Made by a program: the position numbers and the translations under genes | Part shown: in pieces, positions 1 to 59,930 of the stretch | Layout: every line of letters starts with the position of its first letter | How positions within the stretch are numbered: the stretch's first letter is position 1 | From: a virus | DNA: 59,930 nucleotides | Strand: one strand, 5' to 3' | Virus record (IMG/VR): IMGVR_UViG_3300035195_000113 | Coordinates: 1-59,930 of that record | Notes under the pieces: model-generated | Told to the model about the DNA's origin: nothing | Seen by the model: the letters and a program-made list of their open reading frames with translations, nothing else | The model's database searches: none

Positions 1-677
1 TTTAAGTTTTCGAAATTAGCTATACTTGTTAAAACAACAATCATATCACCAATAGCATCTTGTATCTCTGGTTTATCATTGTTTATTAAAGCTTGAGCAA
101 GTTCACCAGCTTCTTCCATTAGTTTTAAATACTGTGTATTTGAATTTCCGTGGTCATAGATACCTTTGTCAGTAGCCCACTCTCTTATTTTATCAAACAT
201 CATATACTTTATATAAATCTGAGGTGTATGAAGCGGGTTGTAAAAAGCCTCATAAAAAGCTTTGTTGTATATATAACTTCTTTCGTTATCAAACATAGAA
301 GTTTTAACATTAGCCATTATCCAAGGTATGTTATCTTTTGTTACTTCAAATGTACCAAACTCTGGATGTTGCCATTTTAGACCAATATTATCCTGTAGCC
401 GTCCTTTTAATTTATTGACCGGCATGGGGAATGTTGAGGTTTGTTCTGTTACGTTTATTTTCATTTTATTAAATAGGTTTTTATATAATTTTAAATCCTT
501 CTTATAGCCATAAGACGTTTGAAGTTCTATTTCACGGTCAGATATATAATTTATATCGTCTGACTGCTCAAGAACCTCATACTCTCCCTCCTTATAGCCT
601 TGTATAAGGGTTACTCTGTTCTTAAGATTACGCGTTACGCCAATCTTTTTACCTGGTATGTGGTATAAATAATACAT
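1..677 (-). CDS. GIY-YIG-like / MazG-like fusion protein (partial, C-terminus cut by window edge)
   Basis: Open from ATG at 677 to the window edge without a stop (at least 225 codons). The N-terminus (about residues 1-60) has a GIY-YIG-type pattern: YLYHI near residue 3, then KKIGVTRNLKNR, then a later Glu in DREIELQ. The C-terminal part (about 175-225) has MazG-type nucleotide pyrophosphohydrolase signatures: LMEEAGELAQAL followed by EIQDAIGDMIVVL, matching the ExxE and ExxD metal-binding helices. MazG enzymes hydrolyse NTPs or dNTPs to monophosphates, so with the neighbouring thymidylate-synthase-like enzyme this suggests nucleotide-pool control during infection. It starts inside the last 29 bases of that gene, in keeping with translational coupling. 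The MazG call is fairly firm. The GIY-YIG call is weaker, and the N-terminus may only bind DNA. Confidence 0.7.
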   Translation of the reverse strand, partial: MYYLYHIPGKKIGVTRNLKNRVTLIQGYKEGEYEVLEQSDDINYISDREIELQTSYGYKKDLKLYKNLFNKMKINVTEQTSTFPMPVNKLKGRLQDNIGLKWQHPEFGTFEVTKDNIPWIMANVKTSMFDNERSYIYNKAFYEAFYNPLHTPQIYIKYMMFDKIREWATDKGIYDHGNSNTQYLKLMEEAGELAQALINNDKPEIQDAIGDMIVVLTSIANFENL

Positions 678-1326
678 ATTTTTTAAGTTTATTGTTATAC
701 AAATGCATGTTATGTGCGTGATGGTAATACCAGCCAGTTTCAATAGACAGCCTGTCTGCAACCATTTCTTGTAAAGATGCAAATTGATACTGATCATTAC
801 AAAAGCCGTACCAGATGTCATTAGAACGCATATAGACAGACATACAAAGCTTATCGTTTATAATTGTAAATTGAACAGCATAAGTACATGGTGTATCTTT
901 CTTATAATCATTAAACTCTTTAGCGTCGTATATACTTATTGCTGCGTGTCTAGTTTTAGGGTTTTGCCTTAACTTAGCAACAACATAATCTATTTGGTTG
1001 TTACGTTTCCACTGATAACCATAATTAGAATTTACTTTTCTATCGCTGTTTGCCATCTTTTCCCATATAGGTGGTATCTTACCGTATAGTTCTCCTAGCT
1101 TATCAATACTAGGATCACCTGACAAATACCAAGCCCATTCAGCTGCTGCATATTTTTGACTCCAGTTGCGCTCTTTATTTGTAATAAGCTTATCGCTTGG
1201 ATTCTCTATATAAAAGCCACAGTTAAATAAAGTTTTAGTATCATCAAAATCTTGACCATATTGTATGGCTTGATCTAGTAAAAACTCGTATGCTTCGTTA
1301 GCATTTTTAAATGTTGTATTTATCAT
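649..1326 (-). CDS. Thymidylate synthase family protein, probable dCMP hydroxymethylase
   Basis: 225 aa starting at MINTTF; an in-frame ATG 51 bases upstream would extend it into the preceding gene. Thymidylate-synthase landmarks are present: catalytic Cys147 in TPCTYAVQF, phosphate-binding Arg167 and Asp170 in MRSND, and HLY near residue 208. At the position of the pyrimidine-selecting Asn (Asn177 in E. coli ThyA) this protein has Asp178, in YGFCNDQY. Family knowledge: Asn to Asp at this site distinguishes dCMP hydroxymethylase (T4 gp42 type) from dTMP synthase. The short length also fits the hydroxymethylase. Likely role: converting dCMP to 5-hydroxymethyl-dCMP with methylene-tetrahydrofolate, to make modified DNA. 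A divergent dTMP synthase cannot be excluded. Confidence 0.75.
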   Translation of the reverse strand: MINTTFKNANEAYEFLLDQAIQYGQDFDDTKTLFNCGFYIENPSDKLITNKERNWSQKYAAAEWAWYLSGDPSIDKLGELYGKIPPIWEKMANSDRKVNSNYGYQWKRNNQIDYVVAKLRQNPKTRHAAISIYDAKEFNDYKKDTPCTYAVQFTIINDKLCMSVYMRSNDIWYGFCNDQYQFASLQEMVADRLSIETGWYYHHAHNMHLYNNKLKKYVLFIPHTR

Positions 1327-1549
1327 AATAATATTTGTAATATTTAAATATTGTCTCCCATAACTCCCTTGGGTCAAAAGCTTGAGGTGATCTATTTATC
1401 TTTTTATTTATCTCTACATCTATATACCACCAAGCAAAGTTTTCTTTACAAAATGGAGATATATAAATCCCGTTGTTTATACACCAGTGGTAAGCTTTAA
1501 AATCCTCAGGACTGTATGTATATACTGTTACTGTTTTCTTTTTTCTCAT
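1307..1549 (-). CDS. Hypothetical protein, 80 aa
   Basis: Starts at the ATG that overlaps the stop of the primase-helicase gene (ATGA) and ends 20 bases inside the next gene. It is basic at the N-terminus (RKKKTVTVYTYS) and aromatic-rich, with many Tyr and Trp residues. No domain is recognised. The tight overlaps on both sides support it as a real, translationally coupled gene in the nucleotide/replication operon. Confidence 0.6.
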   Translation of the reverse strand: MRKKKTVTVYTYSPEDFKAYHWCINNGIYISPFCKENFAWWYIDVEINKKINRSPQAFDPRELWETIFKYYKYYYDKYNI

Positions 1550-3258
1550 GCTTCCCAAGGCATAGCCTCATCGTTTATAGACATTTGTTCGTGTGGTATA
1601 AAACAACCTGATCTTGGTTCCCATTTAAAATGAGCTTCAGCGCCATTTTCACCAAGGTTTTGAAACTTAACTTTTAAGACCTTAGCCTTAACTGTTTTAG
1701 CTTCGTAGTCTCTGTGAACTAGTATACCGTGGTAACTAGCATCATACCATTCACCACCACCTTTAATGTTATACATAGTTGGTTCTTCCATTTTACCATC
1801 TTTGTCTTTATACATTTTAGTTGGGTGAGCAACTACAAAAACTAATACATCAAACTTTTTAGCAAAAACCTCTATTTTTGTTAAATACTCCATAGTATAT
1901 CTGTTAACATCTTCAGTCTTACAGTCTACGTCTCTAACTTTATTAAAAGGATCAATTACTAAACATTTGATACCTTTACGTTTAACTAGTTCAGCACCTT
2001 TTCTAAGTACTGATTCAAGAGTGTAACGTTCCATATCAATATGAAAGTAATTACTATTACAATGATCTGCTATTTGATTCCACTTTTCACCATGTATATC
2101 TGCAGCGGTAGGCATACCTTCCCATGTTTTACGCATTAGCTTGTGAGCATGTAAATACGTCGGCGCGTTTTCTGGTGATGCAAAAGCTGTTTTCCAACCG
2201 TAGTTACGATTATATCCGACAACCATTTGATCAACGAAGTCTGATTTGCCGCTACTAGGTATACCAGTGACAGTAATAAATTGACCGGTATAAGTAGAAA
2301 ATATGTCATCAAAATTGGATAAGCCAACTTGGTATCCTTTCTTAAAGCCATTACGAACAAAGTCAGTAACCTCATCTTCAATATCTTTGAATGTCGTAAC
2401 ATTTTCAAGTGGTACGGGTCTCGCTTTGTTAATACGCTTTGCCAGTTCTTGTTTTCCATGTTTTTGTAAGTATTCATTAGCATCTTTACAGTCATCAAAT
2501 GATGCTAGGTAACAAACTTCAGCTCCAAGTCTACGGACTAATTCTGATTGTAATGCTTGTCCTGCCTCGTCTGAGTCAACAGCTAATATTATTTTTTCTT
2601 TATCTTCAAAATAATCAATACAATTATCAAGGTAATCAAGATTATTAGAATTTAATGTAGCTCCGTTAGGAACTGATATAGCGTTTGGTATACCAGCTTC
2701 GTGTAAAGCCAACACGTCCATCTCGCCTTCAGTTATAACGCAAGTGTCATAACCTACTATGCTATTTATATTATAAAATACTTTTTCAGCTCCTTTATAT
2801 AATTTAAAGTTTTTACGACCATCTCTGTATTTAACATTGATAAGTTGGTCACCCATTATATAGTTGAACTGAATAGTGTTCTCGGCTTTGCCGGTTTGTG
2901 GCATCCACTCTTGACCCTCGCCGACCTTTAGATCGACAAGAGTCTGTTGTGAAATACCTCTTGTAGCAAACCACTCTTCTACTTTGGTAGATGGAGGAGC
3001 GTCGTGTATAGCACTTGGCCTTACATAAACTTTCTCGCTAGCACCTTTACGTTGATACGTGTGTAGTTGAAATGATGTGTTACAATTGTGACAAGTACCG
3101 AGACCCCGTTCCCAATCATAAGACGCACATTTAGCCTTTTGATTCTTGGGTTTTCTATCGTGAGAACAAATAGGGCATACACCCTGCTTTTTTCCCTCTT
3201 CAAGCTTATGTTGATTGAATTCATCAATCAAAAATCCATTGATCTCTGTTGTCTGCAT
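1546..3258 (-). CDS. Toprim primase / DnaB-like replicative helicase (T7 gp4 / Twinkle type)
   Basis: 570 aa bifunctional replication protein. The N-terminal zinc-binding domain has C28, C31, C56 and C59 (CPIC and CHNC pairs). The Toprim primase core follows, with E177 in ITEGEMD and the acidic pair D228/D230 in AVDSDEAG. The C-terminal RecA-like helicase domain has Walker A at 332-339 (GIPSSGKS) and a Walker-B-like strand CLVIDPFN. It unwinds the fork and lays down RNA primers at the phage replisome. Length and domain order match the T7 gp4 family, and all key motifs look intact. It heads the run of replication and recombination genes downstream of the SSB-like gene. Confidence 0.93.
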   Translation of the reverse strand: MQTTEINGFLIDEFNQHKLEEGKKQGVCPICSHDRKPKNQKAKCASYDWERGLGTCHNCNTSFQLHTYQRKGASEKVYVRPSAIHDAPPSTKVEEWFATRGISQQTLVDLKVGEGQEWMPQTGKAENTIQFNYIMGDQLINVKYRDGRKNFKLYKGAEKVFYNINSIVGYDTCVITEGEMDVLALHEAGIPNAISVPNGATLNSNNLDYLDNCIDYFEDKEKIILAVDSDEAGQALQSELVRRLGAEVCYLASFDDCKDANEYLQKHGKQELAKRINKARPVPLENVTTFKDIEDEVTDFVRNGFKKGYQVGLSNFDDIFSTYTGQFITVTGIPSSGKSDFVDQMVVGYNRNYGWKTAFASPENAPTYLHAHKLMRKTWEGMPTAADIHGEKWNQIADHCNSNYFHIDMERYTLESVLRKGAELVKRKGIKCLVIDPFNKVRDVDCKTEDVNRYTMEYLTKIEVFAKKFDVLVFVVAHPTKMYKDKDGKMEEPTMYNIKGGGEWYDASYHGILVHRDYEAKTVKAKVLKVKFQNLGENGAEAHFKWEPRSGCFIPHEQMSINDEAMPWEA

Positions 3259-3268
3259 TTAATTTAAT

Positions 3269-3364
3269 TTAATTTATTATTTCTTCGTCTCTACAGTCAG
3301 GGCATATGTCGCAGAACCTATATTCGTCCTGCGTCATACCTTGCCCACACATTTCACAATTCAT
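3269..3364 (-). CDS. Mini zinc-finger-like protein, 31 aa
   Basis: A 31-codon ORF in the gap between the SSB-like gene and the primase-helicase. Its ATG overlaps the SSB-like stop by one base (TAATG). It has two cysteine pairs: CEMC at residues 3-6 and a CDICPDC cluster near the end, typical of a small zinc ribbon. Function unknown. Position and cysteine spacing argue that it is real despite its size. Confidence 0.55.
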   Translation of the reverse strand: MNCEMCGQGMTQDEYRFCDICPDCRDEEIIN

Positions 3365-3675
3365 TAAAACGGTAAATCATCCGCTGGAGCAGCTGCTGGA
3401 GCTTGGGCCATTTGAGGTTGTGCATCTCTAGGTGGAGCAGCAACGTTGTCTCCGTTGGTCCACACTACTTTTACATTACCTAAATAAGTCTTAGCTACTT
3501 TAGCCTCTCTTTCTTCCTTTGATTGTTCTACAACCACAGGGCCTTGATTACCGAACTGATCAACTTCGTCGTTCAGTGTAATCGTAATTGGTAAGTATTT
3601 ACCCTTCTTACCTACATAGATTTTATCTTTAGGTATTTCATTAAGGTTAATACTAGCTTTAATTATACTTGCCAT
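3364..3675 (-). CDS. Single-stranded DNA-binding protein-like
   Basis: 103 aa, beta-rich N-terminal two thirds, then an Ala/Pro/Gln-rich linker ending in DDLPF. That acidic tail with terminal Phe resembles the SSB C-terminal peptide that recruits partner proteins. The position between exonuclease/ERF and primase-helicase genes fits coating of single strands at the fork and during recombination. Classical OB-fold SSB signatures are not obvious, so the assignment rests on the tail, size and context. ATG follows the upstream stop by one base (TAATATG). Confidence 0.7.
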   Translation of the reverse strand: MASIIKASINLNEIPKDKIYVGKKGKYLPITITLNDEVDQFGNQGPVVVEQSKEEREAKVAKTYLGNVKVVWTNGDNVAAPPRDAQPQMAQAPAAAPADDLPF

Positions 3676-3676
3676 A

Positions 3677-3853
3677 TTAGTACGCGTTTAATTGGTTAAA
3701 CATTCTTGTTAATTGCTCTTTTGTAGCACCAGTAGTACGTCTTATATTGTCTACTGCTTTAACATGATTTTGGTTTGTGTAAAAGTTATCTACACTTGTT
3801 TTCACTCCTGTTACTGTACAAATTTTAGTTTGGTTTTTTCTTGGTCTAGCCAT
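3677..3853 (-). CDS. Hypothetical basic protein, 58 aa
   Basis: Starts MARPRKNQT and ends MFNQLNAY; basic and rich in Asn and Thr. The stop is one base before the SSB-like ATG, and the gene follows the exonuclease gene by three bases, so it lies inside the recombination operon. No domain is recognised. The basic N-terminus would suit nucleic-acid binding, but that is a guess. Confidence 0.6.
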   Translation of the reverse strand: MARPRKNQTKICTVTGVKTSVDNFYTNQNHVKAVDNIRRTTGATKEQLTRMFNQLNAY

Positions 3854-3856
3854 AAT

Positions 3857-4588
3857 TTAAAGGGTTTTAGTTAAAAAAAATTGTTGAGGATCAAACTCCT
3901 CGGTCTTAAAAAATAATTTATATTGTTCTGCTGCTTGTTGAACTTTGTCAGCTCCTCTTTCGTAGAACTGTGGTGAGCAGTCAAATATACCTATTTGGTG
4001 AGTTGTTTTGTCTATAACTATAAACAACATTTCATAACCAAACAGTTTACTATAAATATAAGCTTGTGAGTCGTAATTGTACTTAGAAGCTGAATATTTA
4101 AATTTAGTGATGTCTGCTGTTGTTTTCAAATCAATGATCAGCTTTTCATCATGGTTTACAATATCAGCTTTACCTTTCCACATTTCGCCTTCAAGCTCTG
4201 TAATCCCTGGTCTTTCGTATTCTACGTTGTTACCTCGTATAAGATCTCTGCAAACTTCATTTGACATCATTTTATCTGTCATTAGTTCTATCTTATCTAC
4301 CTCCGTTTGTAACAAACATAGTTCACCACCTGAGATCTCTTTATACGCTTTTGAATTTCTATTTGTTGATTCTACAATCTTAAAGTTTTTAAGCTTTTCA
4401 GGTTCTAGTATCGCTGTATGGAAATAACCACCAACTAAAAAAGCAGGTATTTGCTTTGATGGTTGACCTAGCGCTAAAGGATTTGTTAATAAAGTAGAAA
4501 TGTCAGAGTTACTAAGATACTTCTTACCGAAACTACCATAGTAATGCTCATCGTTTTCTAGTTGTTTTAACACATCTTCTTTTTTCAT
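3857..4588 (-). CDS. RecE-like PD-(D/E)XK exonuclease
   Basis: 243 aa. Features of the RecE/exonuclease VIII C-terminal nuclease are visible: an N-terminal YLSNSDIS segment, GGYFHTAILEPEKL, and the catalytic core WKGKADIV followed by IIDLKTT (the D...DLK nuclease motif), then KYNYDSQAYIYSKLFG carrying the QxxxY element. Such enzymes resect 5' strands from double-strand ends to give 3' overhangs. The ERF annealing gene ends directly before this start, so the pair forms a RecET-like recombination module. Confidence in the nuclease fold is high; polarity is inferred from the family. Confidence 0.85.
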   Translation of the reverse strand: MKKEDVLKQLENDEHYYGSFGKKYLSNSDISTLLTNPLALGQPSKQIPAFLVGGYFHTAILEPEKLKNFKIVESTNRNSKAYKEISGGELCLLQTEVDKIELMTDKMMSNEVCRDLIRGNNVEYERPGITELEGEMWKGKADIVNHDEKLIIDLKTTADITKFKYSASKYNYDSQAYIYSKLFGYEMLFIVIDKTTHQIGIFDCSPQFYERGADKVQQAAEQYKLFFKTEEFDPQQFFLTKTL

Positions 4589-5131
4589 CTATAATGTTGT
4601 TAGTTCTTGCTCTGCTTCTTTAGACAGGGCATACTTAGCTTTAATAGCTTCGATTTTACCTCCAGCTTTTACGTAGTCTTTAGCTTTTGCTAACTGATCT
4701 GCTGTTATTGAGGTTTTAGTTTTTGGCGCAAACTTCTTTTTACCATGATCATTAGTGGCATCACTGTCTGCTGTATCGTCAATTAAGAATAAGTTACCTA
4801 ACGCGTATTTTTTAGCGTAAGAAGATGCTGACCCAAACTGTTGAGGTACGTTCATACCTTTTTGGTTTAAGTCTACACCGACTATAGCAGTAGCGTGTAT
4901 AGCATTGTCACCATCACTTACAGAAGCAGTAGACTGCATCATAGGTAAAGGGTCAACACTAATGATCTCTTCATTAATTGTTACTGTAACTCCTAGCTCT
5001 AATAGAAAGGGTTTTGTTGCTTCGAGAATGTCTTCGGCTGATCTGAAGTTGTATTTGCCAAAGGAATTAAATCTACTTTTTTTCGATTTAAATTTTGTCT
5101 GGATTGTAGCCAGCTTTTCGTTTATAGTCAT
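4589..5131 (-). CDS. erf: ERF-family single-strand annealing protein
   Basis: 180 aa. N-terminal FGKYNFRSAEDILEATKPFL, then VTINEE, HATAIVGVDL and FGSASSYAKKYALGNLFLIDD are the hallmark ERF/RecT-like annealase blocks. After about residue 125 comes a Lys/Thr-rich linker and a small helical tail. The protein should coat single-stranded DNA and anneal complementary strands, working with the adjacent RecE-like exonuclease in recombination and end repair. It lies right before the exonuclease gene and after a 61-bp gap that may hold a promoter. Confidence 0.88.
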   Translation of the reverse strand: MTINEKLATIQTKFKSKKSRFNSFGKYNFRSAEDILEATKPFLLELGVTVTINEEIISVDPLPMMQSTASVSDGDNAIHATAIVGVDLNQKGMNVPQQFGSASSYAKKYALGNLFLIDDTADSDATNDHGKKKFAPKTKTSITADQLAKAKDYVKAGGKIEAIKAKYALSKEAEQELTTL

Positions 5132-5192
5132 TGGTTTATGGTTTTTCTTATTAGTATAATTACATATATTATTTAATATTTAATCACTTAAA

Positions 5193-5951
5193 CTACAGGT
5201 AATCAAGCACTTGCGAGTGATCTACACTGTCTATAAGTTTTTGCACAGCTTGTTTTTTTAACTGAGAAACTCTAACATAGGAGCTACTACCTTGTATTTT
5301 TAAAGCTTTAGCTATTTCTTTAGCTGGATGCTTATCACAGTCTAAACCATAGCTAAGTCTAAGTATATTAAACTCTAACTCATTTAAATGTTTTTTAAGT
5401 AAGCCAGTTAAGTATATGTTTAGTATTTGTTGATTATATGGTTCTGATTTATCAGGTATATCATATATAGGGTTGTCGTCATTATTAGGTTTTTCATCTA
5501 TACTTAAAAATATAGAATTAAAAAACATAGCAACCATCTTTTCATCTTTACCAAAGTTTTTACGTATGTCATTTAATTTGTGCTCTGGTATACGTATATC
5601 ACCTCTGTTTATATCTATAGATCTTCTTATAGCTCCTTTAATTCTTTTACTAAAGAAAGACTTTAATGTCTTTTCATAGTCTTCTGATTTTTCTAGTGTT
5701 GGCCAGTCTAATCTATCAACAGCTTTAGTTAATCCAGCTCCGCCTGCAGATATTAAATCTAGTATACTTTGTACACCTGATGCTTGTTGGGTTGTAGAGA
5801 ATTTTCTAGCTAAGCTTTCTACTAACGGCATAAACTTAGTTATAAGCTCTTCCCTAGTACAGTCTTTCCAGTCTTTTCCTTCTAGCCTTAACAAAGCTTG
5901 TTTAAGATCTTCTTTATATCTTATATAGTTTTGTATGTTATACTTCTTCAT
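5193..5951 (-). CDS. Phage-encoded sigma-70-family RNA polymerase sigma factor
   Basis: 252 aa. Region-2-like segment: LITKFMPLVESLARKF, then DLISAGGAGLTKAVDRLDW, matching the sigma 2.1-2.4 pattern (core binding and -10 recognition). The basic KRIKGAIRRSIDINRGDIRIP resembles region 3. The C-terminus has LNELEFNILRLSYGLD, then HPAKEIAKALKIQGSSSYVRVSQL, a region-4 helix-turn-helix. It probably redirects host RNA polymerase to phage promoters, and the repeated 33-bp elements between 8.7 and 13.2 kb are the obvious candidates. The start overlaps the previous gene by 14 bases. Confidence 0.85.
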   Translation of the reverse strand: MKKYNIQNYIRYKEDLKQALLRLEGKDWKDCTREELITKFMPLVESLARKFSTTQQASGVQSILDLISAGGAGLTKAVDRLDWPTLEKSEDYEKTLKSFFSKRIKGAIRRSIDINRGDIRIPEHKLNDIRKNFGKDEKMVAMFFNSIFLSIDEKPNNDDNPIYDIPDKSEPYNQQILNIYLTGLLKKHLNELEFNILRLSYGLDCDKHPAKEIAKALKIQGSSSYVRVSQLKKQAVQKLIDSVDHSQVLDYL

Positions 5952-6552
5952 TTAATAATGTTTTTTCATGTGTTAGTTCCTTGTTCATAGTTCTATAAAT
6001 AGTTCTTGAGGAGCAATCGAGTAGACCTGCTATTCTACTTATTGTTATCTTTTTACCTAAGTGGTTCAAGTCTAACATGCATTGGTATACAGCCTCTTGG
6101 TCTACTTTGCTTGCTCTTCCTATTAGTTTACCAACTATAGACATCTTTTCCTCAGGGGTTAAGCCGCTATAGTCTTTAAATATTACCTTACGTATTCTAT
6201 TAGAAGGTGGATCACCACCTTGACTAAAAACATCTTCAATCATGTTGTTTAATATCTTTTCACTAATAAAAAAAGTTACAAATCCATTTTCTTTATCAGC
6301 TATAAACCTAAATAATGTATATAACTCTTCGGGAGTTATTTCGTTTAAATAATACAAAACAAGCATGTGCCATTTCAAAGACTTGTATGTTGTAATCTTT
6401 GCTTTACTACGAAACAAGTGATAACACTCGTACGTACCATCCGCGTAATACGCGTACTTGGCAGTATCCAGTGTGGGCTTATCGTTGATAGGATCTATTC
6501 GATACCTTATCCTACGATCATTTAGCCATTTTATTTTTCTTTCTTGTGACAT
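5938..6552 (-). CDS. Putative DNA-binding protein with C-terminal helix-turn-helix
   Basis: 204 aa. The C-terminal stretch KITISRIAGLLDCSSRTIYRTMNKEL is a clear HTH (helix, CSS turn, recognition helix RTIYRTM). The N-terminal 100 residues are aromatic and charged with no recognised domain. It overlaps the sigma-factor start by 14 bases and is coupled to it, so a role as a transcriptional co-regulator of that sigma factor is plausible. It was not recognised as a named family. Confidence 0.65.
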   Translation of the reverse strand: MSQERKIKWLNDRRIRYRIDPINDKPTLDTAKYAYYADGTYECYHLFRSKAKITTYKSLKWHMLVLYYLNEITPEELYTLFRFIADKENGFVTFFISEKILNNMIEDVFSQGGDPPSNRIRKVIFKDYSGLTPEEKMSIVGKLIGRASKVDQEAVYQCMLDLNHLGKKITISRIAGLLDCSSRTIYRTMNKELTHEKTLLNEEV

Positions 6553-6586
6553 AAGCTAGTTACTTATTAATACTTAAGGGCTGTTG

Positions 6587-6697
6587 TCACAGTCCTTTCT
6601 TTTTAGGTTTAGTTCTTGGTTTAATAAAATTTTTAATTTTATCTTTGATGCCAAAGGCATTTGTGTTAATTAAATGTATTGCTTGTTTTCTACTCAT
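6587..6697 (-). CDS. Hypothetical basic micro-protein, 36 aa
   Basis: ATG at 6697 overlaps the end of the barrel-domain gene by eight bases; stop at 6587. MSRKQAIHL then a Lys-rich tail (KPRTKPKKKGL). Strongly basic. No function can be assigned. Confidence 0.4.
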   Translation of the reverse strand: MSRKQAIHLINTNAFGIKDKIKNFIKPRTKPKKKGL

Positions 6698-7031
6698 TTA
6701 TAATTGTTATTTTTACGTTAGTCCATTTACCTCCTTTTACGTCTTTATTCACTAGGAAGTCAATTCGTTTTGTCCATCTTTTATTCATTCGATCTTCAAT
6801 AGTCCATTCACCATCTAACTGTCCTGCTCCTTCAATGCAAACTCTAGTACCAAACACTAAGCCGTGTTGTTCTAGATCTCTAGATACCGCTATCCAGCGA
6901 TGACCTTGAGGATTAGCTTCATTAATAGTTTTTAACGAAGCTGTAGTTAAATAGTCTGCATTGCATTGAGCAGGATCAGCATGGTATATTGTCGCTGTAA
7001 CCAACAACATTTTCAATGTATTTAGTATCAT
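6690..7031 (-). CDS. Double-psi beta-barrel (3D/RlpA-like) domain protein
   Basis: 113 aa; ATG at 7031 is used, but an ATG seven codons later would reduce overlap with the previous gene. VTATIYH at the start, WIAVSRDL, FGTRVCIEG and GEWTIEDRMNKRWTKRIDFLV follow the pattern of 3D/RlpA-type double-psi barrels, including the conserved Asp residues (IED, RIDF). Such domains occur in lytic transglycosylases and other cell-wall proteins, so a role in cell-wall degradation is possible. The N-terminus is mildly hydrophobic but not a clean signal peptide. Catalysis is not shown. Confidence 0.55.
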   Translation of the reverse strand: MILNTLKMLLVTATIYHADPAQCNADYLTTASLKTINEANPQGHRWIAVSRDLEQHGLVFGTRVCIEGAGQLDGEWTIEDRMNKRWTKRIDFLVNKDVKGGKWTNVKITIINE

Positions 7032-7488
7032 ATAATTTTTCTTTGTGATGCGCTATGTTTTTCTTCTCGTGTATATAGTACAGCCAGTACGCGTGTATAG
7101 CACTTTCACGCTTGTATTCATCAGGCATACACTGTGGAGGTTCTGAAAAACCTACGTGGAATATGCCGCCTGGATATTTAGCTAAAACTTTTTTGCATTT
7201 AGTAATAGTTAAATGTGTCTTACCATAACGTTTTGTATACTCGTCACCTAATGCTAGCATATGGTAGTATAACCATAAATAATGACTAGCACTTTGTCTA
7301 ACCCATATAGTTGATGGGTGATTTTTGTGAGCTACTTTATAGGGTATATCATCAGACTCTTCAGGACAAAGTAAGTGGTGTGCAGTACATAACATCTGAG
7401 CAGATTCAAGTATCATCTTGACAACGTGCTTATTATACTGAACTTGCGCAGCTTTAACTGGGTCTTTGTCTAAATAAAATATATTCAT
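6976..7488 (-). CDS. Conserved phage protein of unknown function, 170 aa
   Basis: Begins MNIFYLDKDPVKAAQ, followed by NKHVVKMILESAQMLCTAHH, HKNHPSTIWVRQS and EPPQCMPDEYK. I recognise this conserved pattern from proteins common in T4-like and other aquatic phages, but I know of no established biochemical function. The many conserved His, Asp and Trp residues suggest an enzyme. ATG overlaps the preceding stop (ATGA). Confidence 0.75.
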   Translation of the reverse strand: MNIFYLDKDPVKAAQVQYNKHVVKMILESAQMLCTAHHLLCPEESDDIPYKVAHKNHPSTIWVRQSASHYLWLYYHMLALGDEYTKRYGKTHLTITKCKKVLAKYPGGIFHVGFSEPPQCMPDEYKRESAIHAYWLYYIHEKKNIAHHKEKLYDTKYIENVVGYSDNIPC

Positions 7489-7595
7489 CTGTATCTAGTT
7501 TTATTTACTCTATTATAGTGAGCATCTAATAATAAGTGTACTACTTCTTCGCTTATCATATTATCGTTATATAATTGGTATATTAGTTTACTCAT
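7485..7595 (-). CDS. Hypothetical micro-protein, 36 aa
   Basis: Starts MSKLIYQLYNDN at the ATG overlapping the end of the ligase gene and ends at the ATGA junction with the next gene. Longer in-frame readings begin inside the ligase gene and are less likely. Helical with a basic C-terminus (YNRVNKTRYR). Function unknown. Confidence 0.5.
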   Translation of the reverse strand: MSKLIYQLYNDNMISEEVVHLLLDAHYNRVNKTRYR

Positions 7596-8433
7596 AGTTA
7601 CGTAACGTTTTAAATAGTGGATGTCTGTAACTACCGGCTTTAGTACGTTCGAAATATGTAAACGTAGCACGCTTACCTATGTAGTTATGAATATTTGTTA
7701 GCATATCTGCTAGCATTTTGTAGTTGTAACCTTTACCTGGTGGACAACCGAATTCAACACCATCATCATCTTGCATTAAAAACTTACCGAGAGTACCTGT
7801 ACGTTTGCCTTTACCGTCTACGTAGCCTACAATTGTAGCTTCTGTGTCATGAAAGTCTTTGAACTTCTGTAAGTTGTAAGAACGTTTACACTGATAAGGT
7901 TTGTCAAGACGTAAGATAGAACCTTCGTAACCTTCGTCTAAGTTAGCTTGATGCTGTATATTAGCTTGATCTTGAGTTATACATGTAGTATATACGTGTT
8001 TAACACAGTAAGAATACATATCACTTGTATTGAGTTGGTCCATTCTGTAGCTATAAGGCATGTTTAATACAGTTTCTATGTAGTCATAACAATGAAATTG
8101 TACTAATTTAGATGCCTCAGTTCTGTCAGATGGCGTTGGTTTTTGTTTTCTGACTAATGATATGATCTTTTCGAAATCATCTCTTAGATCATGATTGTAC
8201 AGTTCACCGTCAAGTATAATATCAGGGTGTTGTGTAAAAAAATAGTGTAATGAATTTGTAATGTGAGCTATATTAAGCCACGGTTTACCTGTACGTGAAA
8301 AAGCTTGTACTTCATTATTGTCGCCGAGTTTAATTACACAACGTACGCCGTCAAGCTTAGGTTGCATGTACACTTTCTCGGACCAGTCGACAGGTTTGTT
8401 GCCTACTTTGTATGCGAGCATTGGTTTGATCAT
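7588..8433 (-). CDS. ATP-dependent DNA ligase
   Basis: 281 aa, close in size to compact T7-type ligases. Nucleotidyltransferase motifs in order: motif I KLDGVR with the adenylated Lys26, FSRTGK, motif III-like DGELYNH, motif IV DEGYEGSILR and motif V KRSYNLQKFKDF. A C-terminal OB-fold-like region follows (ATIVGYVDGKGKRTGTLGKFL). It seals nicks during replication and recombination. ATG follows the previous stop by one base. All core motifs appear intact. Confidence 0.92.
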   Translation of the reverse strand: MIKPMLAYKVGNKPVDWSEKVYMQPKLDGVRCVIKLGDNNEVQAFSRTGKPWLNIAHITNSLHYFFTQHPDIILDGELYNHDLRDDFEKIISLVRKQKPTPSDRTEASKLVQFHCYDYIETVLNMPYSYRMDQLNTSDMYSYCVKHVYTTCITQDQANIQHQANLDEGYEGSILRLDKPYQCKRSYNLQKFKDFHDTEATIVGYVDGKGKRTGTLGKFLMQDDDGVEFGCPPGKGYNYKMLADMLTNIHNYIGKRATFTYFERTKAGSYRHPLFKTLRNYE

Positions 8434-8434
8434 A

Positions 8435-8677
8435 TTATTTAAATTTATTTAGTTTATTTTCTACTACGTAGATTTTGTTTTTTATTTTTTCACACTGACT
8501 ATAGTTTTCTTTTTGTAAGTTAAAGTCTAATTGTGTCATAAGAGTAGCTAGTTCAGCTAACAGCTCTTCTTCTTGACTTATTTGAGGTATTGCTTCTTGA
8601 AACTCTATCTCCGATAAGCCATCTAGCACTAATTGTGCTACTCTCATAGCCATTTGTTCAATTTGTTTGTCTGTCAT
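8435..8677 (-). CDS. Hypothetical coiled-coil protein, 80 aa
   Basis: The ATG at 8677 is chosen; an upstream TTG in frame lies inside the promoter-like element. Acidic and largely helical, ending LDFNLQKENYSQCEKIKNKIYVVENKL, vaguely like the UVR helical hairpin of UvrB/UvrC, but too short to claim homology. It is the first gene after promoter-like copy 1, whose end is only five bases from the ATG. Confidence 0.6.
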   Translation of the reverse strand: MTDKQIEQMAMRVAQLVLDGLSEIEFQEAIPQISQEEELLAELATLMTQLDFNLQKENYSQCEKIKNKIYVVENKLNKFK

Positions 8678-8682
8678 ATTTA

Positions 8683-8715
8683 TATTATCCAACTGTGTTC
8701 GTATTTAGTTTGTAA
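8683..8715 (-). promoter_or_regulatory. 33-bp promoter-like element, copy 1
   Basis: Minus-strand reading: TTACAAAC, TA, AATACGA, ACACAGT, TGGATAATA. It matches five other copies in the same orientation. The ATG of the 80-aa gene lies five bases downstream, so any transcript starting here would be almost leaderless. Confidence 0.65.
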
Positions 8716-8726
8716 CGTTTTCTTGA

Positions 8727-9215
8727 TTATTGGTCTAGCGAATTCTGTTTTAAACATGGGTCTAAGGGGTTTTTACTCCAATCAGTGTATTCAAAGCCAT
8801 CATTAGTCCATTTATCTATAACAGACTGTACTTTGTTTACAAAAACACACGAGTTTTCATGGTTATTCCAACAACTTATGTAAACGTCTGGCTTACCTAC
8901 CCACATAATATAAGTATAGTGATGATCTATATTATCTACACTAGGATATAGGTATTGACTATTGTAATGAAAGTCTTTAACTAAGTGAGCTGCAATTCTT
9001 GAAGCATCACCAAAGTTAGTAAAACCTTTAACGTCTTGCATGTGTTTAACCCATTTAGCTAGCTGTACACCTTGGTATTCAGGGTAACCGTCGTGATGTA
9101 AATACATATTTACATAGCTTTTGTCACTGACCTCGCTAGGGTGTATAGCAAAACCATCTACATATTTGCTAGATTCTGATCTATGGACTACCATAGTTAC
9201 GTTTCTTGTACTCAT
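8727..9215 (-). CDS. Conserved phage protein of unknown function, 162 aa
   Basis: Starts MSTRNVTMVVH, then YVNMYLHHDGYPEYQG, DASRIAAHLVKDFHYN and DHHYTYIMWVG. This well-ordered globular pattern recalls hypothetical proteins I associate with aquatic phages; no catalytic function is known to me. It is rich in His, Tyr and Trp. ATG follows the stop of the 46-aa gene by one base (TAATATG), and it ends just upstream of promoter-like copy 1. Confidence 0.7.
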   Translation of the reverse strand: MSTRNVTMVVHRSESSKYVDGFAIHPSEVSDKSYVNMYLHHDGYPEYQGVQLAKWVKHMQDVKGFTNFGDASRIAAHLVKDFHYNSQYLYPSVDNIDHHYTYIMWVGKPDVYISCWNNHENSCVFVNKVQSVIDKWTNDGFEYTDWSKNPLDPCLKQNSLDQ

Positions 9216-9216
9216 A

Positions 9217-9357
9217 TTATTTAAATTTAGCTGCGACTTCTCTTATTTCTGCCTTGTCATCTGCATCCATTCCAGGTGTTTGTTGTGCGTACATTCTTAA
9301 TACATAATGTACAAAAGTGCAGTCGTTTTCTGTTAGTTTTATATTTCTTGTTGCCAT
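9217..9357 (-). CDS. Hypothetical protein, 46 aa
   Basis: A 46-codon ORF filling the gap between two larger genes. MATRNIKLTENDCTFVHYVLR, then an acidic MDADDKAEIREVAAKFK tail; probably helical. Both boundaries are one-base stop-N-ATG junctions, which strongly suggests a translated gene. Function unknown. Confidence 0.6.
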   Translation of the reverse strand: MATRNIKLTENDCTFVHYVLRMYAQQTPGMDADDKAEIREVAAKFK

Positions 9358-9358
9358 A

Positions 9359-9862
9359 CTATTCGTTGTTTGCTAATAAGTTTAACAAATCTACTGAAGT
9401 TTGTTCGTCTGTAGGTAAGTCTTCATAGCCTTCGTCAAGTAGTTCTTCTTTAACCTTTTCAGTATAGAATTCTACTAGTTCTATATATAAATCTCTAATA
9501 GCATCTTGCAACCAATAGTTGTCGTCATGTATATCATCTACATATATTTTAGCATCACCATGATCAGCGTCGTATACCGCTTGTTTAAATTCACCTGCAA
9601 GATCACTATCATAATAGAACACATGCTCATTAACGCTTATCTTGCTAGTGTCATATGTACTAACCCACACACCATAACCGTCTGCTGTAGTTTCTTCATA
9701 TATAAAGTGATCGCACTCATTACACCAGTCATCTGTTATTTCTAAATCGTAGTGTTTACATACCATAGCTTTAATATGTTCTTCATCGTGTGAATCAACT
9801 TCACCGTAACCTTTTTTGATTAATCTTTCTTCGATTAACTCATCTGTTATAAATTTACTCAT
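9359..9862 (-). CDS. Hypothetical acidic protein, 167 aa
   Basis: Very acidic, with runs rich in Asp and Glu (DADHGDAKIYVDDIHDD) and one CNEC pair near residue 47 that could bind metal with other Cys/His residues. The overall acidity recalls phage DNA-mimic or host-takeover proteins, but nothing specific is recognisable. The stop of the upstream 71-aa gene overlaps its ATG (ATGA). Confidence 0.6.
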   Translation of the reverse strand: MSKFITDELIEERLIKKGYGEVDSHDEEHIKAMVCKHYDLEITDDWCNECDHFIYEETTADGYGVWVSTYDTSKISVNEHVFYYDSDLAGEFKQAVYDADHGDAKIYVDDIHDDNYWLQDAIRDLYIELVEFYTEKVKEELLDEGYEDLPTDEQTSVDLLNLLANNE

Positions 9863-10074
9863 ATTTCTTTATTTATTATTTTATCTATTTTGTTTATTAA
9901 GTAATCTTTGTCTGACATATTACCATAGTATTCTTTTAATGACCAAGCTATATCCTGTAGTTTATCTTCTAACGCAGTAATATATATTTTATCATCTATC
10001 TTAATAGGCATTTGTCTTGGTTCTATTATACCTTCGTCTACCATTTCGTAGTATTTTTTTACTGAATCGCTCAT
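9859..10074 (-). CDS. Hypothetical protein, 71 aa
   Basis: MSDSVKKYYEMVDEG at the start, with a C-terminal helical segment rich in Lys and Ile. It overlaps its upstream and downstream neighbours by one and four bases, so it is translationally coupled. No domain recognised. Confidence 0.6.
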   Translation of the reverse strand: MSDSVKKYYEMVDEGIIEPRQMPIKIDDKIYITALEDKLQDIAWSLKEYYGNMSDKDYLINKIDKIINKEI

Positions 10075-10307
10075 TACTTAACAAGTTTATCGCCATACAT
10101 AAAGCTATTCCACTCTAGTCTAAATGAATCTGTGTCAGTATATGTAAGAAGATCTCTCATTTCATTGATAGTTAAGTCAGACCATGAGAATTTAGACATT
10201 AATACATACTTTAGTCTTTTAGCAGTACTATACTTTCTAGCACTAGCTTGTAATTTTGTTTTAACGTCGGGCAATAGATTGTCGTAGACGGTTTTAAGTT
10301 TACTCAT
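10074..10307 (-). CDS. Hypothetical protein, 77 aa
   Basis: First gene after promoter-like copy 2 (element ends 27 bases before the ATG). Basic N-terminal half (KTKLQASARKYSTAKRLKYVL), then a more acidic helical half. Possibly nucleic-acid binding, but unassigned. Confidence 0.6.
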   Translation of the reverse strand: MSKLKTVYDNLLPDVKTKLQASARKYSTAKRLKYVLMSKFSWSDLTINEMRDLLTYTDTDSFRLEWNSFMYGDKLVK

Positions 10308-10334
10308 ATTATTATTATATTTAATTGTTTATTA

Positions 10335-10367
10335 TATTATCCACAACCATTCGTATTATGTTTGTAA
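10335..10367 (-). promoter_or_regulatory. 33-bp promoter-like element, copy 2
   Basis: Minus-strand reading: TTACAAAC, AT, AATACGA, ATGGTTG, TGGATAATA. It lies between the 3' end of tRNA-Met and the 77-aa gene, so it would restart transcription after the RNA genes. Confidence 0.65.
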
Positions 10368-10374
10368 ATGTTAG

Positions 10375-10448
10375 GTGCGCAGGAAGGATTCGAACCTTCG
10401 ACCTCGAGTTTATGAGACTCGCGAGCTAACCATCTGCTCTACCGCGCA
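10375..10448 (-). tRNA. tRNA-Met (anticodon CAT)
   Basis: A complete cloverleaf can be drawn. Acceptor TGCGCGG pairs with CTGCGCA (one G-U), followed by T8/A9. The D arm is GAGC/GCTC with a loop containing GG. The anticodon arm is CGAGT-CTCATAA-ACTCG with anticodon CAT. The T arm is GAAGG-TTCGAAT-CCTTC. CCA is not encoded; the discriminator C is followed by CTAA. The anticodon stem lacks the three G-C pairs of initiators, so elongator Met, or Ile2 if the C34 is modified to lysidine, are both possible. Confidence 0.93.
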
Positions 10449-10456
10449 ATGTTTAG

Positions 10457-10563
10457 TGGAGGTGGGCGGAATCGAACCGCCGTTAGACACCTTTGCTAGC
10501 GTATCGATGCAATTAAGTTCATTTATACGTGTCGCCGCGGTCGTCTCTGACCTTATCACCCCC
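10457..10563 (-). ncRNA. Non-canonical tRNA-like (tmRNA tRNA-domain-like) element, 107 nt
   Basis: The 7-bp acceptor GGGGGTG/CACCTCC (one G-U) and a perfect T arm GGCGG-TTCGATT-CCGCC end at discriminator A, then CTAA. Instead of normal D and anticodon arms there is a hairpin GGTC-AGAGAC-GACC, then a long helix (GACAC/GTGTC, continued by CGTAT/ATACG) whose 3' strand ends four bases before the T stem. That layout resembles the tRNA-like domain of tmRNA, but the whole is far shorter than tmRNA and has no clear tag frame. It could also be a heavily altered class II tRNA. Confidence 0.5.
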
Positions 10564-10567
10564 TTAG

Positions 10568-10653
10568 TAACTAGTTAAGGAATCGAACCTTAATACCGTC
10601 GTAGTAATGAACTCTGTTTAATTTAATAACACCTGTTGCATCCATACCTAGTT
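10568..10653 (-). ncRNA. Non-canonical tRNA-like element, 86 nt
   Basis: Acceptor AACTAGG pairs with ACTAGTT over six of seven positions, T8/A9 follow, and the T arm is TAAGG-TTCGATT-CCTTA. It ends at discriminator A, then CTAA, five bases before the next tRNA-like element. The interior (52 nt against the usual 39 or so) gives no convincing D arm. A weak anticodon-like loop TTCATTA (CAT) can be drawn, but its stem is poor. It may be a degenerate tRNA or a member of the same unusual RNA class as its neighbour. Confidence 0.4.
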
Positions 10654-10694
10654 ATTAGTCATCGTTAGTTTTTCTGTGAAGTACTCGCCTGACA

Positions 10695-10883
10695 TTATTT
10701 TCTACGCCAAGCTCTGTGCACTGATGCACTTACTTCTTGACTTACTATTTGTATTGTATTACCTGTTTTGTGCTCGATAATAGGTACGTAAGAGTATGTT
10801 TGTGTTGTACTACAAGGCATACATGTTTTATAACCTAATGTTAATCTTACTGGGTGTACTTTATCTCCGCATTTACAATACAT
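10695..10883 (-). CDS. Small zinc-ribbon protein, 62 aa
   Basis: Two cysteine pairs: CKCG at residues 3-6 and CMPC at about 21-24, then YVPIIEHKTGNTIQIV and a basic tail. I recognise this as a small zinc-ribbon protein common in aquatic phages, with no known function. It lies downstream of promoter-like copy 3 and upstream of the tRNA-like cluster, probably in the same transcript. Confidence 0.7.
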   Translation of the reverse strand: MYCKCGDKVHPVRLTLGYKTCMPCSTTQTYSYVPIIEHKTGNTIQIVSQEVSASVHRAWRRK

Positions 10884-10910
10884 AATTTATATTTTTATTT
10901 GTTACAGTTA

Positions 10911-10943
10911 TATTATCCAAACTCATTCGTATTACGTTTGTAA
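10911..10943 (-). promoter_or_regulatory. 33-bp promoter-like element, copy 3
   Basis: Minus-strand reading: TTACAAAC, GT, AATACGA, ATGAGTT, TGGATAATA. Its 5' part overlaps the last codons of the preceding 58-aa gene. It would drive the zinc-ribbon gene and the tRNA/tRNA-like cluster. Confidence 0.65.
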
Positions 10944-11108
10944 TAATTTGTTTAACGCTACGTTGATTACATACTGTTTAGCTTCATTGTAGGCATCACC
11001 TTCAAGTTCTACTTCAGACATCTGCCAATCTACACTATCTTCTATTATTTCCATCATATGATCCGCTACACCTTGTGCTATCGTATCTAGTTCTTTCATT
11101 TTACTCAT
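10932..11108 (-). CDS. Hypothetical acidic protein, 58 aa
   Basis: MSKMKELDTIAQGVADHMMEI, then an acidic helical body ending KLLQT. ATG overlaps the previous stop by one base (TAATG). The last codons are made from the 5' half of promoter-like copy 3, so coding and promoter sequence are superimposed. Function unknown. Confidence 0.6.
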   Translation of the reverse strand: MSKMKELDTIAQGVADHMMEIIEDSVDWQMSEVELEGDAYNEAKQYVINVALNKLLQT

Positions 11109-11395
11109 TATATACAGTTATTATTATTAAAGTTTAGTAAGTGTTGTACTCTGTCTACACATTTACATATTATATCTCTTTTGTAGAAGTAGTTTGTACC
11201 TATAAATCCTTTGTAGTAATCTGGCGTTGTTACCTTTACTAGTTTGTTAATTTGATACATAGTTTTTCTACCATGATACATGTTTCTACCTTTAGTTTGG
11301 ACTCTTACATAACCACTTTCGTAACAAGCACCTAATCTTCCATCGCTCAATCTAAAATGTAGAGCTCCACTTTTTGTAATTTTTATTAGTTTCAT
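11108..11395 (-). CDS. Hypothetical basic protein, 95 aa
   Basis: N-terminal beta pattern MKLIKITKSGALHFRLSDGRLGACYESG, then basic segments (KGRNMYHGRKTMYQ) and a CKC pair near residue 78. It overlaps the preceding gene by four bases. Possibly an RNA- or DNA-binding small barrel, but no family is recognised. Confidence 0.55.
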   Translation of the reverse strand: MKLIKITKSGALHFRLSDGRLGACYESGYVRVQTKGRNMYHGRKTMYQINKLVKVTTPDYYKGFIGTNYFYKRDIICKCVDRVQHLLNFNNNNCI

Positions 11396-11631
11396 AATGT
11401 TTTTCTTATTAGTATTAACTGACTAGTGTCAAATTTCTTATGTGTATCACGCCACATTTTGTTGTGTGTGAACTTTCTAGCTTTAGAAAACGTAGATTTC
11501 TGACCTGTTTTAACTCTATTCCATTCGCTATCAGTTAAACCTGAGTGCATAGTATAATGAGAATGCTTTCGCCTGTGTTCGCTACCTTGTAACTTTCTCT
11601 GATTTTTAGAGTATTCACACAGTTCTTTCAT
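11392..11631 (-). CDS. Hypothetical basic protein, 79 aa
   Basis: The start at MKELCEYSKNQRK (11631) is chosen because it follows the upstream stop by one base; an upstream in-frame ATG lies inside the previous gene. Very basic and His-rich (SEHRRKHSHYTMH), with little acid. Likely nucleic-acid binding by composition only. Confidence 0.55.
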   Translation of the reverse strand: MKELCEYSKNQRKLQGSEHRRKHSHYTMHSGLTDSEWNRVKTGQKSTFSKARKFTHNKMWRDTHKKFDTSQLILIRKTL

Positions 11632-11632
11632 A

Positions 11633-11809
11633 TTACTTGGGTACATAAGTTAAACCTTGATAGTTAAACCATTCTGTTATACCTTCGTTGTCGTTATCTT
11701 CATTGTATATGAAGGCAAACTTTTTAGGTAGATTACTAATACTATAACCTTTATAAGTTATATTATTTAGTTTAATTGTTGATGAGTTGATAAATTTAAT
11801 TGATTTCAT
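11633..11809 (-). CDS. Hypothetical protein, 58 aa
   Basis: MKSIKFINSSTIKLNNITYKG, then LPKKFAFIYNEDNDNEGITEW. First gene after promoter-like copy 4 (element ends 15 bases before the ATG); its stop is one base before the next ATG. Beta-rich, function unknown. Confidence 0.55.
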   Translation of the reverse strand: MKSIKFINSSTIKLNNITYKGYSISNLPKKFAFIYNEDNDNEGITEWFNYQGLTYVPK

Positions 11810-11824
11810 ATTGTATATTTATTA

Positions 11825-11857
11825 TATTATCCATTACTATTCGTATTTGGTTTGTAA
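11825..11857 (-). promoter_or_regulatory. 33-bp promoter-like element, copy 4
   Basis: Minus-strand reading: TTACAAAC, CA, AATACGA, ATAGTAA, TGGATAATA. It overlaps the last seven codons of the preceding 44-aa gene, so the promoter core is read as protein (LLQTKYE). Confidence 0.65.
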
Positions 11858-11971
11858 TAACATAGATTCTAAGTTACTATTATTATACCTTGACCAGTAT
11901 TGTCTTTCTACGGCTTCAATTTGAGCTCGTGAGATCTTAATTATCTTGTGATGTGAGTGCTTTCTTTTCAT
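11837..11971 (-). CDS. Hypothetical basic protein, 44 aa
   Basis: MKRKHSHHKIIKISRAQIEAV, then YWSRYNNSNLESMLLQT. ATG overlaps the upstream stop (ATGA). Basic, His-rich N-terminus. The C-terminus runs into promoter-like copy 4. Function unknown. Confidence 0.5.
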   Translation of the reverse strand: MKRKHSHHKIIKISRAQIEAVERQYWSRYNNSNLESMLLQTKYE

Positions 11972-12171
11972 CTGTAGTCAACATTAAGTTTAATATTTGC
12001 CGCGGTTGCTTGTCTGAACTGCCACTCTCGCTTGCGATATTCGTGATTAGTACACCATTTACGCCACGCTTTACTTACAGTATTATTAGTACCATATTTA
12101 GCTTCGAACTCTTCAACTTGTTTAAGTTTAGCGTCGATCTGTTCTTGAGGGTAATCGTTATATTGTTTCAT
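11968..12171 (-). CDS. Hypothetical protein, 67 aa
   Basis: The start MKQYNDYPQEQ at 12171 is chosen since it follows the upstream stop by one base. Predicted helical, charged (QIDAKLKQVEEFEAKYG), then a Trp-rich basic part (KAWRKWC, RKREWQF). No domain recognised. Confidence 0.55.
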   Translation of the reverse strand: MKQYNDYPQEQIDAKLKQVEEFEAKYGTNNTVSKAWRKWCTNHEYRKREWQFRQATAANIKLNVDYR

Positions 12172-12172
12172 A

Positions 12173-12295
12173 TTAGTAACCGAATTTGTCATATACTTTT
12201 AGAACTTCTGACTGTTCTTTGTTAGTAAGGTTAAACACATTTTTTTCTGGGAATAGTTTATTAGCTATTCTAATTAAAGCTGATTGATTATACAT
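12173..12295 (-). CDS. Hypothetical protein, 40 aa
   Basis: MYNQSALIRIANKLFPEKNVF then a helical tail ending YDKFGY. It sits between two coupled genes, with its ATG four bases before the 45-aa gene's stop codon. Function unknown. Confidence 0.5.
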   Translation of the reverse strand: MYNQSALIRIANKLFPEKNVFNLTNKEQSEVLKVYDKFGY

Positions 12296-12299
12296 ATTA

Positions 12300-12437
12300 T
12301 TATTTTTTATTAGTTAATTTATAGAACTCTATTCTGTTAAGAACATCTTGTCTAGTTATTTTATTTTCCATTTGTTGACCGATATAGTAAGACATATCTA
12401 TTTCTTTACCGTTATCGCAAGTTAAAATCCATTGCAT
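12300..12437 (-). CDS. Hypothetical protein, 45 aa
   Basis: MQWILTCDNGKEIDMSYYIGQ, then a helix NKITRQDVLNRIEFYKLTNKK. First gene after promoter-like copy 5 (22-base leader). Function unknown. Confidence 0.5.
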   Translation of the reverse strand: MQWILTCDNGKEIDMSYYIGQQMENKITRQDVLNRIEFYKLTNKK

Positions 12438-12459
12438 ATTATTATTTATTAGTTATTAT

Positions 12460-12492
12460 TATTATCCATTAGTGATCGTATTTAGTTTGTAA
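12460..12492 (-). promoter_or_regulatory. 33-bp promoter-like element, copy 5
   Basis: Minus-strand reading: TTACAAAC, TA, AATACGA, TCACTAA, TGGATAATA. It begins immediately after the stop codon of the 37-aa gene. Confidence 0.65.
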
Positions 12493-12606
12493 TTAAACAT
12501 AACCACCTAACAATTCAAGTAATGTTTCAAGTGTGATTTCACCTGATCTATACATAGTTATGAAATCTTGATTATCCATATATTCCAAAGCTTGTTGGTG
12601 AACCAT
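12493..12606 (-). CDS. Hypothetical acidic micro-protein, 37 aa
   Basis: MVHQQALEYMDNQDFITMYRS, then EITLETLLELLGGYV. Acidic, helical and Leu-rich. It overlaps the end of the membrane micro-protein gene by 35 bases in another frame; promoter-like copy 5 starts directly after it. Confidence 0.45.
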   Translation of the reverse strand: MVHQQALEYMDNQDFITMYRSGEITLETLLELLGGYV

Positions 12607-12721
12607 TTTGTATCATATCTATTATTAGAGCGATAGAACCAAAGATTACTAATCCTACTTGTGAGTATACCCACACTCCTATTACTATATTCATTATCTT
12701 ATTGTGATGAAATTTTCTCAT
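12572..12721 (-). CDS. Membrane micro-protein, 49 aa
   Basis: Basic N-terminus MRKFHHNKIM, then one hydrophobic segment of about 24 residues (NIVIGVWVYSQVGLVIFGSI continuing to ALII) and a short polar tail. It is probably a single-pass inner-membrane protein. Size and topology would suit an inner-membrane lysis, exclusion or toxin-like factor, but no family is recognised. Confidence 0.5.
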   Translation of the reverse strand: MRKFHHNKIMNIVIGVWVYSQVGLVIFGSIALIIDMIQNGSPTSFGIYG

Positions 12722-12744
12722 AGTTTATTTATTTATTTTATTAG

Positions 12745-12825
12745 TTGTAGTGTGAGAATCGAACTCACATAAACCATTACTACATTGATCTCACCAGTTT
12801 GTGTACTATTCTGGTTCGGTGAGTC
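12745..12825 (-). ncRNA. tRNA-like mini-helix with upstream hairpin
   Basis: At 12745-12784: stem TGTAGT/ACTACA flanks a ten-base linker and a perfect T arm GTGAG-TTCGATT-CTCAC, ending in discriminator-like A and then CTAA. There is an acceptor stem and T arm but no D or anticodon arm. Just upstream (12787-12825) lies a hairpin with arms GACTCACC and GGTGAGATC (one bulged A). No complementary 5' acceptor strand was found for a normal cloverleaf. It may be a degenerate tRNA or a genuine minimal tRNA mimic. Confidence 0.4.
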
Positions 12826-12888
12826 ACCATTACTTGTTAACATTTTTATACTTATAGAGACAAGTGGAACATAAAGTTTATTGATAGT

Positions 12889-13119
12889 TTACTGTACTTC
12901 GACTATCTCTCTTGCGATTACTGGAACACTAGTGGAAGAAGTGTAAGATTTGTACTTTAAGAAACAGTTCATAGTTTCTAGTTTTGACTTCATTACTTCA
13001 TATACTTTATCATGATTGTAAGTGACTGACTTACCTGATTTGAAGTTAACAGTGATTGTTTGATTTTTACCGATTAGTGATTGTCTGATGACGAATCTTT
13101 TTGAAATTAAGTTACTCAT
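12889..13119 (-). CDS. Hypothetical basic protein, 76 aa
   Basis: MSNLISKRFVIRQSLIGKNQTI then VNFKSGKSVTYNHDKVYEVMK; basic, beta-rich first half. It is the first minus-strand gene leftward from the divergent control region, with promoter-like copy 6 48 bases upstream, so it is probably expressed early or strongly. Function unknown. Confidence 0.55.
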   Translation of the reverse strand: MSNLISKRFVIRQSLIGKNQTITVNFKSGKSVTYNHDKVYEVMKSKLETMNCFLKYKSYTSSTSVPVIAREIVEVQ

Positions 13120-13167
13120 AGTTGTAAGAATTATTTAGTTATTATTATTATTTATTTGTTACATAGA

Positions 13168-13200
13168 TATTATCCATTTACAATCGTATTATGTATGTAA
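13168..13200 (-). promoter_or_regulatory. 33-bp promoter-like element, copy 6
   Basis: Minus-strand reading: TTACATAC, AT, AATACGA, TTGTAAA, TGGATAATA. One base differs from the others in the first block. It faces left from the divergent control region. Confidence 0.65.
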
Positions 13201-13227
13201 AAAGTATATGAATTGTTTAGTAGTAGA

Positions 13228-13330
13228 ATATGACAGTATGTCACTGCGCACTATGTCAATATGTCTAGTTCACATTAGTTTATGTGTCATGTCATTATGT
13301 CATATCAGTGTCATGACAATGTGTCACGAT
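13228..13330. repeat. Clustered TGTCA repeats (iteron-like) in the divergent intergenic region
   Basis: About 100 bases hold seven direct TGTCA units, mostly as ATGTCA or TGTGTCA, and two inverted TGACA units. They lie in the non-coding stretch of roughly 490 bases (13120-13608) between the leftward and rightward gene blocks. Such clusters are typical binding sites of replication initiators or regulators. The only ORF over this area is rejected as non-coding. Confidence 0.5.
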
Positions 13331-13350
13331 GTAGTGAAATACGTGGAATG

Positions 13351-13500
13351 TTAGGACAGGACGAGCGAGGTGAGCTGTGGCGGGTTAGGTGGAGGCTGCA
13401 TATACGGTGGGAATCGGGGATTGTAGGCGGGGCTGGTGAAAAACTTTTGACTTTGGTTTTAGTGCGAGTGGCCGGGGGGAGGGGGGATACGCAGTACCTC
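13351..13500 (+). other. G-rich, GC-rich tract in control region (possible G-quadruplex, origin or packaging signal)
   Basis: The plus strand carries many G runs, including GGCGGG, GGTGGAGG, GGTGGG, GGGG and two hexa-G runs separated by one A near 13480. In 13351-13440 I count 54 G+C of 90, with 43 G against 11 C, in a genome that is otherwise clearly AT-rich. It may fold as quadruplex or serve as origin, pause or packaging site. Nothing proves which. Confidence 0.5.
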
Positions 13501-13510
13501 TAATTATCTA

Positions 13511-13528
13511 ATACTTTTCAAAAAGTAT
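13511..13528. promoter_or_regulatory. Perfect 8-bp inverted repeat
   Basis: ATACTTTT-CA-AAAAGTAT. This AT-rich dyad sits about 80 bases before the first rightward gene, followed by AT-rich TATAAGTATATATAAG, which may be promoter core sequence. A regulator operator is the simplest reading; a weak terminator is the alternative. Confidence 0.4.
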
Positions 13529-13608
13529 GACAATAGCCTATAAGTATATATAAGTAACTATCTAGTGTCACACTTTAAAACTTCTTAAAACTATGTGATT
13601 ATAGTGAT

Positions 13609-13845
13609 ATGGCAAAGAAAGAACCAGGAAACTCACAAGGATTATCCCCTACTGCTTTAAAAGATAAGAGAGAAAGAGACAAAGCAATGGCTATGACGCC
13701 TAGACGTACAGCTATGAGATCCCAAAACCAGTCAATCGGCCAAACCTCAACTAGAGATATTCATCACGTAAATGGAGTCGCTGGTAAAACAATATACCAG
13801 TCAATATCTCAGAACAGAGACACAAGTAAAGAAAGAAACGCTTAA
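13609..13845 (+). CDS. Hypothetical basic protein, 78 aa
   Basis: First rightward gene. MAKKEPGNSQGLSPTALKDK, a strongly basic central region, then DIHHVNGVAGKTIYQSISQNR. The HH...N pair faintly recalls an HNH finger, but key elements are missing. Probably a small virion-associated or nucleic-acid-binding protein; unassigned. Confidence 0.6.
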   Translation: MAKKEPGNSQGLSPTALKDKRERDKAMAMTPRRTAMRSQNQSIGQTSTRDIHHVNGVAGKTIYQSISQNRDTSKERNA

Positions 13846-13889
13846 AGACAGCGTACCCGGCAATTTTGCCACAACCTAAATACCATATA

Positions 13890-14180
13890 ATGACGTATTT
13901 TTATTACAAGACTAACACGTGGAATAGTCAACCACAAGTAACCGAAGACCAAATAGAACTTTGGAAACACCTCGCAGCCAAAAAGAACTGGAGGATTGTA
14001 CAATTACCTAATGGATTTTACCAAACAGAATACAAGGATGTCGATTCAGAACAATGGAACGATGTTACTCGTAGAGAAACCTTAGAAGGAGCTGAACAAG
14101 CAATTGATGGAAGCATCGATCACTACAGTAAAAAGCTAGAGTTTTTAAAAGGACCTAAAGTAATTAAAACATTTAAATAA
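13890..14180 (+). CDS. Hypothetical protein, 96 aa
   Basis: The ATG at 13890 (MTYFYYKTNTW) is chosen; a TTG 24 bases upstream could extend it. Aromatic N-terminus, then QLPNGFYQTEYKD, and a helical region with acidic and basic residues ending in KVIKTFK. It directly precedes groEL, probably in the same operon. No domain recognised. Confidence 0.55.
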   Translation: MTYFYYKTNTWNSQPQVTEDQIELWKHLAAKKNWRIVQLPNGFYQTEYKDVDSEQWNDVTRRETLEGAEQAIDGSIDHYSKKLEFLKGPKVIKTFK

Positions 14181-14201
14181 TACTTAATACAATTTAATCT
14201 A

Positions 14202-15767
14202 ATGGAATATAATAACCCTAGCGAGTTAGTAAAGGAACTATCCTTTGGTGATGATGCTAAACAAAAAGTAATAAATGGTGTAGACAAACTAGCTAAAGCA
14301 GTGAAGTCTACGTTAGGAGCTTCAGGTAAGTGTGTAATTTACGAAGATGCTCGTGGAAGACCGGTGATAACAAAAGATGGTGTAACCGTTGCGGAAAGCG
14401 TAGTCTTAATGGACCCGGTCGAAAACATAGGAGCAACACTTATTAAGGAAGCTGCTAAAAACACAGTGAAAGAAGCAGGTGACGGTACTACTACAGCTAC
14501 CGTACTTGCTGAATCACTACTAAAAGAAGCATCGTCAGCCGTAGGATCTGTAAGAGATATAAAGCTTGGTATTGCTTCTTGTGCTAAAAAAGTAAATGAT
14601 TACTTAGATAGTGTATCTATAGAAGTAAAAGGTGAAATGTTAAAAGATGTAGCAGCTATATCATGTAACAATGATGCTACACTAGGAGCTATAATATCTG
14701 AAGCTTATGAAAAAGTAGGTGAATCAGGTGTTGTACTAATGGAAGAATCAGAAGATGATAGAACATACGTTGAGATTGTTGATGGAGTTCAATTAGAGTC
14801 TGGTTTAAAATCACAGCATCTTATTACTGATAGAGACAAACAAAGAATTGTTCTTGACAAACCAATGGTTTTAATAGTTGCATCGGAAATACCTAACGTA
14901 AGAAAGATACAACCTATACTAGAACATGTTATAAAGCATAAAAGATCACTACTTATAGTAGCTGAAGTTGATACACAGGTATCATCTACGTTACTAATGA
15001 ATAAAGTTAAAGGTAATATTAAAGTAAACTTTATAGATCCACCAGGATTTGGGCCAACAAAGCAAAGTACGCTTGAAGATTTAGCATTTTTAACAGGTGC
15101 TACTATAATGGACGAAAACCTAGGTGATGATTTAGACCTTATAACCGTTGATTGTTTAGGTGAAGTGCAAAAATCGGTCACAGATGATAAAACAACAGTA
15201 CTAACCACATTGGATTTAGGCTTAGATTTAGAAGAAAGGATCAAGGATGTGCACAAAAGCATAAAAAAAGAAAAAAACCAGTACATTAAACGTAGATTAG
15301 AGCAAAGATTAGCCATGTTAAGTGGTTCAGTTGGTATAGTCAAGGTCGGTGCTGATTCAGCTGTTGAGCTGAAAGAGAAAAAAGATAGAGTTGAAGACTC
15401 TATATACGCTGTGAAAGCCGCCTTGAAAGAAGGAATAGTCCCGGGCGGTGGAGTAGCGCTGTTTGATGCAGCAAAAAACATTGAACCAAGCAACTTAGGT
15501 GAAGAAATACTGTTAAAATCAATATTATCTCCATTTTACACTATATTAGACAATGCAGGTATAAAAAACAACGTAGTAAAAGGCGTTGTTACTGGTTACG
15601 GAATAGATGTAACCACTGGCAACTGTGTTAATATGGTTGAAAAAGGTATAATTGACCCAGTACTAGTAACTAAGTCAGCTTTAAAAAATGCAATATCAGT
15701 AGCTTCTACTATAATATCTGCAGATTGTGTAATCTCTAACGTAAGGATCGAAAATGCAAGCAGTTAA
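14202..15767 (+). CDS. groEL: Phage-encoded GroEL-type chaperonin (Cpn60)
   Basis: 521 aa, near full GroEL length but without the Gly-Gly-Met C-terminal tail. Group I signatures: [10 protein letters not shown] at 55-64 with the equivalent of Asp52, [14 protein letters not shown] at 91-104 (nucleotide-binding Asp94), the apical domain in the middle, [20 protein letters not shown], and YGIDVTTGN. It should form an ATP-driven folding chamber, probably for capsid or fibre proteins. The C-terminal 14 bases overlap groES, reversing the usual groES-groEL order. The sequence is clearly divergent from bacterial GroEL, so it is a true phage version and not a recent host copy. Confidence 0.95.
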
Positions 15768-16011
15768 TTATTATATAGTAGTAGAAAATATAAAAGTTGA
15801 GCAAAAAAAAGTAGCTGGACTTATATTGACAGATAAAACAGACACAGAGAACAGGTATATTAAAGCTAGGATACTTTCCATTGGGAATCTAGTCAAAGGT
15901 GTAAGAGAAGGTGATATAGTGTGCTACGATAGACATGCTGGTCACAGTATACAGGTTAAAGATAATGTGTACAAGGTTATACAAGTTGGTGATGTAGTTT
16001 TGATTGAATGA
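15754..16011 (+). CDS. groES: Phage-encoded GroES-type co-chaperonin (Cpn10)
   Basis: 85 aa. A mobile-loop-like VAGLILTD (residues 20-27), then IKARILSIGN, VREGDIVCYDRHAGHSI and VYKVIQVGDVVLIE follow the GroES beta-barrel order. It should cap the phage chaperonin encoded immediately upstream, which it overlaps by 14 bases. Confidence 0.88.
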   Translation: MQAVNYYIVVENIKVEQKKVAGLILTDKTDTENRYIKARILSIGNLVKGVREGDIVCYDRHAGHSIQVKDNVYKVIQVGDVVLIE

Positions 16012-16448
16012 GACTAGCTGCTTCGGACTTAAGGGAATTAAATTTATTAAAGTATTACAGGCTCGTTAGAAAATGGGCCTGTAAAACTTATAGCCTAAAA
16101 GATGCCGATTTAGAATTACTTATATATTTAGATTGCAAATCGCGATTTACACGTAATGATTTCATAGAGGGCGTTTATACTTATTCTTGGGATAAAAACA
16201 GATGGGAGAGGCTTAGAAGAGATGGTTGGATAGATGTTTGGAGGGAAAGAAATAGAACTACACAAAAATATGCTATTTACAAAACCTCATTTAAATGCAG
16301 TCAATTAATAACTAGAATATATAGAATACTACTAGCTGAAGAGGATCTACCTACTTCAGAGAGAAGTAAGTTTTACAAAAACAAATCATATACAGATAAA
16401 GTTTATAATAAATCTATAAACGATATGATAAAAGATAAAAACAGGTAA
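16008..16448 (+). CDS. Winged-helix (MarR-like) DNA-binding protein
   Basis: 146 aa. SDLRELNLLKYYRLVRKWACK, then LKDADLELLIYLDCKSRFTRNDF, then WERLRRDGWIDVWRERNRTTQKYAIYKTS gives the helix, recognition helix and beta-wing layout of MarR-type winged helices. The C-terminus is helical and basic. I recall close relatives in aquatic phages. It is probably a regulator of the rightward (late) genes. Start overlaps groES by four bases. Confidence 0.75.
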   Translation: MRLAASDLRELNLLKYYRLVRKWACKTYSLKDADLELLIYLDCKSRFTRNDFIEGVYTYSWDKNRWERLRRDGWIDVWRERNRTTQKYAIYKTSFKCSQLITRIYRILLAEEDLPTSERSKFYKNKSYTDKVYNKSINDMIKDKNR

Positions 16449-16450
16449 TT

Positions 16451-16672
16451 ATGAAAGGAATAGGTCCAAATAACTTAGGTATGTCAAAAATGGCAGGCAG
16501 CGACTGCTGTGGAATACCAAACTGTGGTTGCGAAGATAGTGCAGCTAAATTTAACGATAAGCTAGAAAGTCAAGCGATTAATGGTAATTTACCTGAAAAT
16601 TTCGCTAAAGCAGTTATGGAGAATAAAGAAAAGTCCGCTACACCGTTAAAAAAGAAAAACTGTAGCTACTAA
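16451..16672 (+). CDS. Small Cys-rich protein, 73 aa, with SATPLK tail
   Basis: A cysteine cluster near residues 19-27 (CCGIPNCGC), then an acidic helical region and a basic tail SATPLKKKNCSY. The TPLK peptide recurs in the next virion-type proteins. Possibly a small structural or packaged protein. Last base shared with the next ATG. Confidence 0.55.
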   Translation: MKGIGPNNLGMSKMAGSDCCGIPNCGCEDSAAKFNDKLESQAINGNLPENFAKAVMENKEKSATPLKKKNCSY

Positions 16673-17040
16673 TGGCCTACAAGCAACCAAATGATGTCAA
16701 TAGCCTATTAGGGCTAGATCCTGTTACAACAACCTATAGTAACCCTGTGTTTCTAAAAGATTTAGAAGGTGAGATAAAAGCTGAAGCTAACATGGATGGT
16801 ACTACATTCATAGATAAGTCATTGTCAGCTAAAGATAGAATAGAGTGTAAAAAACACGAAGATATACATCACGACCAAATGGGTCAAAATAGATTAGGTT
16901 ATGACAATAAAAATGTTTATTGGAAAAAAGACACTAAATCACCTATGAAAGTATATTCTAGAGAAACTATGGCTGAAGGTGCTCATAACTTAGAGTGGGA
17001 GTCTGAAGCACATGCAGTTCATAAACCAGTTAAAAAATAA
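16672..17040 (+). CDS. Putative mini zinc metallopeptidase-like protein (HExxH), 122 aa
   Basis: CKKHEDIHHDQM carries an HExxH motif at residues 62-66 (H62, E63, H66), followed downstream by LEWESEAHAVH near residues 107-116, which could give the third metal ligand. The size is minimal for a zincin. If active, it might process neighbouring virion proteins; the motif could also be chance. It lies among small proteins with shared TP(L/F)K peptides. Confidence 0.5.
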   Translation: MAYKQPNDVNSLLGLDPVTTTYSNPVFLKDLEGEIKAEANMDGTTFIDKSLSAKDRIECKKHEDIHHDQMGQNRLGYDNKNVYWKKDTKSPMKVYSRETMAEGAHNLEWESEAHAVHKPVKK

Positions 17041-17043
17041 ATT

Positions 17044-17334
17044 ATGAGTAAACAAGATTACACACCGTATAACATATATCAAAAAAGAAAGATGGCTGAA
17101 TCAGCTACTCCGCTAAAAAGTATATATGCACAAAATTCAAATATGTTCTTAAACTCAGTTCCTACACTTAGAAACGGCTTGCAGTCAGGTTTTGATGCTG
17201 AAGGTGGTGATAAAAAAAGACCATTACCTATTATAGACAAGAGCAAAAAGAAAGATGACAAGAATGACGAAAGCAAAAACCTTACTGTTAATATGACAGG
17301 TACGGGTACAACTAACACTGATACTGAAGAGTAG
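17044..17334 (+). CDS. Hypothetical low-complexity protein, 96 aa
   Basis: MSKQDYTPYNIYQKRKMAE then SATPLKSIYAQNS, and a Lys/Asp-rich middle ending in a Thr/Gly-rich tail. It is probably disordered. The SATPLK peptide is shared with the 73-aa protein two genes upstream. Likely a virion-associated accessory protein. Confidence 0.55.
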   Translation: MSKQDYTPYNIYQKRKMAESATPLKSIYAQNSNMFLNSVPTLRNGLQSGFDAEGGDKKRPLPIIDKSKKKDDKNDESKNLTVNMTGTGTTNTDTEE

Positions 17335-17355
17335 AATAATTAAAAAAATATAAAC

Positions 17356-18276
17356 ATGTTAAGAAAAGCAACTGGAACTCCTTTCAAACTAAGAAGCGGT
17401 ACTCCATTAAAAAAAGATAAGTTACCAGATGGGGTTACTACATCTAGTAGGGACTTAGGCCAAATGGCTAATGACGAAAATCAGTTAGTTAATGTTACCG
17501 AAAACACAACAACTACGCCTGATTACAGTGGTAACGCAGGTAAAGTAGTTAAAGCATCTAAAAATAGATGTGGTATAGAAGTTCCATGGAGTGACCCAAG
17601 ATGTGTTGCTTACAGTAAAATGAGTGATGATGAAATTAAAGAATCAGAACAAAACCAAGGACTAAGAGAAGGTTATGAACCAGCTCAAGAAGGTGGTGAA
17701 GAGGTTAGTTATGAAACTACACCTATACCTCAACCTGGAACTCCTGGAGACGAAACAGATCCTTTCACAGCTGCTGAAGGTAGAAATCAATTTAAATATA
17801 ATAAGCAGTCTGCTAATAGAGCTATAAAAGCTGCTAAAAGAGTAAAAAAAGCTAATGATGGTACTGTATTCAGTAGGTTATTTACTAAAGATGGTAGAGC
17901 AAAAGGCAAAGCAGCAAAAGAAGCATATCAAAACGAAAAATCTGAAATATTAAGTGAGGCTGCTGACGCGGCTCAAAATATGTCGCGTAACTCTAATGAT
18001 CAACTAACTCAAGGTAGAAACGCTTGGAGAAGCGGTGAAAAAGTAGGTTACCGTAAAGAAATGAGTAAAGGAACTGAAGGGCAAGATTTTACTATAGCAC
18101 CTGAAGGAACAAAAAAATTAAGCAGTCTTACTGGTAGTCAATCTACAAACGCTAATCCATTTAGCGGTATGGAAGAAAGACTTCAAGAGCTTAAAGATTT
18201 TAAATTAACAACAGGTCCAAAATATGGTAGAAGCAAAGCACCTACACCTTTTAAACTAAACAAATATAAGAAATAA
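17356..18276 (+). CDS. Hypothetical virion-type protein, 306 aa
   Basis: N-terminus ATGTPFKLRSGTPLKKDK and C-terminus APTPFKLNKYKK bracket the protein with the same TP(F/L)K peptide. TTPDYSGNAGK occurs near residue 55. The middle is Ala/Lys-rich helical (NRAIKAAKRVKKAND), and the rest is polar and probably disordered. The shared peptides with neighbours suggest packaging or assembly tags. No enzyme domain recognised. Confidence 0.6.
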   Translation: MLRKATGTPFKLRSGTPLKKDKLPDGVTTSSRDLGQMANDENQLVNVTENTTTTPDYSGNAGKVVKASKNRCGIEVPWSDPRCVAYSKMSDDEIKESEQNQGLREGYEPAQEGGEEVSYETTPIPQPGTPGDETDPFTAAEGRNQFKYNKQSANRAIKAAKRVKKANDGTVFSRLFTKDGRAKGKAAKEAYQNEKSEILSEAADAAQNMSRNSNDQLTQGRNAWRSGEKVGYRKEMSKGTEGQDFTIAPEGTKKLSSLTGSQSTNANPFSGMEERLQELKDFKLTTGPKYGRSKAPTPFKLNKYKK

Positions 18277-19061
18277 TGGGTAAATTCAAATTAAACAAAA
18301 CATCAGACAACTTATTCCACAAGATATCTGAGTCAAAACTAGATGGTGGAAAAGTAACACAGCAACCACAAGTTAATATGGAAGCACCGTCTTCACCTGC
18401 TAAACTACTAGGTCCTATAGGAACTGGTATTTTAGGAGCTGCAGCTGGTTATTTTGCTAAAAAAGTATTTGGTGGTAGTGACAAGCCAGCTAGTAGTGAC
18501 AAGCCAGCTAAACCATCTCAGAAAAAAGATCTATCAATGACACCTTATTCTATAAAAGACGGTAAAGGTACTATTCATGGTCCTAAAGTTAGTTATGATA
18601 TGGCTTACAATAAAGCTAAAAAAACTAAGCAATATGCTAATATGTCTAAAGACGAGTATATTACTGAAGCTAAAAGACAAACAGCTAATTTTAAGAAAAC
18701 AGGTAAATGGGACGCAAGTGGAGCATCTAAGCCTAGAAAAAAAGTAGAAGCTGTTTCTGCTATTAAACCAGCAAGCATACAAGCTAGTGCTGCTAAACCT
18801 ACGGCTAATGTAGAAATTAAAAAGCCAGTACAAGCTGTAGAGTCTAAACCTGCAAAACAAACTAAATCACAAAAGTTAAGATCTAAAGGCGAAGCTGTTT
18901 TAAGTAATGATAATTTCTCTACAGCAAAGAAACAAAGAAAATCTAAAAGAATTAGAAAAAGATACGATAAAGCTGTTGCAAAAGAGCAAAAACAAAATAA
19001 TAAGAAAACCAAGAAATCAAGTGCTCCTGATTATAGTGGTGGTGCTTCAGGTTTCATGTAA
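18276..19061 (+). CDS. Hypothetical basic protein with Gly/Ala-rich hydrophobic segment, 261 aa
   Basis: LLGPIGTGILGAAAGYFAKKV (about residues 44-64, one break omitted in naming) is a Gly/Ala-rich hydrophobic segment. The rest is very Lys-rich and low complexity. The end is APDYSGGASGFM, sharing PDYSG with two other proteins. Such basic proteins with one membrane-active segment are often packaged and ejected. The assignment is by composition only. Confidence 0.55.
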   Translation: MGKFKLNKTSDNLFHKISESKLDGGKVTQQPQVNMEAPSSPAKLLGPIGTGILGAAAGYFAKKVFGGSDKPASSDKPAKPSQKKDLSMTPYSIKDGKGTIHGPKVSYDMAYNKAKKTKQYANMSKDEYITEAKRQTANFKKTGKWDASGASKPRKKVEAVSAIKPASIQASAAKPTANVEIKKPVQAVESKPAKQTKSQKLRSKGEAVLSNDNFSTAKKQRKSKRIRKRYDKAVAKEQKQNNKKTKKSSAPDYSGGASGFM

Positions 19062-19071
19062 ATAAAAAAAT

Positions 19072-19527
19072 ATGTCTAAGAAGAAATTTTCAGAAAGTAC
19101 AGTTGGTAAACTTTTGTTTGGAGCTGCTTCTATGATAAATCCAACTCTCGGAAATATTTTAAAAGGTGTTACATCTCCTGCAGATGCAATAGCTGAGATA
19201 GGTAAATCAGGTGTAAGCAACGAAGATAAGATAAAGTTACAACAAATAATATACGAACAACAAAATAAAGAGATAGAGTCTATAACATCAAGATGGCAAG
19301 CAGATTCAATTTCAGATTCGTGGCTATCTAAAAACGTACGCCCGCTAGTACTAGTGTGGTGTATTGTTATATTCTCTCTAGCAGGAATATTAGATAGTGT
19401 AGATTCAATACCTTTTAACATAGGTAGTACTTGGAACGATACTTTTGAAAAAGTAATGATGGCAGTTGTTTTAGCTTATTTTGGCGGTCGAACGACTGAG
19501 AAAGCTACAAGCATGTTTAAAAAATAA
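19072..19527 (+). CDS. Holin, GTA-type 3TM superfamily
   Basis: 151 aa. SRWQADSISDSWLSKNVRPL, then a hydrophobic segment VLVWCIVIFSLAGIL and a second MMAVVLAYFGGRTTEK fit the 3TM holin family first described in gene transfer agents (RW.AD..SDSWL..N.RP then TM). An N-terminal hydrophobic or amphipathic part (LLFGAASMINPTLGNIL) may be the third segment. It should permeabilise the inner membrane to release lytic enzyme at lysis. Confidence 0.8.
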   Translation: MSKKKFSESTVGKLLFGAASMINPTLGNILKGVTSPADAIAEIGKSGVSNEDKIKLQQIIYEQQNKEIESITSRWQADSISDSWLSKNVRPLVLVWCIVIFSLAGILDSVDSIPFNIGSTWNDTFEKVMMAVVLAYFGGRTTEKATSMFKK

Positions 19528-19532
19528 CGTAA

Positions 19533-20240
19533 ATGGCTAGAATAAGTACATATGAGCAAGATAGCAATATAACGACAGGCGACAAGCTGTTAGGTACTGA
19601 CAGTGGTGGAGGTACTAGAAATTTCGTTGTAAACGATTTATCTTCTTTTCTAGCAGAATCAAACTCTTCAGGTAATAGTAGTAGCTTTACTTTTAGATAC
19701 AAGCAAACTAATAGACTTGCTGGTGATATGAACTTTACTTTGTCAAGTGGAGCTACGTTCGCAAACGTAACAAATATTAAAGTAAGTAAATATAACTATA
19801 ACAAAACTAGTATAGCTATAAATAATGCCTTAGGGCTATTAGGTGGTAAAAACATAATCATTTATGATATAGCCAATAGAAACAACTTTGGAGTTTACAA
19901 GGTTGATAGCTTACAAGTAGATACTAATAGTAATTTTTATAACTTAGCACTAACAGCTAAAACCAATAACGGTTCAGTTGCAGATCAAAAAATATATGGT
20001 ATAGATATATTTACTGAGAGTGGTGGCGATTTAACATTTGCACATCATCAAAATACAGCATCCTCATCATGGGACATAAATCATAACCTAGGTAAATTCC
20101 CTAGTGTTAGTATAAAATTTTCAAGTTCTGATAGTGTTTATACTAATGTAGGTGCTTTTGCTGGGGTAGTATATACTGACGAAAATAACTTAACAATAAA
20201 CTTAGCAGCTGATGAAAGTGGCTACGCATACTTAAACTAA
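19533..20240 (+). CDS. Tail fibre or virion surface protein, 235 aa
   Basis: Starts MARISTYEQDSNITTGDKLLGTD, a common start of aquatic phage tail/fibre subunits. The C-terminal SSWDINHNLGKFPSVSI, VYTDENNLTI and GYAYLN match the small beta domain closing many fibre proteins. It is probably a baseplate or fibre connector for the adhesin block that follows. Confidence 0.65.
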   Translation: MARISTYEQDSNITTGDKLLGTDSGGGTRNFVVNDLSSFLAESNSSGNSSSFTFRYKQTNRLAGDMNFTLSSGATFANVTNIKVSKYNYNKTSIAINNALGLLGGKNIIIYDIANRNNFGVYKVDSLQVDTNSNFYNLALTAKTNNGSVADQKIYGIDIFTESGGDLTFAHHQNTASSSWDINHNLGKFPSVSIKFSSSDSVYTNVGAFAGVVYTDENNLTINLAADESGYAYLN

Positions 20241-20245
20241 AAACA

Positions 20246-21667
20246 ATGGCAATACCTATTTTAAATCACTTAGACTTAAGAAGTGTATCGGAGCTGCAAA
20301 ACGCAATACTCCACAAAACAACAGAAAGCTCTGCATCTAACGTAGAGGGTAAAATAATATATGATACTGGAACAGATTCAGCTAAAGTATATAACGGATC
20401 CATCTGGGTTGATCTAGGTGGTGATATATCTAGGGTCAACATTACAGCTGGAGACGGTTTAACTGGTACTGTAGATACAACAGGTGGAGAACACACGCAA
20501 ACGCTAACAGTTGTTGGTGGTGATGGTATAACAGCTAATGCAGATGAGATTGAAGTAACGGTTGATAATTCAACAATTGAACTAAGTGCTTCAACTGGCG
20601 CTGGTGCTGTTAGAATAAAAGATGCTGGAGTTGTTACAGCTAAACTAGCAGATGATGCCGTAACAACGATTAAGATTACTGATTCTAACGTTACAACTGC
20701 TAAAATAGCAGATGATGGTGTTACGTTGGCTAAACTAGCACATCAAGCAAATAACACTGTTTTTAAAGTAAGTGCGTCTGGCGTACCTATAGCTGGTACT
20801 ATAGATACTGCAAATATAACTGCAGACGCGGTAGATGGAACTAAAATTGCTGATGATGCTGTTGATAGCGAACACATTGCCGCTGATAGCCTTGACACGG
20901 AACATTATGCTGTTGGCTCAGTAGATAACGATGCTTTAAAAGCTGATGCTGTTGATGGTACTAAGATTGCTGATGATGCAATTAACTCAGAGCATATAAC
21001 CAACGGATCTGTAGACAACGTTCATTTAGCAAATGATGGTATAACAATAGGTGGAACAGATGTATCTTTAGGAGGTACAATAACTGCTTTAACTGCTCTT
21101 ACTGACTTAGATTTAACAGCAGGTAATAAAACAATATTTGATACTGTTGGTGCTAACACTCTTACAATGGGAGCTAGTGGAACTACAATTACTATTCCTG
21201 GTAATTTAGTTGTAACAGGTACTACGATAACAAAAAATGAAACTGTAAAAATTGTAGAAAACAATACTATAGAGTTTGAAGGTACTACAGCTGATGATGC
21301 ACATCAAATAAAGCTTTCAGGTGGTGAACCAACTGCTGATAGAACTGTTACTTTACCAGATAATTCAGGTACTATAGCTTTAACAACCGATACAACAGAT
21401 AGACAATTTACAACTCTTATAGGTAATGCATCAGCAGTAGCAATAAATTTAAAGAAACATGGAGTAACTGTAAGTGGTGCTGATAAAAATCTTTCTGCGG
21501 CAATAGGAAACGACAGTACACAGTTTATGGTTCAATTAATCGAAGTATCATCTGGGCTTACAGCTATGGCTGATGTAGCAAGAGGAGCTGATGGACTTGT
21601 CACGATAACATTTGCATCTGCACCAGCTAACAATGCAATAAGAGTTCTTATCACTAAGATAGGATAA
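20246..21667 (+). CDS. Repeat-containing tail fibre, 473 aa
   Basis: The middle consists of tandem short repeats such as DDAVTTIKITDSN, ADDGVTLAKLA and DAVDGTKIADDAV, an (A/D)DAV..TKIADD-type repeat forming trimeric beta or coiled fibre shafts. The N-terminus looks like an attachment domain. The C-terminus (TITFASAPANNAIRVLITKIG) is a small beta domain. Long structural fibre in the host-recognition region. Confidence 0.75.
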   Translation: MAIPILNHLDLRSVSELQNAILHKTTESSASNVEGKIIYDTGTDSAKVYNGSIWVDLGGDISRVNITAGDGLTGTVDTTGGEHTQTLTVVGGDGITANADEIEVTVDNSTIELSASTGAGAVRIKDAGVVTAKLADDAVTTIKITDSNVTTAKIADDGVTLAKLAHQANNTVFKVSASGVPIAGTIDTANITADAVDGTKIADDAVDSEHIAADSLDTEHYAVGSVDNDALKADAVDGTKIADDAINSEHITNGSVDNVHLANDGITIGGTDVSLGGTITALTALTDLDLTAGNKTIFDTVGANTLTMGASGTTITIPGNLVVTGTTITKNETVKIVENNTIEFEGTTADDAHQIKLSGGEPTADRTVTLPDNSGTIALTTDTTDRQFTTLIGNASAVAINLKKHGVTVSGADKNLSAAIGNDSTQFMVQLIEVSSGLTAMADVARGADGLVTITFASAPANNAIRVLITKIG

Positions 21668-21684
21668 TAAAATAAAATTCTCAC

Positions 21685-24600
21685 ATGGCGCAAAAGTTTT
21701 TAAACGGCATACTTTCGGTTGACGGGTCTAGCTCGTCACCTTCATACAGTTTTATAGGCAGAACCGATACTGGTATGTACGCGCGTGCCCACTCCTCAAA
21801 CGACAGAATAGCATTTGCAGTAGATGGAAATGAAAGGTTTTATATAGATGCAAATGGTGTAAACGCTATTGGAAACGTATATTTAAGTTCCGGTAATTCG
21901 GTAAGAAACTATAGTGGTATATGGCAAGCTACAACTGGCGCAACTGAAAATGGTTTTGTATTTACAAACACTGCTGATAGTCAAGTAATGTTTGAAGCTC
22001 AGCACGACTACATACGACACACGTCAGATGGTGCTGCTGCTGATGGTGCTACATTATATTTAAAACACGCAAACAATAATTCTACAGACACAATAGGTAC
22101 CATATTCTTTGGTAACAATGCCGACACAACACTTTCTAAAATAGTTGCAGAAACAAACGGCGCAAACAACACAAGTAATTTAAAATTTGGAACAAGTAAC
22201 ACTGGTACTATGGCTACAGTGCTTACTTTAAGCGGAGATAATATTGCAACTTTTTCGGGTGGTCCCACCTATCATAAAATACAGACATATTACGACGGTG
22301 ATTATACAAGTGGATTTAAATTTTCAGATTACAATGGTGGAATATGGTATGATGCTGGTGCAGATGATTTAACCCTTAATGCCGGACATGCTAATAGCCA
22401 AATGCTTCTTAATTCAGGCGGAGCAATTGCTCTAACGCTGGATTCATCTCAAAACGCAACTTTTGCAGGTAATGTAGGAATTGGAAATTTAGGTACATAC
22501 AAATTAGAAGTTTCTGAAGACGGTGGAGATAGTGGCACTGCAGATTTATTACTTTTAAGAAACTCTAATTCCACAAGGGCTCAAACATTTCAATTTCAAT
22601 TAGATACAGCTAAAGACTTAGTAATTACTGGATCAAGTGGTTCAGGCGGATTTAAATTTGTTCCAGGATCAAGAGGAACAACTTTTACAGGTAGTTTAAC
22701 TGCTGGATCATTTATAAAATCTGGTGGCACATCAGCACAATATTTAATGGCAAATGGTAGTGTTACAACTGGTGTTGCTTCGCATAATCACGATAGTAGA
22801 TATACCTCAATTGATGCCAGTGGAGATAACTACACCTTTGAGATAGAAGATGAGGGTAATTTTTCAGGTAATAAATGGTATCACATTGCAAACATAAATA
22901 GTCACAATGGTGGTTTACATATTAGAGGAGCTATTTTAAATCATGTAGAAAATTTTGCTTCTCAAAAATTAGATATTGCAATACAAGTTAGAGAAGCGGG
23001 TTCTGGTTCAAATGTAGAAATAAATGGTACTGTAGATGTTCATCACAACGATGCTGCTACAAATAGTGCAAATAAAGCAGGTGTTAGAGTTATACAAACA
23101 AGTACGGGTAATACAAGTTACCAAGATTATAAAGTTTACGTTAGAACCACTCAATACTCGCAATTAACTCTTAGATTAACACAACAAGGTTCCGTAACAT
23201 TTAATACAAATCATACTTCACCACTAACCTCAGAACCAGCACCTGTATCAGGTGGTTCAATGGAACTAGATACTTCAGCACTTTTAGAGGGTCATCACGT
23301 TGTAGTTGACAGCACAGTAAAATTAACGGTTGCTACAGATGCTGCAACATTTGCAGGAACTATAAAAGCTCTAGACGGAAGTGCAACTACACCGGCTTAT
23401 AATTTTACTTCACATGATGGCAATGGAATGTATCTTGAAGATTATGATGCAACTAACAATAAAGAACAAGTATCATGGGCTACAGATGGAACTAGAAGAG
23501 CTTGGGTTAATGAACCTGGTTTATGGACCGCGAATAATCTTTATTTTGCTGGTCAACTAAGAAAATTTGGTGAATGGCACGCTACAAGTGGAACAGCTGG
23601 CGAAGGGTTTAAATTTGAAAATACAGCTGATAGCACGACGCCTTTAACTTTAACATCTGCTGGTAACGCAACTTTTGCAGGTACTCTGCGAGTTAACGGT
23701 TCTAATGTTGGAATAGGTGGAGCTGCTGCTAATGCTTCTCATGGAAGTGTAGGAACCAAACTTGATATCAAAGGCGGTGCTGATTCAATTATAATTTTAA
23801 GAGGAGCCGCAGGTGGATCTGGAGCTGATGCATATGTTGCAAGTGAATATGGTTTATACTCATATGATGGAGAATTTACGATTACAAGAACAAATCAAAG
23901 TTCTTGGTGGACTTCTCCTGATTTTAAATTAAGTGGTGGCAACGCCACTTTCGCAAGACACGTTACGGCAGCAGAATATAACCTACCATCAGGTGGTATG
24001 CTCGATTGGGCAAATGGTGATGCTAGAATAGTTGAGGGTGAAACAAATAATTATAGTTTATCATTTAAAACATGGGATGGCACTAATGTAAGCACAGCAT
24101 TAAGATTAGATGGTAATAATGCTGCAACTTTTGCAGGAAAAATTAATGCCTTAGGTGGTGCTAGTATATCTGGTTTTACCGCCGCAACAATAAACGCTTA
24201 TAGTACAACTGTATCTGCTAATTTATTTTCTGCATTAAGAATTATAGATAACACGGGTGCATCAAGTTATTGGGATATAGGTGCCATAGGTGGTGCAAGT
24301 ACATTATTAAATTTTTATCATAATGCCAACACAACTCCTAAAATAAGTTTTACACACACAGGTGGCGCAAATTTTGCAGGTAGTATAAATGTAAACACAA
24401 ATGGTTTAATAAAGTATGAGCAAAATACAGATGTAGATTCTTCTGCAGCTGAAGCAGTAGCGTCTGTAGTGCATGGTACACACACAGCTGCTTTCTTTGA
24501 TTATGTAATTAAAAAAGGTACTAATGTTAGAGCAGGTATTGTAACAGCTTGCCACGATGGAACAAACGTAGAATATGCAGAAACATCAACAGTGGACTTA

Positions 24601-24714
24601 GGTGACACGTCGGATGTAACATTAAGTATAGATATATCAGGTATATACATGAGATTAATAGCAACCACAACATCAAACGACTGGAGTGTTAAATCTTTAA
24701 TAAGAGCAATATAA
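21685..24714 (+). CDS. Repeat-rich tail fibre/adhesin, 1009 aa
   Basis: Contains many modules ending in ATFAG, each followed by a new beta segment (NATFAGNVGIGN, AATFAGTIKALDG, NATFAGTLRVNG). The N-terminus FLNGILSVDGSSS resembles fibre starts, and the C-terminal DVTLSIDISGIYMRLIATT matches a common fibre end domain. The DNA under the repeats is also conserved. Likely a trimeric shaft or receptor-binding fibre. The next gene overlaps by one base. Confidence 0.75.
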   Translation: MAQKFLNGILSVDGSSSSPSYSFIGRTDTGMYARAHSSNDRIAFAVDGNERFYIDANGVNAIGNVYLSSGNSVRNYSGIWQATTGATENGFVFTNTADSQVMFEAQHDYIRHTSDGAAADGATLYLKHANNNSTDTIGTIFFGNNADTTLSKIVAETNGANNTSNLKFGTSNTGTMATVLTLSGDNIATFSGGPTYHKIQTYYDGDYTSGFKFSDYNGGIWYDAGADDLTLNAGHANSQMLLNSGGAIALTLDSSQNATFAGNVGIGNLGTYKLEVSEDGGDSGTADLLLLRNSNSTRAQTFQFQLDTAKDLVITGSSGSGGFKFVPGSRGTTFTGSLTAGSFIKSGGTSAQYLMANGSVTTGVASHNHDSRYTSIDASGDNYTFEIEDEGNFSGNKWYHIANINSHNGGLHIRGAILNHVENFASQKLDIAIQVREAGSGSNVEINGTVDVHHNDAATNSANKAGVRVIQTSTGNTSYQDYKVYVRTTQYSQLTLRLTQQGSVTFNTNHTSPLTSEPAPVSGGSMELDTSALLEGHHVVVDSTVKLTVATDAATFAGTIKALDGSATTPAYNFTSHDGNGMYLEDYDATNNKEQVSWATDGTRRAWVNEPGLWTANNLYFAGQLRKFGEWHATSGTAGEGFKFENTADSTTPLTLTSAGNATFAGTLRVNGSNVGIGGAAANASHGSVGTKLDIKGGADSIIILRGAAGGSGADAYVASEYGLYSYDGEFTITRTNQSSWWTSPDFKLSGGNATFARHVTAAEYNLPSGGMLDWANGDARIVEGETNNYSLSFKTWDGTNVSTALRLDGNNAATFAGKINALGGASISGFTAATINAYSTTVSANLFSALRIIDNTGASSYWDIGAIGGASTLLNFYHNANTTPKISFTHTGGANFAGSINVNTNGLIKYEQNTDVDSSAAEAVASVVHGTHTAAFFDYVIKKGTNVRAGIVTACHDGTNVEYAETSTVDLGDTSDVTLSIDISGIYMRLIATTTSNDWSVKSLIRAI

Positions 24715-25919
24715 TGGGAATAGCAAGAGGAACAAATATAGTAAAAGATGGTTTAGTGTTTGGGTATGATTCTGGTTACGGTGTTTCTGACAATAATACG
24801 TCAACTAGATTTTATCCTGGTAAACCCACAATAAATGTGCACCCACACCCTTTAGACATATATGCTCAATTACCGCAAGCAACCTCAGTTAGATTAAACC
24901 AAGAAAGAGATACATCTGTATCTTCACCATTAGGAGGAATTGCATATAAAATGACACCTACAGGTGCTGATCCTTACATGGCTACTTACAACAATAGTAC
25001 TTATAACTTAGCATCTGCTGCATCAGGTCAAACATGGACTGCCTCTGTATATGTTAAAGCTAATAGAGCAACAGCTGCTTCGATATTTATATTTGAAGCT
25101 AATTCTAGCGGAGCTTATACCGCGGCTGATGCTAGTACTGTAAATATAGGTACAGACTGGCAAAGAATATCAATAACTAGAACGTTTAACCAATCAAACA
25201 CTGCTTATGTTCAAGCTAGAATTGATGGACCAGACACTTACGCCGCTGGGGACATATTATGGTTTGATGGGTATCAAGTCGAGCAGCAGGGTAGTGTAAC
25301 TCCTTTTGTAAACGGAACAAGATCTGCAACTACTAGTTTGATAGATTTAAAAAGAACAGTTAATGTTGATGTATCAAACGTATCATTTGATTCAACTGGT
25401 CAGCCTGATTTTGACGGCACAGATGATCGTATAGTATCAAGCACGGGTGTTAATTTAAGTTCTTACACGTCTTTAACCTATGAAGGTGTTGTAAAAGCTG
25501 TTGGTTTAGCATCTCACGACAGGTGGTTTAGTGGAACAGCTGGTAGTACATTTCATAATCCTGATCTCGCAATAGGAACAGACGGTCAATTATTATATAT
25601 ATTTGCCAACAGTGGTATTGGTTCTTGGATAGTGCCAAGTGGACTTACAATAGATACAACCAAGTTTAATCATTTAGTCTACACATTTACAAACACCGGT
25701 GTAGTTAGAATATATGTAAATGGTACTCAACAGTATACAGCTACGCATAGCAATGCTACTTTTCCAAATGGATCTAGGTTTATGACAGGTTCGAGGTTTG
25801 ACGTTAACGGTGAAGCAGTTGATGGAAGTATACCAATAACAAAAGTATATTCTAGAGCATTAACGGCAGATGAAGTAATGCAAAACTATAAAGCATATAA
25901 AAACAGATTTAATTTATAA
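24714..25919 (+). CDS. LamG/concanavalin-like lectin-domain protein 1, 401 aa
   Basis: N-terminal GLVFGYDSGYG, then RFYPGKPT, a carbohydrate-binding-type jelly roll (WTASVYVKANRATAAS, RISITRTFNQS, WFDGYQVEQQG), and a second LamG-type domain (DFDGTDDRIVSS, RIYVNGTQ), ending VYSRALTADEVMQNYKAYKNRFNL. This LamG/concanavalin pattern with the closing Y(K/N)AYKNRFN repeats in two more genes. It probably binds surface polysaccharide. Confidence 0.75.
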   Translation: MGIARGTNIVKDGLVFGYDSGYGVSDNNTSTRFYPGKPTINVHPHPLDIYAQLPQATSVRLNQERDTSVSSPLGGIAYKMTPTGADPYMATYNNSTYNLASAASGQTWTASVYVKANRATAASIFIFEANSSGAYTAADASTVNIGTDWQRISITRTFNQSNTAYVQARIDGPDTYAAGDILWFDGYQVEQQGSVTPFVNGTRSATTSLIDLKRTVNVDVSNVSFDSTGQPDFDGTDDRIVSSTGVNLSSYTSLTYEGVVKAVGLASHDRWFSGTAGSTFHNPDLAIGTDGQLLYIFANSGIGSWIVPSGLTIDTTKFNHLVYTFTNTGVVRIYVNGTQQYTATHSNATFPNGSRFMTGSRFDVNGEAVDGSIPITKVYSRALTADEVMQNYKAYKNRFNL

Positions 25920-25921
25920 TT

Positions 25922-26257
25922 ATGAGCAGATTTAAAAACAGAAGGTGGTTAGTATTACCAATAGAAAAAATAGATGATATAGATTTTAATCAGGTTCATC
26001 AATCTAATAAAGAATCACTAAGAAAGTCAATTGACGGTAAAAAAACATTTGTAAAATATGAAGTTAATATAATAGAAAAAGATGTTGTTGAAACATATGT
26101 TGATTTAGAAACTGAAGAAGAAAAAACTAATACTGTAAAAGCTGGTACTTACGGAAGACCTAGTGTGTATAGCACAGATTATACAGAATATAACCACGAA
26201 GAAATATTAGCTTTATTAGCTACAGATAAGTGGACTACAAATGAAATAAAAGAATAA
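25922..26257 (+). CDS. Hypothetical protein between lectin genes, 111 aa
   Basis: MSRFKNRRWLVLPIEKIDDIDFNQV, then a beta-rich acidic body (VVETYVDLETEEEK) and YTEYNHEEILALLATDKW. Sandwiched between two LamG-type genes, with a one-base stop-N-ATG junction to the next. Possibly a fibre chaperone or connector; no family recognised. Confidence 0.55.
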   Translation: MSRFKNRRWLVLPIEKIDDIDFNQVHQSNKESLRKSIDGKKTFVKYEVNIIEKDVVETYVDLETEEEKTNTVKAGTYGRPSVYSTDYTEYNHEEILALLATDKWTTNEIKE

Positions 26258-26258
26258 T

Positions 26259-26966
26259 ATGGCAACATCACTAGGACCAAACTATGTAACAAATGGGTTA
26301 GTTTTTGCTGTGGATATGAGTTCTACTAGATCATATCCAGGAAGTGGAAATACTGTGTATGATTTAACTGGTAACGGATATGATTTTACTTCATCAACTA
26401 GACCTAGCTTTACATCTGTAAATGGAATAGCTTGTATGGATTTTACTAGTGGAAATGGTGAGCATTTAAACAGTGCGATAAACTCTCCGTTTACTGGTGA
26501 TAACTTTGCTATCAGTGTTAGCGCTATAGTTAACGAGAACTCAACAGGTCAGTTTAAATCAATACTAACACAGCATGAGCAAGATAGTACTGACTCTATG
26601 GCTTTTATTTCATACGGTGGTAAGTTTGCAAGTGATCACTGGAACCCAGGAGGTATTCACTTATCTTCAGCGCATGGATCAAATCAAATACATATGGTTA
26701 CATGGACAATATCATCGTGGGACGAACATCAAACAGCTTCTCATAAAATATATTTAAACGGTGTAGCTCAAGCAACAACAGCATACTCTGTAGACACTGT
26801 TGGAGCCTTAGTAGCGGATGTTTTTAGAATTGGTAATTGGCAATTAGATAGATCTGATATGGATTTTGACGGTCAAATATATGCCGTTAGTTGTTATAAT
26901 AAAGAATTAAACGCAGCTGAAGTTTTACAAAACTACAACGCTTATAAAAATAGATTTAATATATAA
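26259..26966 (+). CDS. LamG/concanavalin-like lectin-domain protein 2, 235 aa
   Basis: A single LamG-like domain: GLVFAVDMSSTRSYPGSG, YDLTGNGYDF, MDFTSGNGEHL, KIYLNGVAQA, and the closing CYNKELNAAEVLQNYNAYKNRFNI. It shares the RFN end with proteins 1 and 3. Carbohydrate-binding virion protein by homology class. Last base shared with the next ATG. Confidence 0.75.
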   Translation: MATSLGPNYVTNGLVFAVDMSSTRSYPGSGNTVYDLTGNGYDFTSSTRPSFTSVNGIACMDFTSGNGEHLNSAINSPFTGDNFAISVSAIVNENSTGQFKSILTQHEQDSTDSMAFISYGGKFASDHWNPGGIHLSSAHGSNQIHMVTWTISSWDEHQTASHKIYLNGVAQATTAYSVDTVGALVADVFRIGNWQLDRSDMDFDGQIYAVSCYNKELNAAEVLQNYNAYKNRFNI

Positions 26967-28165
26967 TGTATACAGGACCTAAAACAATAAACAACGGATT
27001 AGTATATGGATATGATACTGCATATGGGGTGACACAAGGTCAACTTGGTACTAGATTTTACCCAGGTGAACCAACCGTTAACCGTGTAACTGACACACCT
27101 GATAATCAAGGTGGTTGGGCTGGTTCTCATACGTTACTAGACTCGGCAACTAAAAAAATGAAATTTAGTATAACTAACTTCAATGGTTCAGCAGGTTCTG
27201 GGCAAGGTTGGAGGTCGTTTACGTGGAATTTAAATGCTTTTTCTGGACAAACCGTAGCTATGTGTGCAACTATTGAAATTCCAGACAATAGCCCAGGTGA
27301 TTTTAGTTGGGTTATGATGGGGCAAACAGTTGAGTCAGGTGGTAATTACTTAGGTTATTCGGCTGGTAGTGAAAGATATTACAAAACTACAAAAACAACT
27401 GAAAAAATATATTGGACAGGCACAATAGGTACAGCTGGTACAGCTGGTCAACCATCTGGTCACGTAGGTTTTACAGTCTGGTATAACGGAGGTACGTCAG
27501 GCACAGCTAGTTTTATACATGTTTCAAATATTCAAATAGAATTAAAATCACACAAAACCCCCTTTGTTAATGGAACAAGATCAAACACACAGGGTTTAAT
27601 AGATCTAAAAAAAACAGCAAGTATAGATTTATCGTACATTTCTTTTGACTCTACAGCTCAACCTACATTTGATGGTGGTGATGACTATATACTTACTCCA
27701 TTTACTAGAGGAACTTTAGGTGATCAATTAACAATGATAGCGTATTACAAGTTTGATGGCAGTACGGGTAGAACGTATACTCCAATATTTGGAGGTAAAG
27801 AAGGTAGCTCAGGTACTGAATTTTTTATAGGTAAAAATAGTGGTAACACACATATAGGTGTGCAAGATGGTAATTATACTGATACTTTTGTACAAGGTAG
27901 TAATGCTTGGGATGGTAACTATCATCAACTAGTTTACACTTACAATAATGGTAGTGGAAAAATATACCTAGATGGCGTGCTTAAAAACACAGGCACTTTT
28001 AGTAAATGTAACGCTGCAGAACAAATAACAGTAGGTAGTGAGGTCGAAGGATCTGGCTACTACATGATAGGAGATATACCAAGAGTGTGTATTTATGACA
28101 GAGTGTTTACTGATGAAGAAGTTTTAGAAGATTTAAAAGCGAATAAACAAAGATTTAATATATAA
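26966..28165 (+). CDS. LamG/concanavalin-like lectin-domain protein 3, 399 aa
   Basis: INNGLVYGYDTAYG and RFYPGEPT match protein 1. An N-terminal jelly-roll segment (GWRSFTWNLNAFSGQ, FIHVSNIQIELKS) is followed by TPFVNGTRS and a LamG domain (TFDGGDDYI, KIYLDGVLKNTG), ending VFTDEEVLEDLKANKQRFNI. Proteins 1 and 3 share the same two-domain layout, so they look like paralogues. Confidence 0.75.
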   Translation: MYTGPKTINNGLVYGYDTAYGVTQGQLGTRFYPGEPTVNRVTDTPDNQGGWAGSHTLLDSATKKMKFSITNFNGSAGSGQGWRSFTWNLNAFSGQTVAMCATIEIPDNSPGDFSWVMMGQTVESGGNYLGYSAGSERYYKTTKTTEKIYWTGTIGTAGTAGQPSGHVGFTVWYNGGTSGTASFIHVSNIQIELKSHKTPFVNGTRSNTQGLIDLKKTASIDLSYISFDSTAQPTFDGGDDYILTPFTRGTLGDQLTMIAYYKFDGSTGRTYTPIFGGKEGSSGTEFFIGKNSGNTHIGVQDGNYTDTFVQGSNAWDGNYHQLVYTYNNGSGKIYLDGVLKNTGTFSKCNAAEQITVGSEVEGSGYYMIGDIPRVCIYDRVFTDEEVLEDLKANKQRFNI

Positions 28166-28186
28166 CCCGGAAAATGAAAGGTAATT

Positions 28187-31100
28187 ATGGCAAATGAATT
28201 TAAAGTAAAAAAAGGTCTAATAGTAGACGGCTCAAATACGGTTCTTGATATACAAGGAACGCAAGGGCAATTGTTTTCGGTAACAGATAGTCTTACTGGG
28301 GATTTATTTTCTGTTTCAGACGTGTCAGGTATACCTATATTAAACGTTAACTCTAGTGGCGTTATAGATGTTGATGGTTATATAAACGTAGATGGTTATA
28401 TAAATTTAAGTGGTACAACCACTGATTATTACATAGGTGGTAGTGGTGGTGGTAAAGCAACCAACGAACTTAGAATAGGGTCTGCAACAACCACTAACAC
28501 TGTAGCTTTAGAATTATATCATTCAGCAAATCCAGTTTCATTAGGTGTAAGTTATAGTGGAGGTGCAGGTTTAGCATTTATTGAAAGTGCACATAGTAGC
28601 TATGATGTTAACACTCACGTGTTATTTAAACCAGGAGGTACGGAAACTTGGAGAATAGGCTCACACGGCACAAACGCTAGCAGCAAGTTCGAAATTCGCC
28701 CAGCAGCTGCAGGACATGATTTTGTTTTAGCAGATAATTCTGGAAACTCTATTATAACATCAGACACAAGTACAAAGGCTGTTACTTTTGCAGGAAATAT
28801 AACAAGTACGGCTGGTTATATACAAGCTTATGCAAATTCAGATACAGCTCCTGGTTTTAGAATGCAATCAAATGATACGCATGGTTGGGAATTTTTACAC
28901 AGAGGTACAGAGGGTGATTTTGCATTAAACAGAGAAACAAGCGGGACTACAACGCAGGCATTAAGAATATCAAGATCAACTGGTGCTGCAACTTTTGCAG
29001 GTGATGTAACCGTAACTGGAGGTCAATTATTTTTAGGAGGTACTACATATGCTATAGAAAATGTAAGTAATAATTATGGTATAAGAAATTCTAGTGGTAA
29101 CTATGGTGGTAGTGATGATACCAATGCTTATACCACTCCTCAAGACTTTTTTCATATACCAGGAATTGTAAGAATTGGTCCTAAATTTGCAACAACAGAT
29201 AGAGATCATATTAGGATAGTTCCAGCAGGATCGACCTCAACTATTGAGATGCCTAATGAAAACGCTTATATACATAATAACGCAGGTAACATAGTTTTAA
29301 GAACTGGTTCAAGTACAGACGCTGTTATAGTATCAGGTGCAAATACAGCTTTTGCAGGTAGAATAACATCAACTAAATCATCATCACACACAGCACAAGG
29401 TACTTTCAGCGCAGCAAATGCACACTTAGATTTATACAATAACTTAGAAGCTAATACAGATCAGAAAGGATCTATAATAAATTTTTCAGATAATTATTAC
29501 GATGGTAGTAGTTATATTAAAACAACAAGAGCTGGTATAAAAGGTGGTACAGACGTTACGGGTAATAACGGCGCTGGTTATTTAGAATTTTATACAAATC
29601 ACAGTTCTGCTAATACACCAAGACTTGTTTTAAGATTAGATAAAGATAAAAACGCAACTTTTGAAGGTGAAATTACTTCAGGTGATGATATAAACACACC
29701 TACTAAAGTAGTAGTTGGTGAAAGTGCAACATCAGAAGTAAGATTAAAGAAAACAAACGCTGGAAACGCTAAGCTTAGTTTTTATAATAACGATGGTACT
29801 TCTAGCACGCAGCAATCATATTTATCACTTGACGCAACAGAGAATATTGTTTTGTATGGAGCTAGCGGTGTAGGCCAATATTTTTATGCGGGTGGTGTGT
29901 TAAATGAAACAAAAATAGGAGCAAATTCAACTTTTGCAGGTAGAGTTAAAGGTGTAAACTTTACTTCTAAAGAAAACGCAGCAGCTGGTGGTTTTATAGC
30001 TAGTAGAGATTATTTGATAGCTGGAACAGGAGACAGAGGTGGAGGTTTAGTCATTAATGATGTTTCAGGTGCAAGACACGCTTTATACGCTGGTGGTCAT
30101 GATTTAACATTTGCTAAAGAAACAGACGATGGATCTGGCGCTATAAGCCATGATATATGGATGAGAGCAAATGCTACTAACTCAGCAGGAAACGTAACTA
30201 GTTTAGAATTCTTTAAAAATGCAACTTTTGCAGCGCAAGTGTCAACTGGTGGAGACTTAACAGTTGGTGGTACTAGTGGAGATACCGGTAATGCTTTTGC
30301 TGTAAATAGAGGTAGTGATGGAGCTCAAGCTTTAAGAATACAGAACACAGGTGAAGTTGTAACTACTGCAAATTATTTTTACGCTGCTTCTAGCGGTACA
30401 TCTATGTATGTTCAGAACACAGCTATATTTAGAGGTGCGATTCAAAATGATGGTGGAGATGTAAGAATTGCTGACAACTTAAAAGTAGATAATAAAATTG
30501 GTATTGGAGTATCTCCAACAACACTATTACATTTAGACGGTACTGGTGACGCTATAAGAGTAGAATCAAAAAATACTGGTAGCGCTGGTGCTCAAATGGA
30601 TTTATTATATTTTAAACAAACTAATGCACCTGCTGATGATGATATTCAAGGTTTAATTAATTTTGGTGGATATTATTCTGGCACGAGTTCAGCATACTCT
30701 TCATCAATAAGAAGTGTTTGGACGGATGCATCTGAAAAGCATGGTCAATTAGAGTTTTGGACTAGAGATGATACTGATTTTGCACAAAGATTAAAAATAG
30801 ATCATGATGGTGCTGCAACTTTTACAGGAAACGTTGATATATACACAGGTGCTGGCTCAGCTACTCTTAACATAGGTAGAAATGCTAGTGAGAAATTACA
30901 AATAGACCAAACTGATCAAGAAACTGTTTTAACCGCTAACAATGATTCAGATAGTGATGGCACCCATAATTTTAGATTAAATAGAGTATTTGCAGGTACA
31001 GGTGCTAATAATTTTAAAATACAAAAGGGTGGTGTAGACCAACTTTCTATAGATACCAACGCTAATGTTACTATTGACAGCTCATCTGCGTCTGGTAGCA

Positions 31101-32707
31101 CCGTGTTAGACGTGCAAGGTACTTTAGGTCAACTATTCTCTGTAACAAACAGTTTAACTGGTGATTTATTCTCAGTATCAGATGTTTCAGGTGTTCCAAT
31201 ATTTAATGTTAATTCTAGTGGTTTATCTACTTTTGATGGAGATGTTAAAATTGATGGAGCAGTTGAAAACAATGGGATAACAACATACAACACCCCTGCT
31301 GGTGGCGTTGCTTTTAATTTAGATGCCGCGGCTGATAACTATGGTACATTTCGTTTAAGAACAAATGGAAATGCTAACAAGTGGGATGTAGGTATGAAAA
31401 ACGATAATGATTTTTATATTTATAACCAAGCCACTAGTGCTCAAGCTTTTGAAATAGATACAGCAAATAACATAGCAACTTTTAGCGCTACTACAAAATC
31501 AACAAGATTTACCTCAACAACAGCCTCTGGTTTACATTTTTCTAATTACACTGGAACTCAAGGTTGGCAAATTGGATCTGATAGTACAGCTGCTGGAATG
31601 TATATCTATAATGAAAATGGTACTTATGCAATGAAGCTTACTAGTGCTGGTACCGCAACTTTTGCAGGTAGTGGTACTTTTGCAGGAAATCTAACTGTTC
31701 AAGGTGGCACTTTAAATTTATCAGATGGTTCAACTTATGATTCTATAATAAATGCAGGATCTTCTTTAGCATTAAACTTTGATACCGATAATGATAGCAC
31801 TGGAGAGCTATTTAGAATCAATCATAATACAACAGCTATAAATGCAAATAATTTATTTAGTATAACAGAAACCGGTGCTGCAACTTTTGCAGGTACTGGT
31901 ACTTTTGAAACAACTCTTAATGTAAGCGCAACAGATGGTGGTGGCGCACCAGCTATGACAGCTGTAATAAACATGGCTGGTTATGAAGGTCGTGGTGTTG
32001 GAATAAAAATGAAAGATAACGTCACTACTAGCGGCGGCGGTGATGATAATGAGTGGTTTGTAGGTACTGGTTACAACCAGAGCGGTTTTAACATTGGATA
32101 TGCTGCTAATGGTTCTCAATCATCTTATTCTGCTCAAGCAAAACTTCAAATATCAACAAGTGGTACCGCAACTTTTGCAGGTAGTGTTATTGCTGGCGTA
32201 AGTGGAGTTGGTAATATTTACGTAGGAAATAATGCAACTGGAAATTTTGCAAGGTTCCATACAAATAATTCAGATACTTACTTTGATATGTCTTGTGGTG
32301 ATGTAATATGGAGACAAGGAAGTTCTGGTGGTAGTCATAGATTTGAACATGCTATGACCACCGGAACCTTTACATCATCTGGAGATATTGTAGCATTTGG
32401 ATCACCATCAGATAAAAGATTAAAAGAAAATATTAAACCTATTGAATCAGCGTTGAGTAAAGTAAGTAAATTACAAGGTGTAACGTTTGATTGGAAACAA
32501 TCAGATAGTATATTAGATATAAAAGAAGATATAGGGTTTATAGCGCAAGATGTAAAAGAAGTTGTACCAGAGCTTGTTAGAGAAAATGAAGATGGCATGT
32601 TATCAATGAGACACCAAGGTATCGCACCAATACTACTTGAAGCTATAAAAGAATTAAAAGCTGAAATAGAAGAGTTAAAGTCTAACAAATGTAATTGTAA
32701 TAAATAA
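28187..32707 (+). CDS. Long tail fibre/spike with C-terminal S74 intramolecular chaperone domain, 1506 aa
   Basis: Modular beta-rich fibre with ATFAG repeats. A segment LFSVTDSLTGDLFSVSD near the N-terminus recurs almost unchanged near residue 975. The C-terminus from about 1408 is a peptidase S74 domain: SDKRLKENI (Ser1408 and Lys1413 as candidate catalytic pair), FDWKQSD, DIGFIAQDVKEVVPELV, then a terminal coiled coil and CNCNK. S74 domains assist trimer folding and then cleave themselves off. Major host-recognition candidate. Confidence 0.88.
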   Translation: MANEFKVKKGLIVDGSNTVLDIQGTQGQLFSVTDSLTGDLFSVSDVSGIPILNVNSSGVIDVDGYINVDGYINLSGTTTDYYIGGSGGGKATNELRIGSATTTNTVALELYHSANPVSLGVSYSGGAGLAFIESAHSSYDVNTHVLFKPGGTETWRIGSHGTNASSKFEIRPAAAGHDFVLADNSGNSIITSDTSTKAVTFAGNITSTAGYIQAYANSDTAPGFRMQSNDTHGWEFLHRGTEGDFALNRETSGTTTQALRISRSTGAATFAGDVTVTGGQLFLGGTTYAIENVSNNYGIRNSSGNYGGSDDTNAYTTPQDFFHIPGIVRIGPKFATTDRDHIRIVPAGSTSTIEMPNENAYIHNNAGNIVLRTGSSTDAVIVSGANTAFAGRITSTKSSSHTAQGTFSAANAHLDLYNNLEANTDQKGSIINFSDNYYDGSSYIKTTRAGIKGGTDVTGNNGAGYLEFYTNHSSANTPRLVLRLDKDKNATFEGEITSGDDINTPTKVVVGESATSEVRLKKTNAGNAKLSFYNNDGTSSTQQSYLSLDATENIVLYGASGVGQYFYAGGVLNETKIGANSTFAGRVKGVNFTSKENAAAGGFIASRDYLIAGTGDRGGGLVINDVSGARHALYAGGHDLTFAKETDDGSGAISHDIWMRANATNSAGNVTSLEFFKNATFAAQVSTGGDLTVGGTSGDTGNAFAVNRGSDGAQALRIQNTGEVVTTANYFYAASSGTSMYVQNTAIFRGAIQNDGGDVRIADNLKVDNKIGIGVSPTTLLHLDGTGDAIRVESKNTGSAGAQMDLLYFKQTNAPADDDIQGLINFGGYYSGTSSAYSSSIRSVWTDASEKHGQLEFWTRDDTDFAQRLKIDHDGAATFTGNVDIYTGAGSATLNIGRNASEKLQIDQTDQETVLTANNDSDSDGTHNFRLNRVFAGTGANNFKIQKGGVDQLSIDTNANVTIDSSSASGSTVLDVQGTLGQLFSVTNSLTGDLFSVSDVSGVPIFNVNSSGLSTFDGDVKIDGAVENNGITTYNTPAGGVAFNLDAAADNYGTFRLRTNGNANKWDVGMKNDNDFYIYNQATSAQAFEIDTANNIATFSATTKSTRFTSTTASGLHFSNYTGTQGWQIGSDSTAAGMYIYNENGTYAMKLTSAGTATFAGSGTFAGNLTVQGGTLNLSDGSTYDSIINAGSSLALNFDTDNDSTGELFRINHNTTAINANNLFSITETGAATFAGTGTFETTLNVSATDGGGAPAMTAVINMAGYEGRGVGIKMKDNVTTSGGGDDNEWFVGTGYNQSGFNIGYAANGSQSSYSAQAKLQISTSGTATFAGSVIAGVSGVGNIYVGNNATGNFARFHTNNSDTYFDMSCGDVIWRQGSSGGSHRFEHAMTTGTFTSSGDIVAFGSPSDKRLKENIKPIESALSKVSKLQGVTFDWKQSDSILDIKEDIGFIAQDVKEVVPELVRENEDGMLSMRHQGIAPILLEAIKELKAEIEELKSNKCNCNK

Positions 32708-34263
32708 TGGCTGTACCAGGAAGTGGAGAAATAACTTTAAGTAAAATAGCTAAAGAATTCGTGCATGATGATTATAATAATTCAAGTTCACCTTCAAGTG
32801 AAATTAGCTTGCAAAAACTATCAACACATGCAGCTGATGGAAGTTTTGACGCTACAAATTTAGAAAGCCCAAATCACCCTGACGGAAACGCTTCTCATGG
32901 TATGTCAGAGTTTTACAGTTATGATCATGACTACGTACCAATACCTTGTAACAAAGCAATGGATGTTGTTCTTGTAATTGACTACACAGGTAGTATGGGT
33001 GACGAGTTTAACTCTACCTCCTCTAGTAACCCGGGTTTAAAAGCACAAGTTACAAATATTACTAATAAAGTTGCTGAAAGATCTAGTGGTGATTATAGAT
33101 TAGCTATGGTTTTAGTAGATGCTATAAACGGCTCAAGCACTAATGGACTTACTTATTCTGATAGCTCAACTTACAGCGGTTTACCTTCTGCTAACAAACA
33201 TCAACAACAAATAGTGTCTGGTAGAAACGTTCACTCAACTGCTGTTGTAAAATTTGCTACTGCAAATAATACTGATTTTGCTGCTAAACTAAATTTATTA
33301 GCAGCAGCGGACAATAACAACGGTAACATGAAGCTAGGTTCTGGTCAAAGCACTGTAGGTTGGGAGGTTGCTTTAAATCAAGTTTTAAGTAATAATTTTG
33401 CTGGTACTTTTAGGTCAAATGTTAATAGAATGATTATATTTGTAACAGACACAAGCCCTGAGGGTACTTCAACAGGTGGGTTTAATGGTGCTGAAGAAAC
33501 AACTTTAATGGGTAGTTTAAGTAATACAGCTGTATCTAATAATACAACTATATCTATTATTAAGAGTGGAACCACAAATCCTACCTCTAGTGATGGCACT
33601 ACAACCGCACAAGCAATATATAGTGGTTACGCTAATAACACTGGCGGTTTAACTAATTTTAGCAGTATTCTTAACTCAGCAAATATAGTCACTTTTATAA
33701 ATAATATATGTAATACTATAGAGACTAACTTTGCTACAGTTGTTACAAACGCAGAAAGTGCTGTAACTAATACTAGTTTTACAATGAATGGTAACGTAAC
33801 GGCTCAAGGTGGGTCAACAGTTACTGCAAGAGGTTTTGTTAGATCAACATCATCTATTAGTTTATTTATAGGTGCATCTGGTGTAACCAATACAACTGCT
33901 GGTTCTGGTACAGGAACTTTTGGATCAGGTGTTACTAGCTTAAGCGGTGGCACAACACATTATTATAAAGCATACGCAACAAATAGTACTGGAACATCTT
34001 ATGGTGATATGGAAACTGTAACAACTAATAGTTTAACTACTTACAGTAGTTCTTTAGCCGGAAGAACAACTGATGTTTGTGGCTTCGCTACAAATCAATT
34101 ATATCATCATGATGGATCTAACAGTTATCCAATTGTAAATGATGTTGTTTATTCAGATTCAGGAGGTACAACATTTTTAGCTAGTGGCTTTAGAAAATTA
34201 GGTAACGGTGGTAAATACAGAGTTGACCAAAATGGAGTAGTTGGTCAAATAAGTCTTTGTTAA
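32707..34263 (+). CDS. Virion protein with von Willebrand factor A and FN3-like domains, 518 aa
   Basis: The N-terminal phage-type start GSGEITLSKIAKEF and MSEFYSYDH gives way to a vWA domain: DVVLVIDYTGSMG contains a MIDAS motif at residues 92-96 (D-x-T-G-S), and later MIIFVTDTSPEG supplies the C-terminal acidic site. An FN3-like domain follows (ARGFVRSTSS, HYYKAYATNSTGTSYGD), then a Cys-containing small domain. vWA proteins bind ligands through metal; here surface adhesion is likely. Confidence 0.8.
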   Translation: MAVPGSGEITLSKIAKEFVHDDYNNSSSPSSEISLQKLSTHAADGSFDATNLESPNHPDGNASHGMSEFYSYDHDYVPIPCNKAMDVVLVIDYTGSMGDEFNSTSSSNPGLKAQVTNITNKVAERSSGDYRLAMVLVDAINGSSTNGLTYSDSSTYSGLPSANKHQQQIVSGRNVHSTAVVKFATANNTDFAAKLNLLAAADNNNGNMKLGSGQSTVGWEVALNQVLSNNFAGTFRSNVNRMIIFVTDTSPEGTSTGGFNGAEETTLMGSLSNTAVSNNTTISIIKSGTTNPTSSDGTTTAQAIYSGYANNTGGLTNFSSILNSANIVTFINNICNTIETNFATVVTNAESAVTNTSFTMNGNVTAQGGSTVTARGFVRSTSSISLFIGASGVTNTTAGSGTGTFGSGVTSLSGGTTHYYKAYATNSTGTSYGDMETVTTNSLTTYSSSLAGRTTDVCGFATNQLYHHDGSNSYPIVNDVVYSDSGGTTFLASGFRKLGNGGKYRVDQNGVVGQISLC

Positions 34264-34339
34264 TAATATAACAGTTAAAAACTGTGAAAATAGCGTAATA
34301 ATATAAACATAGAATAACAATTTAAAAAAAAACAAAACA

Positions 34340-34711
34340 ATGGGATTAAAAGGAGCATACAATTTTAAAGGTATAGCGTTAACCGATGCTTACTTACAAG
34401 TAGGTAGCATTAACTGCAACTACTACTATAATTCATCGCAAAATTTAAAAACTGCTGCTGTGTACAATCCAGATGGTAGTTTAAAAACTGAAGCGGTGTA
34501 TGAAACGATTTGGGTAAAATCACCTAGCTCAAACGTTAGTGTGAAAGTATTTAAGGATAAAGCAACGAAAGACGCTAATCCAAACTCTCAACTAACTGAG
34601 TTTGGTTTTAGTTTTACTGGATCTGTAGCTGACTCAGCAAAGAATCACGTAAAGCAAGCTTACGTAGCTTTAAAAGCAGACGATAAGTACAAGGATTATA
34701 CAGACGTATAA
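34340..34711 (+). CDS. Hypothetical virion protein, 123 aa
   Basis: MGLKGAYNFKGIALTDAYLQVG, then beta-rich IWVKSPSSNVSVKVFKDKATK. It resembles small tail/fibre-associated proteins of aquatic phages. It follows a 76-base gap with a weak hairpin (ACAGTT-AAA-AACTGT at 34271-34285). Function unknown. Confidence 0.6.
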   Translation: MGLKGAYNFKGIALTDAYLQVGSINCNYYYNSSQNLKTAAVYNPDGSLKTEAVYETIWVKSPSSNVSVKVFKDKATKDANPNSQLTEFGFSFTGSVADSAKNHVKQAYVALKADDKYKDYTDV

Positions 34712-34742
34712 TAAACAATTAACAATTAAATTAAATTAAATT

Positions 34743-35024
34743 ATGGCAAAAGAAGAAGTAATTGATCTAGCTCCAGCGGTGGACAAGATTACAGATGAAC
34801 AATTAAAAGAATTACAAGGTTTAGTAGGACAAATTAATAACATCCAACTAAGCATTGGTCAATTAGAGACTCAAAAAGCAGGTATGCTTCAAGGTGTTGG
34901 AGAGCTACAGTTAAAATTAAAAGACACGCAAGCTAGTCTTGAAAAAGAATATGGTAAAGTGTCTGTTAATATTCAAGATGGATCTATTAAGCCTATAGAA
35001 GATGAAGCTGATAAGAAAGATTAG
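34743..35024 (+). CDS. Coiled-coil protein, 93 aa
   Basis: Highly helical, with heptad-like LKELQGLVGQINNIQLSIGQL continuing to LQLKLKDTQASLEKEYG, and acidic ends. No catalytic residues. Its 3' end overlaps the next start by 23 bases. Probably a structural or chaperone accessory; a family match I recall from aquatic phages is only general. Confidence 0.6.
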   Translation: MAKEEVIDLAPAVDKITDEQLKELQGLVGQINNIQLSIGQLETQKAGMLQGVGELQLKLKDTQASLEKEYGKVSVNIQDGSIKPIEDEADKKD

Positions 35025-35220
35025 TATTGGTAAAGATTATAAAAATGAAGCTATGCATTATGCCGTGGGCCAAGAGGTCTACGGCGGGCATACTATTTGT
35101 CATATAACAGAGGAAGATGACAAGTTTAGTATATTTATTAAAAAAGCTGATGAGGTTTTACCTTGGAAAGATTTTAATAAAAACATGGCGGTAGCTATTG
35201 AATATAATCTAGAATACTAA
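35002..35220 (+). CDS. Conserved phage protein of unknown function, 72 aa
   Basis: MKLIRKISIGKDYKNEAMHYAVGQ then EVYGGHTICHITEEDDKFSIFIKK and EVLPWKDFN. I recall this small beta-rich protein from other aquatic phages; it has no known role. The start lies within the previous gene, so it is translationally coupled. Confidence 0.6.
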   Translation: MKLIRKISIGKDYKNEAMHYAVGQEVYGGHTICHITEEDDKFSIFIKKADEVLPWKDFNKNMAVAIEYNLEY

Positions 35221-35221
35221 C

Positions 35222-35815
35222 ATGAGGAGTATTTTTGATTTTGTTGTTGAGCCACTTGGTTCTAGATATAACAACAATAAAAAGGTAGAAGGCGGAGACT
35301 TGATACTTAATACACAAATATTCACACACCAAAGCGTAAATAGGTTAGGTATCGTTAAAAGCTTACCTACAACAGGTGACACTAATATTAAGGTAGGTGA
35401 CACTGTTGTTGTCCATCACAACGTATTTAGAAGATACCATGACGTCAGAGGTGTAGAGAAAAACGGTAGAAGCTACATAGATGATAATAATTATTTATGT
35501 TCTTTTGAACAAATCTTTTTATATAAAAATAAAAACGAGTGGAAAGCACCTAGGGGTTATTCATTTGTAAAACCTATTGAATCTAATAATATTTTTAATC
35601 TTAACAAAGAAAAGCCTAGTATTGGTGTTGTAAAGTATCTTGATGAAAACTTTGACTCACAAATACAACAAGGTGATCTAGTTGGTTTCACTCCTGGTAG
35701 TGAATATGAATTTGTAGTAGACGATGAAAGATTATATAGAGTTGGATCTCGATCATTAACTATAAAATATGAATATCAAGGAGACGAAAAAGAATATAAT
35801 CCAAGCTGGGCATAA
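35222..35815 (+). CDS. Tandem GroES-like (Cpn10-fold) protein, 197 aa
   Basis: The first half follows the GroES order: FDFVVEPLG, GGDLILN (mobile-loop-like), RLGIVKSLP, IKVGDTVVVHHN, YLCSFEQIFLYK. The second half repeats it more loosely: GYSFVKPIE, PSIGVVKYLDE, QQGDLVGFTPGSEYEFVVDD, RLYRVG. It is proposed to be a two-domain co-chaperonin-like or capsid-assembly factor, like T4 gp31 in role. It sits just before the terminase genes. The fold call is by pattern only. Confidence 0.6.
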   Translation: MRSIFDFVVEPLGSRYNNNKKVEGGDLILNTQIFTHQSVNRLGIVKSLPTTGDTNIKVGDTVVVHHNVFRRYHDVRGVEKNGRSYIDDNNYLCSFEQIFLYKNKNEWKAPRGYSFVKPIESNNIFNLNKEKPSIGVVKYLDENFDSQIQQGDLVGFTPGSEYEFVVDDERLYRVGSRSLTIKYEYQGDEKEYNPSWA

Positions 35816-36044
35816 AGCAGTTGAAGAACTTATAAAAGTAGCTGGTGAAAAAATAGTTGATTCTGGAGATGATATATCTGCTGATAGATTAAAAAATGCC
35901 GCTGCTACTAAAAAGCTAGCTATATTCGATGCTTTTGAGATACTTAATAGAATACAAGAAGAGGAAGATATGCTTAATGATGTAGTTAAAGAGGAAGTTG
36001 AAGAGACATCATTTGGTGGCTTTGCAGAAAGAAGATCTAAATAA
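35769..36044 (+). CDS. Hypothetical helical protein upstream of the large terminase (possible small terminase), 91 aa
   Basis: MNIKETKKNIIQAGHKAVEELIK, then a helical acidic body with EEDMLNDVVKEEVEE and a tail ERRSK. Position directly before the large terminase, the small size and the helical make-up fit a terminase small subunit, but no DNA-binding HTH is clear. It overlaps the previous gene by 47 bases. Confidence 0.5.
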   Translation: MNIKETKKNIIQAGHKAVEELIKVAGEKIVDSGDDISADRLKNAAATKKLAIFDAFEILNRIQEEEDMLNDVVKEEVEETSFGGFAERRSK

Positions 36045-38257
36045 TGTACAAGCAATCACTGTATAAGGTTGTAGAACCTATAAAAATAAACACAGTCAAG
36101 AGGCTTAACAAAGCTAAGAAGTGGGATTATGGCTATAACAAAGAGCATGATGTTGTTGTTATATCTAAAACTGGGCAGATAGGTGAAATATATGAAATAC
36201 AAAATTTTAAAATAGCATTACCTAAATGTGTAAGTCCACATAAGTTTGATAGTAATAAATGGGAAGTTAGTGATTACCCTAGAGAATTAAAAAGAATAAA
36301 AACTATATTTGATTGGAAAAATTATGCAGATGATTTCAAGAAAAAATATATAGATTATATAGAAGATGAGTTTAAAAAAAGAGAAGAAGGTTTTTGGTAT
36401 TATAATCAAGGTAAACCTACTTACATTACTGGCACTCATTATATGTACTTGCAGTGGTCCAAAATTGATGTTGGGCAGCCAGACTTTCGAGAAGCAAATA
36501 GACTATTCTATATATTCTGGGAAGCTTGCAAAGCAGATACAAGATGCTACGGAATGTGCTACCTTAAAAATAGACGTTCAGGATTCTCTTTTATGGCTTC
36601 AGGAGAAGCGGTTAATCAAGCAACAATATCATCTGATGCTAGATTCGGTATCTTATCAAAGTCAGGACCAGATGCTAAAAAAATGTTTACCGACAAGGTT
36701 GTACCAATATCTGTAAATTACCCTTTCTTTTTTAAACCTATACAAGATGGTATGGATAGGCCAAAAACAGAACTTGCGTATAGAGTTCCTGCTAGTAAGC
36801 TCACAAGAAGAAGTATTGTTAGCTCTGACAAGCCAGAAGAGTTAGAAGGTCTTGATACAACTATTGATTGGAAAAATACAGGTGATAACAGTTACGATGG
36901 TGAGAAACTTAAATTATTAGTACATGATGAAAGTGGTAAATGGGAAAGACCTAATAATATATTAAATAACTGGAGGGTTACTAAAACAACATTACGATTA
37001 GGTAGTAGAGTTATTGGTAAGTGTATGATGGGATCAACATCAAACGCTTTAGATAAAGGAGGAGATAATTTTAAGAAACTATATAAAGCTTCAGATGTTA
37101 CAAAAAGAAACCGCAATGGACAGACAAGCTCGGGACTATATTCTTTATTCATACCTATGGAATGGAACTACGAGGGATTCATTGATTCTTATGGAATACC
37201 TGTATTCGACACACCTGAAACAGAAAAGGTTGGACCTTTTGGCGAGGCTATAGATATAGGTATACTAGAACATTGGCAAAATGAAGTAGATGGTTTAAAA
37301 GACGATGGAGATGCTTTAAATGAATTTTACAGACAATTTCCAAGAACTGAAGAACATGCGTTTAGAGACGAAACAAAAAACAGTATATTTAATTTAGCTA
37401 AAATATACGAGCAAATAGATTACAACGAGGAAACAAACTACATAAACACTATAACCACTGGTAATTTTCAATGGGTTAATGGTGTTAAAGATAGCAAAGT
37501 TATATTCTACCCTGATAAAAATGGTAGATTTAAATTAAGCTGGACACCACCAGCTCATTTACAAAATAACGTTATATTAAAAAATGGCTATAAAAAACCA
37601 GGTAATGAACACATGGGTGTTTTTGGTTGCGATAGTTACGATATATCTGGTACTGTTGACGGTAAAGGCTCTAAAGGTTCTTTACATGGGTTAACAAAGT
37701 TTAGCATGGAAGATGCACCAGCAAATCATTTCTTTTGTGAATATATAGCTAGACCACAAACCGCTGAGATCTTCTTTGAAGATGTTTTAATGGCACTTGT
37801 ATTTTATGGGATGCCTATACTAGCAGAAAATAATAAACCTCGTCTATTGTATTATTTAAGAAGACGTGGTTATAGAGGCTTTAGTATGAATAGACCAGAT
37901 AAAGTATGGAATAAGTTGTCTATAGCTGAAAAAGAAGTTGGTGGAATACCTAACTCTAGTGAAGATATAAAACAATCTCATGCTGCAGCAATAGAAATGT
38001 ACATACAAGACCACGTTGGTATAAAAAGTGACGGTAGTCATGGTACAGTTTATTTTAACGAACTTCTTAATGATTGGTCTAAGTTCGATATAAACAATAG
38101 AACCAAGTTTGATGCATCTATAAGTTCTGGTTTAGCTATAATGGGTTGTAATAGACATTTGTATGCACCCAACGCTAAAGTAGAAAAACAAAAAGTAAAT
38201 ATAAGTTTTGCTAGATATAAACAATCTGGCATACAATCAAAATTAATAGAAAATTAA
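36044..38257 (+). CDS. terL: Terminase large subunit
   Basis: 737 aa. Packaging ATPase: an atypical Walker-A-like segment KNRRSGFSF at 175-183 and Walker B LKLLVHDESGKW with D295/E296. The C-terminal nuclease domain starts around GVFGCDSYD (Asp530) and continues through ANHFFCEYIARP. It cuts concatemeric DNA and pumps it through the portal. The neighbours (portal, scaffold, capsid) support the call. The Walker A lacks the usual GKT/GKS ending, as in some Bacteroidota podovirus terminases. Confidence 0.85.
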   Translation: MYKQSLYKVVEPIKINTVKRLNKAKKWDYGYNKEHDVVVISKTGQIGEIYEIQNFKIALPKCVSPHKFDSNKWEVSDYPRELKRIKTIFDWKNYADDFKKKYIDYIEDEFKKREEGFWYYNQGKPTYITGTHYMYLQWSKIDVGQPDFREANRLFYIFWEACKADTRCYGMCYLKNRRSGFSFMASGEAVNQATISSDARFGILSKSGPDAKKMFTDKVVPISVNYPFFFKPIQDGMDRPKTELAYRVPASKLTRRSIVSSDKPEELEGLDTTIDWKNTGDNSYDGEKLKLLVHDESGKWERPNNILNNWRVTKTTLRLGSRVIGKCMMGSTSNALDKGGDNFKKLYKASDVTKRNRNGQTSSGLYSLFIPMEWNYEGFIDSYGIPVFDTPETEKVGPFGEAIDIGILEHWQNEVDGLKDDGDALNEFYRQFPRTEEHAFRDETKNSIFNLAKIYEQIDYNEETNYINTITTGNFQWVNGVKDSKVIFYPDKNGRFKLSWTPPAHLQNNVILKNGYKKPGNEHMGVFGCDSYDISGTVDGKGSKGSLHGLTKFSMEDAPANHFFCEYIARPQTAEIFFEDVLMALVFYGMPILAENNKPRLLYYLRRRGYRGFSMNRPDKVWNKLSIAEKEVGGIPNSSEDIKQSHAAAIEMYIQDHVGIKSDGSHGTVYFNELLNDWSKFDINNRTKFDASISSGLAIMGCNRHLYAPNAKVEKQKVNISFARYKQSGIQSKLIEN

Positions 38258-38258
38258 T

Positions 38259-40688
38259 ATGGCTGAGTCAGTTGTTAAAGGTTATTTTCCAAGTCAAGTC
38301 GCAAGCGATTTAGAAAAGATAAGTAAAGACTACGGTTTGAAAGTTGCTAAAGCAATTGAAAGCGAGTGGTTTAAGAGGGACTCTGGTACGAACAGATTCT
38401 CTGGGAATCAAACAGAGTTCCATAAACTTCGCTTATACGCTAGAGGAGAACAATCTATACAAAAATATAAAGATGAATTATCTATAAACGGTGATTTGTC
38501 ATATCTTAATTTAGACTGGAAACCAGTACCTATTATACCTAAATTTGTAGATATAGTAGTTAATGGTATATCAGAAAGAGTTTTTGATATTAAAGCATAT
38601 TCTCAAGATCCTTCAGGTGTCAGTAAAAGAACAGCTTATATGGAGTCAATGCTTAGAGATATGAGATCAAAAGAGCTTAACGCATATGCTAAAGAAGCTT
38701 TTGGTATTGATCTTTCTGAAAATGACCCTGAAATACTACCTGATTCACAACAAGAGTTAGATTTACACATGCAACTTAGTTATAAGCAGCAAGTAGAAAT
38801 AGCTGAGGAACAAGCTATTAACGTTGTTCTTGAAGGTAATAGATATGATTTAACTAGAAGAAGAGTTAACTATGACTTAACTGTATTAGGTATAGGTTCT
38901 GTTAAAACCGTTTATAACAAGTCAGAAGGAATAAAAATAGAATACGTAGACCCTGCTAATTTAGTATACTCATATACAGAGTCGCCTTATTTTGATGATA
39001 TATATTATATTGGTGAAGTTAAAACGTTACCTGTTAACGAATTAAAAAAACAGTTTCCTAATCTAGACGAACAACAATTAGAAAAAGTTACTGGTCAAGG
39101 TTTCCAAAACAGTGGTTTTTATAATAGAAGCTTAACTGAATCTAGCCAAGTTGATAAAAATCAAGTTCAAGTGTTGTATTTTAACTATAAGACGTATGCT
39201 AATGAAGTATACAAAGTTAAAGAAACAGCTACTGGCGCTAGCAAAGTTATAATAAAAGATGATTCATTTAATCCTATGCAGGATCAAATGCTTGAGGCTA
39301 AGTATGGTAAGATGTCTAGGTCACTAGAAGTTTTATACGAAGGAGCTATTGTTTTAGGTACTGATATAATATTAAAATGGGATCTTAGTAAGAACATGAT
39401 GAGACCTAAAAGTGATCACACTAAGGTTAAAATGAATTACTCTATCTCAGCACCTAGAATGTATAAAGGTAGAATAGAATCACTTGTAGGACGTATAACT
39501 GGTTTTGCTGATATGATACAGCTAACTCATTTAAAGCTGCAACAGGTGATGTCTAGAATGACTCCTGACGGTATATATTTAGATGCTGATGGTTTAGCTG
39601 AAATTGATTTAGGTAATGGAACTAATTATAACCCACAAGAAGCATTGAATATGTTTTTTCAAACTGGTTCTATTATAGGTAGATCAATGACTTCTGAAGG
39701 AGATATGAATCCTGGTAAAGTACCTATTCAAGAAATACAAAGTGGAAATGGTGGTGCTAAGATGCAGAGTTTGATAGGTACGTATAATTATTATTTACAA
39801 ATGATAAGAGATGTCACCGGTTTAAATGAGTCATCAGATGGATCTACTCCGTCTAAAGACGCTTTAGTAGGTGTACAAAAAATAGCAGCTGCAAATAGTA
39901 ACACAGCAACAAGACATATATTACAAGCTGGTTTGTATATAACTTCAGAAGTAGCTGAAGCAGTTTCTTTAAGAGTATCTGATATACTAGAGTACTCACC
40001 AACAAGAGAAGCTTTTATACAAAAAATAGGTATACATAATGTTTCTACTTTAAGTGAGTTACAAAACTTACATTTATCTGATTTTGGCATATACATAGAG
40101 CTAGCACCAGATGATGAAGAAAAAGCTATGTTAGAACAAAATATACAAATGGCTTTATCTGCTGGAAGCTTAGACTTAGAAGATGCTATTGATTTAAGAG
40201 AAATAAAAAACATTAAGTTAGCTAATCAAGTATTAAAGATACGTAGAAAAAAGAAACAAGAAAGAGATCAAATGATGCAGCAGCAGAATATACAAGCTCA
40301 ATCACAAGCTAATGTTCAAGCTCAACAAGCCGCAGCTCAAGCAGAGGTTCAAAAGAATCAAGCTATAACTCAACAAAAAATACAGCTAGAGCAAACCAAA
40401 GCTCAATTAGAAGAGGCTAAGCTAGCTAAAGAGGTTTTATACAAAAAAGAACTTATGAACCATGAGTTTCAAATTAACATGAGACTTAAGGGTATGGAAG
40501 TTGATGGTATGAAAAACAAAGAAAAGTACAAAGAAGATCGTAAGGACGAAAGAACTAAAATTCAAGCGTCTCAACAGTCTGAACTAATAGATCAAAGAAA
40601 TAACTCAAAACCACCTAAAAACTTTGAATCTGCAGGTAATGATATACTTGGTGGAGGTATAGACCTAGGCGCAACAGACCCTAGGTAA
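38259..40688 (+). CDS. Portal protein
   Basis: 809 aa. It follows the terminase by one base. SEWFKRDSGTNRF near the start and WKPVPIIPKFVDIVVNGISERVFDI are portal-wing type sequences. The core (LEGNRYDLTRRRVNYDLTVLGIG, TVYNKSEGIKIEYVDPAN) is typical of crAss-like/podoviral portals. The C-terminus is a long Gln/Ala-rich coiled coil (about 680-770). It forms the dodecameric ring for DNA entry. Confidence is from context plus sequence pattern. Confidence 0.82.
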   Translation: MAESVVKGYFPSQVASDLEKISKDYGLKVAKAIESEWFKRDSGTNRFSGNQTEFHKLRLYARGEQSIQKYKDELSINGDLSYLNLDWKPVPIIPKFVDIVVNGISERVFDIKAYSQDPSGVSKRTAYMESMLRDMRSKELNAYAKEAFGIDLSENDPEILPDSQQELDLHMQLSYKQQVEIAEEQAINVVLEGNRYDLTRRRVNYDLTVLGIGSVKTVYNKSEGIKIEYVDPANLVYSYTESPYFDDIYYIGEVKTLPVNELKKQFPNLDEQQLEKVTGQGFQNSGFYNRSLTESSQVDKNQVQVLYFNYKTYANEVYKVKETATGASKVIIKDDSFNPMQDQMLEAKYGKMSRSLEVLYEGAIVLGTDIILKWDLSKNMMRPKSDHTKVKMNYSISAPRMYKGRIESLVGRITGFADMIQLTHLKLQQVMSRMTPDGIYLDADGLAEIDLGNGTNYNPQEALNMFFQTGSIIGRSMTSEGDMNPGKVPIQEIQSGNGGAKMQSLIGTYNYYLQMIRDVTGLNESSDGSTPSKDALVGVQKIAAANSNTATRHILQAGLYITSEVAEAVSLRVSDILEYSPTREAFIQKIGIHNVSTLSELQNLHLSDFGIYIELAPDDEEKAMLEQNIQMALSAGSLDLEDAIDLREIKNIKLANQVLKIRRKKKQERDQMMQQQNIQAQSQANVQAQQAAAQAEVQKNQAITQQKIQLEQTKAQLEEAKLAKEVLYKKELMNHEFQINMRLKGMEVDGMKNKEKYKEDRKDERTKIQASQQSELIDQRNNSKPPKNFESAGNDILGGGIDLGATDPR

Positions 40689-40716
40689 TTTTTTATTAAT
40701 TTTATAATATTTTATT

Positions 40717-41895
40717 ATGTCAGAAGAACAAAAAGATGAAGTTCAAGAGGAAGCTGTAGAGCAAACTCAAGAAGTTCAAGTAAAAGCCGTGCCTGAGGAG
40801 AAACCTGAGGAGCAAGGCCCAAAAGCGGAAGTCTTAGAAGATGGTACGTTTAAATTAGATTTATCACAAGGTTCAAAAGAACCAGAGGTAGAAGCTAAAG
40901 CTGAACCAGAAGTTGAACCAGAAGTTGAAGCTGAAGAGCAAGAACCTGGTTTAGAAGAGGTTATAGAAGAGGAACAAGCAGCTGTAGAAGAAGTAGAGGA
41001 TAAAGTTGTTGAAGAAGTTCAAGAGCAAGTTCAAGAAGCTATTGATGAGGCTAAAGAAACAGGAGAACCTTTACCTGAGAACATACAGAAAGTAGTTGAT
41101 TTTATAAATGAGACAGGCGGATCGCTTGAGGACTATGTAAAATTAAATCAAGATTTTACCAACTACGATGATAAAACTCTATTATTAGAGTATTACAAAC
41201 AAACAAAACCTCATTTAAATAACGAGGAAATAAATTTCCTAATGGAAGATCAATTTTCTTTTAACGAAGATGTTGACGAGGAAATAGATATAAAAAGAAA
41301 AAAACTAGCGCTAAAAGAGCAGGTTGCAAGTGCTAAAGGCCACCTAGACGGGCTAAAGTCTAAATACTATGAAGAAGTTAAAGCTGGTTCTAGGCTCGCG
41401 CCAGAACAACAGAAGGCTGTAGATTTCTTTAATAGATATAACGAAGAGTTAGAGGAAACTAACAAGAATCAAGGTTTACAACAAAAAGTGTTTCAAGAAA
41501 AAACTAAACAAGTTTTTAACGATCAGTTCAAAGGTTTTGAATATAAGGTTGGAGAAAAGAAATACAGATTTAACGTAAAAGATGCTGCAAAGGTTAAGGA
41601 TACACAAAGCGACATTAACAATTTTGTCAAGAAGTTCTTGAATGAAAAAAATGAAATGTCAGATGCTTCAGGCTATCACAAATCTTTATTTACAGCAATG
41701 AACCCTGATTTAGTAGCTCAACATTTTTATGAACAAGGTAAGGCTGATGCTGTTAAAAGTAGTATAGCTAAATCTAAAAACATCGATATGGAACCAAGGT
41801 CTACTCACGAGAAGGCACCAAATCCAAATGGATTTTCAGTAAAAGCGGTTGACAATAGTTCTAATGACTTTAAGTTTAGAATAAAAACAAGATAA
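40717..41895 (+). CDS. Probable capsid scaffolding protein, 392 aa
   Basis: The N-terminal 120 residues are extremely acidic repeats of EPEV, EEVQ and similar. A helical, charged middle follows, and the C-terminus is basic (FKFRIKTR). Location between portal and major capsid protein, acidity and helical content fit a scaffold. No protease domain seen. Confidence 0.7.
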   Translation: MSEEQKDEVQEEAVEQTQEVQVKAVPEEKPEEQGPKAEVLEDGTFKLDLSQGSKEPEVEAKAEPEVEPEVEAEEQEPGLEEVIEEEQAAVEEVEDKVVEEVQEQVQEAIDEAKETGEPLPENIQKVVDFINETGGSLEDYVKLNQDFTNYDDKTLLLEYYKQTKPHLNNEEINFLMEDQFSFNEDVDEEIDIKRKKLALKEQVASAKGHLDGLKSKYYEEVKAGSRLAPEQQKAVDFFNRYNEELEETNKNQGLQQKVFQEKTKQVFNDQFKGFEYKVGEKKYRFNVKDAAKVKDTQSDINNFVKKFLNEKNEMSDASGYHKSLFTAMNPDLVAQHFYEQGKADAVKSSIAKSKNIDMEPRSTHEKAPNPNGFSVKAVDNSSNDFKFRIKTR

Positions 41896-41919
41896 CTTAA
41901 CAATTAAAATTAAAAAATT

Positions 41920-43401
41920 ATGGCAAGTGGATCATTCACAGGGAGCTCATCAGCTCTCGCACATTTAACACCAAGACCTGTAAAAGATTTATATGGGTCA
42001 AATTACCTGTCAATTACAGGAAACGATTACAACTTTACTAAACAATTCCTACCAGAAGTTTATGAAAAAGAAGTTGAAAGATTCGGTAACAGAACTGTTG
42101 CAGGATTTTTAAAAATGGTAGGAGCAGAAATGCCTATGGCTTCTGATCAAGTTGTTTGGTCTGAGCAAGGTCGTATTCACGTTGCTTTTAGCGACTGTTC
42201 TACAGACGCTGACGGTGGCGCAACAAATGAACTTACTTTTTCATCAGCGGCTAACGCTAGTATGATTGATGTTCATGATACTATTATTGTAAGCAAAGGT
42301 GGTGTAACAGTAAAATGTTACGTTTCAGCTAGAGCAGCTGGCGCTTCTGTTGCTACTGTTATTCCTTACACTGCTGCTACTTTAGCTGCTGCTGGTATTG
42401 CGAATGACGTTAGTGCAATAAACGTATTTGTTTACGGTTCTGAGTACAAAAAAGGATCTGCTAACGCTGGTAACTCTAAAGATGCTGACTTTACTACTTT
42501 TAGTAATAAGCCAATCATCTTAAGAGACAAGTATAGTGTAAATGGATCAGATACTGCTAGTATCGGTTGGGTAGAAGTAACTACTGAAGCTGGAACTGGT
42601 GGGTACTTATGGTACTTAAAATCTGAGCATGAAGCTAGGTTAAGATTCGAAGATCAATTAGAAATGGCGATGATTGAAGCTGAGCCAGTTTCTGGTAACC
42701 AAATGGATGGCGCAGGTGTTTTCCAAACACAAGCACTCGCTGGACAACACGGTACGCAAGGTTTATTCTCTGCTATTGAAGAAAGAGGATTAATCTACAA
42801 TAACCCTGATTTTGGTTCAGTTGGAACTGGTGCTGGTGAAGGAATTGCTGAATTTGATGTTATATTAAAAGAATTAGATAAGCAAGGAGCTATCGAAGAA
42901 AATATGATGTTCTTAAATAGAGGAACTTCATTAGCAATCGATAACATGTTAGCTGCTCAAAATTCTTACGGAACTGGAGGTACATCTTACGGTGTATTTG
43001 ACAATTCTGAAGATATGGCACTTAACTTAGGATTCTCAGGATTTAGAAGAGGTTCTTACGATTTTTACAAGTCTGACTGGAAATACCTAAATGACGGTAC
43101 TACAAGAGGATTAATTGGAGATGTACAAGGAGTGTTAGTTCCTGCTGGAACAAGTACTGTTTATGATCAACAATTAGGTAAAAACATCAAAAGACCATTC
43201 TTACACGTCAGATACAGAGCTTCTGAAGCTGATGATAGAAGAATGAAATCTTGGATCACTGGATCTGTTGGTGGTAACTTTACTAGCGACGAGGATGCTA
43301 TGAACGTTCATTTCTTATCAGAAAGATGTTTATGTGTTCAAGCTGCTAACAACTTCATCTTATTCAAAGATGCTGATGGTGTTACTGGTGATAGCAACTA
43401 A
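41920..43401 (+). CDS. Major capsid protein
   Basis: 493 aa, HK97-fold-type candidate. N-terminal ASGSFTGSSSALAHLTPRPVKDLYG and a long alpha/beta body, with RFEDQLEMAMIEAEPVSGNQ, MMFLNRGTSLAIDNMLA and HVRYRASEADDRRMKSWITGSVGG. Well-ordered length and its place after the scaffold, with a strong terminator after it, fit the abundant shell protein of a crAss-like podovirus. Confidence 0.8.
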   Translation: MASGSFTGSSSALAHLTPRPVKDLYGSNYLSITGNDYNFTKQFLPEVYEKEVERFGNRTVAGFLKMVGAEMPMASDQVVWSEQGRIHVAFSDCSTDADGGATNELTFSSAANASMIDVHDTIIVSKGGVTVKCYVSARAAGASVATVIPYTAATLAAAGIANDVSAINVFVYGSEYKKGSANAGNSKDADFTTFSNKPIILRDKYSVNGSDTASIGWVEVTTEAGTGGYLWYLKSEHEARLRFEDQLEMAMIEAEPVSGNQMDGAGVFQTQALAGQHGTQGLFSAIEERGLIYNNPDFGSVGTGAGEGIAEFDVILKELDKQGAIEENMMFLNRGTSLAIDNMLAAQNSYGTGGTSYGVFDNSEDMALNLGFSGFRRGSYDFYKSDWKYLNDGTTRGLIGDVQGVLVPAGTSTVYDQQLGKNIKRPFLHVRYRASEADDRRMKSWITGSVGGNFTSDEDAMNVHFLSERCLCVQAANNFILFKDADGVTGDSN

Positions 43402-43420
43402 TTAACAATTACTGTAATTC

Positions 43421-43447
43421 TTACCCTCGTTAAAACAACGGGGGTAA
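43421..43447 (+). terminator. Stem-loop terminator after the capsid gene
   Basis: Arms TTACCCTCGTT and AACGGGGGTAA (11 pairs, one T-G) with loop AAAAC, followed by TTATTACTCTT. Placement right after the capsid gene suggests it limits or stabilises the abundant capsid transcript. Confidence 0.75.
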
Positions 43448-43480
43448 TTATTACTCTTAACATTTATATTATATCATATT

Positions 43481-44242
43481 ATGAAAAAACAAGAAACAAC
43501 TCCTTCGACTTGGGAGATTAAAGATAGAGTTTATTTACTAAAAGGTAACAAAACGCCTTTATTATTTACAGTACCCGCAAAACATAGTAGAGCTAAATCA
43601 CTATTGTATTTTGATGAAGATCAAGGTCTTCAAAGGGAATTAAGATATGCAACTAACCAAAACTCACCTTTTGTAGATGAGCAAAAAGGTACAGTAACAC
43701 TAGGTCATATATTTTTTAGAGACGGTAAGTTGATGGTGCCGAAGCAAAAACAAAATCTTCAAAAGCTTTTGTCGCTTTATCACCCATTAAATGGTAAGTC
43801 TTACTTTGAAAAAGATGACGTTAAAGAAGCTGAGGTTGATTTAAGTTATTTACAAATGGAGATTGAAGCGCTAAAAATAGCTTCTGATTTTGATCTTGAT
43901 GATTGTGAAGCTTTATTAACGGTTGAGACAGGATCTAATGTATCTACAATGACTAGTAAGGAAATAAAAAGAGACACTATAGTTTTTGCTAGAAATAACC
44001 CACAACAATTTTTAGAACTAGTACAAGATGAAGATCTTAGTTTAAAAAGTCTAAGTATGAAAGCTGTTAAACAAGGAGTAATTAAAATGTCACAAGATGG
44101 CAGATCTTTTGTTTGGGGTAAAAACAGTAAAAAATTAATGGTTGTACCGTTTGATCAAGAACCATATCCAGCTTTAGCTGCTTGGTTTAAGACAGATGAT
44201 GGAATGAAAGTTCTAGAAAGCGTACAAAAGAAAATCAAATAG
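43481..44242 (+). CDS. Hypothetical virion-associated protein, 253 aa
   Basis: MKKQETTPSTWEIKDRVYLLKG, an acidic-basic globular body (LRYATNQNSPFVDEQ, VTLGHIFFRDGKLMVP) and a C-terminal VWGKNSKKLMVVPFDQEPY. It sits between two stem-loops in the capsid region. Not recognised as a named family; possibly a head or head-completion factor. Confidence 0.6.
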   Translation: MKKQETTPSTWEIKDRVYLLKGNKTPLLFTVPAKHSRAKSLLYFDEDQGLQRELRYATNQNSPFVDEQKGTVTLGHIFFRDGKLMVPKQKQNLQKLLSLYHPLNGKSYFEKDDVKEAEVDLSYLQMEIEALKIASDFDLDDCEALLTVETGSNVSTMTSKEIKRDTIVFARNNPQQFLELVQDEDLSLKSLSMKAVKQGVIKMSQDGRSFVWGKNSKKLMVVPFDQEPYPALAAWFKTDDGMKVLESVQKKIK

Positions 44243-44256
44243 ATTACCTATAGTAG

Positions 44257-44281
44257 TTAGGCTACTTTAACGGTAGCCTAA
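44257..44281 (+). terminator. Stem-loop terminator
   Basis: Perfect 9-bp arms TTAGGCTAC and GTAGCCTAA around loop TTTAACG, followed by TTATTATAA. It lies between the 253-aa gene and the first ring-like gene. Confidence 0.7.
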
Positions 44282-44302
44282 TTATTATAAATAAAAAAAA
44301 TT

Positions 44303-45019
44303 ATGGCAGTAAGCATAGATACAGTATATCAAAGAGTTTTAGCTATAGCTAATAAAGAACAAAGAGGTTATGTAACACCTCAAGAGTTTAACGTATTCGC
44401 TAATCAAGCTCAAATGGATATATTCGAGCAGTATTTTTACGACTTAAATGTATTTTTAAGAGCACCTGGAAACGATACTACACATGGTGATCCTATAGAT
44501 ATATTAAAAGAAAAAATAGATCAGTTTGAAAGATATAGACAAACTGTGGCCGTAAGCTCAGGTGGAGTAGGTGTATTACCTGACCACTATCGTATGGGTG
44601 AACTTTACTTTTACAACGCCAACTGTACTGGTGGACCTAGATTTATTGAAATAGAAAAAATAAATCAAAACGAAATCCATCACATACAGAATTCTCCTCT
44701 AACAGCACCTTCAAATACCTTACCAGTGTACGTTCACACTACAGGTTATAGAAATATTCAATTATATCCTGTAACAATTACCGCAGCTGTGTGTAACTAT
44801 ATAGCTAGACCAGCTCAAGCTGTTTGGGGTTATACCGTAGCTAATGGTCAAGCGCTTTATAATTCAAGTTCAACTACTAATTTTGAGCTACATCAAGCGG
44901 AGGAACCTAATTTAGTTTTTAAAATACTAGAGTTAGCTGGTATATCAATGAAAAATCCTAACTTATACTCACAAGCTGCTGCAGAAGAAGCTAAAGACTT
45001 ACAAGAAGAAAAACAATAA
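44303..45019 (+). CDS. Probable head-tail ring (connector) protein 1, 238 aa
   Basis: MAVSIDTVYQRVLAIANKEQRG, YVTPQEFNVFANQAQMDIFEQYF and a C-terminal FELHQAEEPNLVFKILELAGIS. The helical N-terminus and order portal-capsid-ring match crAss-like ring/connector proteins that bridge portal and tail. Function is inferred from position and pattern. Confidence 0.65.
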   Translation: MAVSIDTVYQRVLAIANKEQRGYVTPQEFNVFANQAQMDIFEQYFYDLNVFLRAPGNDTTHGDPIDILKEKIDQFERYRQTVAVSSGGVGVLPDHYRMGELYFYNANCTGGPRFIEIEKINQNEIHHIQNSPLTAPSNTLPVYVHTTGYRNIQLYPVTITAAVCNYIARPAQAVWGYTVANGQALYNSSSTTNFELHQAEEPNLVFKILELAGISMKNPNLYSQAAAEEAKDLQEEKQ

Positions 45020-45022
45020 GAT

Positions 45023-46114
45023 ATGCCTTTATTCACAGGAACACAACAACAGTATTATAACAACTCCCAGTCATTCACTGGTAATGGTTCTACTACTGCT
45101 TTTACTTTAACATTTTCTCCTTTACCTACACTTATAACTGATTTTAAGATATTTGTAAATGGTTCAGAGCTAAACACTAGTCTATACGATGGAACACCTT
45201 ATAATGCTAGCACTGGTGTTATAACTTTTGATACAGCACCAGTTAATGGAGCTTCTATATTAGTTAGACAAACGAACTTTGGCGAGCAAACTGGCAACTA
45301 TCAATTTATAGGTATTGATGATATTATAAATAACTTTATAGTTTCTTACGTAGGCGAAGACAAAATAATACCAAAAGCTAGAAGAGCTGATATTGCTTTT
45401 CACGCACAGAGAGGAATACAAGAATTAAGCTACGATACTTTTAAATCTATCAAAGCTCAAGAAATAGAAATACCACCTTCACTAACAATGAAGTTACCAC
45501 ATGACTATGTTAACTATGTTAAACTTGCTTGGAAAGATTCATCAGGTATAGAGCATGTTATATATCCAACAGGTAAGACTAGCAACCCTACAGCAATACT
45601 TCAAGCTGAAAACTTTGATTACAACTTTGATAGTGATGGTTCACTACTTGTTGCTCAGAACTCAGACTCTTTAAGAGATTTTATTAATACAGCTCAGACT
45701 AGTGCTTCAGATCCTAGTGATGGTTTATATGATTTTATGACAGATGCTGGAAGTAGATTTGGAATAAGTCCAGAGCACGCACAGTCTAATGGTGTTTTTT
45801 ACATAGATTCAGCTAGAGGCACAATACATTTTAGCTCTGATTTAAATACTAAAACAATAATACTTAAGTATATAAGTGATAGTCTAGGTACTGACGCTGA
45901 AATGATAGTTCATAAATTTGCTGAAGAAGCTATGTACAAGTATATGGCACACGCTATATTATCTACTAGAGCAAACGTGCAGGAGTATATAGTCGCTAGA
46001 TTTAAAAAAGAAAAGTTTACAGCTATAAGAACAGCTAAATTAAGACTATCGAATTTAAAAATTGAAGAGTTATCTCAAGTTATGAGAGGTAAATCTAAAC
46101 AAATAAAACACTAA
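45023..46114 (+). CDS. Probable head-tail ring (connector) protein 2, 363 aa
   Basis: The N-terminal beta domain (FTGNGSTTAFTLTF, IFVNGSEL, ILVRQT) is like fibre/tail attachment domains. The C-terminal half is helical (PKARRADIAFHAQRGIQELSYD, FKKEKFTAIRTAKLRLSNL), typical of ring proteins below the portal. It follows ring protein 1 by three bases. Inferred. Confidence 0.62.
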   Translation: MPLFTGTQQQYYNNSQSFTGNGSTTAFTLTFSPLPTLITDFKIFVNGSELNTSLYDGTPYNASTGVITFDTAPVNGASILVRQTNFGEQTGNYQFIGIDDIINNFIVSYVGEDKIIPKARRADIAFHAQRGIQELSYDTFKSIKAQEIEIPPSLTMKLPHDYVNYVKLAWKDSSGIEHVIYPTGKTSNPTAILQAENFDYNFDSDGSLLVAQNSDSLRDFINTAQTSASDPSDGLYDFMTDAGSRFGISPEHAQSNGVFYIDSARGTIHFSSDLNTKTIILKYISDSLGTDAEMIVHKFAEEAMYKYMAHAILSTRANVQEYIVARFKKEKFTAIRTAKLRLSNLKIEELSQVMRGKSKQIKH

Positions 46115-46117
46115 AAT

Positions 46118-49100
46118 ATGCCAGAGTTAAAGCACCATTTTCGCTTCGGGAAGATGAACAAAGACCTTGATGAAAGGTTAGTTCCAAATGGCGAATATAG
46201 AGACGCTCTGAATGCTCAAATAGCTAGTTCAGAAGGAAATGATGTAGGCACTTTACAAAACGTGTTAGGTAACAAGTTGGCTTACCCATCTCTAATGAAC
46301 ATAGCTGGATCTAAATGCATCGGCTCTTGTAGAGACTCTGCTAATGATAAAATATACTGGTTCATAACAGGTACATCTATTGATGTTATAGCTGAGTATG
46401 ATCAGTACACTAAAACAGTATCACCAGTCTTGGTAGATACTAACAACATCTTAGATTTAAGTTCTAGTAACTTGATAACAGGTGTTAACATAATCGAAGG
46501 GTTATTATTCTTCACAGACAATAGATCTGAACCTAAGGTCGTTGATATTAAAAAGTTTAAAGAAGGTTCTTCTAACTTTACTACACACACTACACTAACA
46601 ACAGCATATTCAACAGCAACTTATGGCTTTACACTAGATGATGTAACTGTTATAAAGAAATCGCCAATCGAAGCGCCGACAATAGCCATGTCAGCATCTT
46701 TAAGAGGCGGTATAGTCGAAAGTGTATGTATAGCAAAAAGCTTTGTTGATGGTAGCGGAGAGGCTTTAACACCAGGAGCTCACCCTGATTCTAATAGTAA
46801 TTTTACTTTCCAACATAACATGAACCTACAGGTAGGTGATAGGTTAAAGTTTACAATATTAGACGAATCAGAAGATGACGAGGTTATAGCTACAGTTATA
46901 GATATTCTTTCTTTTTCACCAAATAGCTTTAAGTTAAACTTAGATTCTATATCTGATGGTATAGTTACTGGTACCCAAGACTGGAAAGTTATATTAATGG
47001 AAGATAAATCTTTGTTTGAATTTAAGTTTCCTAGATTTGCATATAGATACAAGTATGATGATGGCCAGTACTCTGCTATTGGGCCATTTAGTCAAGTAGC
47101 TTTTTTACCAGATGAGTTTGATTATAATCCTAAAAAAGGTTTTAACAAAGGTATGGTTAATACTTTAAAGAAATTAACTATATCAAACTTTGTTACAAGT
47201 CATTTACCTAAAGACGTTATAGAAATAGATGTATTATACAAAGAAGATAAAAGCACTAACATATACACGGTTAAAAGTTTAAAGGGTAGTCCTGAAAACC
47301 AAGATGAAGAGTGGACTAATAACTCTATGCTAATAGAGTCTGAGATAATATACAAAGTACTACCATCTGTTCAGCTACTTAGACCTTGGGATAATGTTCC
47401 TAAAAAAGCTAAAGCTCAAGAGTTTTCTGCAAACAGATTGATATACGCGAACTACACACAACAATATGACATTAAAGATGTTAATAACGCAGAAATAACA
47501 CCTAAGTTTGATGTATCTATAATACAATCAGATGACTCTAGTTATGGCGTTAGAACACCAGGTAAGTCTATAAAGTCCATGAGAACATATCAATTAGGCG
47601 TTGTTTATAAAGATGCTTTTGGTAGAGAGACACCAGTGTTAACAGACACTACAGGTTCAATACAATTACCTAAATCACAAGCTGTTAACTGGAATGTTCT
47701 TAATGTGAAGATTTTAAGTAATCCTCCTTCTTGGGCAACACATTATAAATACTTCTTAAAAGAAACATCTGCTGAGTATTATAACTTAGCTATGGATAGA
47801 CACTATCCTGCTGAAGATGGTAATGTTTGGTTAGCTTTTCCTTCCGCTGAAAGAAACAAAGTTAATGATGAAACTTTTTTAATATTAAAGAAAAGACATG
47901 ATAGTGATGCTTTTGTTGAAGATGAAGCTAGGTACAAGATAATAGCTATTGAAAACGAAGCTCCAGATTTTTTAACAATATCAAAAGTGTCTAAAGGTAT
48001 AGCTACGGCAGATAATAATGGTAACTTATTTATAGATGGTGGTTACCCAGAAAAAGGTACTGCGCAAATAAGAATACCTAGAAGTTTATGGAAACCTCAT
48101 TTTGGTGGAACAACAGGAAGCGGTGATGACATAGATTTATCAACAGCATCAATACATACTCTTTCAGACTTAATGGTTAGAGTAAAAAAAGGTAACAATG
48201 TTACTAAGTATTATGATATAGCTAATATAATTTACGAGCCTGTGGCTGGAAACTTAGAGTTTGTTAACACAACTACAGATTGCCCAGATGATAAATATTG
48301 GCAAATAAATATAGAAAAAACATTCGATGAGTCAGATGTTAATTGGTTAGGTACTGTAGGAGGAGGTGACACTATACAGAGCGTTTCAATGACTGTTGAA
48401 ATTGCTCAAAAAGTAAGAAAACTAAAACCAGAGTTTCAAGGTAGATTTTTTACTAAAATATACAGAGACTCTTCGCTAGAGCAAAACATATTACAATTTG
48501 GCAACATTGATGAGATGAGAACTATAGCTCAAAATAACTTTTGGCAAGTTGGTAATGATGCTGGTACATCTTTAGGTGCTAATACTGGTGGTAATCAAAG
48601 TACTAGGTATAACTATTGGAAAAAGAAAGATAAAGGAACAGGGACTAATTTTGGTGCTGGTTGGTTTATACCTAGGTTTACTAAATTTTATTCATGGAAA
48701 GATTTAGGTGGTGAAGGAGATGTAAATCCAAACAGAGATTTAGGTGCAAGTAGCCATCCGCACACGGCTGTAAAAAATACGCAAGGATACGGTATAAGGC
48801 AAGGTGAAACAGTTATTGAACTTGCTTTTCACGCTTTTGGTGATGGTGCGAGTAATAGTAAGAGTGGCCAAAACAGTGTAAAATGGGGTGAGTGGATTAA
48901 GTTTGGAAACACAGTCGCGCCTCAACACAAGGATTTTGTTAATGCATTACAAACAACTGGTAATTACATAAAGTTTTCAGGTGATCCTGATCAAACAGCT
49001 TATCAAATAAAAGGATATAGAAGAGGTGGTGCTATTATGTTTAAAGGTAGAAATAGTAACGGAAACGGTAGAACAGGTACTTTTGGATCTTCAAGAGTTG

Positions 49101-50536
49101 TAATATTTACAATAAAGCTAGATAAACCTATACAATGGGCTCCAGAAGACAATGTACCAAACATATTAAATGGCTATCATTATAATACACCTATACAAAT
49201 AGGTACAACCTACGTTGACGAAGATGATTTAGACGGATTTACAACAGATAACCCAGGTATATGGGAGACTGAACCCAAAGAAGTTGCTGAGCTAGACATA
49301 TATTACGAGGCTAGTAATGCTTACGCTATTAGTACACATGGTAACGATATAGCTTTAGATTATCATAATTGCTATTCCTTTGCTAACGGAGTTGAATCTA
49401 ATAGAATAAGAGATGATTACAACGCTACATATATAGCTAAAGGAGTTAAAGCTAGTAGTACTTTAGCAGAGCAATACAATGAAGAGGTTAAAACTAATGG
49501 TTTAATATTTTCTGGTATATTTAACTCTACATCTAGTGTAAATAGACTAAACCAATTTATAATGGCAGAATCTATAACTAAAGATATTAACCCTTCTTAC
49601 GGAAGTATACAAAAGTTAGATACTAGAGATACGAACATATCTGTTTTCTGTGAAGATAAAGTATTAAGAATACTAACAAACAAAGACGCTTTGTTTAATG
49701 CTGACGGAAACGCTAATATAACTTCTAATAGAGCTGTGTTAGGCCAAGCTGTACCATATGTTGGTGAATTTGGCATAAGTAAAAACCCTGAAAGCTTTGC
49801 TAAGTATGGATTTAGAAGTTACTTTGCAGATAGAGCCAGAGGAGCTGTTTTAAGGCTATCTCAAGATGGTTTAGAATTAATATCAACAAAAGGTATGGGT
49901 GATTATTTTGGAGACAAACTAGCTGTTACTCAAATAGCTATTGGTGCTTATGATGAAGACAAAAGTTCTTATGATCTATCACTACAAAGTAACACAGTAA
50001 GAGGATCTGATGACACTGTTTCATACAAAGAGCAAGTTGGCGGTTGGCCAAGTAGAAAATCTTATATACCTGAAAGCGGTATTACTTTAAATAACATTTA
50101 TTATACATTTAAAAACGGTGAAATGTATTCTCACGATAATGAAATTAGAAATAACTTCTATGGAATCCAATATAATACTTCTGTTAAGTTAGTTATGAAT
50201 GAGATGCCTGATGTTGTTAAAGGTTTTAAAACATTAAACTACGAAGGATCTAAGCCTTATTACAAGCCTAACCTAACAGATGATCAGTATTATAATAATG
50301 TATTGCAATTTGGTTGGTATAATACAGCTGTAGAAACAGACTTGCAGTCAGGTATTGCTAATGAGTTCAAAGGAAAAGAAGGTAAGTTTTTCAATTACAT
50401 ACATGGCACAGGTACAACATTAAGTAATTTAGATACTAAAGAATTTTCTGTTCAAGGTATTGGTAACCTATCAAGTATATCAGGTGATGTTGCTCCAGCT
50501 AATATAACTATAACTTTAAAAGAAAACGACGACTAA
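46118..50536 (+). CDS. Tail stabilization-type protein, 1472 aa
   Basis: MPELKHHFRFGKMNKDLDERL then VPNGEYRDALNAQIA, EGNDVGTLQNVLGN. This start is the one I associate with stabilization/tail-tube proteins of Bacteroidota podoviruses (crAss-like and relatives). A long beta-rich body follows (beta-propeller-like stretches such as IYWFITGTSIDVIAEYDQY), and the C-terminus is a set of small beta domains. It should wrap or plug the short tail. Confidence is fairly high on family, lower on exact role. Confidence 0.75.
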   Translation: MPELKHHFRFGKMNKDLDERLVPNGEYRDALNAQIASSEGNDVGTLQNVLGNKLAYPSLMNIAGSKCIGSCRDSANDKIYWFITGTSIDVIAEYDQYTKTVSPVLVDTNNILDLSSSNLITGVNIIEGLLFFTDNRSEPKVVDIKKFKEGSSNFTTHTTLTTAYSTATYGFTLDDVTVIKKSPIEAPTIAMSASLRGGIVESVCIAKSFVDGSGEALTPGAHPDSNSNFTFQHNMNLQVGDRLKFTILDESEDDEVIATVIDILSFSPNSFKLNLDSISDGIVTGTQDWKVILMEDKSLFEFKFPRFAYRYKYDDGQYSAIGPFSQVAFLPDEFDYNPKKGFNKGMVNTLKKLTISNFVTSHLPKDVIEIDVLYKEDKSTNIYTVKSLKGSPENQDEEWTNNSMLIESEIIYKVLPSVQLLRPWDNVPKKAKAQEFSANRLIYANYTQQYDIKDVNNAEITPKFDVSIIQSDDSSYGVRTPGKSIKSMRTYQLGVVYKDAFGRETPVLTDTTGSIQLPKSQAVNWNVLNVKILSNPPSWATHYKYFLKETSAEYYNLAMDRHYPAEDGNVWLAFPSAERNKVNDETFLILKKRHDSDAFVEDEARYKIIAIENEAPDFLTISKVSKGIATADNNGNLFIDGGYPEKGTAQIRIPRSLWKPHFGGTTGSGDDIDLSTASIHTLSDLMVRVKKGNNVTKYYDIANIIYEPVAGNLEFVNTTTDCPDDKYWQINIEKTFDESDVNWLGTVGGGDTIQSVSMTVEIAQKVRKLKPEFQGRFFTKIYRDSSLEQNILQFGNIDEMRTIAQNNFWQVGNDAGTSLGANTGGNQSTRYNYWKKKDKGTGTNFGAGWFIPRFTKFYSWKDLGGEGDVNPNRDLGASSHPHTAVKNTQGYGIRQGETVIELAFHAFGDGASNSKSGQNSVKWGEWIKFGNTVAPQHKDFVNALQTTGNYIKFSGDPDQTAYQIKGYRRGGAIMFKGRNSNGNGRTGTFGSSRVVIFTIKLDKPIQWAPEDNVPNILNGYHYNTPIQIGTTYVDEDDLDGFTTDNPGIWETEPKEVAELDIYYEASNAYAISTHGNDIALDYHNCYSFANGVESNRIRDDYNATYIAKGVKASSTLAEQYNEEVKTNGLIFSGIFNSTSSVNRLNQFIMAESITKDINPSYGSIQKLDTRDTNISVFCEDKVLRILTNKDALFNADGNANITSNRAVLGQAVPYVGEFGISKNPESFAKYGFRSYFADRARGAVLRLSQDGLELISTKGMGDYFGDKLAVTQIAIGAYDEDKSSYDLSLQSNTVRGSDDTVSYKEQVGGWPSRKSYIPESGITLNNIYYTFKNGEMYSHDNEIRNNFYGIQYNTSVKLVMNEMPDVVKGFKTLNYEGSKPYYKPNLTDDQYYNNVLQFGWYNTAVETDLQSGIANEFKGKEGKFFNYIHGTGTTLSNLDTKEFSVQGIGNLSSISGDVAPANITITLKENDD

Positions 50537-50537
50537 T

Positions 50538-52337
50538 ATGGCACTTACTAATTGCACTATAAATTCAACATCAACACAGACACCAGGTGGTCAAGCTGTA
50601 GGTTCTTTAGCTAGTTTAGTTTTAAAAATAAAACCAGATAACGGTTACGTTTTACAAGCATTAGATTTTTCTAATAACACAGGTAGCGTTACTGGTATAG
50701 CTAGTATAACTTTAGCTAACTCATCGACTGCTTACGCTGATAATAACGAGATTTCTGTAACCGTAGATATAGATAATACATTTTCACCAAGTGCTGATGT
50801 TGATTTTGTTATAGATATAGATGGAGCGGCTATATTAAAAAAGCTTGTTCCACAAACGATAAACGGCACATATGATACTGCTGTAAGCAATGCAACACCA
50901 GCTAGTCAAACAGCTGTTCAGTACAGTGTGTTTGGAACACCAGGTAGTATAGTTAGTTTATTTAGTAAAACATTTACAGCTTCTTCTGGAAAGTTTTTTG
51001 AAACACCTCCTTCTTATGTTATATCTACTGGATCACAAGATACGTATATTATTACTGCTACAGACACATACACTAGTGATGTTTATTTAACAGCTAGAAC
51101 TTTTACGGTAAAAGGTAAAATACCTAGCCAAACTATAAATGGTGATAACATTGATTTTACAGCTAACGCTAGTGCCTCTATAGTAGCTGTATCAACAGGT
51201 AAGATAACAGCGTTTAGATTAGACACAAGCACTATGACTTACGATAGAGGTAATAGAAAACTAGTAATATATGGTGATGTAGGTGCTCAATTTAGGTTAG
51301 GTATGACTAACGAAGATAGTTTATCCTATAATTTTACAACTAGTGATTTTGTTAATGGAGCTTCGTTTACAGGCACTATACCTTCTTCTGGTTCAATCTT
51401 ATTTGATATAAATATACCAGCTGTAACTGACGATGACTTATATAGCTTTACACTAAGCACTGTGCCTTTTAGTGGATCTCAACTAGCGGCTAACATAGAT
51501 TCTAACGGAGATCAAGTTGCTAACTTTTCAATATCACAAATAGGTGATGTAACGTATACCGTAACAACAGATTCGGCTAGTGATTCAAGAACATACACAA
51601 GTAACCCATCAGCAGTACATATTGGCCAACCGTTTGTAGAGTATGATTTTGTAAAAACTGTTACATCTGTTTTAACTTTAACTGATAATGCAGATATAGT
51701 TTTAACAAGACTACCACTACCTGAAGATTTTACAGCTTTAAACACTGATTCTTCTTCTGCTACTGATTCTTCTATAGATATAACAAGCGTAACAGTAAAC
51801 CCGCCTCTTGTAGGTGCTTCTGGAAACCAAAGTTTAGCTATTACCGTGGTGTCTACTATAGATTACTTTGGATCAACAGCTTCTTCACACACGCTAGATT
51901 TAGGTAATTTTATAGCAGCAGAAAGTATTTCTGGAGTTTCTGGATTTAGATTATACACACCTACAGTAACAGGTGTTAGTGGTCTTATAATAGGTCCAGC
52001 AAGAGCTAGTTATACTGTTCTTAACGGTATTTCAGGTACTAACACTAAAAGTATTGCATATGGAACTCCTAGTGGAACAAACATAACTAGTGGATCTGGT
52101 GTGTTATATGGTAACTTCTACGGAAATAGCTTACAGCAAATATCGCTTAGTATATCCGCAACAAGTTCTTCAGCTTTCAACACGACACAAAGTTTAACAA
52201 TATCACCTAATAATTTAGTTGGTCAAGCTCCAGCACAAGATTTACATTATACTTGGACGGCTAAAACAGACGAGATAATAGACGCTAGTTCTGATATGAC
52301 TTTTAATATAACCGTTGGTCTATTTAACAACCCATAA
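50538..52337 (+). CDS. Beta-rich virion protein, 599 aa
   Basis: Ser/Thr/Asn-rich, with repeated beta-sandwich-like segments of about 90-100 residues (SVTVDIDNTFSPSADVDFVID, QTINGTYDTAV, PSQTINGDNIDF). It looks like several Ig-like domains in a row. It lies after the stabilization-type gene with a one-base stop-N-ATG junction, and is probably a tail surface or tail-decoration protein. Confidence 0.6.
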   Translation: MALTNCTINSTSTQTPGGQAVGSLASLVLKIKPDNGYVLQALDFSNNTGSVTGIASITLANSSTAYADNNEISVTVDIDNTFSPSADVDFVIDIDGAAILKKLVPQTINGTYDTAVSNATPASQTAVQYSVFGTPGSIVSLFSKTFTASSGKFFETPPSYVISTGSQDTYIITATDTYTSDVYLTARTFTVKGKIPSQTINGDNIDFTANASASIVAVSTGKITAFRLDTSTMTYDRGNRKLVIYGDVGAQFRLGMTNEDSLSYNFTTSDFVNGASFTGTIPSSGSILFDINIPAVTDDDLYSFTLSTVPFSGSQLAANIDSNGDQVANFSISQIGDVTYTVTTDSASDSRTYTSNPSAVHIGQPFVEYDFVKTVTSVLTLTDNADIVLTRLPLPEDFTALNTDSSSATDSSIDITSVTVNPPLVGASGNQSLAITVVSTIDYFGSTASSHTLDLGNFIAAESISGVSGFRLYTPTVTGVSGLIIGPARASYTVLNGISGTNTKSIAYGTPSGTNITSGSGVLYGNFYGNSLQQISLSISATSSSAFNTTQSLTISPNNLVGQAPAQDLHYTWTAKTDEIIDASSDMTFNITVGLFNNP

Positions 52338-52348
52338 AATAAAATAGC

Positions 52349-52693
52349 ATGGCTAATATAACATTAACATTTTTAAACCCAGTACAGGATTCTGTTCAAA
52401 TAGGTGATATAGCTTATTTTTCTTCGACATCTACTGTTGGTAATTTTAATACCGCTGGAACTATAAATAAAATTGGAGCAATAACAGCTGTTACAGATTT
52501 ATCAATATCTTGTGACATAGAGCCATTTGCGGTTAGACCATCAGCAAATGATTTTATATTGTTTAGTAAAGATAATCAAGCTAACATGGCTAGTATAGCT
52601 GGATACTACGCTGAAGTTGATATGCAAAACAACGATACAGCTGCTGCGGAAATATTCACAGTGAGCTCTGAGGTGGTTGAAAGTAGTAAATAA
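52349..52693 (+). CDS. Small beta-rich virion protein, 114 aa
   Basis: MANITLTFLNPVQDSVQIGD, then IAYFSSTSTVGNFNTAGTI; ends FTVSSEVVESSK. Beta strands with hydrophobic positions, no catalytic residues. It is likely a tail component or cap between the Ig-like protein and the ejection-type proteins. Confidence 0.6.
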   Translation: MANITLTFLNPVQDSVQIGDIAYFSSTSTVGNFNTAGTINKIGAITAVTDLSISCDIEPFAVRPSANDFILFSKDNQANMASIAGYYAEVDMQNNDTAAAEIFTVSSEVVESSK

Positions 52694-52728
52694 CATGTAA
52701 TAATAATAGATATAACAAAATATAAAGT

Positions 52729-53400
52729 ATGGATCCATCAATGGTAATTGGAGGCGTTAAAGCCTTAACTAGTATAGCCGGAGGAATTATCGGAAGCGGT
52801 AAAAGAAAACGAGAACAAAGACAGGCTCAAGCTGGTTACGATAAAACGTTGGCTAGATTAGAGAACATGGACACATCTAATCCTTATGCTAACCAACAGA
52901 ATGTCTACGAAGACTTAACTGTTAATACGCAGCAAGCTGATATGTTAGCTGGTCAACAACAACAATCATTGTCAAATACAATGGGTGCTTTACAAGGTGC
53001 AGCCGGTGGATCTGGTATAGCTGCGTTAGCTCAATCAATGGCTAATCAACAATCACAAAACTTACAACAAGCAACCTCTAGTATAGGGCAGCAAGAATCA
53101 CAAAATCAACAACTAGCGGCTCAACAAGCAGGTCAAATGCAAACTAATATGGCTCAGGGAGATATGATGTCTAGGCAAATGGAAGCTAGCAAAACAACAG
53201 GTATGTTGGGTAGAGCTGGCCAAAGGTTATCAGCTGCTAATCAAGCAAGGCAACAAGCTACAAACTCTATAATGGGTGGAGTTGGAGAACTAGCCGGTAT
53301 GGGTGCAACTTTCTTACCAGGAGGAGCTAATAACGCATTAAATAAAAACGCACCTGGCGCATCAGGCCAGATAACGCCTCCACCAGGTGGTGTAGCTTAA
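52729..53400 (+). CDS. Probable internal (ejection) virion protein, 223 aa
   Basis: N-terminal MVIGGVKALTSIAGGIIG is a Gly/Ala-rich membrane-active segment, followed by KRKREQRQAQAGYD and a long Gln/Ala-rich helical region, then GVGELAGMGATFLPGGAN. The pattern is that of T7 gp14-like small ejection proteins that enter the cell envelope during DNA delivery. Family by composition and position. Confidence 0.65.
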   Translation: MDPSMVIGGVKALTSIAGGIIGSGKRKREQRQAQAGYDKTLARLENMDTSNPYANQQNVYEDLTVNTQQADMLAGQQQQSLSNTMGALQGAAGGSGIAALAQSMANQQSQNLQQATSSIGQQESQNQQLAAQQAGQMQTNMAQGDMMSRQMEASKTTGMLGRAGQRLSAANQARQQATNSIMGGVGELAGMGATFLPGGANNALNKNAPGASGQITPPPGGVA

Positions 53401-53414
53401 TTAACAATATATAT

Positions 53415-54677
53415 ATGGAACTACCAGATTACTCAGGAGCAAAAGTTGGTCAAGTGACTAACGTCGATGCGATGAATAACTCTAAGATGTTAGATAAACA
53501 TTTTGAAGAACAAATGAATAGTATTGTTGCTCGAAAAAGACAACAAAAAATAGAAGAAGCTAGAGCTAATGGTAAGGTTGAAAAATATCTTAACAGTATG
53601 CCTGATGGTATAGACACTAGTAAGTTACCACAAAAATACATACCTGGTGTTCAAGAGTGGGCTAAAGAAAGACAATTAGAGTTTGCTCAACTAGCTCAAC
53701 AAGCTGCTACAGCAGAAAGTAATGGTGATTTTTCAAACAGTGTTTTAATTAAAAGTGAAATGAGTAAAATAGAAAGCTCATTTAGAAACTTAGATGGTCA
53801 ACTTACTTCGTTTAAATCCTATAAAGATAACTTTTTAGATGATAGCCAAAACGGTATGGTTAGCAACTCTGTAAATACTAATAAAAGAAATTTATTATCT
53901 TCTGTATATACTGATGAGTTAAATATGAGTTTTGATGAAAGTGGTGGAATTACATTTGTTAACGAAGAAGGTGGTTATGTTAAGTTTGACGAAATACCTG
54001 ATTATACTGTAAAAAACAATAAAGGTGCTAGCGAGATATTAAATATGAATGAAGCTGTTTATAAAAGTGGAGTAATGAGTCCTAGCTCAGAAAGGTTATA
54101 TAGAATGAAACTACAAAATATAACCAAGTCAAGAGATGAAGTAATGTCTTTAGCTACTGATGATTTTATAACAGAAGGTGGTCTTGGTATAATGGACGAT
54201 GACTTGTTGTACAACGAAGAAAGAACTGATGAGCTTAGAAATATGGTTATAGATTCTTATATGAACATGTTTAAAGAAACCGCATCAACCAGTGTTAAAG
54301 AAAAGGCTAACAGAACAAGAACAAAAACTAGAAGCGGTAGCGCAACTGAAAGAAAATACGGAACAGTATTAAACAATATGTTTAAAGGTTTAAGTAATTT
54401 TGCAAATGGTGACGGAGGTTCTTTAACAGCTTACTCTAAGGGTCAATTTTTAGATAACGAAGACGGTACTGGTGATCTTATATATAGCGACGAAGTTATA
54501 AGTCTAGGTAAAGAATTAAATGAAAACACTATTTATAGAATATTAAAAAAAGAAGGTGTACCAGATAACATGATACCTTCTTTAGAAGAAATTAGAGAAA
54601 TGATAAATGGTGGTAGTAGTGAAGAACAAGCTACAGAACCATCAGCAGCAGATTTAATAGCTAAATACTCGAATTAA
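53415..54677 (+). CDS. Probable internal/ejection protein, 420 aa
   Basis: Starts MELPDYSGAKVGQVTNVDAM; PDYSG is shared with two proteins far upstream. The remainder is helical and charged (LDKHFEEQMNSIVARKRQQK, RTRTKTRSGSATERKYG), ending in EEQATEPSAADLIAKYSN. The position between the gp14-like gene and the giant protein suits an ejected core protein. Not a named family. Confidence 0.6.
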   Translation: MELPDYSGAKVGQVTNVDAMNNSKMLDKHFEEQMNSIVARKRQQKIEEARANGKVEKYLNSMPDGIDTSKLPQKYIPGVQEWAKERQLEFAQLAQQAATAESNGDFSNSVLIKSEMSKIESSFRNLDGQLTSFKSYKDNFLDDSQNGMVSNSVNTNKRNLLSSVYTDELNMSFDESGGITFVNEEGGYVKFDEIPDYTVKNNKGASEILNMNEAVYKSGVMSPSSERLYRMKLQNITKSRDEVMSLATDDFITEGGLGIMDDDLLYNEERTDELRNMVIDSYMNMFKETASTSVKEKANRTRTKTRSGSATERKYGTVLNNMFKGLSNFANGDGGSLTAYSKGQFLDNEDGTGDLIYSDEVISLGKELNENTIYRILKKEGVPDNMIPSLEEIREMINGGSSEEQATEPSAADLIAKYSN

Positions 54678-54679
54678 AT

Positions 54680-57600
54680 ATGGAAGAATTAGAATTGATC
54701 GTCCAAAGAATGATGGACGCTGGTGAGTCAGAGGAAAACATTAAAGCAGTCGTGCAGGAGTTTTCTGCGGGAAAGCAAACGGATCCTGTAAATGTGGAGG
54801 CAAATGCGGGGTCGGAAAAAGATATGGCCTCAAGATCGGAAGATGGTTTATCGGCTTGGCAGTCGGTTAAAAACTCATTTTCAAATATGTTCGAGCAAGT
54901 TGGCGATCTTGGTGAATTTTGGCTCGATCCAGGTGGTGAAGGTGAAGGTGCTAGATCCTCTTTAGATGTCGCGACTAACGCTGTTTACGCGGGTATTTTT
55001 GGTCAAGATGCCTTAGATAATTATGTTAAAGAGAAGGGTGAAGACTCATGGATGGCCCAAGGTCTTGGTAGTGATAAAACTCTAGAGTCAATAAAAAAAC
55101 ACGAAAAAGAAAAACAAGAATCCAAGCAAACCTTAGGCATCATTGAAAGTGCGAAAGAAGGTGATATTGGAGGTCTTTTAGCTGGAGGTGTAAATGCTAT
55201 TACTAGCATGATTGGTAGTGTTGCTTATGGAGTCGGTACGTTAGGTACTGGATTCTTTATGGATTATGTTGCTGAAAATTATATTGAGTTTAATAAACTA
55301 AAAGCTGAAAACCTAGGTATAAGCCTTGATGAGTTAATAAATAGTGGGAAAGCTGATCACGCAACACCAATAGGTATGGGTGCTATATCAACTGGTTTGG
55401 AACTTGTTGGTTTAGGTACTGTTTTGAAAGCAGGAAAAGGAGCTATTAAAGGCTCTTCAAGCACAGGTTTAATAGGCAGCGCTAATAAGTATATAGCTGA
55501 AAAATTAATATACAGCTCTAGCGCTAGAAAAGCTGTGTCAATTTTAGGTGCTGGTTCTACTGAATTTACAACAGAAATACTACAACATGCTTCTGACGAG
55601 ATAAATAGAGAATTTGGTAGTGTAGCTGGAACCGATAAGGAGGCTGAAATAGCTAAAACTTTTGTAGATGCTATAACTAGCGAAGAAGGACTAGAGGCTG
55701 GTATACAGGGTTTCCTCGGTGGAGGTGGAATGGTTGGAGGATCTTACTCAGCTAAAGCTATGAGCACTATACGTAGCACTGTTGATGGTAATAAGATTGA
55801 TAAAGATATAACTGAATTATCAAACTTAAGAAATCAACACAAAAACGCAACAGACAAAGACGTTAAAGAAGGTATACAAATAGAGATAGATAAAAAAGAA
55901 TCAGAAATATCAGACTCTATAAGAAAAGGTAATGAAATATACAACAGCCTTAACAGTGATCAGATAAGTGAAATAGAAAGTTTAACAGACTTAGCTGACG
56001 TGGCTGCTTTCAAAATAACTGATTTAAACAAGAAGCTTAGAAGAGGAGATATAACACAGTCTCAATATGATTCAGCTTCTATAGGTTTTAAAAACCAGTA
56101 TAAAAAAGCAAGACAGTCTTTAATAGACATGAACCTTGAAAAAAATATTGAGTTTGCTAAAAAAGAAGCAGAATCAAGAGGTTTAAAATTCAGAGTGTAC
56201 GAAACAACTAAAGCATTGCAAAAAGCAATGAATAGGTTTAAAACTAGTAAAGAAAATAAGCAAGAATTTAAAGATAACAAAGGTAATATACATGGTTTTA
56301 GTATAGGCAACGAGATTTTTATTAATAAAGAGGTTGCTAGGGAACAGGGAGCTATAAACGTAGGTGCTCACGAGGTTTTACACCCTATTTTTAATAAGTT
56401 AATTGGAGATGTTAAGAACCAAGGTAAATACGTCAAGCAGTTTAGAAAATCAATGACATCTGCTCAACGTAGTTTTGTGGATAACCAAATGAAAGAAAGA
56501 GGTTATACTAGCAAAGATCAATATAATACTGAGTATATAAACGTTTTCTCTGATGCTTTAAGAAACAAACAAATAAACTACGATAAAAACACATTTGAGA
56601 AAATAGGTGATGCTGTTTTAAGTATTATAAAACCAAAAGGATATGAAAATGCTTCTTTTGCAAATGGTAAGGAGGTTTATAACTTTATAAAAGAATATGA
56701 CAAAAGTATACAACAAGGAAAACTAACTAAATCAGCTAAAAAAGCCTTAGGTGACGTAGATCTTAGCGATGCTAGTCTTGAAGGTTCGATGCAGCAGAGT
56801 CAAGAAGCTGTTCAAGAAGTTAATGATATATACAACAATACTACGGATAAACAAATTGCAGGTTTTGACATAGCTGATAAATATAGAGGAATGGCTGAAT
56901 CTGTGTTTAATAGTTTAAAGGAAGGTAGTAATTATACGCAGAATCAAAAAGAGGTATTTAACGGTAAGAAAGAAGATATGCTTGCTATGATGTTGTATGA
57001 TAAAATACCTAGCCAAAAAGAAGACTCTAAAGCTAGGAATGTAGTTGGTTTAGTTCAAGACTTTGAATCTAAAAAACAAAAATATAATAACGTTGCCGCT
57101 TATGTAAATACTTTTTTCAAAGAAAGATCTAAAGAAGTATTTAAGTATTTTTCTAAAGATGCTGTTAACGAAGGTTTAACTAAGGAGGACGGTACTCTTA
57201 AGACTGCTGTTAGTAGTAAAACAAACGAAACATCTAATATAGACCAAGGCAAGAAGGCTAGAAAACTAAGCAGCTTTGATAAACTAATGAAAGGTGACAA
57301 GTCTTTTGTTGACCCTAAAATAAAAAGCAATATAATAACAAAGCTTACTAAAAACTTAAAAAGAATAGCTTTTAAAGGTAGGTTTAATGCTGAAAACATA
57401 ACTAACGAAATTAAAAGTTTAATAAAGCAAGAGATAGAAAACACTGTTGTTAAACGTATGGGTAAGATCAGTAAAACAAAAACTGGTGTTATCGTTAGTG
57501 AAGAGTATAAGAGCTTCCACAGTGAAAACTTTAACTCCATAATTAAAGCTCTACCTATATCTGTTATAAAGAAAAAATATCTTAAACTATTTAATTCTAA

Positions 57601-59930
57601 AAAAATAGCTAGAGAGAAAACAGGACCTGGTAACGCTATATTTGAAATAAAACCTACATCTAAAGGCGAGTTTGGTGCTTATTTTACTATAGGTGGTTAC
57701 ACAACATTAAGAGCTAGACAAAGGTCTTTAGCTAATGAAATTAGTGCTGAGATCATAAAAGATCAAGCTACTATTTTAAAACAAGATATTGATTTTGTTA
57801 GAGAATTAGCGGAGGTTGCTGACCTTAGTGGTGTACAAGTGACAGAGTTAGTGTTACAAACAGAGCTAGAGTCTTTAGCTAATCAGTTTGATAGAAAGAA
57901 AACAGAAGCTACTAAGTTTGATAGAATACAGTTTTCTAAAAACTTTAATAACGATCAAGTAAGTGAGTTAAACAAGAAAGGCAAAAAAATAATAGAACTA
58001 AGCAAAGTGTACACCACTGCTTCGTCTTTAGCAAACAAGCTAATTGAGATACTTGATCCTAAAGTTTTTACAGTTAAAGAGCTAAAAGACTGGAAAAATG
58101 AAATACAATCTAGTGTTAACGCTATATTAAGCCCTAAAAACACTTTACAGGATAATAAGCTAGGTGAGTATGTTGAGCAAAGAGTTGGGAACAAAAGCGA
58201 TCTACCTTTAATAAGAATGCTTGGTTTAAAGTCTTACGACGTGGTTATTAATGGTGTAAAAAAGAAATTTGCTAGTTTTGCTGAAGTTTTTAGAGACAAA
58301 AAATACATAGAGAGACAAAGAAAGCTTCATTTAGACTTTTTTGAACAAAAAGTAAAAACATTAGATGATTTAGTCTCGGTTTTAAAATGGTTTCCAGGCC
58401 ACACAATATCAGCTGGGGCAAGGTATTTCATGAAGTCAAGGAACCAGTCGTTTGCTGGTATGAAAGATTTAGTAGCGGAGCTTAATAAAATACTAGAACC
58501 TTTAGGTTGGGAGATAAAAACAAAGCTAACGATAGATGGTAAAACGCAGTTAGACAAAGTAATCAGCACAAAAACTGGAGAGGTTTTAATAGACAACAAA
58601 GACAAGGTAGTTGGTAAAAAGAAAATAAAATCACTTAGAAATCGCTTAACATCGTCGTCTCAAGATACTAATAAAACTGTTTTGCAGTACATAAAAGAGC
58701 TTCCTCAAAGAATAAAAGATGCGAATGAAGCTTGGAACACTATGATAGATTTTTTAACTTTTGTTAACAAAAACGGTGATAACTTAGATTTTGGAATGAC
58801 TATGATGAGTTTAAAATCTAACATGAGTAGTATGTTGAAAGCTGCTGCTCCTTTAACTTATTATTTTGAAGGGTCATATGTTGGTAAGTTAGTGTATGAG
58901 CATTTAATACCTACAGAGTACGTAGCTCAATCTTTAACTAAGCATTTTAAGATCAAAAAAATAAATTTAAATTCTTTACAAGATCAATACAAGGTCGCTA
59001 TAGTTCCTAAAACAATGGACGACAATATAAATGGGTCTGCTAGACAAGAAAATATGCCTACTTACTGGCAAATTGGCATGGAAGCTTTATTAAGATATTT
59101 TGATGATTTTACTTTTGGTTTTAAAAATATGTATGCTTTAAAAAACCTCCAAACAGGTGATATAGTAGGTAAAAAACATGCGAACGTTCAATTTTCTAAA
59201 ACAGCTAAAATAAAAGCAGAAAACTTTAATAAAGCTATGATGAACGCTAGAAATCCTAATGCACCTGAAAAAGGTATTAGTGTTTTTGATTTTGATGATA
59301 CAATAGCTCAATCTAATAGTAAAGTACTATACGAATTACCTGATGGTAAAAAAGGCAGTATAAATGCCACGGAGTTTGCTTTACAATCTGCTGACTTAGA
59401 ATCTGCTGGCGCAGTGTTTAACTTTGAAGAGTTTAGTAAAGTTATAGAGGGTAAAAAAGGCCCATTATTTGACCTAGCAATGAAGCGTCAAGATAAGTTT
59501 ACTAGTAAAGATATATTTATATTAACAGCTAGACCACAAGAGGCAGCATTTGCTATACACGCATTTTTAAAAGGTATGGGTTTAACTATACCTTTAGATA
59601 ACATAACTGGTTTAGCTGATGGTAAGCCTTCTGCTAAAGCTGATTGGATAATAAGCAAGGCAGCTGAAGGTTACAATAACTTTTACTTTGCGGATGATGC
59701 TTATAAGAATGTTAAAGCTGTACAAAAAGTATTAGACATAATAGACGTTAAAAGAGATGTTCAATTAGCTAAGATACAATTTAGCAAGGATATGGGTGAG
59801 TCTTTTAACGATATATTAGAACAAACAAAAGGTGTTGCTTCTGAAAAAAGATTTTCTAAAGCAGCTGCAAAATCAAGAGGTAGAGATATAGGTAAGTGGA
59901 AGTTTTTCTTACCACCTTCTGCGGAAGACT
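54680..59930 (+). CDS. Giant polyvalent-type virion protein with HExxH and HAD phosphatase domains (partial, >1750 aa)
   Basis: Open from ATG at 54680 to the window end (1750 codons, no stop). Segments: acidic N-terminus; Gly/Ala-rich, possibly membrane-active part (ISAMIGS-like region near 165-200); an HExxH motif AHEVLHPIF at H564, E565, H568; long helical middle; and a HAD phosphatase domain with motif I DFDDT (D1537/D1539), motif II ILTARP (Thr1616), motif III Lys around 1654 and motif IV FADDAYK (D1672/D1673). A repeated QFSK/RFSK peptide occurs at about 1084, 1504, 1700 and 1724. This fits the polyvalent proteins that phages inject with their DNA; N4-type vRNAP was considered, but no RNAP motifs were seen. 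Confidence 0.8.
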   Translation, partial: MEELELIVQRMMDAGESEENIKAVVQEFSAGKQTDPVNVEANAGSEKDMASRSEDGLSAWQSVKNSFSNMFEQVGDLGEFWLDPGGEGEGARSSLDVATNAVYAGIFGQDALDNYVKEKGEDSWMAQGLGSDKTLESIKKHEKEKQESKQTLGIIESAKEGDIGGLLAGGVNAITSMIGSVAYGVGTLGTGFFMDYVAENYIEFNKLKAENLGISLDELINSGKADHATPIGMGAISTGLELVGLGTVLKAGKGAIKGSSSTGLIGSANKYIAEKLIYSSSARKAVSILGAGSTEFTTEILQHASDEINREFGSVAGTDKEAEIAKTFVDAITSEEGLEAGIQGFLGGGGMVGGSYSAKAMSTIRSTVDGNKIDKDITELSNLRNQHKNATDKDVKEGIQIEIDKKESEISDSIRKGNEIYNSLNSDQISEIESLTDLADVAAFKITDLNKKLRRGDITQSQYDSASIGFKNQYKKARQSLIDMNLEKNIEFAKKEAESRGLKFRVYETTKALQKAMNRFKTSKENKQEFKDNKGNIHGFSIGNEIFINKEVAREQGAINVGAHEVLHPIFNKLIGDVKNQGKYVKQFRKSMTSAQRSFVDNQMKERGYTSKDQYNTEYINVFSDALRNKQINYDKNTFEKIGDAVLSIIKPKGYENASFANGKEVYNFIKEYDKSIQQGKLTKSAKKALGDVDLSDASLEGSMQQSQEAVQEVNDIYNNTTDKQIAGFDIADKYRGMAESVFNSLKEGSNYTQNQKEVFNGKKEDMLAMMLYDKIPSQKEDSKARNVVGLVQDFESKKQKYNNVAAYVNTFFKERSKEVFKYFSKDAVNEGLTKEDGTLKTAVSSKTNETSNIDQGKKARKLSSFDKLMKGDKSFVDPKIKSNIITKLTKNLKRIAFKGRFNAENITNEIKSLIKQEIENTVVKRMGKISKTKTGVIVSEEYKSFHSENFNSIIKALPISVIKKKYLKLFNSKKIAREKTGPGNAIFEIKPTSKGEFGAYFTIGGYTTLRARQRSLANEISAEIIKDQATILKQDIDFVRELAEVADLSGVQVTELVLQTELESLANQFDRKKTEATKFDRIQFSKNFNNDQVSELNKKGKKIIELSKVYTTASSLANKLIEILDPKVFTVKELKDWKNEIQSSVNAILSPKNTLQDNKLGEYVEQRVGNKSDLPLIRMLGLKSYDVVINGVKKKFASFAEVFRDKKYIERQRKLHLDFFEQKVKTLDDLVSVLKWFPGHTISAGARYFMKSRNQSFAGMKDLVAELNKILEPLGWEIKTKLTIDGKTQLDKVISTKTGEVLIDNKDKVVGKKKIKSLRNRLTSSSQDTNKTVLQYIKELPQRIKDANEAWNTMIDFLTFVNKNGDNLDFGMTMMSLKSNMSSMLKAAAPLTYYFEGSYVGKLVYEHLIPTEYVAQSLTKHFKIKKINLNSLQDQYKVAIVPKTMDDNINGSARQENMPTYWQIGMEALLRYFDDFTFGFKNMYALKNLQTGDIVGKKHANVQFSKTAKIKAENFNKAMMNARNPNAPEKGISVFDFDDTIAQSNSKVLYELPDGKKGSINATEFALQSADLESAGAVFNFEEFSKVIEGKKGPLFDLAMKRQDKFTSKDIFILTARPQEAAFAIHAFLKGMGLTIPLDNITGLADGKPSAKADWIISKAAEGYNNFYFADDAYKNVKAVQKVLDIIDVKRDVQLAKIQFSKDMGESFNDILEQTKGVASEKRFSKAAAKSRGRDIGKWKFFLPPSAED

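Follow-up and report, generated by a model that had tools for sequence, protein, structure and literature searches.

The window analyzed is the whole of a viral record of 59,930 bp. It contains a repeated element of three blocks, TTACAAAC-N2-AATACGA-N7-TGGATAATA. A search allowing up to three mismatches found exactly six matches in the 59,930 bp, all on the minus strand. Five have no mismatch and copy 6 has one (TTACATAC), and 100 dinucleotide-preserving shuffles of the sequence gave a mean of 0.00 matches and a maximum of 0. The original prediction of six copies with fixed spacing, of which only copy 6 departs from the first block, was exact. No further copy lies inside the window. In a looser search for AATACGA-N7-TGGATAAT the extra matches all had three mismatches, at the level expected by chance. 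An anchored motif finder also offered a 'seventh copy' at 12685–12730, which overlaps the start of the ORF at 12572–12721 and is a chance match.

Each of the six copies lies upstream of an open reading frame on the minus strand. Copy 1 (8683–8715) has the −35-like TTACAAAC, AATACGA and TGGATAATA; its predicted start of transcription at 8677 coincides with the A in the ATG of the ORF at 8435–8677, so the mRNA would be leaderless. Copy 2 (10335–10367) is found just downstream of a tRNA-Met gene (10374–10448), and copy 3 (10911–10943) overlaps the 3′ end of the ORF at 10932–11108. Their predicted starts are 10329 (A) and 10905 (G), each giving a leader of 22 nt before ATG codons at 10307 and 10883 respectively. 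For copy 4 (11825–11857) the predicted start is 11819 (A) with a leader of 10 nt (ATG at 11809), and for copy 5 (12460–12492) it is 12454 (A) with a leader of 17 nt (ATG at 12437). Copy 6 (13168–13200) is the outermost, sitting at the divergent boundary between early and late genes, with a predicted start at 13162 (G) and a leader of 43 nt before the ATG at 13119. The elements are spread along the small-gene cluster of the early side, pointing to the replication, HTH and sigma genes. None is placed ahead of the late genes, and thus the system is limited to one arm of the genome.

The sigma gene (5193–5951, minus strand) encodes a protein of 252 amino acids of the sigma70 family with regions 2 and 4, which we propose to be the reader of the elements. 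It matches PHROG 351 (E = 9.8e-19), with weak Pfam matches to region 4 and region 2 that are both under the cut-off. The best PDB profile match is FliA (7.5e-9), so that the nearest solved relative by sequence is FliA/sigma28, and the Foldseek matches are sigma chains within RNA polymerase structures. No match to the phage sigma was found in INPHARED, and a single scan of IMG/VR gave 281 relatives. The gene at 5938–6552, also on the minus strand, overlaps the start of the sigma gene by 14 bp. It encodes an HTH protein of 204 amino acids that is a possible co-factor. Its C-terminal HTH matches are weak and all under the cut-off; its AlphaFold model has a pLDDT of 88, and a fold search gave no PDB match at E = 0.001.

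The geometry of the element was examined in a pooled alignment of 962 copies from 130 distinct phages, each represented by its sigma locus. The −35-like block TACAAAC occupies −37 to −31, the spacer block AATACGA −28 to −22 and the −10 block GATAAT −12 to −7. Counting 7 nt on from GATAAT, the base is A or G in 916 of the 962 copies (95%), compared with purine shares of 29% one base before and 54% one base after that position. This purine is where transcription would be expected to start. The relatives have extra conservation in a TA between blocks 1 and 2, and in TATAAAT[G/A]TAA past the last block. In two relatives (L256 and its near relative L258) TATAAT replaces GATAAT at the same position, and this fixes the −10 register. 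The elements are mostly placed 0–45 nt ahead of start codons. Taken with the association with the sigma gene described below, the start-site purine, the TATAAT replacement and the placement are features to be expected of promoters.

The 20 bases counted between TTACAA and GATAAT in the original prediction are arithmetically correct. Yet the functional −35 register is more likely to be ACAAAC than TTACAA, and the spacer from ACAAAC to GATAAT is 18 bp in every copy. The −10 block then lies ~7 nt from a purine, with the −35 block inside the 16–19 bp range of sigma70-family promoters, the start itself being predicted. The geometry is thus ordinary for enzymes of this family, but the sequence is not. 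The suggestion that the element is unlike a sigma-70 promoter is not borne out, given the −10 at −12 to −7, the purine 7 nt on, the 18-bp spacer and a GATAA shared with sigma28. That it differs from the TTTG/TAnnTTTG housekeeping promoters of Bacteroidota (PMC6847099) does hold, with GATAATAT at −12 to −5 instead; the phages probably share this host group, but there is no consensus in common. The proposal that AATACGA makes an extra contact is plausible.

The original prediction had called for the motif to be sought in the genome and in related phages, and the element family turned out to track the sigma gene. IMG/VR contigs contain the AATACGA-N7-TGGATAATA core in at least 119 stretches, frequently with 2–7 copies to a contig. 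We took distinct sigma loci having 8 kb or more of upstream sequence and defined a cluster as three or more copies. A sense-strand upstream cluster is present in 114 of 116 loci, against 6 for the antisense strand and 7 for shuffled sequence; sigma and element are inherited within one phage lineage, so their co-occurrence is not independent for each phage. The two exceptions keep the same blocks with an altered −10 sequence, which is TATAAT in L256 and mostly GATATT in L360. In the reverse direction, the sigma factor is encoded in 19 of 20 motif-bearing records of 55 kb or longer. Neither sigma nor element was found in phi38:1, an elemo phage, Panino or MW202828.1 (whose terminase is 62% identical), and these four annotated sigma-less relatives infect, or probably infect, Bacteroidota. 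In one relative without the sigma, the early region holds 15 palindromes. Presence of the element with the sigma gene (114/116 and 19/20) and absence without it (the four relatives) is the pattern of a phage-sigma regulon. Where the sigma factor is 57% identical the elements read CACAAATTAAA..GATAAT, and where it is 52% identical there are nine copies of TTGCAGAT-n-TATAACGA..TATAAT with identical spacing of the blocks.

We conclude, with a probability of about 0.86, that the six elements are promoters used by RNA polymerase when it carries the sigma factor encoded by the phage itself (5193–5951), the host probably being a member of the Bacteroidota. The comparison across phages strongly supports both promoter function and the phage sigma as reader. 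Sigma region 4 would bind the −35-like TACAAAC at −37 to −31, extending to −30, and region 2 would bind and melt the GATAAT at −12 to −7. Transcription would begin at the purine 7 nt downstream, 0–43 nt ahead of the next start codon. AATACGA at −28 to −22 would be contacted specifically as well, either by the holoenzyme or by a co-factor. Since the promoters read toward the sigma gene itself, sigma once made would amplify its own synthesis. We infer the start sites, the assignment of proteins to blocks and the timing.

The sigma gene must first be transcribed by something, and the elements lie among clustered small genes, as is typical of early regions in phages. They might then be early promoters served by the polymerase of the host and one of its sigma factors. 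We consider this improbable. The elements lack the Flavobacterium −7 element TAnnTTTG (PMC6847099), they are absent from the four sigma-less relatives, and their spelling varies by phage lineage, which is unexpected for a single host factor. Matches to the host TAnnTTTG promoter are scattered in the window, with no clear early promoter. A non-promoter role, as operators, RNA-processing sites or signals for replication or packaging, is very unlikely. Spaced repeats on one strand can have such roles, and the early-region palindromes noted above would be in keeping with them, but the spacing to the purine, the replacement by TATAAT, the position before start codons and the association with sigma all argue against it.

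Relatives of the crAss-like kind are known to carry virion RNA polymerases. In addition, AATACGA resembles the start of the T7 promoter, TAATACGA, with a seven-base match. It nevertheless seems extremely unlikely that the elements are promoters serving a phage polymerase of the single-subunit T7-like or the virion-borne type. Only the first bases of the T7 promoter TAATACGACTCACTATAG match and the rest are variable, including the seven bases after AATACGA, whereas the conservation runs from −38 to ~+2 with a GATAAT −10. A search of six relatives for a T7-type polymerase found none, but its positive controls were silent too. Neither Pfam nor PHROG has a family matching the visible 1750 amino acids of the giant virion ORF.

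The original prediction allowed either the sigma factor or its HTH partner as reader. The associations above uphold the sigma factor. The HTH protein as sole reader is rejected, since phages without the partner retain two of the three blocks. The HTH gene adjoins the sigma gene in most relatives, but was not detected beside it in L138, L174, L204/L289, L403 or L404. There is no HTH gene in the whole 68.8-kb record of L138; for L174 and L204 the records are fragmentary. TAATAC(GA) and GATAAT are retained in L138, L174, L204/L289 and L404, suggesting that the partner is dispensable in some relatives; a role as co-factor is possible. A rather doubtful version is that sigma and partner read the promoters jointly, with the partner binding AATACGA or part of block 1 in the manner of T4 MotA. 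The 14-bp overlap and retained adjacency of the genes are consistent with this, and a sigma factor acting alone does not usually have a block within the spacer. Furthermore, C at −13 accompanies an HTH clade with Pro117 in 19 of 21 cases, among them pairs with sister sigmas and different HTH proteins (L285/L270 and L328-L340/L338). On the other hand the blocks persist at loci where no HTH gene is detectable, variation in block 2 does not follow HTH divergence, and the fold search with the HTH protein gave nothing significant in the PDB.

We sought covariation between the proteins and the promoter bases. Residue 230, in the recognition helix of sigma region 4, is Q with T at −30 in 59 phages and E with A in 27, the mismatched combinations being Q with A in 7 and E with T in 14. 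The association has a Fisher p = 4e-9 before correction for ancestry, but ~6 changes on the tree account for it, and in independent pairs it does not reach significance. In partial Mantel tests sigma region 4 is correlated with −30/−29 with r = 0.16, yet a control nuclease gene gives a nearly equal r = 0.15. Block 1 is tied weakly to sigma regions 2–3, and block 2 to neither sigma nor the HTH protein. The top ranks of mutual information with background correction include many residues that would not contact DNA. With too few tree-aware pairs, and a control gene that also tracks −30, we do not use covariation to prove the assignment of proteins to blocks.

The spelling of the promoter code differs between lineages, with TACAAAC, TCGAAA, CACGGAC or TTGCAGAT upstream and GATAAT or TATAAT at −10. 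We suggest tentatively, at somewhat less than even odds, a sigma promoter contacted at three points, with a base-specific contact at AATACGA that is required, and a private code that has been repeatedly rewritten together with sigma and partner, giving dozens of diverged and perhaps mutually insulated sigma-promoter pairs. Judged from sequence, the finding would be a phage sigma regulon, a known kind of system, with an unusual promoter sequence. Promoters, start sites and operons of a large group of uncultured phages should become annotatable from sequence alone. The ~130 naturally varied sigma-promoter sets are data for studying base choice by sigma region 4 and partners. They might also supply insulated promoters for Bacteroidota, a group with housekeeping promoters unlike those of other bacteria. 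A literature search on the motif letters gave only unrelated papers; searches covering phage sigmas, as well as crAss-like and flavobacterial phages, turned up no promoter that matches, and no phage-sigma regulon is described for Bacteroidota phages in the literature searched.

T4 middle promoters combine a MotA box with a sigma70 −10 element. They too have a specific block upstream of the −10, possibly read here by a phage DNA-binding partner, but the present elements have the phage's own sigma, two upstream blocks and a partner that is dispensable in some relatives. The sigma28 (FliA) promoters, TAAAGTTT-n11-GCCGATAA (PMC2859248), belong to the nearest solved relative of the phage sigma and share the GATAA core of the −10. 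They differ in that our elements have no GCC at −15 to −13, and so do not conform to GCCGATAA; the −35 is TACAAAC and not TAAAGTTT, there is the extra AATACGA, and there is no flagellar context. The middle and late promoters of phiEco32, tAATGTAtA, are read by the phage sigma gp36 (PMC8948821). There also a phage sigma reprograms the host polymerase, with starts 6–8 bp past the element, but from a single −10-like element and with a gp36 that lacks region 4, where we find a −35-like block and a region 4. In phage 7-11 the late promoters GTAAtg-16-aCTA are read by the phage sigma SaPh711_gp47 (PMC8948821). The sequence is different, late genes are driven and there is no spacer block, whereas here it is the early-side arm including the sigma gene. 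Yet both have a podovirus-encoded sigma and a private two-element promoter ahead of several phage operons, and there too another code is used by a distantly related phage sigma (15% identity).

We searched the window, which is an entire 59,930-bp viral record of IMG/VR, with the motif TTACAAAC-N2-AATACGA-N7-TGGATAATA. This reproduced the six minus-strand copies of the 33-bp element in the original prediction at their positions, five perfect and one with a single mismatch, and none beyond these; 100 shuffles of the window gave no match. The genome is podovirus-like and is arranged as two divergent arms, of which the minus arm extends from about 13.2 kb to 0.6 kb; its many small genes come first, followed by DNA ligase, a pyrimidine-dimer glycosylase-like protein, an HTH protein, the sigma factor, ERF recombinase, a nuclease-like protein, primase/helicase and thymidylate synthase. 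On the plus arm are genes for GroEL and virion proteins (terminase, portal, a capsid-like protein and a crAss-type muzzle-related protein). The six elements all fall among the small genes of the minus arm (8.7-13.2 kb), and none was found in the late (plus) arm. The latter includes a giant virion-side ORF of >1750 aa (54680-59929, plus strand), truncated by the contig end, the visible part of which matches no Pfam or PHROG family.

In IMG/VR, an exact search for AATACGA-N7-TGGATAATA found at least 119 stretches, and many contigs have 2-7 copies. A pool of 224 copies was selected by this core alone, and block 1 (the -35-like TACAAAC) was recovered independently; at -9 to -4, numbered from the core, the bases are T 83, A 97, C 97, A 97, A 90 and A 83%, followed by C, T or A. 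The pooled consensus is TTACAAACTA-AATACGA-N7-TGGATAATA-TAAAT[G/A]TAACAAATAA.

The phage-encoded sigma factor (window 5193-5951, minus strand) was the proposed reader of these elements. Its gene was used as bait, chosen without reference to the motif, and the first scan gave 281 relatives. For every distinct sigma gene, the upstream 10 kb was then analyzed using an anchored repeat finder that depends only on GATAAT and the similarity of the upstream 30 bases. Sense-strand clusters of at least three members were found at 114 of 116 sigma loci, most commonly with 7 or 8 copies, compared with 6 loci on the antisense strand and 7 in Markov-shuffled sequence. The two failing loci are informative, both having an altered -10. 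In L256 and its near relative L258 the upstream blocks are the same but TATAAT occupies the position of GATAAT, and L360 has mostly GATATT. Sigma is encoded in 29 of 50 motif-bearing records, and in 19 of the 20 that are at least 55 kb long. In two of these (G031 and G060, i.e. L028 and L066) the gene is broken over two overlapping frames with internal stops; decay, a frameshift or an assembly error are possible. Nearly all the sigma loci thus carry the element family, and it is missing from four related sigma-less phages: phi38:1, an elemo phage, Panino and MW202828.1. This co-occurrence argues for the sigma factor as the reader, its counts coming from within one lineage and not being independent trials.

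The geometry was examined over 962 copies, taken from 130 distinct phages. Counting from the final T of GATAAT, 95% of copies have a purine 7 nt downstream, compared with 29% at the base just before this one, 54% just after and 57-79% further downstream. This purine is the predicted start, at the position expected for a -10 at -12 to -7, and the substitution by TATAAT at the same place fixes the same -10 register. The window's predicted starts, at 13162, 12454, 11819, 10905, 10329 and 8677 (minus strand), are purines throughout and would give leaders of 43, 17, 10, 22, 22 and 0 nt respectively. When all copies are considered, the distance from the predicted start to the next start codon clusters at 0, +2, +10/11 and +20-22, so some transcripts would be leaderless. 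The predicted start at 8677 is the A of the start codon, and across the relatives 47 of the 962 elements have an ATG exactly at this point. The spacing had been considered unlike that of sigma-70 promoters. It is indeed 20 bp when the block is counted from TTACAA, but taking ACAAAC (-36 to -31) as the -35 gives 18 bp to GATAAT, and the spacing is thus not abnormal. What is unusual about the element is its sequence and the extra block 2 (AATACGA) at -28 to -22.

The sigma protein matches PHROG 351 (9.8e-19), and Pfam regions 2 and 4 weakly, below cut-off. FliA/sigma28 is the best PDB match of its profile (7.5e-9), the region-4 helix YVRVSQLKKQAV aligning with RVSQLKAKAL of FliA, and the predicted model matches sigma chains in polymerase structures. 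Sigma28 promoters have the form TAAAGTTT-n11-GCCGATAA (PMC2859248). The GATAA core is common to both but the rest differs, and the element was therefore rejected as a sigma28 promoter. The phage element also lacks TAnnTTTG, the housekeeping element of Flavobacterium (PMC6847099), in agreement with the suggestion that it is unlike the Bacteroidota TTTG/TAnnTTTG promoter.

At residue 230 in the sigma recognition helix, 59 phages have Q together with T at -30 and 27 have E together with A (exceptions 7 and 14), which is what reading of block 1 by region 4 would predict. There are only about six changes of this residue on the tree, so that an independent-pairs test is without power, and a partial Mantel test of region 4 against -30/-29 gives r = 0.16 (p = 0.003) compared with r = 0.15 for a control nuclease. 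Because the changes are few and the control nearly equal, the covariation is only suggestive of region 4 reading block 1.

The HTH partner (window 5938-6552, minus strand) had been offered as an alternative reader. Its gene usually adjoins that of sigma, and was not detected there in a sub-lineage (L138, L174, L204, L289, L403 and L404) in which it is lost or moved beyond detection. L138 has no detectable homolog across its whole 68.8-kb record; for L174 and L204 the absence covers the fragments that constitute those records. L403 has too little upstream sequence for motif finding, but the other five retain block 2 (TAATACGA or TAATAC.A) and the -10, with a different block 1. Unless the partner has been replaced, block 2 would therefore not be read by it alone. 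Across several lineages of sigma, one HTH clade is associated with C at -13, a separate hint of a role for the partner.

Within the lineage the -10 is almost constant and the upstream blocks vary. Blocks 1 and 2 are, for example, TACAAACT/AATACGA in most phages, with TACAAACA/AATACAA as a further variant and [T/A]CGAAA/TAATACGA in L138, L204, L289, L174 and L404; L179 and L182 have CACGGACTT, and L136 has CCCCCCAACT. Among more distant sigmas, one of 57% identity has elements CACAAATTAAA..GATAAT; another, of 52% identity and from a Saprospiraceae bin, is accompanied by nine copies of TTGCAGATnTATAACGA-N9-TATAAT with base-for-base identical spacing. Bins with distant sigmas (Saprospiraceae, Sphingobacteriales, Lewinella and Flavobacteriaceae) point to Bacteroidota hosts; those of Aliivibrio, Halieaceae and Ilumatobacteraceae are probably mis-binned. 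In the early region of the sigma-less MW202828.1 (L405:43700-48000 and beyond) a perfect 16-bp palindrome, GTGTCGTTAACGACAC, recurs 15 times at intervals; several copies stand immediately before start codons, and it may be a regulatory element of that phage.

Immediately preceding tRNA-Met and element copy 2 is a tmRNA-like short RNA (window 10454-10563, minus strand), which recurs in relatives (L141:5070-5189 and L129:5410-5485, both plus strand; 76-120 nt). In the window it begins GGGGGUGAU and finishes GGUUCGAUUCCGCCCACCUCCACUA, both ends matching the tRNA-like domain of tmRNA. It scores 39 bits against Rfam tmRNA (E = 4e-13), under the 47-bit cut-off, and is too short for the usual message and pseudoknots. 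Upstream of the outermost element, and running into its block 1, is an extension ACTAAACAA-n-TATACTTTT (window 13195-13225, minus strand). This is also present on outer copies in L130, L129, L132, L171, L327 and others, occurring in 36 of 390 first-to-third copies compared with 15 of 599 later copies, and is possibly an overlapping early promoter.

Follow-up and report, generated by a model that had tools for sequence, protein, structure and literature searches.

A giant, putatively virion-borne polyvalent protein of a marine podovirus combines a predicted zincin, a Pnkp-like HAD phosphatase and a recurrent FS(K/R) border peptide

A giant open reading frame at the end of the genome record of a marine, Bacteroidota-type podovirus encodes two unrelated enzyme domains in one very long chain—a zincin-type metallopeptidase and a HAD phosphatase, both with invariant catalytic residues—and bears short FS(K/R) peptides at the borders of its domains. 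The best explanation is a polyvalent virion cargo protein, in which cassettes are carried on a constant frame and the zincin would cut at FS(K/R) to free the payloads; we regard this reading as somewhat better than an even bet. The window, i.e., the whole analysed stretch of 59,930 nucleotides, is the entire virus record IMGVR_UViG_3300035195_000113 (IMG/VR class 'linear'). Hence, its own genome cannot finish the giant gene, which starts with ATG, comprises 1750 codons and is open at its 3' end, where the contig ends. The nearest relatives encode full-length proteins of 2450 (L002) and 2434 residues (L005), and the window ORF would thus correspond to the N-terminal 1750 residues of a protein of about 2450.

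Table 1 Features of the giant ORF and of its surroundings in the window
Feature	Position	Strand	Residues	Remarks
Giant ORF	54680..59929	+	1-1750	3' end open
Conserved N-terminal leader	54680..54829	+	1-50	78-98% identity, four relatives
Variable N module	54851..56119	+	58-480	14-25% identity to four close relatives
Zincin-type metallopeptidase module	56135..56809	+	486-710	
HEVLH (HExxH)	56369..56383	+	564-568	
E618	56531..56533	+	618	invariant downstream Glu, predicted third zinc ligand
B module	56816..57928	+	713-1083	
Variable slot cassette	57929..59188	+	1084-1503	no function assigned
QFSK, B/slot border	57929..57940	+	1084-1087	identity step vs L005/L003
QFSK, slot/HAD border	59189..59200	+	1504-1507	identity step vs L005/L003
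HAD phosphatase domain	59219..59776	+	1514-1699	nearest fold: T4 Pnkp 3'-phosphatase
HAD motif I, DFDDT	59288..59302	+	1537-1541	
QFSK, HAD end	59777..59788	+	1700-1703	24-25 residues ahead of D module
RFSK, D module start	59849..59860	+	1724-1727	
Helical D module, first residues	59852..59930	+		continues past contig; ~670 residues in L002
Muzzle-like tail protein	46118..50536	+		upstream of giant; PF25729 (crAss muzzle C-terminal domain) above cut-off
223-residue neighbour	52729..53400	+		homologous to MS-verified phi40:1 gp99
420-residue neighbour	53415..54677	+		weakly homologous to MS-verified phi40:1 gp100
Sigma-70-like protein	5193-5951	-		regions 4 and 2, below cut-off
tRNA-Met (cat)	10374-10448	-		also found by Rfam
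Phage GroEL	14202-15767			Cpn60, E 4e-53
ORF, 1009 residues	21685-24714	+		no Pfam/PHROG match
ORF, 518 residues	32707-34263	+		no Pfam/PHROG match
ORF, 599 residues	50538-52337	+		no Pfam/PHROG match

Profile searches in fetched viral contigs define a family of 108 loci with the zincin or the D module, and 106 proteins above 900 residues (range about 900-4142). The family is unannotated, belongs to marine podoviruses of Bacteroidota type and follows the module order N / zincin / B / slot / optional HAD / D. The HAD domain is present in 61 of the 101 proteins with a C-terminal D module, with a median length of 2721 residues for proteins bearing it and of ~2177 for those lacking it. Where bacterial or archaeal genomes are matched, the hits fall in metagenome bins, several of them of Bacteroidota, and many are probably misbinned phage contigs. 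One giant, a 3859-residue protein (L157:741-12320, MW202828) annotated as 'reticulocyte binding/rhoptry protein', carries two HEFGH motifs and shares a homologous N module (E 1e-22) with the family; this name is hence probably wrong.

A tblastn search with the giant itself as query returned no match among 50,697 phage records, and PDB sequence searches with the zincin, HAD and D module gave no meaningful one. The N module of the window, which contains two hydrophobic stretches, is of a type whose profile matches 18 proteins. The first-pass annotation had described the bulk of the chain as having no recognised domain: this stands for Pfam, NCBIfam and PHROGs, save that the HAD domain weakly matches a polynucleotide-kinase PHROG (E 0.009). 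For the slot cassette, Pfam gives no match and no PDB structure stands out against the corresponding stretch of the model, and the window protein contains none of the known polyvalent-associated Pfam domains (LPD/PolyVal series). LPD38 was considered as an identity of the D module and rejected—Pfam PF18857 is unmatched in 38 relatives, and the profile–profile comparison is not significant (P 0.03-0.05) despite a local register that looks plausible. The AF2 model of HAD and D resembles phage polyvalent proteins in BFVD.

The predicted metallopeptidase rests on more than the separate HExxH motif noted earlier, which reads HEVLH and is expected only 0.008 times in shuffles of the giant. Across 60 diverse zincin modules with 17-60% identity to the window, H564, E565, H568 and E618 are invariant, with the predicted third-ligand Glu 53 residues past the HExxH Glu; family-wide, HExxH is present in 92 of 93 zincin (Zn) modules. 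In a second structure model, the zincin part reaches a pLDDT of ~90 locally. Its best PDB matches are weak (Z 5.5-6.5) and comprise lethal-factor-type domains and PPEP-3, and some family members show weak Pfam matches to ATLF, M4, and DUF6782. The lethal-factor-type match is a resemblance of fold and implies no toxin. Iyer et al. tied phage MPTases to the same superfamily as lethal-factor-type domains (PMC5512222).

The HAD motif set is likewise complete, as first proposed, and spans residues 1537-1673 of the same ORF: motif I is followed by LTAR (residues 1615-1618), K1653/K1660, and DD (residues 1672-1673). The residues D, D, T, T, K, D, and D of motifs I-IV are invariant in the HAD domains of 25 diverse relatives, and DxDxT is kept in all 62 family HADs. 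In the AF2 model of HAD and D (mean pLDDT 80), the two best fold matches are both Pnkp phosphatases—the T4 enzyme (5uj0, Z 11.5, rmsd 2.7, 124 aligned residues) and 4xru (Z 11.3). The only phage family matched by the HAD region is polynucleotide kinase, with relative P0003 matching phrog_415 at E 1.3e-4. By fold and viral family, the domain thus appears closest to Pnkp-type 3'-phosphatases. A general nucleotide, sugar or protein phosphatase, accompanied in some relatives by a Zeta-toxin-like kinase acting on UDP-N-acetylglucosamine, is a substantial possibility, although we place it short of even chances: many other HAD structures match the model at Z 8-10, and the P-loop kinases that are nested inside the HAD after motif I in five relatives (L015, L023, L027, L033, and L036) score above the cut-off for Zeta_toxin in all five cases—as they do for AAA_33—with a profile that matches PezT and Pnkp about equally weakly. 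The two best folds and the sole matched phage family argue against it.

Zinc ligands and HAD catalytic residues alike do not vary among diverse relatives. Loss of the motif residues in homologues, which the first-pass annotation had named as a refuting condition, is thus not what the family shows. The same conservation makes an ordinary structural ejection protein with inactive HExxH and HAD domains very improbable, even if the position of the gene after virion genes and the helical D module would suit such a role.

The four spaced (Q/R)FSK peptides, which the first-pass annotation had guessed to be processing or linker sites, are all found (Table 1), with 4 observed vs 0.08 expected and none of 5000 shuffles reaching 4. 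Two extra FSK peptides of non-Q/R type are YFSK (F at residue 824) and EFSK (F at residue 1585). Across the family, the border peptide follows the consensus [IV][QK]FS[KR]. In 102 giants, its core pattern [IVLM][QK]FS[KR] was counted 84 times vs 3.75 times in shuffles—a 22-fold enrichment—with 2 occurrences of the reversed pattern and a single one in the other proteins of the same loci (351 proteins, 197,526 residues). FSK as such is found 222 times in giants vs 65 expected, and 32 times vs 36 expected in other ORFs of these loci; FSR is similarly enriched in the giants and not in the other proteins. Of 58 dereplicated relatives, 66% have FS[KR] upstream of the D module, most commonly 24 residues ahead, whereas only 2.8% of random windows contain it. 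At the B/slot border, F is kept in 55 and S in 56 of 66 relatives, where the region is only 16-36% identical to the window; the numbers for this border were read from a MAFFT alignment, and such alignments may stack like residues, whereas the pre-D and core-pattern counts are independent of the alignment. Not every border bears the peptide: the zincin/B border of the window reads MQQSQ instead of a clean FS motif, with QFSR there in relatives, and some HAD starts in the family have no FS motif. In seven LPD38 giants from bacterial genomes, FS[KR] is not in excess, and hence the peptide is not general to polyvalent proteins.

The 84 core sites comprise 64 distinct 15-mers and write serine as both AGY and TCN, which argues for selection on the peptide and rules out a mere DNA seam. 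A bias toward G-ending codons before FSK was traced to a general effect of K/Q before F. The guess of processing or linker sites is strengthened in that these candidate cleavage sites are enriched, located at borders and conserved at the peptide level. This selection also bears on a different role of the zincin, as an effector against a host protein, with FS(K/R) as relics of cassette joining. Zincins do serve as effectors in other conflict systems (PMC5512222), and the nearest zincin folds are peptidases or secreted-toxin domains. Relics, however, should decay, and a peptide with such enrichment and codon diversity makes this account improbable. In the close relative L004 (13390-13480), the giant gene is frameshifted by a small deletion just past IQFSK, which may be an assembly error.

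Cassette exchange can be followed directly at two of the peptides. Identity of the window giant to L005 and L003 is 90-93% immediately ahead of residue 1084, drops to 58-59% over residues 1084-1503 and returns to 89-91% over residues 1504-1700; both steps coincide with QFSK sites. Family-wide, a stricter segmentation that supersedes a looser one yields 108 breakpoint clusters, of which 9 are no more than 6 residues from FS[KR] vs 1.8 expected, and the other 99 lie away from FS motifs. Slot sequences of 66 relatives form 10 clusters, and domain architectures are shuffled between relatives. In L072, an ART-PolyVal-like domain (29.0 bits, under the cut-off of 31.2) directly precedes IQFSK and D, taking the place of HAD in others. 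In L085, a weak ART-like match is nested at the same HAD site as the kinases and is gone when the stretch is scanned alone.

These observations might be read in terms of a release code, with FS(K/R) addressed by the embedded zincin and some ~100 marine phage lineages sharing a self-processing injected polyprotein—an extension that we consider possible but tentative. At the same tentative level, payloads such as the Pnkp-like phosphatase, the nested Zeta/PNK-type kinase, the ADP-ribosyltransferase-like domain, and others would be slotted between fixed cleavage peptides. FS(K/R) could also be a docking or handling signal, bound by the portal, by a chaperone or by another partner protein, such that the chain is packed and threaded through the tail and the giant acts whole. 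A conserved short peptide in variable linkers suits any linear motif, the same genome encodes a phage GroEL, and N4 vRNAP has an MPTase, yet is packaged unprocessed (PMC5512222). Against this, the intact zincin is retained in nearly all family members, and the motif sits at cassette borders, where separation would be useful; we consider docking rather unlikely.

The gene neighbourhood connects the giant to the virion. The window encodes a terminase and a portal (phrog matches), a primase-helicase, and a ligase. By terminase and muzzle, its named relatives are Flavobacterium, Cellulophaga, Tenacibaculum, and Maribacter phages; the muzzle carries the crAss-type C-terminal domain, yet the nearest named relatives include Callevirus, which stands outside Crassvirales at NCBI. 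In these named relatives, the gene block from the muzzle onward ends with one giant gene. For phi40:1, gp97-gp101 are MS/MS-verified according to the GenBank record annotation and follow the same gene order as the window. As the two neighbours of the giant are homologous to gp99 and, weakly, to gp100, it occupies the place of a virion giant, and its own presence in virions would follow this pattern. The other refuting condition of the first-pass annotation, absence from virions, was thus approached through the positional counterpart in phi40:1. No homology was detected between the modules of the giant and phi38:1 gp101, which corresponds to gp101 of phi40:1. The GroEL of phi38:1 (gp054) is listed among the methylated proteins of free virions (PMC13288928). 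Together with the zincin and its third ligand, the conserved catalytic HAD, and cassette swapping, these virion-gene neighbours support the earlier proposal of a polyvalent protein of the injected type.

Polyvalent proteins of phage type are exemplified by P1 DdrB and N4 vRNAP, and their cutting into working units by MPTases was proposed in 2017 (Iyer et al. 2017, PMC5512222). The window giant shares with them the giant chain, the zincin-like MPTase, swappable enzyme cassettes including an ART-like one, and the virion-gene context. Unlike them, it bears a family-specific FS(K/R) border peptide, a Pnkp-like HAD—neither 'phosphatase' nor 'polynucleotide kinase' occurs in the main text of PMC5512222—and a D module without LPD38 match. 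PhicrAss001 gp45-gp50 are virion cargo for which ejection ahead of the DNA was proposed, and they resemble the window in that giant genes with mostly helical parts lie past a muzzle-type gene (PMC10172136). However, crAss gp47/49/50 are RNA polymerase-associated, whereas no polymerase family is matched in the window giant; instead, the window encodes the sigma-70-like protein, and host RNA polymerase may be used rather than an injected one. Closer in position are gp101 of the Callevirus phages phi40:1/phi38:1 and Elemovirus gp18, where the giant is the last gene of the same syntenic block. The zincin of Elemovirus elemo gp18 is homologous to that of the window giant (E 1e-10; hhalign E 1.6e-7), but HAD and D module are undetectable in these proteins and phi38:1 gp101 has no HExxH. 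T4 PseT/Pnkp has the HAD phosphatase fold in common with the giant, and five relatives likewise join a P-loop kinase to the HAD; unlike the T4 Pnkp tandem, their kinase is nested after motif I, and the window copy carries none.

In the polyvalent cargo reading, the giant would most likely share the capsid with the genome and be ejected when infection begins. Zincin, B module, and helical D module would form the constant frame, on which variable N modules and interchangeable payload cassettes are placed. In the window giant, these payloads would be the slot domain followed by the Pnkp-like HAD phosphatase, with cassettes meeting at [IV][QK]FS[KR]. The embedded zincin would cut at or beside the FS(K/R) peptides, either still within the head or once inside the cell, and thereby free the payloads. 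Nucleic-acid ends or nucleotides of the new host cell might then be the substrates of the released phosphatase.

Polyvalent proteins, and the idea that MPTases process them, are already known; within the searched literature, novelty appears to lie in the candidate border code, in the Pnkp-like payload and in the large family, and no cutting signal for polyvalent proteins was found there. The family pairs a concrete, conserved candidate peptide with an intact zincin and exchangeable payloads and, hence, makes the processing hypothesis of Iyer et al. testable. It also adds a nucleic-acid-repair-type phosphatase—plus a nested kinase in some relatives—to what phages may deliver at the start of infection. 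A phosphatase delivered in this way would suit the early repair of RNA or DNA ends inflicted by the host.
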